A DNA stretch of 36,187 bases from a virus. The DNA lies in IMG/VR virus record IMGVR_UViG_3300037054_000135, positions 1-36,187 of that record; one strand, written 5' to 3'. The notes below the pieces were generated by a model. It was not told the origin of the DNA. It made no database searches and saw only the letters and a program-made list of their open reading frames with translations. This document shows, piece by piece, positions 1 through 36,187 of this stretch (positions within the stretch are counted from its first letter, which is position 1; the number at the start of each line of letters is the position of its first letter). The position numbers and the translations under genes were made by a program.

Positions 1-272
1 GCCGATTTGGCCACTTCCACGCCGGCGCGGCACATGACTTCCTCCACCGTCACCCCAAACGCCTTAGCGAACATGGCCACGTCTTTGGCCTTGATGGTCT
101 GCTGGCCGTTGGTCATCCGGCCAATCGCCGAATAGTGCAGGCCGACACGTTCACCCAGTCCCCGAGTGGTCAGGTGGTTGCGCCGCATCTGCAGCTTGAA
201 CCATTCCGAATCTAACCCGGCCAACATCTTCAACTTCCCACTGTCTGAAACCGTCGCGCTATACTTTTTCAT
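1..272 (-). CDS. Xre/CI-like phage repressor, C-terminus cut by window edge
   Basis: A reading frame of 90 codons runs off the left edge of the window. The first 25 residues (MKKYSATVSD...) precede a helix-turn-helix of the Xre/CI type: residues about 30-80 contain LTTRGLGERVGLHYSAIGR, then a second helix pair ending FAKAFGVTVEEVMCRAG. It sits divergently from a Cro-like gene, with operator-like dyads between them, which is the classical arrangement of a lysogeny switch; by that context it is probably the lysogenic repressor. The chosen ATG at 272 follows GGGGGCGG; an in-frame ATG at 284 is possible but has no ribosome site. No peptidase (LexA/S24) domain is seen in what is present. If the window is circular, the frame continues at 36187 and stops at 36145, giving 104 residues. 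Confidence 0.8.
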   Translation of the reverse strand, partial: MKKYSATVSDSGKLKMLAGLDSEWFKLQMRRNHLTTRGLGERVGLHYSAIGRMTNGQQTIKAKDVAMFAKAFGVTVEEVMCRAGVEVAKS

Positions 273-321
273 ATCCGCCCCCATGTGGCCCAGCCATTGG
301 GCAGCACAAAGATCGCACCTC

Positions 322-338
322 GTTACGGTCTGCGCAAC
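322..338 (-). promoter_or_regulatory. Operator-like dyad O1
   Basis: Read on the minus strand this is GTTGCG-CAGAC-CGTAAC, an imperfect dyad of two 6-bp half-sites around 5 bp. It lies 50-66 nt upstream of the repressor ATG and shares 15 of 17 bases, in inverted orientation, with the dyad at 399-415. Binding by the repressor or Cro is inferred. Confidence 0.6.
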
Positions 339-388
339 AAAAATAAAAGCGAAACTTAAATTATTTTCACCCCAGTGCATCTTATCTC

Positions 389-417
389 TTGACCTTCAGG
401 TGCGCAGATCGTAACTT
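389..417 (+). promoter_or_regulatory. Candidate sigma70 promoter for the Cro-like early operon
   Basis: TTGACC (389-394) and TAACTT (412-417) are separated by 17 bp. The -35 is good, the -10 weak. The predicted start of transcription would fall at about 424, on the ATG of the Cro-like gene, so that transcript would be leaderless or nearly so. The dyad at 399-415 covers the spacer and -10, so a bound regulator would block it. Confidence 0.45.
399..415 (+). promoter_or_regulatory. Operator-like dyad O2
   Basis: GGTGCG-CAGAT-CGTAAC matches the O1 dyad except for two bases and is oriented oppositely to it. It overlaps the -10 of the candidate early promoter. It probably serves as an operator of the lysis/lysogeny switch; this is inferred from position and sequence only. 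Confidence 0.6.
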
Positions 418-423
418 GAGCCT

Positions 424-702
424 ATGAGCGAACCAAACCCCAACCGAAAATCCGCATCACGTTGCGAAAACCCGGCCTTCAGCCAGGCCGCCAAGATCAT
501 CGCCCGCTTTGGTGGTGACTTGAAAATGGCAGCCGCCCTGGGCGCGCACCGTGTCACCGTCTACCGCTGGACGCACAGCCGGCCGTATGGGTCCGATGGG
601 CTCATCCCGGGGCCAAGCGTCGAGCGTGTCCTTGAAGCTGCCGAGCGTTGCGGGATCACCCTCACCGCCGAAGACTGGCTGCCTGAACGCATCACCTACT
701 AG
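424..702 (+). CDS. Cro-like helix-turn-helix regulator
   Basis: This 92-residue basic protein has a compact helix-turn-helix: residues about 22-50 read AAKIIARFGGDLKMAAALGA followed by HRVTVYRWTHSR, resembling the YdaS/Cro and 'carph-isopro' small regulators of phages. The stretch GPSVERVLEAAERCGITLTA is the usual helical C-terminal part of that group. It is the first gene of the plus-strand early block and faces the CI-like repressor, so an early-promoting Cro role is likely. No good Shine-Dalgarno precedes the ATG (only TTGAG), which fits the predicted leaderless start. The exact family is uncertain; the DNA-binding nature is fairly secure. Confidence 0.75.
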   Translation: MSEPNPNRKSASRCENPAFSQAAKIIARFGGDLKMAAALGAHRVTVYRWTHSRPYGSDGLIPGPSVERVLEAAERCGITLTAEDWLPERITY

Positions 703-747
703 CCCTTCCAACACGTCCCCCGGCACAGCCCGGATAAGGAGCTCCAC

Positions 748-1560
748 ATGAAACCTCATCTCCATCTGCTCACCAAACTGGGTGCTTGCCGCGAAGCACA
801 AGCGTTCGCCAAGATCTGCCCTGACCTTGAAACGGCCTGGAACACCTGCGACCGGTCCGACTGGATGATCTGGCTGCTGCGCCGGCTGAAATACGACGAC
901 GCCAAGGTCTATCGGCTGTACTCGTGCTGGTGCGTGCGTAACACCCCATTGGCCAATGGCCGGATGGTATGGGATCTGCTGACCGATCCGCGCAGCCGGA
1001 ACGCCGTGGTGGTAGCGGAACGGTTTGCGGTGGGTGAAGCTACTGCTGACGAACTGCGCGAAGCACGCAACGCCGCCGCCACCGCCACCGCCGCCAACTA
1101 CGCCGCCACCGCCGACGCCGCCGACGCCGCCGCCACCGCCGCCGCCGCCGACGCCACCGCCGACGCCGCCGACGCCGCCGCCACCACCGCCACCGCCGCC
1201 ACCTACGCCGACGCCGCCGCCACCTACGCCGACGCCGCCGACGCCGCCGACGCCGCCGACGCCGCCGCCGCCACCGCCGCCGCCTACGCCGACGCCGCCG
1301 CCACCGCCGCCGCCACCTACGCCGACGCCGACGCCGCCGACGCCGCCGCCACCGCCGACGCCGACGCCGCCGACGCCGCCGCCACCGCCGCCGCCGCCGA
1401 CGCCACCGCCGACGCCGCCGACGCCGCCGCCACCGCCGCCGCCTACGCCAAGGCCACCTACGCCAATGCCACCTACGCCTGGACGGCAGCCCGAAAGGCG
1501 CAGGCCCGGCAACTGCGTGAGATGGTTCCTTTCAACATTATCGCGGGGCTGATCAAGTGA
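748..1560 (+). CDS. Imm-5-like domain protein with long alanine-rich repeat tail
   Basis: The first ~108 residues resemble the 'putative immunity protein' (Imm-5-like) family common in phages: a GAC motif near residue 13, DWMIWLLRRL at about 58-67, and DPRSRNAVVVAERFAVGEAT followed by a helical ELREAR. Residues 109-244 are almost purely Ala, Thr, Asp and Tyr, with every alanine encoded by GCC. A short ordinary C-terminus (WTAARKAQARQLREM...) ends the protein. It starts at an ATG after AGGAGC and overlaps the RuvC-like gene by GTGA. The immunity role is a family name, not demonstrated; the tail could be a helical alanine coil. Because of codon bias the repeat is open in other frames (Pro-rich on plus, Gly-rich on minus), which are not genes. 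Confidence 0.75.
   Translation: MKPHLHLLTKLGACREAQAFAKICPDLETAWNTCDRSDWMIWLLRRLKYDDAKVYRLYSCWCVRNTPLANGRMVWDLLTDPRSRNAVVVAERFAVGEATADELREARNAAATATAANYAATADAADAAATAAAADATADAADAAATTATAATYADAAATYADAADAADAADAAAATAAAYADAAATAAATYADADAADAAATADADAADAAATAAAADATADAADAAATAAAYAKATYANATYAWTAARKAQARQLREMVPFNIIAGLIK
1072..1479 (+). repeat. GCC/GAC/ACC codon repeat with exact 75-bp duplication
   Basis: This stretch of 136 codons inside the Imm-5-like gene uses essentially only GCC, ACC, GAC and TAC, arranged as (GCC GCC GAC)-like units. Bases 1111-1185 recur identically at 1360-1434, a 249-bp offset. All changes keep the reading frame. Such an array should be prone to slippage and recombination, so copy number may differ between isolates, and assembly errors are possible. 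Confidence 0.85.
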
Positions 1561-2039
1561 CCTACATTCTAGGCATTGACCCGGGCATGGGGGGCGCCCT
1601 GGCCATGTATGCCCCGAACAAGACTCCCATCGTGTGGGACATCCCCAAGTCCGTCGACTCAGGTATAGACCCCATCGCCCTGGCCGACCTGATTGCGCGC
1701 ATCCATCTGACCTACCCGGGCGTCACCGCGGTGGTTGAGCGTGTCTCCAGCATGCCCCGCCAGTCCGGCGCATTCGCCTTCGGGCTGAGCACCGGCATCA
1801 TCCACGGCTGCCTGGCGTCGGCCGGCATCCCATTCGAGCTGGTCAGCCCAGCCGTCTGGAAGGCCAAGATGGGGCTGACCAAGTTCCCCACTGAAACCTA
1901 CGCCCAGAACAAGACCCGCGCCCGCGCCCTGGCCACCCAGTTGTTCCCCGAGCGGGCTAAAGAGTTCAAGCGCGTCAAGGACGATGGCCGCTCTGAAGCG
2001 CTTCTCATGGCTGTGTACTGGTCGAACCGAGGCAAATGA
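1557..2039 (+). CDS. RuvC-like Holliday junction resolvase
   Basis: This 160-residue protein has the RNase H-fold signature of phage RuvC-like resolvases: GIDPGMGGAL with Asp8, VVERVSSMP with Glu61, and a C-terminal KDDGRSEALLMA with Asp142/Asp143 and Glu147 forming the metal-binding acidic set. The length matches the phage RuvC-like group. It probably resolves branched DNA made during replication or recombination before packaging. The start is GTG at 1557, overlapping the previous stop in GTGA, so translation is coupled to the Imm-5-like gene. Confidence in the fold is high; the exact substrate is inferred. Confidence 0.88.
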   Translation: MTYILGIDPGMGGALAMYAPNKTPIVWDIPKSVDSGIDPIALADLIARIHLTYPGVTAVVERVSSMPRQSGAFAFGLSTGIIHGCLASAGIPFELVSPAVWKAKMGLTKFPTETYAQNKTRARALATQLFPERAKEFKRVKDDGRSEALLMAVYWSNRGK

Positions 2040-2212
2040 ACCCTTCCCCCGTCCGCATGCGGCATCTCGCCATACACCACACTGGTCATGTCGAACACCC
2101 CCGGGTTGTGCTGGGGATTTAGCAGGAACTGCGGCAGTCCCGGTCTCGGCCGGAATAGTTGGTGCGGGGGATTAGGTTCCGTTGTTTTTCCGAAAGCCTG
2201 AACCAAGAACTG

Positions 2213-2230
2213 AGCCGTGATGCGGCTTTT
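2213..2230 (+). terminator. Weak hairpin with T run
   Basis: AGCCG-TGATG-CGGCT is followed by TTTT. The 5-bp GC-rich stem is short for an intrinsic terminator. It lies just before the MazG-like gene's ribosome site (AAAAGGAGGG) and might act as an attenuator. The 209-bp gap (2040-2248) around it has no convincing gene. Confidence 0.3.
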
Positions 2231-2248
2231 GTCCAAAAGGAGGGCCCA

Positions 2249-2503
2249 TTGAGCCACCCTGCCTATGCGCAAATCGGCACCCCCGAAACCAAGGTGATGG
2301 AGGAGTGCGCCGAACTGATCCAGGAAATTTGCAAGGTGCAGCGGTTCGGGTGGTTCAACTGGCACCCAGAAGACCCCATGCGCGTCACGAACCTGGAACG
2401 GGTCAAGCGAGAAATGGATGACGTCCTGAAAGCCTGCGGCAAGCTCGACGCCCGCCTGACCCAGCTAGCACACGACCACTACAAATCCACCGACATCGTC
2501 TGA
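2249..2503 (+). CDS. MazG-like nucleotide pyrophosphohydrolase
   Basis: This 84-residue protein contains KVMEECAELIQEICKVQRFG and, further on, LERVKREMDDVLKAC. That is the EExxE...ExxD metal-binding pattern of the all-alpha NTP pyrophosphatase (MazG/dUTPase) superfamily, in the short single-domain form typical of phages. Such enzymes hydrolyse (d)NTPs to monophosphates, and in phages may tune nucleotide pools or the alarmone response. The start is taken as TTG at 2249, five to six bases after AAAAGGAGGG; the longer frame from 2159 has no ribosome site and a non-conserved-looking N-terminus. Confidence 0.75.
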   Translation: MSHPAYAQIGTPETKVMEECAELIQEICKVQRFGWFNWHPEDPMRVTNLERVKREMDDVLKACGKLDARLTQLAHDHYKSTDIV

Positions 2504-2521
2504 TGTCCATCTGGAGGAACC

Positions 2522-2644
2522 ATGACCAGCAAGGAAATGCTCAAAGCCACGTTGCCCAAGGATTGCATCTGGGAGAACGTCGCGCCGCTTGGCTCCATTC
2601 CGAAGTGGAGGATCATCCCAAAGCCGAAAGGGTGGGGTGAGTGA
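2522..2644 (+). CDS. Small hypothetical protein (40 aa)
   Basis: This short gene has ATG directly after TGGAGGAACC, a strong ribosome site. The product, MTSKEMLKAT...PKPKGWGE, is mildly basic, has no membrane segment, and is not recognised. Its stop overlaps the ATG of the next small gene (TGATG type), so the two are probably co-translated. It is supported by ribosome site, spacing and operon position only. Confidence 0.55.
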   Translation: MTSKEMLKATLPKDCIWENVAPLGSIPKWRIIPKPKGWGE

Positions 2645-2769
2645 TGGGCTCCTTCGACGATTCCTACCACATGACCTGGACCAAGGCGGATCGCCGCCGG
2701 ATCAAGCGGGACCGCGCCAAGTCCCCCTTCGCATGGGAGCGGGCCCTCCCGCTGCCCTGGGAACGGTGA
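2644..2769 (+). CDS. Small basic hypothetical protein (41 aa)
   Basis: The ATG overlaps the stop of the upstream gene. The product is strongly basic in its middle (KADRRRIKRDRAK) and Trp-rich, ending PFAWERALPLPWER. A basic patch of this kind could bind nucleic acid, but nothing recognisable is seen. It lies in a tight run of small early genes. Confidence 0.5.
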   Translation: MGSFDDSYHMTWTKADRRRIKRDRAKSPFAWERALPLPWER

Positions 2770-2772
2770 GTC

Positions 2773-3078
2773 ATGAACAGAGACGATCTTGAGGCAAGCA
2801 TTGCAGCGAGAAACCCGGAAGTCTGGCGTCCGTCCCAAATATCATCCAAAGTGTCTCAGGAAATGGACGAGTTAATCCGGTGCCGCGCCATTCAGGGAAT
2901 GGACGAGTTGATGTACTGCCGAGCCATCCTGGACCATGCAGGGGACTTCTCCACCAGCATCCATGGCGGCATTGAAGCCCTAGTGGCAGAGCGGGATTCC
3001 CTCCGTAGGGCACTGGGAACAAGTGTTATGTGCCCCAAGTGCGCCGAAGTCATCCTGCCCCGCCAACAGATCCGTTGA
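2773..3078 (+). CDS. Hypothetical early protein with internal duplication and CxxC
   Basis: This 101-residue protein was not recognised. Residues about 31-56 contain two near-identical units, MDELIRCRAI and MDELMYCRAI, separated by two residues, which is a recent 36-bp duplication at the DNA level with only some third-position drift. A predicted helix (ALVAERDSLRRALG) follows, and the C-terminus carries a CPKC pair that could be half of a zinc site or a redox motif. It starts 3 bases after the previous stop and has only a weak GGTGAG ribosome site. Confidence 0.6.
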   Translation: MNRDDLEASIAARNPEVWRPSQISSKVSQEMDELIRCRAIQGMDELMYCRAILDHAGDFSTSIHGGIEALVAERDSLRRALGTSVMCPKCAEVILPRQQIR

Positions 3079-3082
3079 TCTT

Positions 3083-3102
3083 GTCCAGGCGCAGCCCTGG
3101 AC
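3083..3102 (+). other. Intergenic hairpin
   Basis: GTCCAGG-CGCAGC-CCTGGAC forms a perfect 7-bp stem in the 39-bp gap before the next gene, without a T run. It may affect mRNA processing or stability rather than terminate. Confidence 0.35.
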
Positions 3103-3117
3103 CCCAAGGAGAAAATC

Positions 3118-3384
3118 ATGACCCCCGAAATGAAAGCCTATCTTCAAATGCCGAATTGCCCGGCTCCCCGGACGCTGGACATTGATGGTCCGGTTCCCGA
3201 ACTTAAATCCCAGATCGACATCCTCGTTGATCGATTCCTCTCCTGCCCTCTGCCCGACAGCGTGTGCGCAGACCTGTGCGCCACCCGCCAGGGACCGGGG
3301 CGTGTCGGGACCAACCTCTTGAGCGGAACCGAGGCGAAGGAAGTGCTGTCGAAGGTTCTGGCAGGCTGCCACATCACCCTTTAA
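3118..3384 (+). CDS. Hypothetical early protein (88 aa)
   Basis: The ATG follows AAGGAGAAAATC, a strong ribosome site. The protein has four cysteines, including CPLPDSVCADLC, and a predicted helical C-terminus (GTEAKEVLSKVLAGC). No family was recognised and no membrane segment or signal peptide is seen. It belongs to the early small-gene cluster ahead of the helicase. Confidence 0.6.
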   Translation: MTPEMKAYLQMPNCPAPRTLDIDGPVPELKSQIDILVDRFLSCPLPDSVCADLCATRQGPGRVGTNLLSGTEAKEVLSKVLAGCHITL

Positions 3385-3410
3385 CCCAGCCTGTCCAGGA
3401 GCCACCCTCA

Positions 3411-3554
3411 ATGATCAAGCGCGCCTTCCAGGCATGGATGCGAACGAAACTCGGCTGGTTCCTGCCAAAAACCCTGACCGTCTTCGAACGTCAGCTCAGC
3501 GAAGCCTATCGCGCTGGGTTCAAGGCCGGCCGGGCGCACAAGGTGAAACACTGA
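3411..3554 (+). CDS. Small basic hypothetical protein (47 aa)
   Basis: The start at 3411 is chosen because CCAGGAGCC lies just upstream; the longer open frame from 3264 overlaps the previous gene. The product is basic and amphipathic (RAFQAWMRTKLGWF...AYRAGFKAGRAHK). Its stop overlaps the helicase ATG (TGATG), suggesting coupled translation with the SNF2 helicase. Function unknown. Confidence 0.55.
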   Translation: MIKRAFQAWMRTKLGWFLPKTLTVFERQLSEAYRAGFKAGRAHKVKH

Positions 3555-4984
3555 TGCAAATTGAGACGCCCTATCCTTACCAGCTGACCGGAGCCGACTA
3601 CCTGGCCGCCCATCCGCAGGCCTTCCTTGCCGACGACATGGGCCTTGGGAAGTCGTGTCAGGCGGTGGTTGCGTCCGACCTGATTGGCGCCGACCGGATC
3701 CTGGTGCTATGCCCGGGCAGCGTGCGGGTCAACTGGGAAAGGGAGTTCCAGAAGTTCAGCCCGATGGACCGGCCCTGCCGGGTGCTGATGACCGGAGAGG
3801 ATGAAGTGCCAACCACAGGCGTGGTCATCTGCAGCTATGATCTGCTGGTGGCGCCCACGGCCACCAAGGCAGAGAAGCGCGCAAAGAAGGCACCGGAAGA
3901 CCCGGCGCTGAAAGCCAAGGCCAAGGCCGCGCGCCAGCTCAAAGCGAAGCGCCAGGCCTTCCTCCGCGCGATCCAGGCCACCCGCTGGGATGTTCTCGTC
4001 CTGGACGAAGCCCAATACCTGAAGGACCGCGGCGCCGGACGCACCACCGCAGTGTTTGGCCACAACGTCAACGACCTTGGCATCGCCGGCAACGCCGAGC
4101 GGATCTGGCGCCTATCCGGCACCCCAGCCCCCAACAACGTCAGCGAACTCTGGATCCACCTGCGCAGCGCCGGCATCATCACGATGGGCTACTATGACTT
4201 CGTGGCGCGCTACTGCGTCTGCGTCGAGGGAAAGTTTGACGTCAAGATCGTCGGCAGCAAAAACGTCGATGAGCTGAAAGGTCTGCTCAGCCAGTTCATG
4301 CTGCGCCGGATGAAGGCAGACGTGCAGCAGGATCTGCCACCTATCCGCTTCGTTGAAGTTGCCGTCGAGGCGAGCCCGGTGCCGATGAGCGCCACCGAGG
4401 TGGAGGAAATCCGGGTGGGTGAGCAGACGCTGTCCCAAGCCCTCGCCGCCATCGCGCCAGAGGCCGTCCAGGGCGTCCTGGACACCGAGGGTGTGGCGAT
4501 GGCCACCCTGCGCCGATACACCGGTCTGGCGAAGCTCCCAGGCGCCCTGAAGATCATCCAGGAAGAACTGGAGTCGGGCACCCTGGACAAGATCGTCTTG
4601 TTTGCTGTCCACCAGGCAGTAGTTGAAGGTGCGCAGAAGACCCTGGCCAATTTCGGCGCCGTTTCCGTCTACGGCAAGACGCCCGGGCCCCAGCGCCAGG
4701 CCAACATCGATCGGTTCAGCAAGGACCCATCTTGCCGGGTCATCGTCGGAAATATCACGGCCGCCGGCGTGGGCGTCAACGGCATGCAGGACAGCTGCAG
4801 CGAGGTGGGCCTGCTGGAGTCCAGCTGGGTTCCCAGCGACAACGCCCAGGCCGTCGCCCGCGTGCATCGCAACGGCCAGTCAAAGTCAGTCAGAGTGCGG
4901 GTATTCAGCCTGCACAACTCCAGCGATGAGCCGGTGAACGCCGCACTCATCCGCAAGATCCGCGAGCTTGCGAAAATATTTTAA
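3554..4984 (+). CDS. SNF2-type superfamily 2 DNA helicase/translocase
   Basis: This 476-residue protein contains the SNF2 helicase motifs in order: Q-like YPYQLTGADYL, motif I LADDMGLGKS with Lys33, motif II VLDEAQ at Asp151-Glu152, motif III RLSGTPAPN, motif V VGNITAAGVGVNG and motif VI AVARVHRNGQSKSV around residue 433. Short SNF2 proteins of this kind occur in phage replication blocks next to DUF2800, DUF2815, PolA and primase genes and are thought to remodel or translocate on DNA during replication or recombination. The ATG at 3554 overlaps the preceding stop and follows AAGGTGA; the longer upstream extension is in another gene. Confidence 0.92.
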   Translation: MQIETPYPYQLTGADYLAAHPQAFLADDMGLGKSCQAVVASDLIGADRILVLCPGSVRVNWEREFQKFSPMDRPCRVLMTGEDEVPTTGVVICSYDLLVAPTATKAEKRAKKAPEDPALKAKAKAARQLKAKRQAFLRAIQATRWDVLVLDEAQYLKDRGAGRTTAVFGHNVNDLGIAGNAERIWRLSGTPAPNNVSELWIHLRSAGIITMGYYDFVARYCVCVEGKFDVKIVGSKNVDELKGLLSQFMLRRMKADVQQDLPPIRFVEVAVEASPVPMSATEVEEIRVGEQTLSQALAAIAPEAVQGVLDTEGVAMATLRRYTGLAKLPGALKIIQEELESGTLDKIVLFAVHQAVVEGAQKTLANFGAVSVYGKTPGPQRQANIDRFSKDPSCRVIVGNITAAGVGVNGMQDSCSEVGLLESSWVPSDNAQAVARVHRNGQSKSVRVRVFSLHNSSDEPVNAALIRKIRELAKIF

Positions 4985-4991
4985 AATTTCT

Positions 4992-5008
4992 GTTGCGAAT
5001 GCCGTAAC
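4992..5008 (+). promoter_or_regulatory. Operator-like dyad O3
   Basis: GTTGCG-AATGC-CGTAAC has both half-sites identical to O1 with a different 5-bp centre. It overlaps the -35 of the candidate promoter at 4993-5021 in the only sizeable gap before the replication block. Repressor control is inferred. Confidence 0.55.
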
Positions 5009-5021
5009 GGGAACCTAATCT
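4993..5021 (+). promoter_or_regulatory. Candidate promoter for the replication block
   Basis: TTGCGA (4993-4998) and TAATCT (5016-5021) are 17 bp apart, each matching 4 of 6 consensus bases. It lies in the 65-bp gap between the helicase stop and the gene at 5050. The -35 coincides with the left half of dyad O3. Confidence 0.45.
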
Positions 5022-5049
5022 TTCAACACACCCACAAGGAGGACCACCA

Positions 5050-5856
5050 GTGATCAACGTTTCCTTCAACCTGTCCGAAGTGCGCCCCAAGGAAGCCAGG
5101 GCCCTTTCCGCGATGCTCGCGGTGATCGGCGGCGCGCCGGAACTCAATCTCGACGCGCAGCTCGGCGATCTGCTCCCCAATGACCTGGCCCGGGTCTCCG
5201 CGGTGTTCAAGTCGTACATCAATGCCAGCCTGGTACCGAACGCCCGGGAGAAGAGCGCCTGCGCCGACGACTGCGTGCATCCGGATCACCATCACCTAAG
5301 TTTGCCCGAAGGTCCGGTCCAGCCCGAGTGCCCGCTGTTCGCCGGCTGTCCGGAAACGCCCCAGACTGGGCGCCCTGAGCCCGCAGAGGCGTCGCAGGCG
5401 GCCGAGCCTGTCCTCGCCCAGCCCGAACCCGCCGCGGCTCCTGAGCCCATCCATGGCCCCGTCCCGGCCGACGCCATGCAGCCCGTCAGGCGCAAGCGCC
5501 GGACCAAGGAGCAGATGGAGGCCGATGAGGCTGCGCCCGCCGTTCTCGGCTGTGGCGTCAAGAACCCTGACGAGAAGCTGACCGGGGTGGCCGCGGACCC
5601 TATCCAGGCGGGCCCCGTCACCGCGCCGGTCGTTGCGTCCGCTGCGGCTGCAGGCCCGGCGGCTACGACACCTGCATCTGCCTCTGAGCCCACCGGCGAC
5701 GACCTCCGTGCTGCCCTGAAGGTCTACGCCAAGGTCCATGGCATGCCCAAGGCCATCGAGCTGATCAAGGACTTCGGCTGCGAGCGCATCAGCGAGCTGG
5801 AGACGAGGCCCATCACTGACCGGCTGGAGTTCATGAAGTTGGCCTCCAATGCCTGA
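5050..5856 (+). CDS. Hypothetical replication-block protein with Pro/Ala linker
   Basis: This 268-residue protein has three parts: an N-terminal ~65 residues (INVSFNLSEVRPKEARALSA...), a long low-complexity Pro/Ala/Glu linker with a basic patch VRRKRRTKEQM at about 142-152, and a conserved-looking C-terminal ~50-residue helical domain (LRAALKVYAKVHGMPKAIEL...). Similar C-terminal domains occur in proteins encoded beside phage single-strand-binding and nuclease genes. The flexible basic linker suggests DNA or protein tethering; the function is unknown. The start is GTG at 5050 after AAGGAGGACC. It overlaps the DUF2800 gene by 8 bp. Confidence 0.7.
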   Translation: MINVSFNLSEVRPKEARALSAMLAVIGGAPELNLDAQLGDLLPNDLARVSAVFKSYINASLVPNAREKSACADDCVHPDHHHLSLPEGPVQPECPLFAGCPETPQTGRPEPAEASQAAEPVLAQPEPAAAPEPIHGPVPADAMQPVRRKRRTKEQMEADEAAPAVLGCGVKNPDEKLTGVAADPIQAGPVTAPVVASAAAAGPAATTPASASEPTGDDLRAALKVYAKVHGMPKAIELIKDFGCERISELETRPITDRLEFMKLASNA

Positions 5857-7024
5857 CCTCCACAGCATGCTCTCCCCCAGCGCCGCCGAGCGCTGGATGA
5901 ACTGCTTCGGCAGTGGCTTCCTGTCCGAGGGGATGCCCCAGAAGACCTCGGCCTACGCGAAAGAGGGCACCACGGCCCACGCGCTAGGCGAGGCCATCCT
6001 CACCGGCAACACCTTCGACGAAGAAACCCCCGGCGACATGTATGAGAACGTCCGCATCTACACCGAGTATGTGCAAGGCCTGGCCGCCCAGCCTGGCGCC
6101 ATCCTCCACGTCGAGCAGCAGGTAAAGATCACCGAGAACTGCTGGGGCACGTCTGACGCCACGGTGTGGGCGCCCAAGAGCGAAACGCTGTATGTTAACG
6201 ACTTAAAATATGGGGCTGGCATCCCCGTCAGCGTCCGCGGCAACCTGCAGCTCAAGCTCTACGGCCTGGGCGCCCTGCTGACCTGTGGCTACCCCGCCGA
6301 CATCATCAACGTGGCGATCATCCAGCCTCGGATCCAGCACGAAGATGGCTGCGTCCGCTCGGTAGACTACGACGCGGTCGACCTGATTGAGTTCCACGCC
6401 GACGTCCTGGCTGCCGAGAAGAAAGTCATGGCCGCCAACCGTGACGGCGAATCGGACATGAAGACCTACGGCTACCTCACCGGCTACTGGCACGACACCT
6501 ACCTGCACCCCACCGAAAAGGGCTGCCGGTTCTGCCTGGCCGCGCCGAAGTGCCCGAAGCTGCTCAAGGAGTCCAAGCAGCTGGCCAGCCAGGTTTTCGG
6601 GCCCACCCAGGCCTACAACCCGAAGGAACTGGCCGAGGTGCTGGACCGGCTGCCCCTGCTGGAAGGCTGGATCAAGAACGTCCGGGAGTTCGCCTACAAC
6701 GAAGCTGAGGCCGGCCGGGTTCCTCCCACCTACAAGTTGGTGGAGAAGCGTGCCACCCGGAAGTGGAAGGAAAACGTGCTCGACATCTGCCTCATGGGCG
6801 TGCTGAAGATCACCGACGAATCCCAGGTCTACAAGCCCAAAGAGCTGTTGCCGGTGGGCGACATCCTCAAGCTCTGCCCCGGGCGCAACAACGATGAACG
6901 CAGCAAGGTGCTGGAGCCCTTCACCGTCAAGGAAAGCTCGGGTCACACCCTTGTGCCCGATTCCGACAAACGGGAACCCGTTCGCCTTGATGCCAAGGCG
7001 ACTTTCTCACAGGAGTTAAAGTGA
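5849..7024 (+). CDS. DUF2800 family RecB/Cas4-like nuclease
   Basis: This 391-residue protein begins with LSPSAAERWMNCFGS, the usual DUF2800 opening with a conserved cysteine, and continues with the nuclease-core segment LYVNDLKYGAG (a D-x-K pair) and a later GCRFCLAAPKCPKLL that adds three cysteines. The DxK core plus split four-cysteine arrangement matches the PD-(D/E)XK, iron-sulfur RecB/Cas4-like nucleases. In phages it is nearly always paired with DUF2815 and lies beside PolA, so it likely processes DNA ends for recombination-dependent replication. It overlaps the gene before by 8 bp and the gene after by 4 bp (GTGA). Confidence 0.88.
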   Translation: MPDLHSMLSPSAAERWMNCFGSGFLSEGMPQKTSAYAKEGTTAHALGEAILTGNTFDEETPGDMYENVRIYTEYVQGLAAQPGAILHVEQQVKITENCWGTSDATVWAPKSETLYVNDLKYGAGIPVSVRGNLQLKLYGLGALLTCGYPADIINVAIIQPRIQHEDGCVRSVDYDAVDLIEFHADVLAAEKKVMAANRDGESDMKTYGYLTGYWHDTYLHPTEKGCRFCLAAPKCPKLLKESKQLASQVFGPTQAYNPKELAEVLDRLPLLEGWIKNVREFAYNEAEAGRVPPTYKLVEKRATRKWKENVLDICLMGVLKITDESQVYKPKELLPVGDILKLCPGRNNDERSKVLEPFTVKESSGHTLVPDSDKREPVRLDAKATFSQELK

Positions 7025-7245
7025 CCTTTGCCGTCACCATCGAAAACCTGAAGGCCCACGTGGTGGCCTTCATCCAGGCCGAGGGCATCGAACTGGAAGG
7101 CGGCGCCCATAAGTGCCTCGCCAAGTTCGCCGCCTTCGTGGAGGGCAAGCAGGCCGAGCAGGACGCCATCGATCTGCTGACCGCCCGCGGCTACACCATC
7201 AACCCGCCGCTGGTGATCCTGCCGGCGCCCCCGGCCCTTCCGTAA
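7021..7245 (+). CDS. Small hypothetical protein between DUF2800 and DUF2815 (74 aa)
   Basis: It starts with GTG at 7021, overlapping the DUF2800 stop, with AGGAGTTAAA as ribosome site. The product is mostly helical (ENLKAHVVAFIQAEGIELE, FAAFVEGKQAEQDAIDLLTA) and ends in a proline-rich tail. Position and coupling suggest it acts with the nuclease and single-strand-binding protein, but no family was recognised. Confidence 0.65.
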   Translation: MTFAVTIENLKAHVVAFIQAEGIELEGGAHKCLAKFAAFVEGKQAEQDAIDLLTARGYTINPPLVILPAPPALP

Positions 7246-7263
7246 CAGTTCCGCTTCACCGCC

Positions 7264-7282
7264 GGTAGGCCGGCTGCCTACC
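7264..7282 (+). other. Intergenic hairpin before the DUF2815 gene
   Basis: GGTAGGC-CGGCT-GCCTACC is a perfect 7-bp stem in the 67-bp gap, not followed by a T run. It may set relative expression of the single-strand-binding protein by stabilising or pausing the transcript. Confidence 0.35.
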
Positions 7283-7312
7283 ATTCGCTCTCTTTCTGGA
7301 AAGGGTCATCAC

Positions 7313-7897
7313 ATGACCACCGATCGAATCATCACCCCCGAGTTCCGCGCCTGCTTCGTCTCGCTGTTCAAGGCCACCGGCTTCAAGAATGCCGACGGCA
7401 CGGAAGGCAAGCGCACCTATTCCATCAAGGCCGCGTTCCCCCCGACCGCGGATCTCTCCCAGCTGATCGCCCAGGCCAAGCAGGCGGCCATGGACAAGTG
7501 GGGCAACAACATCCCCAAGACCCTGCGCAGCCCGTTCCGCAAGAACGAGGAGACCGACAACCCGGTCCAGGGCATCGGCGACGACTGGACGATCATGACC
7601 TTCAGCGCCAACGAGGACAAGTTCAGCCCCCGGCACAACCTGGTGGACGCGAGCAACAACGGCATCATGGACGAGGTCGAGGTCTACTCGGGCGCCTGGT
7701 TCGCCGCCCAGGTCCAGGCCTACGCTTACGACACCGCCGGCAACAAGGGCGTCTCCTTCGGCCTGCGCAACGTGCAGAAGCGCCGGGAGGATGAACCCAT
7801 CGGTGGCGGCAGCGGCCCCGCCAACAAGGCCTTCGAAGCCGTCGCGGCGTCCGGACCCCAGGGCACGCCGAAGAACGCGGCCAATATTTTTGGCTGA
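7313..7897 (+). CDS. DUF2815 single-stranded-DNA-binding protein
   Basis: This 194-residue protein matches the DUF2815 family, an OB-fold group related to T7 gp2.5-like single-strand-binding proteins. Recognisable segments are YSIKAAFPPTADLSQL, a basic/aromatic core with LRSPFRKNEETDNP, and AWFAAQVQAYAYDTAGNKGV. The last ~30 residues are Gly/Pro/Ala-rich and flexible, as expected for a tail that contacts partner proteins. It would coat single-stranded DNA for the polymerase, helicase and DUF2800 nuclease encoded around it. Its ATG follows GGAAAGGGTC. Confidence 0.85.
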   Translation: MTTDRIITPEFRACFVSLFKATGFKNADGTEGKRTYSIKAAFPPTADLSQLIAQAKQAAMDKWGNNIPKTLRSPFRKNEETDNPVQGIGDDWTIMTFSANEDKFSPRHNLVDASNNGIMDEVEVYSGAWFAAQVQAYAYDTAGNKGVSFGLRNVQKRREDEPIGGGSGPANKAFEAVAASGPQGTPKNAANIFG

Positions 7898-7900
7898 GAT

Positions 7901-7917
7901 GTTGCTAGTTTCGTAAC
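7901..7917 (+). promoter_or_regulatory. Operator-like dyad O4
   Basis: GTTGCT-AGTTT-CGTAAC has a perfect right half and a left half differing by one base from O1/O3. It is followed by ACGTTAACG, adding a second short dyad. It lies in the 72-bp gap after the DUF2815 gene; no well-spaced promoter is seen, so it is the least certain site by context. Confidence 0.4.
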
Positions 7918-7931
7918 ACGTTAACGTCATC

Positions 7932-7948
7932 GCCCCGAAAGGGGCTTT
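7932..7948 (+). terminator. GNRA-loop hairpin with short T run
   Basis: GCCCC-GAAA-GGGGC is followed by TTT. A stable 5-bp stem with a GAAA tetraloop after a highly expressed type of gene could be a weak terminator or transcript stabiliser before the polymerase genes. Confidence 0.4.
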
Positions 7949-7969
7949 GGCGGTGAAAAGGAGCCTCAC

Positions 7970-8188
7970 ATGATCAAGCGTGCAGCCATCCGCGACCGAG
8001 TCTACGAAGAGCAGCGGGACCAGCTCATCCCGATTGCCGAATCCTACGCCAACCAGGTGGTGAAGTGCCGGGCCGGCGTAGGCGCCATTGAGAAGTTCCG
8101 CGAGGAGTGGACCCGGTGCTTCTGCGACCAGATGAAGAAGCTGGCGATGGCTCTGGGGATCGCGGTTGAAGTTGAGATGGGGAGCTGA
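7970..8188 (+). CDS. Small hypothetical protein before the polymerase (72 aa)
   Basis: The ATG follows AAAAGGAGCC. The helical, highly charged product (IRDRVYEEQRDQLIPIAESY..., EKFREEWTRCFCDQMKKLAM) contains two cysteines in RCFC and no membrane segment. It ends 2 bases before the polymerase start. No family was recognised; a role as a polymerase accessory is only suggested by position. Confidence 0.6.
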   Translation: MIKRAAIRDRVYEEQRDQLIPIAESYANQVVKCRAGVGAIEKFREEWTRCFCDQMKKLAMALGIAVEVEMGS

Positions 8189-8190
8189 AG

Positions 8191-10206
8191 GTGTCGATCG
8201 CGCACCTTGACTTGGAAACTCGCTCATCCTGCGACCTGAAGGCATGTGGTCTGGACGTCTACTCGAAAGACCCGACGACGGACGTTCACTGCGCGGCCTA
8301 CGCCTTCGACGACGAGCCAGTCCAGATCTGGACCGCCGCCCAACCGTGCCCTGAACGGCTGCGCCAGCATATCGAAGCCGGCGGTTTGGTGTACGCCCAC
8401 AACGCAGCCTTCGAGATAGCCCTGACCAACGAGGTGCTCGCCAAACGGCACGACTGGCCCACCCTGAAGCCCGAGCAATGCCGTTGCACAATGTGCATGG
8501 CCTACGCGATGGCACTGCCCGGCAGCCTGGAGAACGCCGCGCCAGCGGTGGGGCTCACCGAGCGCAAGGACGGGCTGGGCAAGCGGGTGATGATTAAGCT
8601 CTGCAAGCCGAACGTCAACAACGAGTTCTGGACTCCCGAGACGGCGCCCGATGACTTTCGCAAATTATACGCTTATTGCAAAACTGACGTGGAGGTGGAA
8701 CGTGCTCTTCACCACAGGCTCATGGAGTTGTCCGAGCAGGAGCAGGCGGTCTGGACCCTCGACCACAAGATCAACCAGAACGGCATTCTGGTGGACCTGG
8801 GGGCAATCGATAAGGCGCTTGCCCTGGTGGCCCAGGAGAAGACCCGTCTCGACGGCGAGATCCTGAAGGTCACGGGTGGCGTTGTCGGCAGCTGCACCGA
8901 GGTCCAGCTGCTGGTGAAGTGGATCAAGTCTCAGGGCGTCAAGATCACTGGACTGGCCAAGGCCGACGTGCTGGACGCGCTGGGTGGCGACGATCTGCCA
9001 CCCCAGGTGCGGAATGCCCTGGAGCTGCGCAAGGAAGCAGCGAAGAGCTCCACCGCCAAGTTGGTGGCCATGCGCGACCGGGCGGCCGGTGACGGACGCA
9101 TCCGTGGCATCCATCAGTACCACGGCGCCAGCACCGGCCGGTGGGCGGGCCGCGGTGTACAGACCCAGAATTTGCCTCGCTGCCGCCCCGGGATCAAGCC
9201 CCAGGACGTCGAAGACATCATCGCCCACCTGGACAGCCGCGACTACATCGACACCTTCTACGGGCCCACCCTGGACGCGCTGAGCGATTCGCTGCGTGGC
9301 ATGATCATCGCCCCGCCCGGCAAAGACCTGGTCGCCGTGGACTTCAGCAATGTCGAGGGCCGGGTGCTGGCGTGGCTGGCCGGCGAGAACTGGAAGCTGG
9401 AAGCGTTCAAGAACTTCGACCGTGGCGTGGGCCCCGACATCTACAAGCTGGCCTACAGCCGATCCTTCGGCATCCCGGTCAACGAGGTCACGAAGGAGCA
9501 GCGCCAGATCGGCAAGGTCATGGAGCTGGCCCTGGGCTACGGCGGGGGCGTCGGCGCCTTCCAGTCCATGGCCAAGAACTACAACGTCCACTTCACCGAT
9601 GAGCAGGCTGACCAGATCAAGGTGGCCTGGCGCAAGGCCCACCCACGCATCGTCGCCTACTGGTCCGGGCTGGAGGCTGCGCTCTACACCCTGACGTCTG
9701 GCCGGCCCATGACCGTGGGCCTGGGCTACGGGCCCGGGCGTAGCGTCACCTTCAAGAAGGCCGGGAGTTTCCTCTGGTGCCAGCTTCCCAGCAAGCGGGT
9801 GCTGTGCTACCCCTACCCCGAGATCCGCGAAGTCACCACCCCCTGGGGCGAGGACAAGGATGCGCTCACCTACATGACCGTGGTGTCGAACGTCAAGGCG
9901 AAGATCCTGCCGGACCCGTCGGCTTCGGGGACGTGGAAGCGCATAAGTACATATGGAGGCAGCATTTGTGAGAATTGCACCCAGGCAGTTGCCAGGGATT
10001 TGCTCGCGGAAGCTATGTTGCGCTTAGACCAACAAGGCGCTAAAATCGTGGCCCACGTTCATGACGAGGTGGTCATCGAGATCGCGCATGACGCCCCCGA
10101 GGATGCATTGAAACGGATCGAAGCGATCTTCGCTGAGGCGCCAAGTTGGGCGGTGGGTCTACCCATGGCCGCTGCTGGGTTCCGCGCCAAACGCTATCAA
10201 AAATAG
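8191..10206 (+). CDS. Phage family A DNA polymerase with 3'-5' exonuclease
   Basis: This 671-residue protein is a PolA-type replicative polymerase. The N-terminal DnaQ-like proofreading domain shows Exo I HLDLETRSS (Asp7, Glu9), Exo II YAHNAAFE and Exo III YCKTDVEVE. The polymerase core shows motif A VAVDFSNVEGR (Asp384), motif B around KVMELALGYGGGVGAF and motif C AHVHDEVVIEI (Asp625-Glu626). There is no 5' nuclease domain, as usual in phages. The start is GTG at 8191 after GGGGAGCTGAAG. With the PrimPol-helicase and single-strand-binding protein encoded nearby it would form the phage's own replisome. Confidence 0.95.
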   Translation: MSIAHLDLETRSSCDLKACGLDVYSKDPTTDVHCAAYAFDDEPVQIWTAAQPCPERLRQHIEAGGLVYAHNAAFEIALTNEVLAKRHDWPTLKPEQCRCTMCMAYAMALPGSLENAAPAVGLTERKDGLGKRVMIKLCKPNVNNEFWTPETAPDDFRKLYAYCKTDVEVERALHHRLMELSEQEQAVWTLDHKINQNGILVDLGAIDKALALVAQEKTRLDGEILKVTGGVVGSCTEVQLLVKWIKSQGVKITGLAKADVLDALGGDDLPPQVRNALELRKEAAKSSTAKLVAMRDRAAGDGRIRGIHQYHGASTGRWAGRGVQTQNLPRCRPGIKPQDVEDIIAHLDSRDYIDTFYGPTLDALSDSLRGMIIAPPGKDLVAVDFSNVEGRVLAWLAGENWKLEAFKNFDRGVGPDIYKLAYSRSFGIPVNEVTKEQRQIGKVMELALGYGGGVGAFQSMAKNYNVHFTDEQADQIKVAWRKAHPRIVAYWSGLEAALYTLTSGRPMTVGLGYGPGRSVTFKKAGSFLWCQLPSKRVLCYPYPEIREVTTPWGEDKDALTYMTVVSNVKAKILPDPSASGTWKRISTYGGSICENCTQAVARDLLAEAMLRLDQQGAKIVAHVHDEVVIEIAHDAPEDALKRIEAIFAEAPSWAVGLPMAAAGFRAKRYQK

Positions 10207-10217
10207 AAGGCTGCCAA

Positions 10218-12383
10218 ATGACGATCCTCGATCAAGCTCTGGCCCTGGCGTCCCGCGGCTTCCATGTCTTCCCGCTCAAGAACAACGGCAAGCTCCCGGC
10301 GCACAAAGGCTGGCAGGATTCTGCCACCCGCGACCCCAAGCAGATCACCAAGTGGTTCTCCAGCCAGAAGTTCAACATCGGAATTTCAACCAGCAAGTTC
10401 GGCGAGGACCAGGCCTTGTGCGTGGTCGACGTCGATGACAAGGGGGTAAAACATGGAAGCGAAACCCTGCTCGGACTCGAACTCGACGGCATCGAGTTTC
10501 CGGTTACCTGTGAGCAATCCACTCCGTCTGGGGGCCGCCATCTCATTTACGTATGCGATGCGCCGCTGCGCCAAGGCACGGACGTCCTCGGAAGCGGCCT
10601 CGACATCCGCTCACGCGGCGGGCTCATCGTCGGCCCCGGCTCCGAGATCGATGGCAAAGCCTACACCCAGATCAACGGACACTCCCAGCTCACCCCGGCC
10701 CCAGCTTGGCTTGTCACCCGCCTGGGTGTGGACGTTGGTGCTCGTCGCAGCGACAGCACTCCTGTTGGCGGGGTCGATCCTCTACGCGCTGCTGAGCGCG
10801 CCGCTGGGTTTCTGAAGGATGCGGCGCCGGCGCTGGAAGGCCAGGGTGGTGACACCCACACCTACAAGATTTTCCAAGCGTTGAAGGACATGGGCTGCAC
10901 GCTGGACCAGGCTGTGATGCTGGCCGACGAGCACTGGAACGAACGCTGCGAGCCGCCCTGGAGCCTGGAAGAATTACTGAAGTTGGCCGACCATGCCTAC
11001 CGCTATGGCCGTGAGCAGCCCGGGTGCTCCGCGCCCGAAGCTATCTTCGAACCGGTCGAGCCGCCCAAAGACCCAGGTGCCAAGCTCCATCCCTTCGCCG
11101 AGATCAACCGGGAGTATGCGCTCATCAAGCAGGGCTGCTTCATCCTCCAGGAGACCACCGACGAGGAGGGCAACCGCATCATAGAGCGCTTGCCCATCAG
11201 CGATTTCCATAACTGGTTCGCTAACAAGCCTTGGGCCACGGGCAAAGAGAAGCCAAGGCCCATCAGCCAGCACTGGATGGAGTGGTCTGGGCGCCGTCAG
11301 TATGACGCTGTGACCTTCATGCCCGGGAAGGACATGGGGCCCCGCTGGTACAATTTATGGCAGGGGTTCAGTGTCGAGCCGGCCAAGGGGAAGGCCAACC
11401 ACCCGTCCCTGGACCTGTTCCTGGAACATGCGTTGAAGAACGTGTGCGGCAACGACCCTAAGCTTTTCCACTGGCTCATGGGGTTCTTCGCCCACATGAT
11501 CCAGCGCCCGTGGGAGAAGCCCCTAGTGGCCCTGGTGTTCAAGGGCAAGAAGGGCACTGGCAAGAATGCGCTGGTGGAACGGGTGGGCCATCTCATCGGT
11601 GTCCACTTCCTTGTCGCCACCAGCGAGCGCTACCTGGTGGGGAACTTCAACAGCCACCTGGAACACAATCTGTGCCTGGTGCTGAACGAAGCCACCTGGG
11701 CCGGCGACAAGAAGACTGAAGGCATCCTCAAAGGCCTGGTCACCGAGAACAAGATGCTGATCGAGCACAAGGGCAAAGAGGCCCGCAACAAGCAGAACGT
11801 GTCCCGCATCATGCTCCTGGGCAACGAGGACTGGGTGGTTCCGGCCAGCCAGGAAGAGCGCAGGTTCGCCGTGTTCAATGTGGGCGAAGAGCGCATGCAG
11901 GACAAGCCGTTCTTCATCGCCATGCGTGAGGGCATGGAGCAGGGCGGCTACTCCCACCTCCTGCGCTACCTGCTGGACTTCGACCTCTCCACCGTCGACA
12001 TCAACGACGCGCCGAAGACCCAGGGCCTGGTGGAGCAGAAGCACGCCAGCCTGGAGATCGTCGAAGAGTGGTGGCTGAACTGCCTGATGTCGGGCGAAAT
12101 GCTGGGGTCGGACTTCGGCGGCGAGTGGCCAGACAGCGCCAACACCAATCGTCTGCGCGATGCGTGCCAGCGGTGGGCCGGCAAGCGCAACGTGAAGGGC
12201 AGGATGCCCAGCGACATCGCCTTCGGCAAGACCCTGCGCCGTGTGGCGCCTTCGTTCAAGAGCAAGAAGGCCAGGCCAGACAAGCCTGGCGACACCAGCT
12301 ACGCGTTCTTCAGCCCTGGGCTGGAACGGCTGCGGGCTGACTGGGTGAAGTTCATCGGAGGAGAGGTAGAATGGCCAGAATGA
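10218..12383 (+). CDS. PrimPol-helicase: AEP primase/polymerase fused to D5/VirE-type helicase
   Basis: This 721-residue protein fuses two activities. The N-terminal archaeo-eukaryotic primase/polymerase domain has ALASRGFHVFPLKNNGK, CVVDVDDKG (catalytic Asp71 and Asp73) and SGGRHLIYV with His108. The C-terminal superfamily 3-like ATPase (DUF5906/virulence-associated E type) has Walker A FKGKKGTGKNALVE with Lys449 and Walker B-like LCLVLNEATWAGDKK, then a sensor region ending QEERRFAVFNV. Such proteins prime and unwind DNA for phage replication. ATG at 10218 follows AGAAGG; the longer frame from 10146 overlaps the polymerase gene and is rejected. Confidence 0.92.
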   Translation: MTILDQALALASRGFHVFPLKNNGKLPAHKGWQDSATRDPKQITKWFSSQKFNIGISTSKFGEDQALCVVDVDDKGVKHGSETLLGLELDGIEFPVTCEQSTPSGGRHLIYVCDAPLRQGTDVLGSGLDIRSRGGLIVGPGSEIDGKAYTQINGHSQLTPAPAWLVTRLGVDVGARRSDSTPVGGVDPLRAAERAAGFLKDAAPALEGQGGDTHTYKIFQALKDMGCTLDQAVMLADEHWNERCEPPWSLEELLKLADHAYRYGREQPGCSAPEAIFEPVEPPKDPGAKLHPFAEINREYALIKQGCFILQETTDEEGNRIIERLPISDFHNWFANKPWATGKEKPRPISQHWMEWSGRRQYDAVTFMPGKDMGPRWYNLWQGFSVEPAKGKANHPSLDLFLEHALKNVCGNDPKLFHWLMGFFAHMIQRPWEKPLVALVFKGKKGTGKNALVERVGHLIGVHFLVATSERYLVGNFNSHLEHNLCLVLNEATWAGDKKTEGILKGLVTENKMLIEHKGKEARNKQNVSRIMLLGNEDWVVPASQEERRFAVFNVGEERMQDKPFFIAMREGMEQGGYSHLLRYLLDFDLSTVDINDAPKTQGLVEQKHASLEIVEEWWLNCLMSGEMLGSDFGGEWPDSANTNRLRDACQRWAGKRNVKGRMPSDIAFGKTLRRVAPSFKSKKARPDKPGDTSYAFFSPGLERLRADWVKFIGGEVEWPE

Positions 12384-12847
12384 ATGACATGAAGGTAGCC
12401 GCGCTGTGCGCCGCCTGCGGCTGGACGACGGTGGGTGACGCCTACCCCATCGTGTGTGCCCATTGCCAGCAAGTGGTCCACGGGCCCGGGACGTATAAGT
12501 TGGTCGACCCCAAATCGGCCGAAGCGGATCCTCTCGGCATCGCTCCCCACGAACCCGGGGCCAAGCTGGACGCGGGTAAGATCCGCCCGTGGCTGTGCGT
12601 CTCGGGATTCTCCCGCGCGCTGGCGAAGGTGGCCGACGTCACGACCAAGGGCGCCGCCAAGTATTCCCCAAACGGGTGGATGGAAGTGCCTGATGGGCAG
12701 GCCCGGTACATGGATGCCTTCGGCCGCCACATGCTGGCCCTGGGCCAAGGCGAGACGACTGACCCCGACACGGGCTGCCTGCACAAGGCGCAGATGATCT
12801 GGAACCTGCTGGCCAGTCTAGAACTGGATCTGAGGCAGGAGCCGTGA
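12371..12847 (+). CDS. Zinc-ribbon plus dATP/dGTP diphosphohydrolase-like protein
   Basis: Residues about 10-40 hold a zinc-ribbon (CAACGW and CAHCQ). Residues 55-150 match the dATP/dGTP diphosphohydrolase N-terminal (DUF5664) family: GAKLDAGKIRPWL, KGAAKYSPNGWMEV, RYMDAFGRHMLALGQGE and TGCLHKAQMIWNLLASLEL, a MazG-like all-alpha fold. Related proteins in 2-aminoadenine (Z) phages are called MazZ, but most phages with this domain have normal DNA, and no PurZ is encoded here. It probably trims the purine dNTP pool. ATG at 12371 follows GGAGGAGAGG and overlaps the primase gene by 13 bp. Confidence 0.75.
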   Translation: MARMNDMKVAALCAACGWTTVGDAYPIVCAHCQQVVHGPGTYKLVDPKSAEADPLGIAPHEPGAKLDAGKIRPWLCVSGFSRALAKVADVTTKGAAKYSPNGWMEVPDGQARYMDAFGRHMLALGQGETTDPDTGCLHKAQMIWNLLASLELDLRQEP

Positions 12848-13077
12848 CCGTCTCGCTCAAGACGAAGAACCACTACGCCAGGCGCAAGTTCATCAAGGAC
12901 CACCAGCCGGACCCGATGACCCTGCGCGATTGCCCGCAGCACAAGCTTGCCCACCCCACCGAGGCCCAGGCGAAGCAGCGCGCCGCCCTTGCGTTCAAGG
13001 CTGACGGCAAGAAGCTCTATCCCTACAAGTGCCCGCACTGCCGGAAGTGGCTCCTCACTTCGATGGAGCAGGGATAA
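12844..13077 (+). CDS. Small zinc-ribbon protein, last gene of the plus-strand block
   Basis: It starts with GTG at 12844, overlapping the previous stop in GTGA, after CAGGAGCC. The 77-residue basic product (KTKNHYARRKFIKDH...) has a C-terminal zinc-finger-like set CPQH...CPHC with KWLL after it, like short phage proteins that bind nucleic acid. Function unknown. It ends 3 bases before the bidirectional terminator. Confidence 0.65.
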   Translation: MTVSLKTKNHYARRKFIKDHQPDPMTLRDCPQHKLAHPTEAQAKQRAALAFKADGKKLYPYKCPHCRKWLLTSMEQG

Positions 13078-13079
13078 AT

Positions 13080-13106
13080 AAAAGCCCCGGATGATCCGGG
13101 GCTTTT
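13080..13106. terminator. Bidirectional intrinsic terminator between early and late blocks
   Basis: AAAAGCCCCGGA, TGA, TCCGGGGCTTTT is a perfect inverted repeat with A and T runs on both flanks, so it can terminate transcripts arriving from either strand. It stands exactly between the plus-strand early block and the minus-strand late block. Confidence 0.92.
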
Positions 13107-13123
13107 CGTTTGCGCGGTCCTCG

Positions 13124-13732
13124 CTACCAGCTCATCCCGACCACTACGAAGGCGCTGAACTTTGGCAAAGGGCTGTAGGTGCCCACAACGCCGGCCTGAA
13201 ACGGGCCGAGCTTGTGCAGATAACCCGCGAGGTAGGCCTTGTTGACCAGGTCGTAGCCGCCGATGGCCGTTGACTTCGGCTCGCGCGGCGCGGATGACAC
13301 TGGTATGTCCACGCCTCCCACGATGGTCCCGTCAGGGCTGCTTGCCACCACACGCTGGGCGTCATCCGGCATCCTCAAGAGGGTCAGATCCACTGTCGTT
13401 GTAGACGGGAGGGCCGGGGTCGGCGCGGCGCCCGGCTGGCCGTACCCATTCGTTGGGGCGGTCGCCGCGGCGGGTGCAGATGATGCCCGCACCTGGATCT
13501 TTTCGATCCTTTCCACCTTGGCGCCCTTCGGTATCTGCTGGGCGGGAACCGCCTTTGCGTCCGGCGCGCGCTCCAGGATCAGGCTGCCGTCCGCTTGCCG
13601 CGCTGCCGGCATCGCCACCTCCACCGTCGCCACGGGTTTCGGGCGAAAGATCTTCCAACCCAGACCGATGCCTGCCACGAAGATCAGCCCTGCGGCCAGA
13701 ACCCATGCTCCTATTTTTGTGGTCCATGTCAC
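13124..13732 (-). CDS. Membrane-anchored protein at the end of the lysis cassette
   Basis: This 202-residue protein has one N-terminal membrane segment (about residues 8-26, IGAWVLAAGLIFVAGIGLGW), then a periplasm-type Pro/Ala/Thr-rich region and a C-terminal part of alternating hydrophobic/polar strands (LGPFQAGVVGTYSPLP...FVVVGMSW) ending in an aromatic residue. The family was not recognised. Position beside a holin-like gene suggests an envelope role, perhaps an atypical inner-membrane spanin, but the expected coiled coil is absent and no lipoprotein partner is seen in other frames. Its ATG overlaps the holin-like stop by 4 bp. Confidence 0.65.
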   Translation of the reverse strand: MTWTTKIGAWVLAAGLIFVAGIGLGWKIFRPKPVATVEVAMPAARQADGSLILERAPDAKAVPAQQIPKGAKVERIEKIQVRASSAPAAATAPTNGYGQPGAAPTPALPSTTTVDLTLLRMPDDAQRVVASSPDGTIVGGVDIPVSSAPREPKSTAIGGYDLVNKAYLAGYLHKLGPFQAGVVGTYSPLPKFSAFVVVGMSW

Positions 13733-13965
13733 TGGCCACCTCTCATGGAAAGGGCGCCGAGACCGCAGACGCCACCCAGGGTCGCCAGCGCCGTGTTGTT
13801 GATGTGCCCGGTCCCCCGGAACTCAAGCCAGATCATCGCCAGGCCGACGAAGACGTAGGCGCCGAAGGCCAGGAGTCTGACCTCGGTGGTGTGGTCGGAA
13901 GGATTGCCTAGGCTGACTGCCCAGGATCCGGCCGCGGTGATTCGCTGAAGAAGCCAAGCCCACAT
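13729..13965 (-). CDS. Putative holin (two membrane segments)
   Basis: This 78-residue protein has two hydrophobic stretches, VRLLAFGAYVFVGLAMIWLE and a shorter TALATLGGVCGLGAL, joined by a turn, with a charged linker and an ending MRGGQ. Size and topology fit class II holins, which form the inner-membrane lesion at lysis. The assignment rests on topology and neighbourhood. The ATG follows CCGGAGACCCC. Confidence 0.6.
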   Translation of the reverse strand: MWAWLLQRITAAGSWAVSLGNPSDHTTEVRLLAFGAYVFVGLAMIWLEFRGTGHINNTALATLGGVCGLGALSMRGGQ

Positions 13966-14025
13966 GGGGTCTCCGGAAGTGGGATATCGTAAACGTCTTC
14001 GTCGTACGGGTCGTCTAGATATGGG

Positions 14026-14460
14026 TCAGGCAAGCAGGAAATCGTCGGTGATCACGATGCTGACGTCCTCCCCGGCGGCCAGCGCATTGGCAACCTGGGC
14101 CTGCAGCATCGGCAGCGCGAGGCTCCCCCCGTGGATGTGGTCAGGCCCATCCACCACCTGGCCCACCAGGATGCAGCCGTGGGTGTCCACGTCATCGTTG
14201 CCGCTGTGGATGAGGATGCCATCGAAGTGCGGCACGTCCAGCAGGCGCATCATCGGGCGCCCCAGGCGCGGGCTCACGTTGATGATGACCTTGTAGGTGC
14301 CAGCCGGGATCGCGGTGGCGTCCTGGACCTTGCCGGATCCGTCATCCGCGATGCAGCGGACCACGTCCTCCAGGGTGACGCATTCGAAGTCGTCGTTGAC
14401 GAACAGCCGGCCGAGCGTGGCCGACTCGTTGCTGGACTGGCGGTGCAAAGAAAGGATCAT
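14026..14460 (-). CDS. DUF5675 family protein, candidate lysis enzyme
   Basis: This 144-residue protein matches DUF5675: MILSLHRQSSNESATLGRLF, CVTLEDVVRCI, IPAGTYKVIINVSPR, MRLLDVPHFDGILIHSGN and DTHGCILVG. His85, His94 and Cys96 form an H...THGC signature reminiscent of YkuD-type L,D-transpeptidases, which act on peptidoglycan cross-links. Members of this family often sit where the endolysin is expected, and no lysozyme or amidase is seen elsewhere in the window. A peptidoglycan-active role is therefore inferred, not established. No signal peptide. ATG follows TGAGGTAGCCC. Confidence 0.7.
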   Translation of the reverse strand: MILSLHRQSSNESATLGRLFVNDDFECVTLEDVVRCIADDGSGKVQDATAIPAGTYKVIINVSPRLGRPMMRLLDVPHFDGILIHSGNDDVDTHGCILVGQVVDGPDHIHGGSLALPMLQAQVANALAAGEDVSIVITDDFLLA

Positions 14461-14468
14461 GGGCTACC

Positions 14469-14780
14469 TCAGTGCTTTCCGGGGATGGGTTCTTCGGTCT
14501 GCGCAGCGCGTGGCTTGGCCACCAGGAAGAACTTATGTCGGTCCTCCCGCAGATAGTTCTCGTAACTTTCCTTGAAGGTGTCCTGCTCGAATTGCAGCCG
14601 GTCGATGCGGATGTTGGCTGCCCGAAGCTGCTCACCGTTGGCGGCCATGGTGACGCACAGCTGCTGCACGGTGGTGGTGAGCATTTCCAGCTTGCCGCCG
14701 AACCAGATTATGATGAGCCCGACCGATCCAATAAGGAGGCGGTCGAGCAAGGATCCGAGGGTGGCGCGGGGAGTGGTCAT
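14469..14780 (-). CDS. Membrane-anchored coiled-coil protein (spanin- or holin-like)
   Basis: This protein of 103 residues has one membrane segment (about residues 15-31, LIGSVGLIIIWFGGKLE) followed by a long coiled-coil-like helix (MLTTTVQQL...EQLRAANIRIDRLQFEQDTF...YENYLRED). A single N-terminal anchor plus periplasmic coiled coil is the plan of inner-membrane spanins, although small holins can look alike. It lies directly after the tail spike, with its ATG overlapping the spike stop (TGATG), so translation is coupled. A TTG three bases earlier is an alternative start; no ribosome site favours either. Confidence 0.6.
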   Translation of the reverse strand: MTTPRATLGSLLDRLLIGSVGLIIIWFGGKLEMLTTTVQQLCVTMAANGEQLRAANIRIDRLQFEQDTFKESYENYLREDRHKFFLVAKPRAAQTEEPIPGKH

Positions 14781-16918
14781 CAAATTTGGTAGTTCAGCGA
14801 GAGTTCGACATAGTCCCCACTAGCCCATGCCCCAGGAACCGCTGCTTGCCAATTATTGGTCGTCCCCTGGCCGATGATGAATGCGTAGCCTCCAGTGGTA
14901 TACCACTGGACTGCTCCGAGATAGAAGGTCGTTCCAGCTACGCGTGCGACAGCAGAACCGATGATGGGGTTTAGGCCATAGAGCCCCGCCATGAGGGAAC
15001 CGGGCAACGGGAGGACTGGGACCGGAACCTGAATGTTCCCAGAGGGAGCACCGCTGATTACCACCTTGGCCTGGGCGACAACGGTTCGGCCATTGATGCT
15101 ATAGAATCCGTTGCTCGAGGTATTCCCCACCGCGCCAAGAGCAGGGTTCCACCCTGTGATATATCCTTGCGGCAGATAGGCGAAGGTGTTCCCTGCCTTT
15201 TGCCGCCAATAGGCGGAAAGACCGACCTGAGCGCAATCAAACATTGTGACCTGACTCGAACCGGAACCCAGGATATTGTTGATCGCTGCTGGAGTGCATG
15301 ACTCCATAATCAGGAAACCCATAGCCCCCAGGTCAATGTCTCCCTGAATGTAACACCCGGTCATTTTGCACCGGGTGAAATTATTAGAGTTCCCATTGTT
15401 GCTTAGGCTAATCGCTTTGAAGGAGTTGGCTTCTATGTAGCACCCGTCAAGGTGCAAATTCCATATATAACCACCCAATGCGTTTGTATTGCAAACAATC
15501 CCAGAGATGCCATCTTCAAATATGGATGACCTGATGTTGTAAGGTCCAATGCTGGTCCCATCTATTTCCAATCCATTGCCCGAGTAGGCCGTGAAATCGC
15601 AATGGTCGATGTCTGTTGCGTAGTTGTAGATTGACCCACCATTTGTCCGCAACCTTATCCCAGAACCGGTAATAGTGTTCGCGGTAACATCATGTGCTTT
15701 CAAGCCATAAGCGGCCATGGCGTCAATGCAATAGCTGACAACGGAAGATCCGAATGTGACTCGATCAATGAGGAAGTCGCGGGTGTTGCCCTGAGTCTGA
15801 ATAGCGAATGCTGCTGTATTACCTCCAGTATTTACGAAGATCACCCCGCCCCTTAGGATGCTGAGGGTGTCGCCACAGTTGAAGATGATCGCCCCGCCTA
15901 CCGCCGTTCCGGTTCCAATACCGGCACCCGTGGCCACGAAGTTCTGTTCCCATGCGGTATCGGCGCCAGTGCCGGGAAGCGTAGCGGTAAAAATGGTTCC
16001 CGGGGCGTTGCTGGACGCCCCACACAAAGTCCACTGATTCGTTGTGTTGGTTTTCACCACGTAACTCTTGCCAGGGATTATGGCCGTTGCTGCCAGCACA
16101 CTGGCCCCAATCCCGTCCCAAGCGGTATTCCCGGGGGCCAGGATGGCGTAAGCATTCCCGATCACGAACGCCCCAGCAGCCGTAGGCGGAATTGTGAAAT
16201 TCAGGAAGGTATTGGCATCAAGAGAAATCTGGCAGGAGTGGGTTACTGGCGCCAAAGCGTTGAGATTGTAGGTGCCACCTGGGATGTGAAAAGCGTTGTT
16301 GGCAGCGATGGTATTGTTTAGCGCGATAGTATTCTGCGCAGCCGTATTTGTAGTTAGCATCCCGCCGTCAACTACAGCGTTGTAGGACCGGTTCTGGCTG
16401 TAGATATCAAGGGTAAATGGTACGGCGTTGGTCTCTGAGCGGAGTCCAGCCACCAGCGCATCCCCCTGCCCTGCGGCGGTGGAGGCGAGCTGAGCCAGAA
16501 GTTGCGCGTTGATCTGCGCAGCCGTCAGCCCCGGGGATGCCAGGTTCTGGATCTGGCCGGCCAACTGCTGCGCCAGCAGAACGGCATGATCCGCCGCGGC
16601 CTCATGCGAAGCGGCCGGGAACGGATCCCCCTCAACCCAATGGGTGAGCTGCGTGAACGGCTCGTTCAGCAGGATCGAAAGAACCTGCACTGCGTTCTTG
16701 GGCGCCACGAAGAGCGACACGGTGACGAACAGGCCGCCCACCGAGGTGAGCGTGTAGTCCGAGTTCAGCACCAGCGTCCGCACCACGGGCGAAGCTGGAA
16801 TGGTGTTGTCGGTGAGGATCACCAGCGGCGGCGAGATGCAGTTCGAAGGCGCGTTGAAGCTGGTCGTGACGCCATTGCCCGTGTAGTTCACCACCGGGTT
16901 ATTGCTCTGAACGGTCAT
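14780..16918 (-). CDS. Tail spike/fibre with beta-helix domain
   Basis: This 712-residue protein has a T7 gp17-like N-terminal attachment region (NPVVNYTGNGVTTSF...FTQLTHWVEGDPFPAASHEAAADHAVLLAQQL), then a pectate-lyase-like right-handed beta-helix beginning at about residue 215 with FHIPGGTYNLNAL, rich in Asn and Gly ladders, and a C-terminal trimerisation-type domain. An inserted segment at about 270-330 (IPGKSYVVKTNTTNQWTLCGA...) resembles a repeat module found in many phage tail proteins. It should bind, and perhaps cleave, the host surface glycan. The DNA from about 15.0 to 16.4 kb is visibly less GC-rich than the flanks, indicating host-range module exchange. ATG follows TGGAGAGACC. Confidence 0.85.
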   Translation of the reverse strand: MTVQSNNPVVNYTGNGVTTSFNAPSNCISPPLVILTDNTIPASPVVRTLVLNSDYTLTSVGGLFVTVSLFVAPKNAVQVLSILLNEPFTQLTHWVEGDPFPAASHEAAADHAVLLAQQLAGQIQNLASPGLTAAQINAQLLAQLASTAAGQGDALVAGLRSETNAVPFTLDIYSQNRSYNAVVDGGMLTTNTAAQNTIALNNTIAANNAFHIPGGTYNLNALAPVTHSCQISLDANTFLNFTIPPTAAGAFVIGNAYAILAPGNTAWDGIGASVLAATAIIPGKSYVVKTNTTNQWTLCGASSNAPGTIFTATLPGTGADTAWEQNFVATGAGIGTGTAVGGAIIFNCGDTLSILRGGVIFVNTGGNTAAFAIQTQGNTRDFLIDRVTFGSSVVSYCIDAMAAYGLKAHDVTANTITGSGIRLRTNGGSIYNYATDIDHCDFTAYSGNGLEIDGTSIGPYNIRSSIFEDGISGIVCNTNALGGYIWNLHLDGCYIEANSFKAISLSNNGNSNNFTRCKMTGCYIQGDIDLGAMGFLIMESCTPAAINNILGSGSSQVTMFDCAQVGLSAYWRQKAGNTFAYLPQGYITGWNPALGAVGNTSSNGFYSINGRTVVAQAKVVISGAPSGNIQVPVPVLPLPGSLMAGLYGLNPIIGSAVARVAGTTFYLGAVQWYTTGGYAFIIGQGTTNNWQAAVPGAWASGDYVELSLNYQI

Positions 16919-16971
16919 GGTCTCTCCAGACAGGTCAGGCTTGTCCCGTGCGGGGGCCCAGTGGTATTTAC

Positions 16972-17000
16972 ATTATGACTGGGTGTTGCTTATTTCTCAA
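16972..17000 (-). promoter_or_regulatory. Strong candidate sigma70 promoter for tail spike and lysis genes
   Basis: On the minus strand TTGAGA (16995-17000) and CATAAT (16972-16977) are 17 bp apart, each matching consensus at 5 of 6 positions. It begins inside the last codons of the ejection protein and drives toward the tail spike ATG at 16918. A GC-rich CCCG-TG-CGGG hairpin lies in the leader (16945-16954). Confidence 0.6.
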
Positions 17001-17001
17001 C
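16985..17001 (-). promoter_or_regulatory. Operator-like dyad O6
   Basis: Read on the plus strand it is GTTGCT-TATTT-CTCAAC, a dyad matching the O1/O3 half-sites at 10 of 12 positions. It overlaps the -35 of the tail spike promoter in the same geometry as O3 does at 4993. It is a weaker match and may be coincidental. Confidence 0.4.
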
Positions 17002-20000
17002 GGGTGCGGCAAGCCGAGACTTGACCCCAGCCAGGATCTGGATCATTTCCTGTTGCCGCTGCTCGGGGGAGAGCACCGTGGCCTTCGCCACGCTGTCGCC
17101 ATGCTCGAATACCTTTTGCATCATCTGCTGTTTGAGCGCGTCGGGAACGTGCTCCCACATGGGGTTGGTGACCATGGTGCTGAGGATCTGGTGGGACATC
17201 TGGCCGGCCACCGTGGCGAATACGTCGCGCTGCTGGGGCGTGACCTCGACTTTGCCGAGATCCTTCATGTGGGCGTCAGGCAGGTTGATGGAGTGCGGGG
17301 CAGCCTGGACACCCACGCCGAAGCCCTTGCTCTCCAGCCGGCCGAGTTCGGCGCGAACCGGATCGGTGCTCGGAGTGCTGGCCACGCTGGGCGAGATTCC
17401 GGCGAGCCGGTCATCGTTGGCCACAGGCTCGCCCAGGGCATCACGCTGCGGCAGCATCTGTTCCCGAAGGCCGGGGATCCGGGCCTGCACCGCGTCCTTG
17501 ATGGAGTCGATCTGACGCTTGTAAGGGTCCTGGTGGATCATCGAAGCCATCTGGCTGACTGTGGCCGGGACCACGCTGGCCGCAAGGTTCTGCACGAAGA
17601 CGTTGCCGGACTTCTCCGGAGCGTCAAGGGCATGGACCACGTTGGTCATGCCTTGGAGGAAGCTCTGCTGGGTTACGGCGTGCGAGAATGCGCCCTGAAG
17701 GATCTTCATCGCCTGATCGGACTCGCCCGCTTCCATGCGGTCGCTCATCTCGTGGACGTCGGCCGCCATGGTCAGCAGGGTACCCACCGGATGAATCATG
17801 CCAACGCTGTGCCAGGTGCCGTTGATCAGGATGCTACCGGGCTGCCAGCCTGATGCTAGCTGAGCCCGGCGCTTGGCAGGATCGGGGTCACCGGACCCAC
17901 TGATCTTCCCGGCTGCTGCGTAGGCCATGGCGAGGCTGGCCACTGCGGTACCGATGGCCATCTCGGCGATGGCCTTGTTCCGGCTAATACCACCCTCACC
18001 GAAGTCTGCGCGCCACTCGCCCACCAGCGGGGCGAATGGGCTGAGTCGGGCCGACTCCTTCAGAACGTTGGCGGGGATCTTGGTGAAGGGCAGCATGAGC
18101 TGGCCGGGCTTGATGTCGGTGCCCATGATGGGGGTGTTCACCACCTTCTGGACTGCCTTCATCATCGGGCCTACTTCGGCACCGAAGGTCGTACGGGTGG
18201 CGAAGTCCTGAACCTGCTTCGAATCGGTGGACACGTCGCCCACCCGGTCCCACCATTCCCGGGTCATCGGGTTAAGTCCTTCGGCGGTAGCCTGGCGCGC
18301 ACCGATGGCCCCCGCCTCACCCCGGGCCTCCATGCATTCGAACAGGGTGGTGACTGCCTTGAGCGCGGAAAAAGGAGTCCGGATGATCTGGCCAGCCAGC
18401 CCCGGAATGGCGTGCTGGGTCTCGGTGATGTCTCCGCTAGGATCGACCCCACCAAAGTCCATCTTCAGGACATTCCATGCCTGGACTAGCCCTTCCTTGG
18501 CACCTAAGAAGTTCCCCGCGACTCGGGCGACCGGCTCCATGGCGCTCATGTGCTGCTCCATGCCGGGGAGCGTTCCCGCGCCGTAAGCCACCGCATCCAC
18601 GAAAGGACGCGAGGCCATCATGGCGATGTCGGACAAGGACTTCTTGATGACTGTGGTAGGCCCCAGGAGCCCGGCCTTCCAGGCTTCCATGACCATCTGC
18701 CACTTCGTTGCCGGGTGCAGGAGCTGCGCCATGCGGGCAGCCCCCTCGGCCGAGTCCAGTTGCGCGACCATGGATGCCAGTTCCTTGGGGGTCTTGCCGC
18801 TCTGTGCCAGGATGTCGGACAGAAGCTGGGCGTGCTCGACGACTCCGCTGGTGATCTGCGCGGCCTGAAGCGTGCGGCCGGCCTCGGCTTTGACGCTCAA
18901 CGAGTTGACCAATGCCGTGGCCATGTTGGCTCTGGCGTTCGACTGCATCCAGGCGTCCGTCTGCTCCTGGGTGGGGTTATCCAGTTGGTTATACTCCAGT
19001 GCCCGCTGGACCATCTCCGAAGCCGAGCGTTCAAGCAGCCACTTGCGCGCCACCATCTCGGGTGCGCTGACCGGATCCCCGGGGTTACGGTTAGGGACGC
19101 CCCCCTCGCCTAGCGCACTCTGGAGCCAGTCGGCGGCCTGCGCAGCCGTTTCAGCATTAGAGACGACGCCCCGGTTCGCTTTATCGATTCCATCGGAAGC
19201 AATCTGCTCAAGGCGCAGTATCGCCCCATTCATCTGATCGGTCGTGTTGAGATACTGAAAGTTTGTGCGGCCCAGCCGCGGCTCTCCTGGGATCGGTTGA
19301 GTGGGGCCGAACACTTCGGGGACGACAGCTTCATCATTCGGCAGATTGGGGATGGCATCGGCCACCGCTTGGGCGTCTGCCATCGGCTGATAGGCTTTGG
19401 GGATGTCAGGGTTGGCCTCGGCCCAGGTGGAAGGATCCCAGTGAACCTTCCCCGCGTCCCGGGGGGCGCCCTTGCCCAAGTCCAGGATGTATTCCCCGTC
19501 CCGCACCTTGGCCTGTTCCGCAATCTCCGTTGGGACGTCCAGATAAGAGACGTTGGCGTCTTTGCCGTAGGATGCGCGGAAATAGTCGGCGGTGCGGAAG
19601 TCGTCGGTGTAGTGCTCCCCGGGGCGGTCTGGAGCGTGGTCCGTGAGCTGGGAAGCATCAAAGGTGCCGTCGAACCCATCGGTGGGCGAGCTGCCGCGGA
19701 ACAGCCTGGTAAAGCCTTCCGGCACGCCCGGGAGCCCCGCCAACGTCTTCTCTGTGTCGGCCAAGTTCAGTCCCCGCCTGAATACGATAGGCACGTCCTG
19801 GGGCATGCTGGGGGCCACCTCGGCCTGCGGTAAGGGCTTCTGCAGATCCTCGGCGATGGACGGGTCAGCCTTGGAGTCAGCCAGCACCTGTTCAGGCCGA
19901 ACCCCGGTCTGTGCATAAACCTCACGCAGCCGGCCGGACACCACGCCTGCGGCGTGCATCCCGCCGACCATGATGGCCGCGTTCAGGAAGTCTTCAGGCT

Positions 20001-20637
20001 CGGGGAGCTTGCCCTGCAGCGCCGCGCTCGCGGTGGTCATCGTGCCGATCTCGGCACCGGTCGCGGCCAGGGCGCCCAGGGGGCGGACAGCGGCCCCGGT
20101 CCCGGCAGTCAACGCACCCACGGCTCCCTGCTTGAGCGCATCGGCTGATACGATGGCCGTGCGGTTCAGGAAGTCTCCCGCGCTTTGGACCTCGCCATTC
20201 TGATAGCGCAGCATGAGCGCGGTGCGCAGGGCGGTCGGGACGGCGAAGGCGCCTGCGCCGGCCCCGACGATGCCACCGATGACGTTGCCCACCACCGGGG
20301 CCGCAGAACCCAGGGCCGCGCCGGCTGCGCCTCCCCCAATGGTACCCGCCAGCACTTCCGGCGCTTCGGCGCCCATTTGCGTCGCCTTAGAAGCCAAGCC
20401 TTCCAGCCAGGTAGAATGCTGCGGGTCGAGCACCACGTCCGGGAGCTTGCCCCGAAGGGCCAAGCCCGTGGCCGAGCCCTGGTATCCGGCGACGGCCGCA
20501 TCCCAAAGGCCGCTGGCCGCCCGGGGGCGCCCGGGACCGGCGGGAATATCCATGACCGATCCGGTCTGCCAAGCGGGCGCAGCAGGGGGCTGGATCTCAG
20601 GAAGGACAGGTTCGGAATCAGTTTGCCAGTTGCCCAC
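16990..20637 (-). CDS. Giant internal virion (ejection) protein with ART-like segment
   Basis: This 1215-residue protein takes the place of T7 gp16 in the ejection-protein order. A Pro/Gly-rich N-terminus is followed by a Gly/Ala-rich hydrophobic stretch (about 85-140, AGTIGGGAAGAALGSAAP...), then, at about 300-390, a segment with LFRGSSP, HYTDDFRTADYFRASYG and YLDVP that resembles ADP-ribosyltransferases of polyvalent phage proteins. The C-terminal half contains LMLPFTKIPANVLKESARLS and GSILINGTWHSVGMIHPVGT, typical of large polyvalent-protein associated domain 38. It is predicted to be carried in the virion and delivered with the DNA. The start is GTG at 20637 after GGGGGGCAG, overlapping the upstream stop. 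Confidence 0.8.
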   Translation of the reverse strand: MGNWQTDSEPVLPEIQPPAAPAWQTGSVMDIPAGPGRPRAASGLWDAAVAGYQGSATGLALRGKLPDVVLDPQHSTWLEGLASKATQMGAEAPEVLAGTIGGGAAGAALGSAAPVVGNVIGGIVGAGAGAFAVPTALRTALMLRYQNGEVQSAGDFLNRTAIVSADALKQGAVGALTAGTGAAVRPLGALAATGAEIGTMTTASAALQGKLPEPEDFLNAAIMVGGMHAAGVVSGRLREVYAQTGVRPEQVLADSKADPSIAEDLQKPLPQAEVAPSMPQDVPIVFRRGLNLADTEKTLAGLPGVPEGFTRLFRGSSPTDGFDGTFDASQLTDHAPDRPGEHYTDDFRTADYFRASYGKDANVSYLDVPTEIAEQAKVRDGEYILDLGKGAPRDAGKVHWDPSTWAEANPDIPKAYQPMADAQAVADAIPNLPNDEAVVPEVFGPTQPIPGEPRLGRTNFQYLNTTDQMNGAILRLEQIASDGIDKANRGVVSNAETAAQAADWLQSALGEGGVPNRNPGDPVSAPEMVARKWLLERSASEMVQRALEYNQLDNPTQEQTDAWMQSNARANMATALVNSLSVKAEAGRTLQAAQITSGVVEHAQLLSDILAQSGKTPKELASMVAQLDSAEGAARMAQLLHPATKWQMVMEAWKAGLLGPTTVIKKSLSDIAMMASRPFVDAVAYGAGTLPGMEQHMSAMEPVARVAGNFLGAKEGLVQAWNVLKMDFGGVDPSGDITETQHAIPGLAGQIIRTPFSALKAVTTLFECMEARGEAGAIGARQATAEGLNPMTREWWDRVGDVSTDSKQVQDFATRTTFGAEVGPMMKAVQKVVNTPIMGTDIKPGQLMLPFTKIPANVLKESARLSPFAPLVGEWRADFGEGGISRNKAIAEMAIGTAVASLAMAYAAAGKISGSGDPDPAKRRAQLASGWQPGSILINGTWHSVGMIHPVGTLLTMAADVHEMSDRMEAGESDQAMKILQGAFSHAVTQQSFLQGMTNVVHALDAPEKSGNVFVQNLAASVVPATVSQMASMIHQDPYKRQIDSIKDAVQARIPGLREQMLPQRDALGEPVANDDRLAGISPSVASTPSTDPVRAELGRLESKGFGVGVQAAPHSINLPDAHMKDLGKVEVTPQQRDVFATVAGQMSHQILSTMVTNPMWEHVPDALKQQMMQKVFEHGDSVAKATVLSPEQRQQEMIQILAGVKSRLAAPVEK

Positions 20638-22694
20638 TACTGCCCCCCGAGGTTAAACGAACCCGTGACCCCGGCTGCCTTTACCGGTGCCTTCTTGCGC
20701 AGGACGTTGCCCTGTGGATCGGTGAACTGAGCCCCGGGTGCCAGCGAGTCGAAATCCTTGAAGGTCGGCAGCGAAGCCTTCGCCGGGCCTACTACTGCGG
20801 CTGCCTGGTTCGCCACCACGGCCGAAGCGTTCGGCAGGAACGACGCGATCCGGTCAGGCTTGCCCAGGTAGTCCCGGGACTTAGGATCCAGGAGCGCACC
20901 GGCATCGCCTCCAGCCTTCTGCACTGCAGCGATCTGGTTCTGCGCGTCCCGATCCCAGGAATACCAGCCCATCAGGTAAGCGGAAGGATCGGCAAAGGCC
21001 CCGGGGTTCTTCTCGAAGCCCTGCCGGACGGTGTTCGACAGCTGCCCATAGCCCTTCCAGAACGGGTTCCCGTCGTCGTCCTTCAGGTGCCCGGCGTAGG
21101 CGATGTAGCGCTCACCTGTGTTGGCGGTGATGCTGCCATTGGCCATGGCCGCCCGCACCTTCGGGACGTCCTGGCTGTGGTCGAACTGGGGATTCGGGTT
21201 GGTCATGTCCATCATCAGATTGCGGGCCACCCAGGGGTTGTCCCGGTCAGCGAGGGCCCCGTTGTGGTCGGCGGCGCGATCACGCACCTGGCCGAGCCAT
21301 TCGAGCTGCTGAGCCTTGAGCGGGGAGTTCGGGTCCGCGGCGATGCCCTTGAGGTCCATGCGCCCCGTGGCGATGAAGTCCTTGACGACGTCGGTGAGCT
21401 TGTCCTCCTGCTGCTTGGCGAGATCGATGCGCGCGTCCTCGTCCTGCCGGCGTTTTTCGGCCATGTTCCGGAGGTTCAGCTCGGTCCCGTACTGGACCAA
21501 GGACATCTGCTGTTCGCCGGTCAGACCATTCCATCCGGGGATGCTGGACTGGGTCACCGGGGTCGGCCCGGGCGCAGGCGCGGGGGCCGCGTTGGGATCG
21601 ACCGGTACCGGCGCGCTGGGCGTCATGCCAGACACGGTCATGACGGAGTTGACATATGAGTTGGTCGCATCCGGGACGTGGGCAGCCCAGCCGAACCCGT
21701 AGGTGTTCACCGCGGCGTCCACCGCATCCGTTCCGGCGTGATCGGCGGCCAGTGCCATCTGCTGGTCGCCATTGTAGTATTTCAGCAGGGCGGCCTGGTT
21801 GACGGCCATCTGCTCGGGCGTGCGCCCCGCGGCGCCGCCCACATCGATCTGCCCAAGCACCACGTTGGCGTTGGCGCCCGTCGCCGCGGCCGCGGGGAAC
21901 ACCTGGGGGGCCTGGGCCATGGTCGTGGGGCTGAGGCTGACCTGGCCGCCCGGAACCGCGCCGGCCTGGACCAGCGCGGGGCCTGGGTCGTGCGCCGCAG
22001 CGGCAGGGCCGAGGATGCCCAGCGCGCGGCCGGCGTTCAGGTCGAAGGTGCGCTTGGCCGCGACGAAGTTCGTCTTGTTGATGAAGTCCTGGGCGAACCG
22101 GTCGCGCTCGGCCTGGTTGACGCCGGGGTAGTAGTATTGGCCGCTCGGATCGTTGATGGCTGCAGTTCCCGCGGCCTGGACCAAAGCCAGTTGGGAAGGA
22201 TCACTCGCCACCGTGCTGGTCGCGCTGGTGGTGAGCGCCGTGTGGGCGTTGGCTGCAGCCTGCCCGTTAAGCTGGCTCTGACCGGTGATCGCCTTCTCCG
22301 CGAACTCGGTGGATAGGCTGGCGCCCAACTGAGTCCAAAGCTGCTTGCCCTTATTCGTGGCCGCCGAGTCAGCGCCATTGGTGACGTAGGCGTTGACGTC
22401 GGCCATGATGGAAGGCGCGAAGGTCTGGTCACCCGGCTGCGCCGAGGCCAGCCGGTCCTGAAGATTCTGGGTCCAGTCGGCCCGCGCCTTCATCATGTTG
22501 ACGTGGACGTTGGTGACGTCCTCGGTCTCGGCCTGCTGCTGCAGCATGTCGGCGCCCTGTGCGAGGCCCTGTCCGATCCGGTCCATGCCGCTGCCGATCT
22601 GCGAGCCGAAGTCCTCGGCACTCGCCATCGGCCGGTTGCGCTGGACCTCTCCCTGCGCTATGACGTGGTCTTCGTACTGCGGGATCTGCGCCAT
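20637..22694 (-). CDS. Internal virion protein with partial lytic transglycosylase fold
   Basis: This 685-residue protein corresponds in position and style to T7 gp15-like ejection proteins: Gln/Ala-rich, helical, without a signal peptide. At about residues 298-355, DQQMALAADHAGTDAVDAA, then GFGWAAHVPDATNSYVNSVM, resembles the second half of soluble lytic transglycosylases, where 'ALAAYNAG...V...YV' is usual. The catalytic glutamate region is not recognisable, so enzymatic activity is doubtful. It probably forms part of the channel through which DNA crosses the envelope. ATG follows GGAGAGTAATTC. Confidence 0.78.
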   Translation of the reverse strand: MAQIPQYEDHVIAQGEVQRNRPMASAEDFGSQIGSGMDRIGQGLAQGADMLQQQAETEDVTNVHVNMMKARADWTQNLQDRLASAQPGDQTFAPSIMADVNAYVTNGADSAATNKGKQLWTQLGASLSTEFAEKAITGQSQLNGQAAANAHTALTTSATSTVASDPSQLALVQAAGTAAINDPSGQYYYPGVNQAERDRFAQDFINKTNFVAAKRTFDLNAGRALGILGPAAAAHDPGPALVQAGAVPGGQVSLSPTTMAQAPQVFPAAAATGANANVVLGQIDVGGAAGRTPEQMAVNQAALLKYYNGDQQMALAADHAGTDAVDAAVNTYGFGWAAHVPDATNSYVNSVMTVSGMTPSAPVPVDPNAAPAPAPGPTPVTQSSIPGWNGLTGEQQMSLVQYGTELNLRNMAEKRRQDEDARIDLAKQQEDKLTDVVKDFIATGRMDLKGIAADPNSPLKAQQLEWLGQVRDRAADHNGALADRDNPWVARNLMMDMTNPNPQFDHSQDVPKVRAAMANGSITANTGERYIAYAGHLKDDDGNPFWKGYGQLSNTVRQGFEKNPGAFADPSAYLMGWYSWDRDAQNQIAAVQKAGGDAGALLDPKSRDYLGKPDRIASFLPNASAVVANQAAAVVGPAKASLPTFKDFDSLAPGAQFTDPQGNVLRKKAPVKAAGVTGSFNLGGQ

Positions 22695-22697
22695 GAA

Positions 22698-23219
22698 TTA
22701 CTCTCCGAAAACGGTGGAGTTCAAGCCTGTGCTCTGGTAGCCGCCAAAGGAAGGAATTGCCGTGCCCCCACCGCTCATCGAGTATACCTTCGAAGCGCCC
22801 CCGATCCCGGCGCCGAGCGCGCTGAGGTAGCCCGCGGCACTGGCATTCTCGGACTGCGCCGACTCCAGGGAAGCCTGGTCCTGGTAGCCGAGGCCCTTGA
22901 TTTGGTAGTTGTATCGCGTAGTCAGATTGTCCAGGGCCGCGCTGCGCGCGCTGTCGGCCAGCACGTCTGCCGGGGATCCATCACTCATCTGCACGCCGGA
23001 CGCGCCGTAGGCTGCCATCTCGGTGCCAATCCTGCGCTGCGCATCCCGAGCCTGGGCCTGGCCGGCCGCTTCACCCTGCGCCGCAGCAATGCCAGCGTTC
23101 TGGGTGGCGAGCTGGGAGTTGTAGTCGGCGGCCTGGGAGGCAGCCTGCCCTTGCTTCACAGCGCCGGCCACAGCCATCGCGGTGGAAGCGGCCATCAGGA
23201 CGACAGGTAGGGCAGCCAT
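22698..23219 (-). CDS. Internal virion protein (T7 gp14-like)
   Basis: This 173-residue protein has an N-terminal hydrophobic stretch (PVVLMAASTAMAVAGAVKQG), an Ala/Gln-rich helix, and the segment AAYGASGVQMSDGSPADVLAD seen in small ejection proteins of BPP-1/T7-type podoviruses. It likely forms the outer-membrane part of the ejection channel. The start is ATG at 23219, overlapping the upstream stop (TAATG); the longer frame to 23339 lies inside the preceding gene and is rejected. Confidence 0.78.
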   Translation of the reverse strand: MAALPVVLMAASTAMAVAGAVKQGQAASQAADYNSQLATQNAGIAAAQGEAAGQAQARDAQRRIGTEMAAYGASGVQMSDGSPADVLADSARSAALDNLTTRYNYQIKGLGYQDQASLESAQSENASAAGYLSALGAGIGGASKVYSMSGGGTAIPSFGGYQSTGLNSTVFGE

Positions 23220-23638
23220 TATTTCACCCTCGAATAGAGGGACGCATCTGAGCCGTCCGGGTAGTAGGCTCGAGCGCACGCAGTCTCGAGCTGAAAGCCG
23301 AGCATCCTCAGCCACCGGTGCCCAGCGGGGAAGCTGCACAAGCAGTCCGACTCCAGGCGCTTCTGCGGCGCATCGTCCAGGATCTTGCGACAGGCCCGGT
23401 GCAGCTCGGTGAAATGTGCGGCCGCACCATGTCCGAGGATGGACCAGACCGTGCCGCGGCCCGCCCAGATCTCCATCACACCCCCGATGCCCAGCAATTC
23501 GTCGCCTTCCATTGCAGTCCAGCTCTGCGGGCCCTCGGCGCTCTTGGCATACTCCAGAGTGCAGGGGAACGTCCCAAGCTGCGCCTGCTGGACCTGGAGA
23601 GTCAGCATATGCTCAGCCTTGTAGGGGACCATGATCAT
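23219..23638 (-). CDS. GNAT-fold virion assembly protein (T7 gp13-like)
   Basis: This 139-residue protein has the features of GNAT-like phage proteins: SWTAMEGDELLGIGGVMEIW as the central beta strands, ILGHGAAAHFTELHRACRKIL as the cofactor-loop helix, and AGHRWLRMLGFQLE at the C-terminal strand. T7 gp13-like proteins share this fold but probably act in assembly of ejection proteins rather than as acetyltransferases; the acetyl-CoA loop here is poorly conserved. ATG overlaps the tail tubular B stop by 4 bp. Confidence 0.75.
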   Translation of the reverse strand: MIMVPYKAEHMLTLQVQQAQLGTFPCTLEYAKSAEGPQSWTAMEGDELLGIGGVMEIWAGRGTVWSILGHGAAAHFTELHRACRKILDDAPQKRLESDCLCSFPAGHRWLRMLGFQLETACARAYYPDGSDASLYSRVK

Positions 23639-26199
23639 TGGTTATCCTGGGTGTCCAGCTGGACGGTGAGGCAGGTGATGTTCGAGGGCAGCGGGCTGTC
23701 GGTTTCCCAGTAAACGTCGCCAGCTTCGCTGCTGACGCCGTCATAGGTCCAGCGTTTGAACCCGTCATAGAGCGCCACCTGGGAATCCATGTCGTCAGTG
23801 CTGGAGCGCCATGGCTGAACATCAAGCCCGGTGGGGGAAGACTGAGACTCCAGGCTTAGCCCGATGGACTGGAAGAACCGGAAGATGGTGCGGAAAACTT
23901 TCTTGTACTTGCCCTGGGTCGGGCCTTCGGCACCCCCCGATTCAATGCAGAGGGTCCGGCCGGCGCTCTTGTATTCCAGGCCAGCGTAGCGTGTGTATCC
24001 CAGATAGTTGAGCGTGATCTGCCCGGTGTTGTCCACCACGCAGTCAGGGTGGACAGCTCCGTCCACCAGCACGCTGACGGTTTGGCCGACCAGATGGTTC
24101 AGGCCGACGATGTAGTTCAGACCGAGCGTCCCCGTCGACGTCACCGAACCATCCAGGAATTTCGCGTTCTCTATGGCGTCCCCGTCTTCCCAGGGCTTCG
24201 ACATGAGCTCGATGGTGCGGATGACCTCGCCGAATATGCCCCCGATGACCGGCCGGTTGACCACACACCATACGTCGTCCCTGGTGATGTCCGGCGCCGG
24301 GATGGTGGCCACGCTCTCTACGATGGCACCGGCGCTCATGGGGTGCTGATGCCAACCGCAGGTTTCCTGGTCCTTGTCGTAGGTGATCGCCACCAGGGTG
24401 CCATCGTTTCGCACAGCCCAGATGATCTGCTGCGGTGCGAGCTGCAGCGCCAGCTGCTTCAGGCCGCCCTTAGTCAGATGCTCGCTCACCAGCGAGATAT
24501 CCAGGGTCTGGAACGTGTTGTACATGAACTGGTAGGTCATCTCGCGCAGCTTGCGACCGGTGCGCTGAACGAACAGGGTCTGCTTGCCACAGCGGATCGG
24601 GGGGATCTGGGCCGAACCATAGTTGCCCAGGAACTGCGCGTTGACGTTGCTGGGGGTGATGGCCGCGCCGGTCCCCCCGCTCGGGGCGACGATCCATTCA
24701 CCACCGGCGGTCCCGATCAGCAGACCCTGAGCGTCCGAAGCCATCCAGCGGATCGCGTTGACCACGCCAGCGTCCAGATCGAAGCCGATGGCGTTGGAGT
24801 CCACCACCGTGCCGTCAAGGTTGGTGGGCGCCTGGTTCTCGTAGTCGCCGCTGTTTGAACCATCCAGGCGACCCGGACTGTTCGCCGCGCTACCCCAGAT
24901 CAATCGGCTCTGGTGGAAGGTGACGGTACTGGGATACCCGTCATCCGAGTTGTAGAGGCCCAGGCACCAGAAGGTGGTGGTGGCCGGAACTATGGCGGTG
25001 GGCGCGGCTAGGGTGACGGTGGGCGCCGTGCTGTAACCGGTGCCGGTCACACTGATGGTGATCGAGGTTACGACGCCATTGGTGAGATTAGCGTAGGCGA
25101 TAGCGCCGCTGCCGCCGCCACCGGAGAAGGTGACGCTCGGGGGCTGCGCCCCGTAGCCGCTGCCGCCGTTGGTAACGGTGACTCCGAAGACGCTGCCACC
25201 GCTGGTGCTCGCGGTCGCGGTCGCGGTCGCGGGCAGTTGGGAGCCGAGGGGCGGCGCAATGGCCCACTGGACGTGGGTGGTGTCGGTGAAGGTCATCGTG
25301 CCCCACAGCCACACGCCCCCGCACTTCAGGCGCAGGACGCGGCCAGTGTCGCTGGATCGGAACCCAGTTCCGGTGTTTCCGGTGGTTGCGTTGATGCCGA
25401 CGACGCTGCTGGCCGTGACGATGCTGGTTCCACTGGTGACGATCGGAGGCGCGATCACCACGGTGGGGTTGGACGTGTAACCGGTGCCGGGGTTCGTCAC
25501 GGTGATGGCCGTGATGGCGCCATTCACCACAGTGGCCGTCGCTGCCGCGTTGGCGCCCGCGCCCCCCGTAAACGAGATGGCCGGCGGATTGGCGCTGTCG
25601 TAGCCCATGCCTTGATTCGAAATGCTGATCGTGTTCTGGACTCCACCGCCGGACTCGGTGCAAGTTGCCACAGCCTGAATGCCGGACGGAATGAGCGTGG
25701 TCGCCGTGACGTTGACCGGCAGGTATGGGCCATCCAGCAGTGAGATGGGGGTGTAGGTCCACGCCAGTGCCCCGGCCCGCTGCAGCTTCGCGGGCGGATG
25801 ATTGGCGTGCGCGATGTAGAGCGTGTCCGCGCTCTGTGCGAAGCTCATGCCCCAGAGTTCGGCCGTGAGGTAGGGCGTGACCACCTCGACCGGCACCCCG
25901 GTGTTCAGAAGTGGCGCACCGTTGGCGAAGATGCGGACGTAGGTGTTCCCGACCTCCAGCAAGTAAGCCTGGGTGATCGAGAACTCGAACGGCTGGAGCC
26001 GCGGGGCGTAGGTGCTGTCCTTGACCTGGGCGATGAACGCGAAGCCCGGGCGCCGGGTCAGGCCGCCCTGCTGCGTCGGGATGTAGTTCTGACACAGGGC
26101 CAAGCCGTTCTTGTATTTGGCCAGGTCGTAGCGTCCGTACGCAAGCGGGGACCATTCGCCCCCGTTGAAGTTGCTCTGGGTCCAAGTAGATTTGGCCAT
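23635..26199 (-). CDS. Tail tubular protein B (nozzle)
   Basis: This 854-residue protein opens with TWTQSNFNGGEWSPLAYGRYD...YKNGLALCQNYIPTQQGGLTRRPGF, the standard start of podovirus tail nozzle (T7 gp12-like) proteins, and ends with the usual beta-rich domain. Between about residues 150 and 420 it carries tandem modules with G-x-G-Y motifs (QGMGYDSANPPAISF, GTGYTSNPTVVI, GSGYGAQPPSVTF, GTGYSTAPTVTL), an inserted beta-structured repeat that makes the protein longer than T7 gp12. It forms the distal tail tube that contacts the cell. ATG at 26199 has only a weak ribosome site. Confidence 0.9.
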   Translation of the reverse strand: MAKSTWTQSNFNGGEWSPLAYGRYDLAKYKNGLALCQNYIPTQQGGLTRRPGFAFIAQVKDSTYAPRLQPFEFSITQAYLLEVGNTYVRIFANGAPLLNTGVPVEVVTPYLTAELWGMSFAQSADTLYIAHANHPPAKLQRAGALAWTYTPISLLDGPYLPVNVTATTLIPSGIQAVATCTESGGGVQNTISISNQGMGYDSANPPAISFTGGAGANAAATATVVNGAITAITVTNPGTGYTSNPTVVIAPPIVTSGTSIVTASSVVGINATTGNTGTGFRSSDTGRVLRLKCGGVWLWGTMTFTDTTHVQWAIAPPLGSQLPATATATASTSGGSVFGVTVTNGGSGYGAQPPSVTFSGGGGSGAIAYANLTNGVVTSITISVTGTGYSTAPTVTLAAPTAIVPATTTFWCLGLYNSDDGYPSTVTFHQSRLIWGSAANSPGRLDGSNSGDYENQAPTNLDGTVVDSNAIGFDLDAGVVNAIRWMASDAQGLLIGTAGGEWIVAPSGGTGAAITPSNVNAQFLGNYGSAQIPPIRCGKQTLFVQRTGRKLREMTYQFMYNTFQTLDISLVSEHLTKGGLKQLALQLAPQQIIWAVRNDGTLVAITYDKDQETCGWHQHPMSAGAIVESVATIPAPDITRDDVWCVVNRPVIGGIFGEVIRTIELMSKPWEDGDAIENAKFLDGSVTSTGTLGLNYIVGLNHLVGQTVSVLVDGAVHPDCVVDNTGQITLNYLGYTRYAGLEYKSAGRTLCIESGGAEGPTQGKYKKVFRTIFRFFQSIGLSLESQSSPTGLDVQPWRSSTDDMDSQVALYDGFKRWTYDGVSSEAGDVYWETDSPLPSNITCLTVQLDTQDNQ

Positions 26200-26202
26200 G
26201 GC

Positions 26203-26838
26203 TTACGGTTCTGCCTGGATCGTGATGTTGACCCAGCCGGCCGGCCACGCGCTGCCGCCCTCTTGAGTGAACCCGCTGCGATGTGCGGTCAGGAAGCCGT
26301 CGTCCGGGGATTCCACCGGGCGTTGTTCGAAGGCATTGTTCCGGCGAGCCTCGCGGGAGAGCTCGGCGTATTCCGCGTCGATGGCTTGCTTCTTCGCCGT
26401 CGAGTTGGTCAGGCGCTGGCAGAGGTCGCTGGCCAGGCTGCTGGCGAGCATGTCGTAGAAGATCGAGTCCCACTGGGTCGCATCAGTGACGTCCGCGATG
26501 TAGCGCAGGTTCAGCACGCTGCTGGCGTTGCTGAGGATCTTCCGACCCTCGACCACCCAGTCCAGGTCCACGTCCTTCGGCATCAGCACGCGCAGGCAGT
26601 CGGCAGGCAGGGTGAACTGATAGGTGAAGTGGAAGAGCGGCGTGGCCGTGTCCGGAGCGAGGACGGCCCGCTTGATCGAGAAGTTCCACCGATGCTTGCG
26701 GAGCTCGCTCTTCCGATTGCTGTCGTAGGCGATGAGAAGCTGCCGCCCCTGGAGTGTGCTGCTGTCCAGGGCGATGACACTAGGCTCGCCAAGACGCTGG
26801 AGAGCCGAGTTGCAGCAGTCGACATCGCTTTGGGACAT
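26203..26838 (-). CDS. Tail tubular protein A (gatekeeper)
   Basis: This 211-residue protein matches T7 gp11-like proteins: SQSDVDCCNSALQRLGEPSV, LRKHRWNFSIKRAVLAP, FTYQFTLPADCLRVL and WDSIFYDMLASSLASDLCQRLT. It forms the ring between portal and nozzle to which fibres attach. ATG follows AGGAGTAGGCC, an identical leader to that of the next upstream gene, indicating duplication of the ribosome site. It is separated from the nozzle gene by 3 bp. Confidence 0.9.
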   Translation of the reverse strand: MSQSDVDCCNSALQRLGEPSVIALDSSTLQGRQLLIAYDSNRKSELRKHRWNFSIKRAVLAPDTATPLFHFTYQFTLPADCLRVLMPKDVDLDWVVEGRKILSNASSVLNLRYIADVTDATQWDSIFYDMLASSLASDLCQRLTNSTAKKQAIDAEYAELSREARRNNAFEQRPVESPDDGFLTAHRSGFTQEGGSAWPAGWVNITIQAEP

Positions 26839-26848
26839 GGCCTACTCC

Positions 26849-27169
26849 TTAGCCGAGCCCGATGAGGCTGGCGCAAAGCCCACTGATGGTGCCTCCAGTG
26901 GAAGCCACTCGGACGTTGCCCGCAGGAAGGTCGATGGTCGTCTGGCTGAACGGCAGCGTGGCCGACTTGACCGGGGAACCGTTGAACACCTGGACGTCAA
27001 TCCAGGTGTTGGTGAACGGCGCCTGAAACTGGAGGCTGGTGGTGGCGCCCGCCGGGGTTCCCTCGGCCCAGAACATGTACTCGCCACCGAGGATCGCAAC
27101 CGCGGCTCCGGTAGCCGACAAGTTGCTGCCGAGGTTGTACGCGAGAGGATCACAACGATTTACGGGCAT
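26849..27169 (-). CDS. Small virion-region protein, probably structural (106 aa)
   Basis: This protein (MPVNRCDPLAYNLGSNL...) is beta-rich with alternating polar and hydrophobic residues (YMFWAEGTPAGATTSLQFQA, TWIDVQVFNGSPV) and Gly/Thr content like decoration or adaptor proteins. The family was not recognised. It lies between capsid and tail genes and has a strong ribosome site, AGGAGTAGGCC. A structural role is inferred from position and composition. Confidence 0.65.
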   Translation of the reverse strand: MPVNRCDPLAYNLGSNLSATGAAVAILGGEYMFWAEGTPAGATTSLQFQAPFTNTWIDVQVFNGSPVKSATLPFSQTTIDLPAGNVRVASTGGTISGLCASLIGLG

Positions 27170-27178
27170 GGCCTACTC

Positions 27179-27367
27179 CTACAGCGGCGTGTAATTAAGG
27201 CGCATGATGTACTCCTCCAAATTTTTCAGGGCGAGCAGAACCGACTCCTTGTCCGGCACGTTGGCCCCATTGACGTTGACCTCGATGTCGGTGCTGTTGG
27301 TGGAGGTTCCGACGACAGCCTGATACTCGTTCTGACCCTGGTTGATGCCGTAGTAGTAATTGGTCAC
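27179..27367 (-). CDS. Small virion-region protein (62 aa)
   Basis: It starts with GTG at 27367 after AAAGGGGAGCCCA. The product opens TNYYYGINQGQNEYQAVVGT and continues with a strand segment and a short C-terminal helix (ESVLLALKNLEEYIMRL). No family was recognised. Its leader carries an intrinsic-terminator-like hairpin (27388-27415), so its expression is probably set by read-through. Confidence 0.6.
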   Translation of the reverse strand: MTNYYYGINQGQNEYQAVVGTSTNSTDIEVNVNGANVPDKESVLLALKNLEEYIMRLNYTPL

Positions 27368-27387
27368 TGGGCTCCCCTTTCAGGAGG

Positions 27388-27415
27388 AAAAGGGACCGGC
27401 CGCCAGGCCAGCCCC
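27388..27415 (-). terminator. Intrinsic terminator or attenuator within the structural operon
   Basis: On the minus strand GGGGCTGGCC-TGGC-GGCCGGTCCC forms a 10-bp stem with two G-U pairs, followed by TTTT. It stands just upstream of the ribosome site of the 62-residue gene and after the 149-residue gene, and probably reduces transcription into the tail genes. Confidence 0.65.
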
Positions 27416-27429
27416 TTCGACGTTTCGGC

Positions 27430-27879
27430 TTACTGGGGCATCGAGTAGAAGATGTCGATCACCTGGGTGCCGGAAGCGGGCAGCGAGGCCGCGGCGATGG
27501 TGCCGATGATGGTCTCTTCAGCGGTGGATGGCGCCACCTGGCCAGCCACAGCGGTCATGCCGAAGAAGGCAGGGGCGCCATCAGCGGCGGTCGAGGTTGC
27601 GGCGGCGCGGTACTTGCCAGTGCTGGAGGCGTTGCCGATGGCCAGGGTAGCCGAAGCGCCCATGGTGGCGTTCTGGGTGATGACGCCGAAGGCGAAGGTC
27701 GCGCCGACGGGCAGGATGCCGAGCACCAGGGTGTCCGAGGTGGTCTGGGTATTCCAGGTGATGGTGGCGCGCATCCGCTTCAGGCGAGCCTGATAGACGG
27801 AGGCTTGGGGCTTGTAGCCGACAGGAATCGCGGTGAGGTTCGCGGTGCCGGCCATTTCAGCAGAGTAGTAGGCGGCCAT
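27430..27879 (-). CDS. Probable head decoration protein
   Basis: This 149-residue protein, MAAYYSAEMAGTANLTAIP..., is rich in Ala, Thr and Gly with alternating strand pattern (TSDTLVLGILPVGATFAFGVI, TQVIDIFYSMPQ) and no membrane segment. It is the first gene after the major capsid protein. Position and composition suggest a head decoration or minor capsid protein; no family was recognised with certainty. The ATG follows CAGAGGAATC-like sequence of moderate quality (CTGGAGAATCAA). Confidence 0.6.
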   Translation of the reverse strand: MAAYYSAEMAGTANLTAIPVGYKPQASVYQARLKRMRATITWNTQTTSDTLVLGILPVGATFAFGVITQNATMGASATLAIGNASSTGKYRAAATSTAADGAPAFFGMTAVAGQVAPSTAEETIIGTIAAASLPASGTQVIDIFYSMPQ

Positions 27880-27919
27880 TTGATTCTCCAGAGGAAGGAC
27901 GAAGGGGAAGAAGCGGTTT

Positions 27920-27943
27920 GACCAGACCCCGAAGGGTCTGGTC
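27920..27943 (-). other. Hairpin with UUCG loop after the capsid gene
   Basis: On the minus strand GACCAGACCC-TTCG-GGGTCTGGTC is a perfect 10-bp stem closed by a UUCG tetraloop, just after the major capsid stop. There is no T run, so it may protect the 3' end of the capsid message or pause polymerase rather than terminate. Confidence 0.6.
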
Positions 27944-27952
27944 AGGAGGGGT

Positions 27953-28915
27953 TTACTTGCAGCAGATGATGCCGCAGCGCTTCTCTTCGGTCCGAGCCGC
28001 GCCGATGGTCTCGGTGATGTAAACCTGCATCGAGTTGCGCTTGTCGGGACGGCGGTCGACGCTGGCCTGGATGTCGTTCCAGATGCCCAGGGTCATGCCG
28101 GACTTGGCCCAGAAGGGCACCAGCCAGCGGGAACCGAGGACGTAGTTGCCGTCCACGTCCGAGGAGGTCAGACCGCTGTTCAGGGACAGCGTGCTGGCAA
28201 AGTTCGCGGCGCCGGGGATCCGCTCGGAGTGGATGAAGTTGAACCCCATGAAGTTGGTGATCTTGCCATCCACCAGGACCGGGCGGGTGTTGTAGTCCGT
28301 GTTGATAAACTGCGCTTCGTTGCGCAGGTTGTCGTTCTGCTGGGCGCTGACGATCATGTAGAGCGGATCGTTGTCCACGTCCACGTCGGACAGTTCCAGC
28401 AGCTTGCGGGCGGCGCGCAGCTTGGCGATGTTCAGCCCGGTCGCGGCCGAAGCGCCGACGGTGGAGGCCACCATCTGGGAACCGGAGTTGTAGGCGGACA
28501 GCAGGCCGGTCGCGTTCGTGCCGGTCTCACCCGTGTTGTTCGAGCCGAGATGACCGGCGATGATCACGTCGTCCTGCGCGCGACCCATGGCCATGGTGCC
28601 GGCCTGGGCGTAGTAGCCGGTGGGGTCGATCAGCAACCGGAGCTTGTCCTGATTGTCGACCAGCTCGGCCCAGTCCGCGTCGATGGGATAGATCCAGCGG
28701 CGATCCTGGGGAGTGGAGATGAGGGGCGTATCGGTGTGCCGACCCTGGTTGAACACCGGGTTGACGGAACCGATCTGCTCCATCATGGAGGCGGCCTTGC
28801 CGAAGAACTGGCGGTTCTCTACGGCGCCGCGCAGGCGCGAGCCCTTCTGCTGAAGGAGCATCGCAACGACGGTCGAGTATTCCTGGACCTGGGCAGTGGT
28901 GATTTGATAGGACAC
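27953..28915 (-). CDS. Major capsid protein
   Basis: This 320-residue protein is the major capsid protein by family and position. It opens SYQITTAQVQEYSTVVAMLLQQKGSRLRG and contains NRQFFGKAASMMEQIGSVN, DRRWIYPIDADWAELVDNQDK, AQDDVIIAGHLG and WNDIQASVDRRPDKRNSMQV, matching the 'phage capsid protein' group of podoviruses. Built with the scaffold encoded upstream, it forms the icosahedral shell. The start is GTG at 28915 after GGAGGACATT, a strong ribosome site. A 109-bp gap precedes it, with no clear promoter. Confidence 0.92.
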   Translation of the reverse strand: MSYQITTAQVQEYSTVVAMLLQQKGSRLRGAVENRQFFGKAASMMEQIGSVNPVFNQGRHTDTPLISTPQDRRWIYPIDADWAELVDNQDKLRLLIDPTGYYAQAGTMAMGRAQDDVIIAGHLGSNNTGETGTNATGLLSAYNSGSQMVASTVGASAATGLNIAKLRAARKLLELSDVDVDNDPLYMIVSAQQNDNLRNEAQFINTDYNTRPVLVDGKITNFMGFNFIHSERIPGAANFASTLSLNSGLTSSDVDGNYVLGSRWLVPFWAKSGMTLGIWNDIQASVDRRPDKRNSMQVYITETIGAARTEEKRCGIICCK

Positions 28916-29024
28916 AATGTCCTCCGAGGAAAAGTTGAAAGCATTGACCTTTAGGGGGTCATCTACCCTCGGCTTGTCCTCGGATGGAGGGGCCAGCTAC
29001 GGCTTTGAGAGAAGGCTGCGGGAA

Positions 29025-29234
29025 CTAATCGAAGAGATCGGCCTTATCCGCTTTTGCCTTCCGAGGCTTCTTAATGGGTTCCGTCTCCGGAACGGGCTCG
29101 TCGGCCTCGGTGATGTGATTATAGAACCGAGTTGAGATTTCCGCAACATGCTCGATGTTGCCGTAGGTGCCATCGGATTTGCACTGGAGGATGGCCAGCT
29201 CCAGGCAGCGGAGTCTGATTTCATAGGTGTCCAC
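29025..29234 (-). CDS. Small charged protein between scaffold and capsid genes (69 aa)
   Basis: It starts with GTG at 29234, overlapping the scaffold stop (TAGTG) and preceded by GGAAGG. The N-terminal half is helical (YEIRLRCLELAILQCKSDG); the C-terminal half is a charged basic tail (KKPRKAKADKADLFD). Similar small proteins occur beside capsid genes in podoviruses, but no function is known. Coupling to the scaffold suggests an assembly role. Confidence 0.65.
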   Translation of the reverse strand: MDTYEIRLRCLELAILQCKSDGTYGNIEHVAEISTRFYNHITEADEPVPETEPIKKPRKAKADKADLFD

Positions 29235-30115
29235 TAGGAACCTTCCGGATACGCGAAGGCATTCAGCTTGGACAGTTCGGCCCGGGCCCCGGCGTCACCC
29301 CGAGAGAGCTTGGTGATGAAGTCACGGTCGGCTTTCAGCTCGGCGATCTTGGCCAGGGCCTGCCCCGGAGTGAGCGCGTTGCCGAACTTCTGTCCACCTT
29401 CACCGGTGACGAAGTCGGGTTCGCCGGTCTTCGCGCCGATCTTCTGGAACAGCTCCATGGTGGCCTTGAGCCCCATGTTGGCTTCCATCTTGTCGATGGT
29501 GGCCTTGTCGATGCCGAGCCCGCGCACCGCGGCCTGGGCCAGCGCGACGTTCTGCTGGAACGCGGCGCCCCATGCCGTCTTGAGCGCGGCGTCGTCGGTG
29601 GCGATGGAAGCGTCCAGCGCAGCGTTGCTGGCGGTCTGGGCGGCCGTGGCCTGCTCGTTCCACCAGGCGGCCAGGCCATCGCCGGCGGCCTTCGGGATGC
29701 CCAGCTCATGCAGCTTGGCCGCCACGCCCGTGGCGAACTCGGGCGGCACGCCCTCGGGGACGGGGATCTTGTAGCCGGAAGGATCGGACGGCCGGCCGAG
29801 CTTGTCGTAAAAGGAAGCCAGTTCCGCAGGCGCTGCGTCCGGGTTGGGCAGCACCACCGTGCGGCCGGCGCGGTCCGCGCCCAGCAGCTTCTCCAGGTTG
29901 ACGTAGGACTCAACCACCTGGGTCGGATCGGTCCAACCCTTGTTCTGGACGTAGCCCACCCGGGCTTCGTCGGCGCCGGTCAACCATGCGGGGGCGGCGA
30001 CGGGCGGAACGATTGGCGCCGTGGTGAGGGTGGTGGCTGCAGAAGGGGCCGGGACTGCCGGCCCAGGAGGTGTTCCGCCTTGTCCGTCGGCGACGGGGGT
30101 GAGAAGGTCAGTCAT
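29234..30115 (-). CDS. Head scaffolding protein
   Basis: This 293-residue acidic protein has a Pro/Ala-rich N-terminus, the segment WLTGADEARVGYVQNKGWTD, then LGRPSDPSGYKIPVPEGVP and a long helical C-terminus (ATDDAALKTAWGAAFQQNVALAQ, ALAKIAELKADRDFITKLSRGD). These features match T7 gp9-like scaffold proteins, which direct shell assembly and are then released. It lies between portal and capsid genes as expected. ATG follows AAGGAGCTTGC. Confidence 0.85.
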   Translation of the reverse strand: MTDLLTPVADGQGGTPPGPAVPAPSAATTLTTAPIVPPVAAPAWLTGADEARVGYVQNKGWTDPTQVVESYVNLEKLLGADRAGRTVVLPNPDAAPAELASFYDKLGRPSDPSGYKIPVPEGVPPEFATGVAAKLHELGIPKAAGDGLAAWWNEQATAAQTASNAALDASIATDDAALKTAWGAAFQQNVALAQAAVRGLGIDKATIDKMEANMGLKATMELFQKIGAKTGEPDFVTGEGGQKFGNALTPGQALAKIAELKADRDFITKLSRGDAGARAELSKLNAFAYPEGS

Positions 30116-30124
30116 GCAAGCTCC

Positions 30125-30424
30125 TTAGTTTACCGAAGCGGTCAGGGTGTGCCCTTCGACCTCGTCCTTGACCTCGTTGGTCATGACGAAGTGGACTGCG
30201 CTGAAGTCGGGGCTGATGTCGGCGGCCAGGGCCTGGATCTCTTCCAGGAAGAACTCCTGGGGGAGCGGCTTCCACAGGCTGCTCTGCTTGGTGGGGGCGG
30301 CCGGGGCCGCGGGGGTTGCCGTCTCGGGGACTGCATCCTTGGCGACGTCGGGCGGCGTGATGGTGAAGCCCTCACTCTGCAGGAGAGCTTCGGCCTGGGC
30401 TTCGGGGGTCAGTTCGTCAGGCAT
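30125..30424 (-). CDS. Hypothetical head-region protein (99 aa)
   Basis: This acidic protein opens PDELTPEAQAEALLQSEGFT, has a Pro/Ala/Thr-rich linker, and a C-terminal domain (LPQEFFLEEIQALAADISPD...VHFVMTNEV). The family was not recognised. The start at 30424 is chosen because AAGGAGCCCC precedes it; the longer frame overlaps the Bbp19-like gene. It overlaps that gene by 8 bp and lies ahead of the scaffold, suggesting head assembly. Confidence 0.65.
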   Translation of the reverse strand: MPDELTPEAQAEALLQSEGFTITPPDVAKDAVPETATPAAPAAPTKQSSLWKPLPQEFFLEEIQALAADISPDFSAVHFVMTNEVKDEVEGHTLTASVN

Positions 30425-30698
30425 TGGGGCTCCTTGGGGGTTGGGGCGCGTTGACGCGCAGGAGTTCGTAAAGCTCTTCATCCGTCATGTTCAGGTTGTT
30501 GAAAATTCTCAACCAGACCTCCCGGCGACCCTCAGCCACAGCGTGCAGCCGGGGGTCGGGATGAAAGGTGCTCTCGCGGGCGCGGCAGAACCGGGCCAGA
30601 TCACAGAGCACTTCCTGTCCAAGGGGGCCTTTGAACGTGAGGCAGTAGGCGTTGCGGCGCCTGCTGATGAAGTCGCGGATCGGATCGAAGATGCTCAC
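30417..30698 (-). CDS. Bbp19-like phage protein
   Basis: This 93-residue protein contains PIRDFISRRRNAYCLTFKG, VLCDLARFCRARESTFHPDP and HAVAEGRREVWLRIFNNLNM, the conserved blocks of the Bbp19-like family named from Bordetella phage BPP-1. The function is unknown; it is always close to the portal in this type of phage. The start is GTG at 30698, overlapping the portal stop in GTGA. Confidence 0.82.
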   Translation of the reverse strand: MSIFDPIRDFISRRRNAYCLTFKGPLGQEVLCDLARFCRARESTFHPDPRLHAVAEGRREVWLRIFNNLNMTDEELYELLRVNAPQPPRSPNA

Positions 30699-32389
30699 TG
30701 GCCACCGCCGGGCTGGCCCTGGTTGGGCATGCTGCCCTGCGGCGCCACAGCCTTGGTCATGGCCGCCATGCCAGGCAGCGCCTGGGTGAGTTGGGCGGCC
30801 TGCTTGTCCTGCTGCCGGCCCTGGCGCAGCTGAGCCACAGCGTCGGCGCTGCGGATGAACCTGGACGGCGCGCCGTTGATGTCGGCCACCTCGGGGGTGA
30901 TGACGTCGAAGTCATACCAGTCCATGACGCTGGGGTCCTGGGTCTGGCTGGCGATCTCGGCGGAATACTGGACGCTGCGCATGATGCCGGACGCCGCTTC
31001 GGAGCGCATCTGCCGGTTGAGTGGCGCATCGTACTCGATCTTGTATTCGGCGTTGGCATCCAGGATGATCTGGGGCGGCGGGGGGATCAGGCCCTGGTAG
31101 ACCAGCAGGTCGAACTCCCGCTCGATCATCGGGCCCAGGCCTTCGCTCTGGAACCGGCCCATGGTGGGCGAGATGAGCGCGCCCTTCTCCCGGGCCCGCT
31201 CCAGAACTTCCGTCGCCGTCATCTGGGGCGTCTCGACCAGGATCTGGAACAGGTCGATCAGGAACCCGGAGTTGATGGCCTTGCGCTCATCCTCCATGAT
31301 CTCCTGGCCGATCCGGGGATCTCCGGTGGGCAGCGCATGGACCAGGGGACGGCCATCGGCGGACACGCCACCGTAGTTCAGGGCGCCGTTGCGCATCTGG
31401 AATGAGTCCAGGATGCCATCGTCGTAGGCCAGCAGCACCGGATCAAGCGCGCGGTGCCCAACCTTCAGGACGACCTTCTTCTCCTCGTTCAGCACGTTGA
31501 TGCTGGGGAAAACGTTCATGGCCGGACCGCGGCCGTAGTCCTCGCCCGGCGCGGTCAGGTAGCGCGCCACGCTGTATGGGAAGGTGCGATAGCCGCCTTC
31601 CTCCAGCAGATGCCGCGCATCCTTCAGAACGTAGTGGGAACTGAACCGCTTGCCCTTCGCGTCGATCCTGTTGCTGTCGTATTCGCGGTTCGGCCGGACA
31701 CAGTGGACGAGGAACACTTCCTCTTCGGGCGCGGCGCTGAGCTTGTCCTTCAGGGACTGTGGAAGGTTGTCCTTGCCCCAGCGCTGGGCGATCTGCCGCA
31801 AGGTCATCTTGAACCGACGATAGACAGTGTCGACCTGGCCTTGGTGGTTGACCGAGAAGAACAGTTCGCCCAGGGGAATCTGCCGGTAGCGCAGGCCGCG
31901 GGCGCTGGGGTCGGTGGGATCCCGGTAGGCATCGGTGAACAGGCCACAGGTGCCGAACGCGCCGATGGAGATGAAGCCTTCGTGCATGTTGCTGTGGAAC
32001 CCAGACCGTGGGGAATACCGGTAGTGGAACATGGTGTCGGCCACCAGGTCATACCAGTTCATCGCGTCCCTGGACTTGCGCAGGGTGGGGTCAGTCGGCC
32101 GGATTCGGTGCCACTGGGATCCCATGGGGACCAGTTCAGACTCCATGATGCTGGCGAACTTGAGCAGGGCGCCATTCGCCGTGACGTCGAACTGCTCCTG
32201 GTTCCTCTGCTGGCCGGGGACCGTGTTGCCCTGGGAGAAGAAGCTGGTGCTGTAGTAGGGCAGCACCTTCTGAGAGACTTGCTCCCACTGCGCTTCCCAA
32301 ATGCCCCGTTTGCTGAACTTAATTTCGGCAGCGCGCAGGATCTCATCGACGAGATCGGTGTTCTGGGGGGTGACCGCAGGTTCAGCCAT
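30695..32389 (-). CDS. Portal (head-to-tail connector) protein
   Basis: This 564-residue protein is a podovirus portal: LRAAEIKFSKRGIWEAQWEQ, SIMESELVPMGSQWHRI, ARYLTAPGEDYGRGPAMNVF, NEEKKVVLKVGHRALDPVLL, and GLIPPPPQIILDANAEYKIEY in order. A Gln/Pro-rich C-terminus follows. Twelve copies would form the ring through which DNA enters and leaves. The ATG at 32389 is chosen over the longer frame because it overlaps the stop of the upstream gene (TGATG) and starts the conserved region. Confidence 0.92.
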   Translation of the reverse strand: MAEPAVTPQNTDLVDEILRAAEIKFSKRGIWEAQWEQVSQKVLPYYSTSFFSQGNTVPGQQRNQEQFDVTANGALLKFASIMESELVPMGSQWHRIRPTDPTLRKSRDAMNWYDLVADTMFHYRYSPRSGFHSNMHEGFISIGAFGTCGLFTDAYRDPTDPSARGLRYRQIPLGELFFSVNHQGQVDTVYRRFKMTLRQIAQRWGKDNLPQSLKDKLSAAPEEEVFLVHCVRPNREYDSNRIDAKGKRFSSHYVLKDARHLLEEGGYRTFPYSVARYLTAPGEDYGRGPAMNVFPSINVLNEEKKVVLKVGHRALDPVLLAYDDGILDSFQMRNGALNYGGVSADGRPLVHALPTGDPRIGQEIMEDERKAINSGFLIDLFQILVETPQMTATEVLERAREKGALISPTMGRFQSEGLGPMIEREFDLLVYQGLIPPPPQIILDANAEYKIEYDAPLNRQMRSEAASGIMRSVQYSAEIASQTQDPSVMDWYDFDVITPEVADINGAPSRFIRSADAVAQLRQGRQQDKQAAQLTQALPGMAAMTKAVAPQGSMPNQGQPGGGQ

Positions 32390-32652
32390 CACTGCCCCAA
32401 AAGTGTTTTCGACGCGGACTGGGTGCTGTTGAGCCCACCGCCGCCGGTCAGCAGAGTGGCGGATCGCCCACGCTGCAGCATCATCTGCTGCTGCTGAGCG
32501 GCCACGTCCAGGCTGTCCGAACTGTTGCCGAGGGTCGGCGCCGGGGGCGGGGCCGCGGGATCCGCCGGCGTAGAATTGTCGCCGATGCCGAAAGGATCCA
32601 CCATGGTCTTGAAATTCAGCGGGTGCTGGAAGTTTGTCCCGGTATGAAACAT
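32389..32652 (-). CDS. Small hypothetical protein between TerL and portal (87 aa)
   Basis: The product (MFHTGTNFQHPLNFKT...) is low-complexity, with Pro/Ala runs, a QQQQMMLQRG stretch and a Gly-rich end, resembling small disordered proteins at this place in other podoviruses. The start is uncertain: ATG at 32652 after GTGGGAAGC is chosen, but GTG at 32661 or the internal ATG beginning VDPFGIGDN are possible. Function unknown. Confidence 0.55.
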   Translation of the reverse strand: MFHTGTNFQHPLNFKTMVDPFGIGDNSTPADPAAPPPAPTLGNSSDSLDVAAQQQQMMLQRGRSATLLTGGGGLNSTQSASKTLLGQ

Positions 32653-32707
32653 GCTTCCCACGGCGACCCCCAAATAGCAACGTGGTGAGAATACCACAAC
32701 ACGCAAG

Positions 32708-34243
32708 CTATGAGAAGACGTCGAAGTCCTGGCCCGGGACCGCGGTGCGCCGAGGAGCGTCCCTGGGGCCCAGGTGCTTGGGCCTGGCGTCGCCCCAGAC
32801 CACTCCGGTGCCCTGCCCGGGTGTGGTAGGGCCAAAGACTGGGTCGTCCATCCCCTCGGCCACCCTGGACCGGTTCCTGCGTGTTTCTCGGTTCAGGGCC
32901 AGATCGGAGCCGCCCATGCCCAGGACCGCGTACTGCAGTGCGTCGTGGGGATGGGAATACTGGTTCTTCTTGGGGGATTCGTGGTAGGTGGCGCTGCCGG
33001 ACGTGGCCACCTTGGCGAAGCAGTATCCGCCGGCGAACCCCTTGCGCAGGACCCCGCAGCCCGGGTTGAGCATGAAGCCCGGCTTGCCATCCACCATCCG
33101 GTTGAGGAAGGCCGACACCGCTTCGATGCGCAGGGTGGGGTCGTTGGTGCCCGCAGGCTTCCAGCGCCAGGGGGTCCGGCTGTTCATGATCTCGAAGATG
33201 GTCCGCTCGTCGGGACCGCGTGAAGTCCCGGCCGGATCGCCGATGGCTGCCGAGACCTGGAAGTCAGGGTAGCGCTGCTTCATGAACGCGGTCAGGGAGT
33301 CGGCGAAGCGGATGATGCCACTGTCGTCGCACACGAACTCATCCACCACCAGGATGCGGCCGTCCGGCCACTGCTGACAGATGGCACAGGCAGGGGTCAG
33401 CCCCCAGTCGGCGCCGAGCACCAGGGGAATACCTGGGAGGGGAAGGACGGGGGATTGGGGGACGTGGACGCTGTCGCGGAAGCTGGGGTAGACGACCTGG
33501 CCTTCGATGAGGAACCCGTCGAGGCCATCCACGTAGACCTTAACGAACTCCGCATCCTTTCCCTCCATTAGTGTTAGGTAGTAGTCTTTCGGCAAGTTAT
33601 GGATGTTCTCTGCTTCAGGGCTACGGCCGCTGGGTTGCCGCATCATGACCCAGTTCTTGGGAATCTTAACCCCGGGGTCTGTGGGGCTGAACACTTTGTG
33701 CAGCCAGTGCTCCGTGTCGCTAGGGTTGCTGGTGAGTAGGATGCCCCGCCAGGTGCAGCCGCCTTGCAGCCGGGATGGGTACCGCCCCACGCGAGTGGTG
33801 AGCACGTCAAGAACACCCTTTGGGATCTCCCGGCACTCGTCGATCCAGGCTCCGGTGATTTCCAGGGAGAGCAGCTTGGACACGTCTTCCTCGGTGTCAA
33901 GCGGCAAAAACATCACTTCAATGTCCAGCCCAGGCGCCTGGATCCGGTGGACGATGGGGGATCCGCCGATGGTCAGCTTGCCAAAGGTCCGGGGGCACCA
34001 TTGTTCCCAACTCTTCAGGGTAGTGGACTTAAGCATAGCGAAAGTGTTACGTATTATGGCCCAGCGGGTACGCCGGATGCCGTCAGGCCCAGGTTCCTGC
34101 GCCATGCTGCGGCGAAGGATTTCCACACAGGCCCCGGCGGTCTTGCCACTTCCTACCGGACCGATGAGTACTCTCACGAAAGAGTCATCCTCCATCCAGG
34201 CCTTGACGACGGGGCCACTTGGGGTGAAGTTGATCTCGCTCAT
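32708..34243 (-). CDS. terL: Terminase large subunit (packaging ATPase-nuclease)
   Basis: This 511-residue protein carries the packaging ATPase: Walker A LIGPVGSGKTAG (Lys34), and Walker B GAWIDECREIP (Asp135-Glu136), followed by ILLTSNPSD as the coupling motif. The RNase H-like nuclease domain begins with VLGADWGLTPA and continues IGDPAGTSRG and a late HPHDALQYAVLG. Together with TerS and the portal it packages the DNA and cuts concatemers. The ATG overlaps the HNH stop (ATGA type) and has a weak ribosome site, so it is translationally coupled. Confidence 0.95.
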   Translation of the reverse strand: MSEINFTPSGPVVKAWMEDDSFVRVLIGPVGSGKTAGACVEILRRSMAQEPGPDGIRRTRWAIIRNTFAMLKSTTLKSWEQWCPRTFGKLTIGGSPIVHRIQAPGLDIEVMFLPLDTEEDVSKLLSLEITGAWIDECREIPKGVLDVLTTRVGRYPSRLQGGCTWRGILLTSNPSDTEHWLHKVFSPTDPGVKIPKNWVMMRQPSGRSPEAENIHNLPKDYYLTLMEGKDAEFVKVYVDGLDGFLIEGQVVYPSFRDSVHVPQSPVLPLPGIPLVLGADWGLTPACAICQQWPDGRILVVDEFVCDDSGIIRFADSLTAFMKQRYPDFQVSAAIGDPAGTSRGPDERTIFEIMNSRTPWRWKPAGTNDPTLRIEAVSAFLNRMVDGKPGFMLNPGCGVLRKGFAGGYCFAKVATSGSATYHESPKKNQYSHPHDALQYAVLGMGGSDLALNRETRRNRSRVAEGMDDPVFGPTTPGQGTGVVWGDARPKHLGPRDAPRRTAVPGQDFDVFS

Positions 34244-34689
34244 TTGAACACCATGAACTTGTCGAGGTAGTTGGCGGCTTTGCGGAGAAGCTCCGGGTCG
34301 TCGTGGGCGTAGCCAAGCATCGAGTTGCACCGGACGCAAAGAACACCCCGGACAAAGCCCGAGTCGTGGCAGTGATCGATGTGTGTGTTCTTCGGACCGA
34401 GGTCGACGAAAAGTCTTCCGCAAACCGCGCACGCGCCATTCTGCTCCGCCATCAGATCAACGCCGTCGGTGCCATACGCGCGAACCTTTCGCACTAGTCC
34501 GTTCTTGTCCTGACTGGCTTGGACTTTTTCGGGGTTCGCCTCTCGCCACACCCGATTGCGTTCTGCGCTGCAAACTCGGCAATAAGGAAACTTGTGGTCT
34601 TTAGTGTGCAGCTGGTTGTAGTAGTTGGCCCGCGGAGACGCCACTCCGCATCCGCGGCAAACTTTCAAATCTTCAGCGACCTCAATCAA
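34240..34689 (-). CDS. HNH/endonuclease VII-like protein between TerS and TerL
   Basis: This 149-residue protein has an N-terminal zinc-binding set CRGCG...CRVC and the recombination endonuclease VII core: CAVCGRLF, THIDHCHDSGFVRGVLC and VRCNSMLGYAHDD. It may cleave branched DNA or act as a packaging nuclease; a free-standing homing enzyme is the alternative. The start is TTG at 34689 because AGGGGAG lies six bases upstream; the longer frame from 34719 lies within the TerS gene. It overlaps TerS by 8 bp and TerL by 4 bp. Confidence 0.82.
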   Translation of the reverse strand: MIEVAEDLKVCRGCGVASPRANYYNQLHTKDHKFPYCRVCSAERNRVWREANPEKVQASQDKNGLVRKVRAYGTDGVDLMAEQNGACAVCGRLFVDLGPKNTHIDHCHDSGFVRGVLCVRCNSMLGYAHDDPELLRKAANYLDKFMVFK

Positions 34690-35131
34690 AGATGCTCCCC
34701 TCGACCACCTTCGGCGCATTGGGTGCCACCAGGCCGTTTATGTTCAGGACGAAGCCCACCGCGGACTCGGACTTATCCTTTTCGCCCAGCCCGTACAGCG
34801 CCTGCTTCTGCTTCAGCGCCTGGCTGTAAGCGTTGGCGTTGCCGGTTTGGCGAGCAAACTTGATCAGTTGCTCGATCTCTTCCACCGCTTCCTTCACGGT
34901 GTAGGTCGCACTGTCGTCCAGGGCCCGGGCCACCTTCTTGCGGTAGTCCTCGACGGCTTCCTTGATCTGATCCATCTCCAGCAGCTTCCAGCCGCGGGTG
35001 TGCGCCGCCTGGGGCGCGAAGCCGGCGCCGATGGCCGCCTGGGTCGCGTTGGCCCCATTGCAGTAGAGTTCCACGAACTTAACCTGCTGGGAGGTGAGAG
35101 GCTTGGCGCGGGTGCGGTATTCCTTTTTCAA
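34682..35131 (-). CDS. terS: Terminase small subunit
   Basis: This 149-residue protein matches the small-terminase family: LTSQQVKFVELYCNGANAT, QAAIGAGFAPQAAHTRGWKLL (helix-turn-helix), and a helical oligomerisation part with VKEAVEEIEQLIKFARQTG. It recognises the packaging site and loads TerL. The start is TTG at 35131 overlapping the upstream stop (TTGA), with GGGAGAAGC ahead. The C-terminus ends EGSIFD and overlaps the HNH gene. Confidence 0.88.
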   Translation of the reverse strand: MKKEYRTRAKPLTSQQVKFVELYCNGANATQAAIGAGFAPQAAHTRGWKLLEMDQIKEAVEDYRKKVARALDDSATYTVKEAVEEIEQLIKFARQTGNANAYSQALKQKQALYGLGEKDKSESAVGFVLNINGLVAPNAPKVVEGSIFD

Positions 35132-35280
35132 GGGAGCTTCTCCCAGATGACGATGTAGAGGTCGGGGTAGTCGAGGATCGAGTGGAGGTCATAGCCTTCG
35201 GACAGGCAGGAGTTGAGGTGGTCCTGGAGCGCGGTGGGCGTGTCCTTGGGAATGGTGATGGCCTGGAAGCGGGGAGGCAT
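35128..35280 (-). CDS. Small hypothetical protein before TerS (50 aa)
   Basis: The start at 35280 is chosen because the longer frame lies inside the upstream gene. The product, PPRFQAITIPKDTPTALQDH...YDLHSILDYPDLYIVIWEKLP, looks like a small globular alpha/beta protein, without membrane segment. Not recognised. The ribosome site is weak (GGCAAG) and its stop overlaps the TerS TTG, so it is likely co-translated. Confidence 0.55.
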   Translation of the reverse strand: MPPRFQAITIPKDTPTALQDHLNSCLSEGYDLHSILDYPDLYIVIWEKLP

Positions 35281-35284
35281 GGGG

Positions 35285-35791
35285 CTACTTGCCGTCCCGC
35301 GCAGCCTTGGCGGCTGCGAGCTTTTCAGTGAGGCCGTTGATCCGGGCCTTGAGCGCCATGACGGCGGACTCTCGCCCGTAGAGGTATTGACGCCCGATCG
35401 GGGTTTCCAGGACGTAGTCGGCCTCGAAGGTCGCCGGACGCTCGGCTGGGAAGTGCCCTGCGGATTCCAGCTTGGCCACCCGATCAGCCAGGTCGTTGAT
35501 CGCTGCCTGGTAGGTGGTGCTGTCGGGGTAATGGGGCTGAGGAACCGACGTCTTGTCGGCCAGGAGCTTCGACAGTTCCGAGACCGCTTCCCTGCTACCC
35601 GCCACCCGGTAGGCATGCTTTCCGTTGTTGAAGGCGTAGTAGATGAAGTTTTCGAGACTTGGCCGGCCGTAGGACTTGGCAAGATCGTCCTGAAGCCCCG
35701 CGACCTTCGCCTTAAGCTCGGCGTTCTCCAACTTCAACCCGTCCACTTCGGACTGTGGCGCCAAAAAATACCAGTAGGGGAATGGAAACAT
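35285..35791 (-). CDS. First gene of the late operon, coiled-coil hypothetical protein
   Basis: This 168-residue protein starts MFPFPYWYFLAPQSEVDG, then has a coiled coil (LKLENAELKAKVAGLQDDLA), a middle globular part (SLENFIYYAFNNGKHAYRVAG), and a second helical region at the C-terminus (MALKARINGLTEKLAAAKAA). No family was recognised. Being immediately downstream of the strong late promoter it is the first message made in the late phase. ATG follows AAGGAGCCCGTC. Confidence 0.7.
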   Translation of the reverse strand: MFPFPYWYFLAPQSEVDGLKLENAELKAKVAGLQDDLAKSYGRPSLENFIYYAFNNGKHAYRVAGSREAVSELSKLLADKTSVPQPHYPDSTTYQAAINDLADRVAKLESAGHFPAERPATFEADYVLETPIGRQYLYGRESAVMALKARINGLTEKLAAAKAARDGK

Positions 35792-35812
35792 GACGGGCTC
35801 CTTGTGGTTCCC

Positions 35813-35853
35813 ATTGTAACCCGTTGCGCAAGGGGTGACAAAAAATTTTTTAT
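35813..35853 (-). promoter_or_regulatory. Strong late promoter with A/T tract
   Basis: On the minus strand TTGTCA (35836-35841) and TACAAT (35813-35818) are exactly 17 bp apart, each 5 of 6 consensus bases. Directly upstream of the -35 lies an A/T run (35840-35853) resembling an UP element. It would drive the whole minus-strand late operon. A 17-bp operator-like dyad (35823-35839) fills the spacer. Confidence 0.8.
35823..35839 (-). promoter_or_regulatory. Operator-like dyad O5 in the late promoter
   Basis: Read on the plus strand it is GTTGCG-CAAGG-GGTGAC: the left half is identical to O1 and O3, the right half matches 4 of 6. It lies between -35 and -10 of the late promoter, where a bound regulator would exclude RNA polymerase. 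The weaker half makes it less certain. Confidence 0.45.
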
Positions 35854-36187
35854 GGAAAGACCCTATCGCGTGAGGACTTGGCCCCGGGCTTCACGGCGCC
35901 GGCCCGAATCCGGCCCCCCGGCTCCCTCTGGCCGAAAGATCGCAAGGGTCCCCCTCGACCAGGCCTGAGCGTTCGCCCACGTCCAGACGCGCCGGCCGGC
36001 CCCTGCGGATGGGGTGCGATAGCAATGACGTGCTCATCAAAGAGTCGATATTTATGAGCGTGCAGCTGACAGTTATGAATGATGAGTAGCGCACCTATAC
36101 AGCACATGGGTTTTAGGCTTATGAACAAGGTTACATAATGGTCGTTATCTAAAGCTATGAGCGTGACGCATGAGAGATGATGCAGGA
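35854..36187. other. Gene-free region at the right end
   Basis: No gene is supported in this 334-bp stretch. The first part (35870-36010) is very GC-rich with several GGCC/CCGG self-complementary runs; the last 150 bp are visibly AT-richer and hold the short repeats described separately. If the genome is circular, the 3' end of the repressor gene occupies 36145-36187. No intrinsic terminator with a T run was seen. Confidence 0.5.
36052..36162 (+). repeat. Four short TTATGARY-type repeats
   Basis: TTATGAGC (36052), TTATGAAT (36073), TTATGAAC (36119) and CTATGAGC (36155) form a cluster; the first and last extend to the identical 9-mer ATGAGCGTG. Spacings are irregular (21, 46 and 36 bp). They might be protein-binding sites or part of an origin or attachment region, but they could also be chance in AT-richer DNA. 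Confidence 0.35.

Follow-up and report, generated by a model that had tools for sequence, protein, structure and literature searches.

The DUF5675 gene and its neighbors

The window analyzed here is the whole source record of 36,187 bases, which is of podovirus type and encodes a head-tail connector, capsid, terminase, and T7-like internal proteins (Pfam/PHROG). A check of the record ends reported no direct terminal repeat of at least 20 bases, and the record comes without a completeness estimate, so an endolysin could lie beyond its ends. A first-pass annotation had placed a DUF5675 gene at 14026-14460 without giving a strand, and the gene is real: a 144-aa open reading frame (ORF) on the minus strand. 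The features considered below are as follows.

14026..14460, minus strand: DUF5675 gene, 144 aa, predicted YkuD-fold cysteine peptidase (Pfam PF18925 and AlphaFold model)
14206..14208, minus strand: His85 codon, predicted catalytic base (His in 224 of 224 sequences; aligns with the YkuD-type His in profile and pairwise comparisons)
14173..14184, minus strand: Thr93-His94-Gly95-Cys96 codons, predicted nucleophile loop (conservation in 224 relatives)
14469..14783, minus strand: 104-aa ORF with a TTG start, upstream of DUF5675; possible holin or lysis regulator, from one N-terminal hydrophobic segment
13729..13965, minus strand: 78-aa ORF, probable holin or antiholin, from one hydrophobic segment and a 65% identical homolog at the same position in the related record L373
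13124..13732, minus strand: 202-aa protein with an N-terminal membrane anchor (hydropathy), possibly a spanin-like envelope protein; 89% identical in L373 and 46% in the related record L378

The 144-aa protein is a member of DUF5675 (PF18925; E = 1.9e-25, 89.3 bits, curated cut-off 26.7) and matches PHROG 1501, a family without assigned function, while an NCBIfam search gave no match. Hydropathy revealed no hydrophobic N-terminal segment, in keeping with the earlier statement that the protein has no signal peptide. Similarly, no lysozyme, amidase, or endopeptidase had been recognized in the window, and our Pfam scan of its 42 ORFs found no lytic family among the best 25 of 63 families (weakest match among these, E = 0.0078). 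The 685-, 1215-, and 712-aa proteins of the window match no Pfam family at E ≤ 10. Elsewhere in the window, positions 984-1490 (plus strand), inside the ORF at 748-1560, hold a long low-complexity repeat with steps of 9 and 12 nt, of which 35 copies of the reference were found; the encoded protein is rich in Ala, Thr, Tyr, and Asp.

The first-pass annotation described a holin-like gene beside DUF5675. The hydrophobic segment is present, but neither ORF 14469-14783 nor ORF 13729-13965 has a convincing holin-family match in Pfam, PHROG, or NCBIfam, and the term "holin-like" is therefore based on hydropathy and on the relatives described below.

Predicted fold and active site

The AlphaFold2 model, built from an alignment with 66 relatives, has a pLDDT of 96.4 and a pTM of 0.90. 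Structural comparison with YkuD enzymes had been proposed as a check in the first-pass annotation. All 37 entries listed in a second structural comparison (45 chains, Z ≥ 5) belong to the YkuD superfamily of peptidoglycan enzymes and are L,D-transpeptidases, L,D-carboxypeptidases, or the related DpaA. The top match is Pgp2 (Z 9.8, 112 residues aligned, 2.9 Å), followed by Tlde1a (Z 9.0), DpaA (8.9), Csd6 (8.4), YkuD (8.2), and Bd1075 (8.0); the tool cautions that Z values of 7 to 8 are common, and here the best values are 9 to 10 and the whole list is one superfamily. Foldseek against the PDB gave high probability only for Tlde1a (0.98) and Pgp2 (0.92) among the best 50 matches listed, and no match had an E value below 0.001. 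Overall, the predicted structure makes it almost certain that the DUF5675 protein has a YkuD fold.

The motif in the window protein is H85-x7-T93-H94-G95-C96-I97. Across 224 aligned DUF5675 sequences, His85, Gly87, Gly95, and Cys96 are invariant, and position 93 is always Ser or Thr, which gives the catalytic-type arrangement of a Cys in [S/T]xGC with an upstream His. This alignment combines viral and chromosomal members found by patterns, some of which included an HxGN stretch, and the 18 members found by tblastn, without any motif pattern, form its unbiased part for His85; all 18 carry this residue. By contrast, position 94 is Glu in 150 of the 224 sequences, and the six residues most frequent there, which do not include His, account for 208. 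The catalytic pair named earlier, Cys96 and His94, is thus upheld for the cysteine and must be revised for the histidine: His94 is ruled out as a catalytic residue, and the invariant His85 is the predicted catalytic His instead.

It is worth noting that the active site departs from the canonical motif HX14-17[S/T]HGC, as quoted in PMC9638812, in that only 10 residues separate His85 and Cys96. That source describes residues H121, S128, H129, and C131 for Tlde1a, whose His-to-Cys spacing is near that of DUF5675. In addition, the Arg two residues past the Cys (GCIR), which is present in the consensus of our bacterial YkuD set, is replaced in DUF5675 by Leu98 in 219 of 224 members.

Sequence comparisons point the same way, by links that are weak but specific. 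The Pfam family Tlde1_dom (PF10908) is matched by 18 of 66 DUF5675 members at E ≤ 1 (best, 3.7e-4), and every other foreign Pfam family matches at most 2 of the 66. The window protein itself matches neither PF10908 (cut-off 30.1 bits) nor the Pfam YkuD family PF03734 (cut-off 23.4 bits), to which two microvirus DUF5675 members show weak matches of 12.7 and 13.4 bits. When the window protein was aligned pairwise with the Tlde1-domain protein that L373 encodes, the E value was 0.002 as a single comparison, and His85 and Cys96 fell on the His and Cys of that phage protein. Against 16 bacterial YkuD domains, profile comparison yielded a weak match (probability 2.8%, p = 0.016) aligning 23 columns around H..GC, and a second such comparison misaligns; being too weak by itself, profile comparison was dropped as sole proof of YkuD kinship. 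PDB sequence searches with the protein and with the profile returned no YkuD match.

Lysis-cassette context of DUF5675 relatives

DUF5675 relatives are encoded by at least 592 and at least 580 stretches in two viral scans, the sets of which overlap. The neighborhood was examined at 68 non-redundant loci, a mixture of viral contigs and bacterial chromosomes drawn from 205 loci in three sets (80 of 80, 80 of 80, and 45 of 80, the last picked by flank length) after removal of loci with a flank shorter than 2.5 kb, loci where no ORF was called, and near duplicates of loci already included. With a simple hydropathy rule as the membrane call, a hydrophobic segment occurs in 56 of 147 small same-strand neighbors of DUF5675 versus 55 of 584 such genes elsewhere, and 38 of the 68 loci have at least one such neighbor. 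Holin families among the neighbors include Phage_holin_4_1 (three) and a LydA-type holin (one), and PHROG holins and Rz-like spanins appear among the best 25 of 41 PHROG families; GTA-type holins are present at two loci (L165 and L171). Thus, DUF5675 lies in cassettes with a holin or spanin gene in relatives, and in the window hydropathy is what identifies the cassette. At another locus (L002:5001-5948), the DUF5675 frame continues into a lipobox-like motif and a C-terminal membrane segment, resembling a unimolecular spanin; this is either a fusion or a gene with its start inside the frame.

Exchange with Tlde1-domain and M15 peptidase genes

Two relatives of the window were found via its 1215-aa protein. 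One (L374) stops short of the lysis region, which makes L373 the nearest relative with that region present. In L373, the slot between the tail spike gene and the homologs of the 78-aa (65%) and 202-aa (89%) genes of the window holds a 121-aa protein with a Tlde1_dom match above the cut-off (E = 9e-11) and a near match to YkuD (22.2 bits vs. 23.4). The slot is alike in L378, where a Tlde1_dom gene (E = 7e-11) lies upstream of the 46% homolog of the 202-aa gene. No DUF5675 was found in either record, and Tlde1_dom was found in none of 29 larger DUF5675 records. Searches for further sisters of the window cassette yielded one to two loci.

DUF5675 was also found by tblastn in complete ssDNA microvirus genomes of 4.8-6.9 kb. 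In Peromfec RodF7_5, Peromfec RodF8_16, and bajarodmic 1102, it lies just ahead of the replication gene. The nearest genomes by capsid protein that lack it, bajarodmic 601 and 1034, encode an M15_3 peptidase in that slot (E = 4.5e-18 and 2.2e-17) and gave no DUF5675 match, and M15_3 was absent from all 10 DUF5675 microviruses searched. In an MCP tree of 17 chosen rows, the M15 pair (99/98) is sister to the DUF5675 trio (99/99) in a joint clade supported at 98/97; a long-branch warning concerns branches outside this clade. Microvirus M15 peptidases were proposed as endolysins in PMC3394797. In three gokushovirus-type genomes, DUF5675 adjoins the capsid gene on the circle. Some microvirus relatives have neither gene, which means that a recognized enzyme does not always occupy the slot. 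A scan for more microviruses gave mostly tailed phages.

At the same locus, DUF5675 therefore takes the place of a known wall hydrolase twice, with respect to the M15_3 genes of its microvirus sisters and the Tlde1_dom gene of L373, and it appears to stand in for established wall cutters in tailed phages and in the tiny ssDNA phages alike.

Other hydrolases and other genomic contexts

Twenty-nine larger phage records (>35 kb), hand-picked and each with one DUF5675 match, were searched for common endolysin families; GH24, Amidase_2, M15_3, and M15_4 were found in none of them, and GH19 is left out of this count because its control gave no match. SLT proteins occur in 3 of the 29, in one case (L243) directly upstream of DUF5675. 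In crAss001, the DUF5675 protein gp30 is encoded near gp27 and gp28 (lysis regulator/holin), and other annotated hydrolases are gp89 (peptidoglycan hydrolase) and gp26 (CHAP note). The first-pass description of DUF5675 as the only candidate peptidoglycan enzyme consequently holds for this record at the Pfam level but does not extend to the family, given the crAss001 hydrolases.

A different position is seen in the ackermannvirus Vibrio phage 1.244.A (L381:4001-4450), the one examined of 101 Vibrio records with tblastn matches, where the genes on either side of DUF5675 encode a capsid-assembly protein and the prohead protease. In two Bacteroidales chromosomes (L109 and L122), the gene directly follows one for an 852-aa BT4734-like_N protein, a non-lysis context, and in Ralstonia phage RP31 (BFVD A0A1L7N1E2) DUF5675 is a domain of a protein of more than 1200 aa. 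In view of the crAss001 hydrolases, the Vibrio head position, the Bacteroidales context, and the window neighbors without a holin-family match, the role of DUF5675 may vary across its carriers.

In the window itself, residues about 225-365 of the 685-aa internal virion protein (20637-22694, minus strand) resemble by eye the C-terminal part of an SLT transglycosylase, with no obvious catalytic Glu. A working SLT enzyme was not recovered from this protein by Pfam, and its structural model (pLDDT 38) was useless.

Proposed function and alternatives

The first-pass annotation compared the motif with L,D-transpeptidase active sites and suggested that the protein may be another kind of lysis enzyme. 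Both ideas are supported by the fold, the sequence links, the cassette, and the two gene swaps, although the interpretation as a whole stands only in part. We consider it probable that DUF5675 is a lytic or lysis-assisting wall enzyme and, with somewhat less assurance, likely that it is a compact YkuD-superfamily cysteine peptidase serving as the endolysin of the phage. The best reading is a catalytic class that is new among endolysins and uses a known fold. The enzyme would build up in the cytoplasm because it has no signal peptide, and the membrane protein or proteins of the cassette would admit it to the periplasm in a holin-dependent step. There, Cys96, activated by His85, would attack the stem peptides at the L,D bond that joins meso-diaminopimelate-3 to D-Ala-4, after which water would free the acyl-enzyme; this assignment of the bond (mDap3-D-Ala4) is tentative. 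In a 4-3 cross-link, such a cut would part the two strands it joins, which is how an L,D-endopeptidase could bring about lysis. A point against this is that the known L,D-carboxypeptidases trim tails and none is known to lyse cells.

Lysis might instead come about by exchange, whereby a Tlde1a-like swap or removal of D-Ala4 permits no new cross-links, so that the wall gives way as it grows. In favor of this, Tlde1a ranks among the top structural matches, the closest cassettes have a Tlde1 domain in place of DUF5675, and PMC9638812 reports LD-carboxypeptidase and transpeptidase activity for Tlde1a. We nevertheless regard this as unlikely, since the swap with M15 peptidase genes in microviruses points to direct cutting. 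Moreover, holin-spanin cassettes usually accompany a fast muralytic enzyme. An equally unlikely reading gives DUF5675 an accessory role at the wall and makes another, unrecognized gene the true endolysin; this could be, for example, the 685-aa virion protein, through its SLT-like stretch, or a gene lying outside the record. The further hydrolases of crAss001 and the SLT proteins in a few larger records speak for it, as does the SLT-like stretch itself, but the 685-aa protein has neither a Pfam match nor a usable model, microviruses of this size have hardly another gene to spare, and the four common endolysin families are missing from all 29 larger records.

Less probable still is a role for DUF5675 in the virion, in head maturation, or in entry, with its place near lysis genes here due to chance. 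The head-module position in Vibrio phage 1.244.A and the occurrence of DUF5675 as a domain of very large proteins, as in RP31, would fit such a role, but holin- and spanin-like genes adjoin DUF5675 here and in many relatives, and it is exchanged with wall peptidases.

Relation to known systems and implications

Like DUF5675, the Tlde1 domain and Salmonella Tlde1a combine a YkuD-type fold, a predicted one for DUF5675, with a short His-to-Cys loop and [S/T]xGC, and Tlde1_dom genes occupy the lysis slot of DUF5675 in L373 and a similar slot in L378. However, Tlde1a is a secreted antibacterial effector rather than a lysis gene, and DUF5675 falls below the PF10908 cut-off. Pgp2, Csd6, Bd1075, and DpaA, the best or near-best structural matches (Z 8.0-9.8), are larger, whereas DUF5675, with 144 aa and no signal peptide, is found in phage lysis cassettes. 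All four of these enzymes are exported, and Pgp2, Csd6, and Bd1075 trim tetrapeptides. The phage M15 endolysins (PF08291), including those of microviruses, share the genomic slot and the presumed role, but M15 is a different family of zinc peptidases, whereas DUF5675 is a predicted cysteine enzyme of another fold. In crAss-like phage relatives found by tblastn, the GenBank annotation reads "L,D-carboxypeptidase/transpeptidase," next to a "lysis regulatory protein/holin," and the literature searched contained no functional test of these genes.

Among the open-licence papers searched, two mention DUF5675, in passages that name it as an annotation, and no report of it as an endolysin was found there. 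YkuD is already counted as a rare phage lytic domain, with 10 entries in PhaLP (PMC8310338) and one GH25-YkuD protein (PMC13284279), and two C. difficile YkuD enzymes are reported to have LD-endopeptidase activity (PMC12729407).

Taken more broadly, DUF5675 could represent a widespread class of cysteine L,D-endopeptidase endolysins, unrecognized in the literature searched and built on the fold with which bacteria cross-link their wall. This class would pass from tailed dsDNA phages to microviruses with ssDNA genomes and back, and would exchange freely with M15 and Tlde1-type enzymes, a proposition that we hold to be evenly balanced. The family could show cleanly whether a fold used for cross-linking can also cut. 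If the endolysin reading is true, phages without a recognized endolysin would gain one, a further catalytic class would be added to the lytic enzymes studied as antibacterials, and two unrelated virus realms would have a lysis gene in common.
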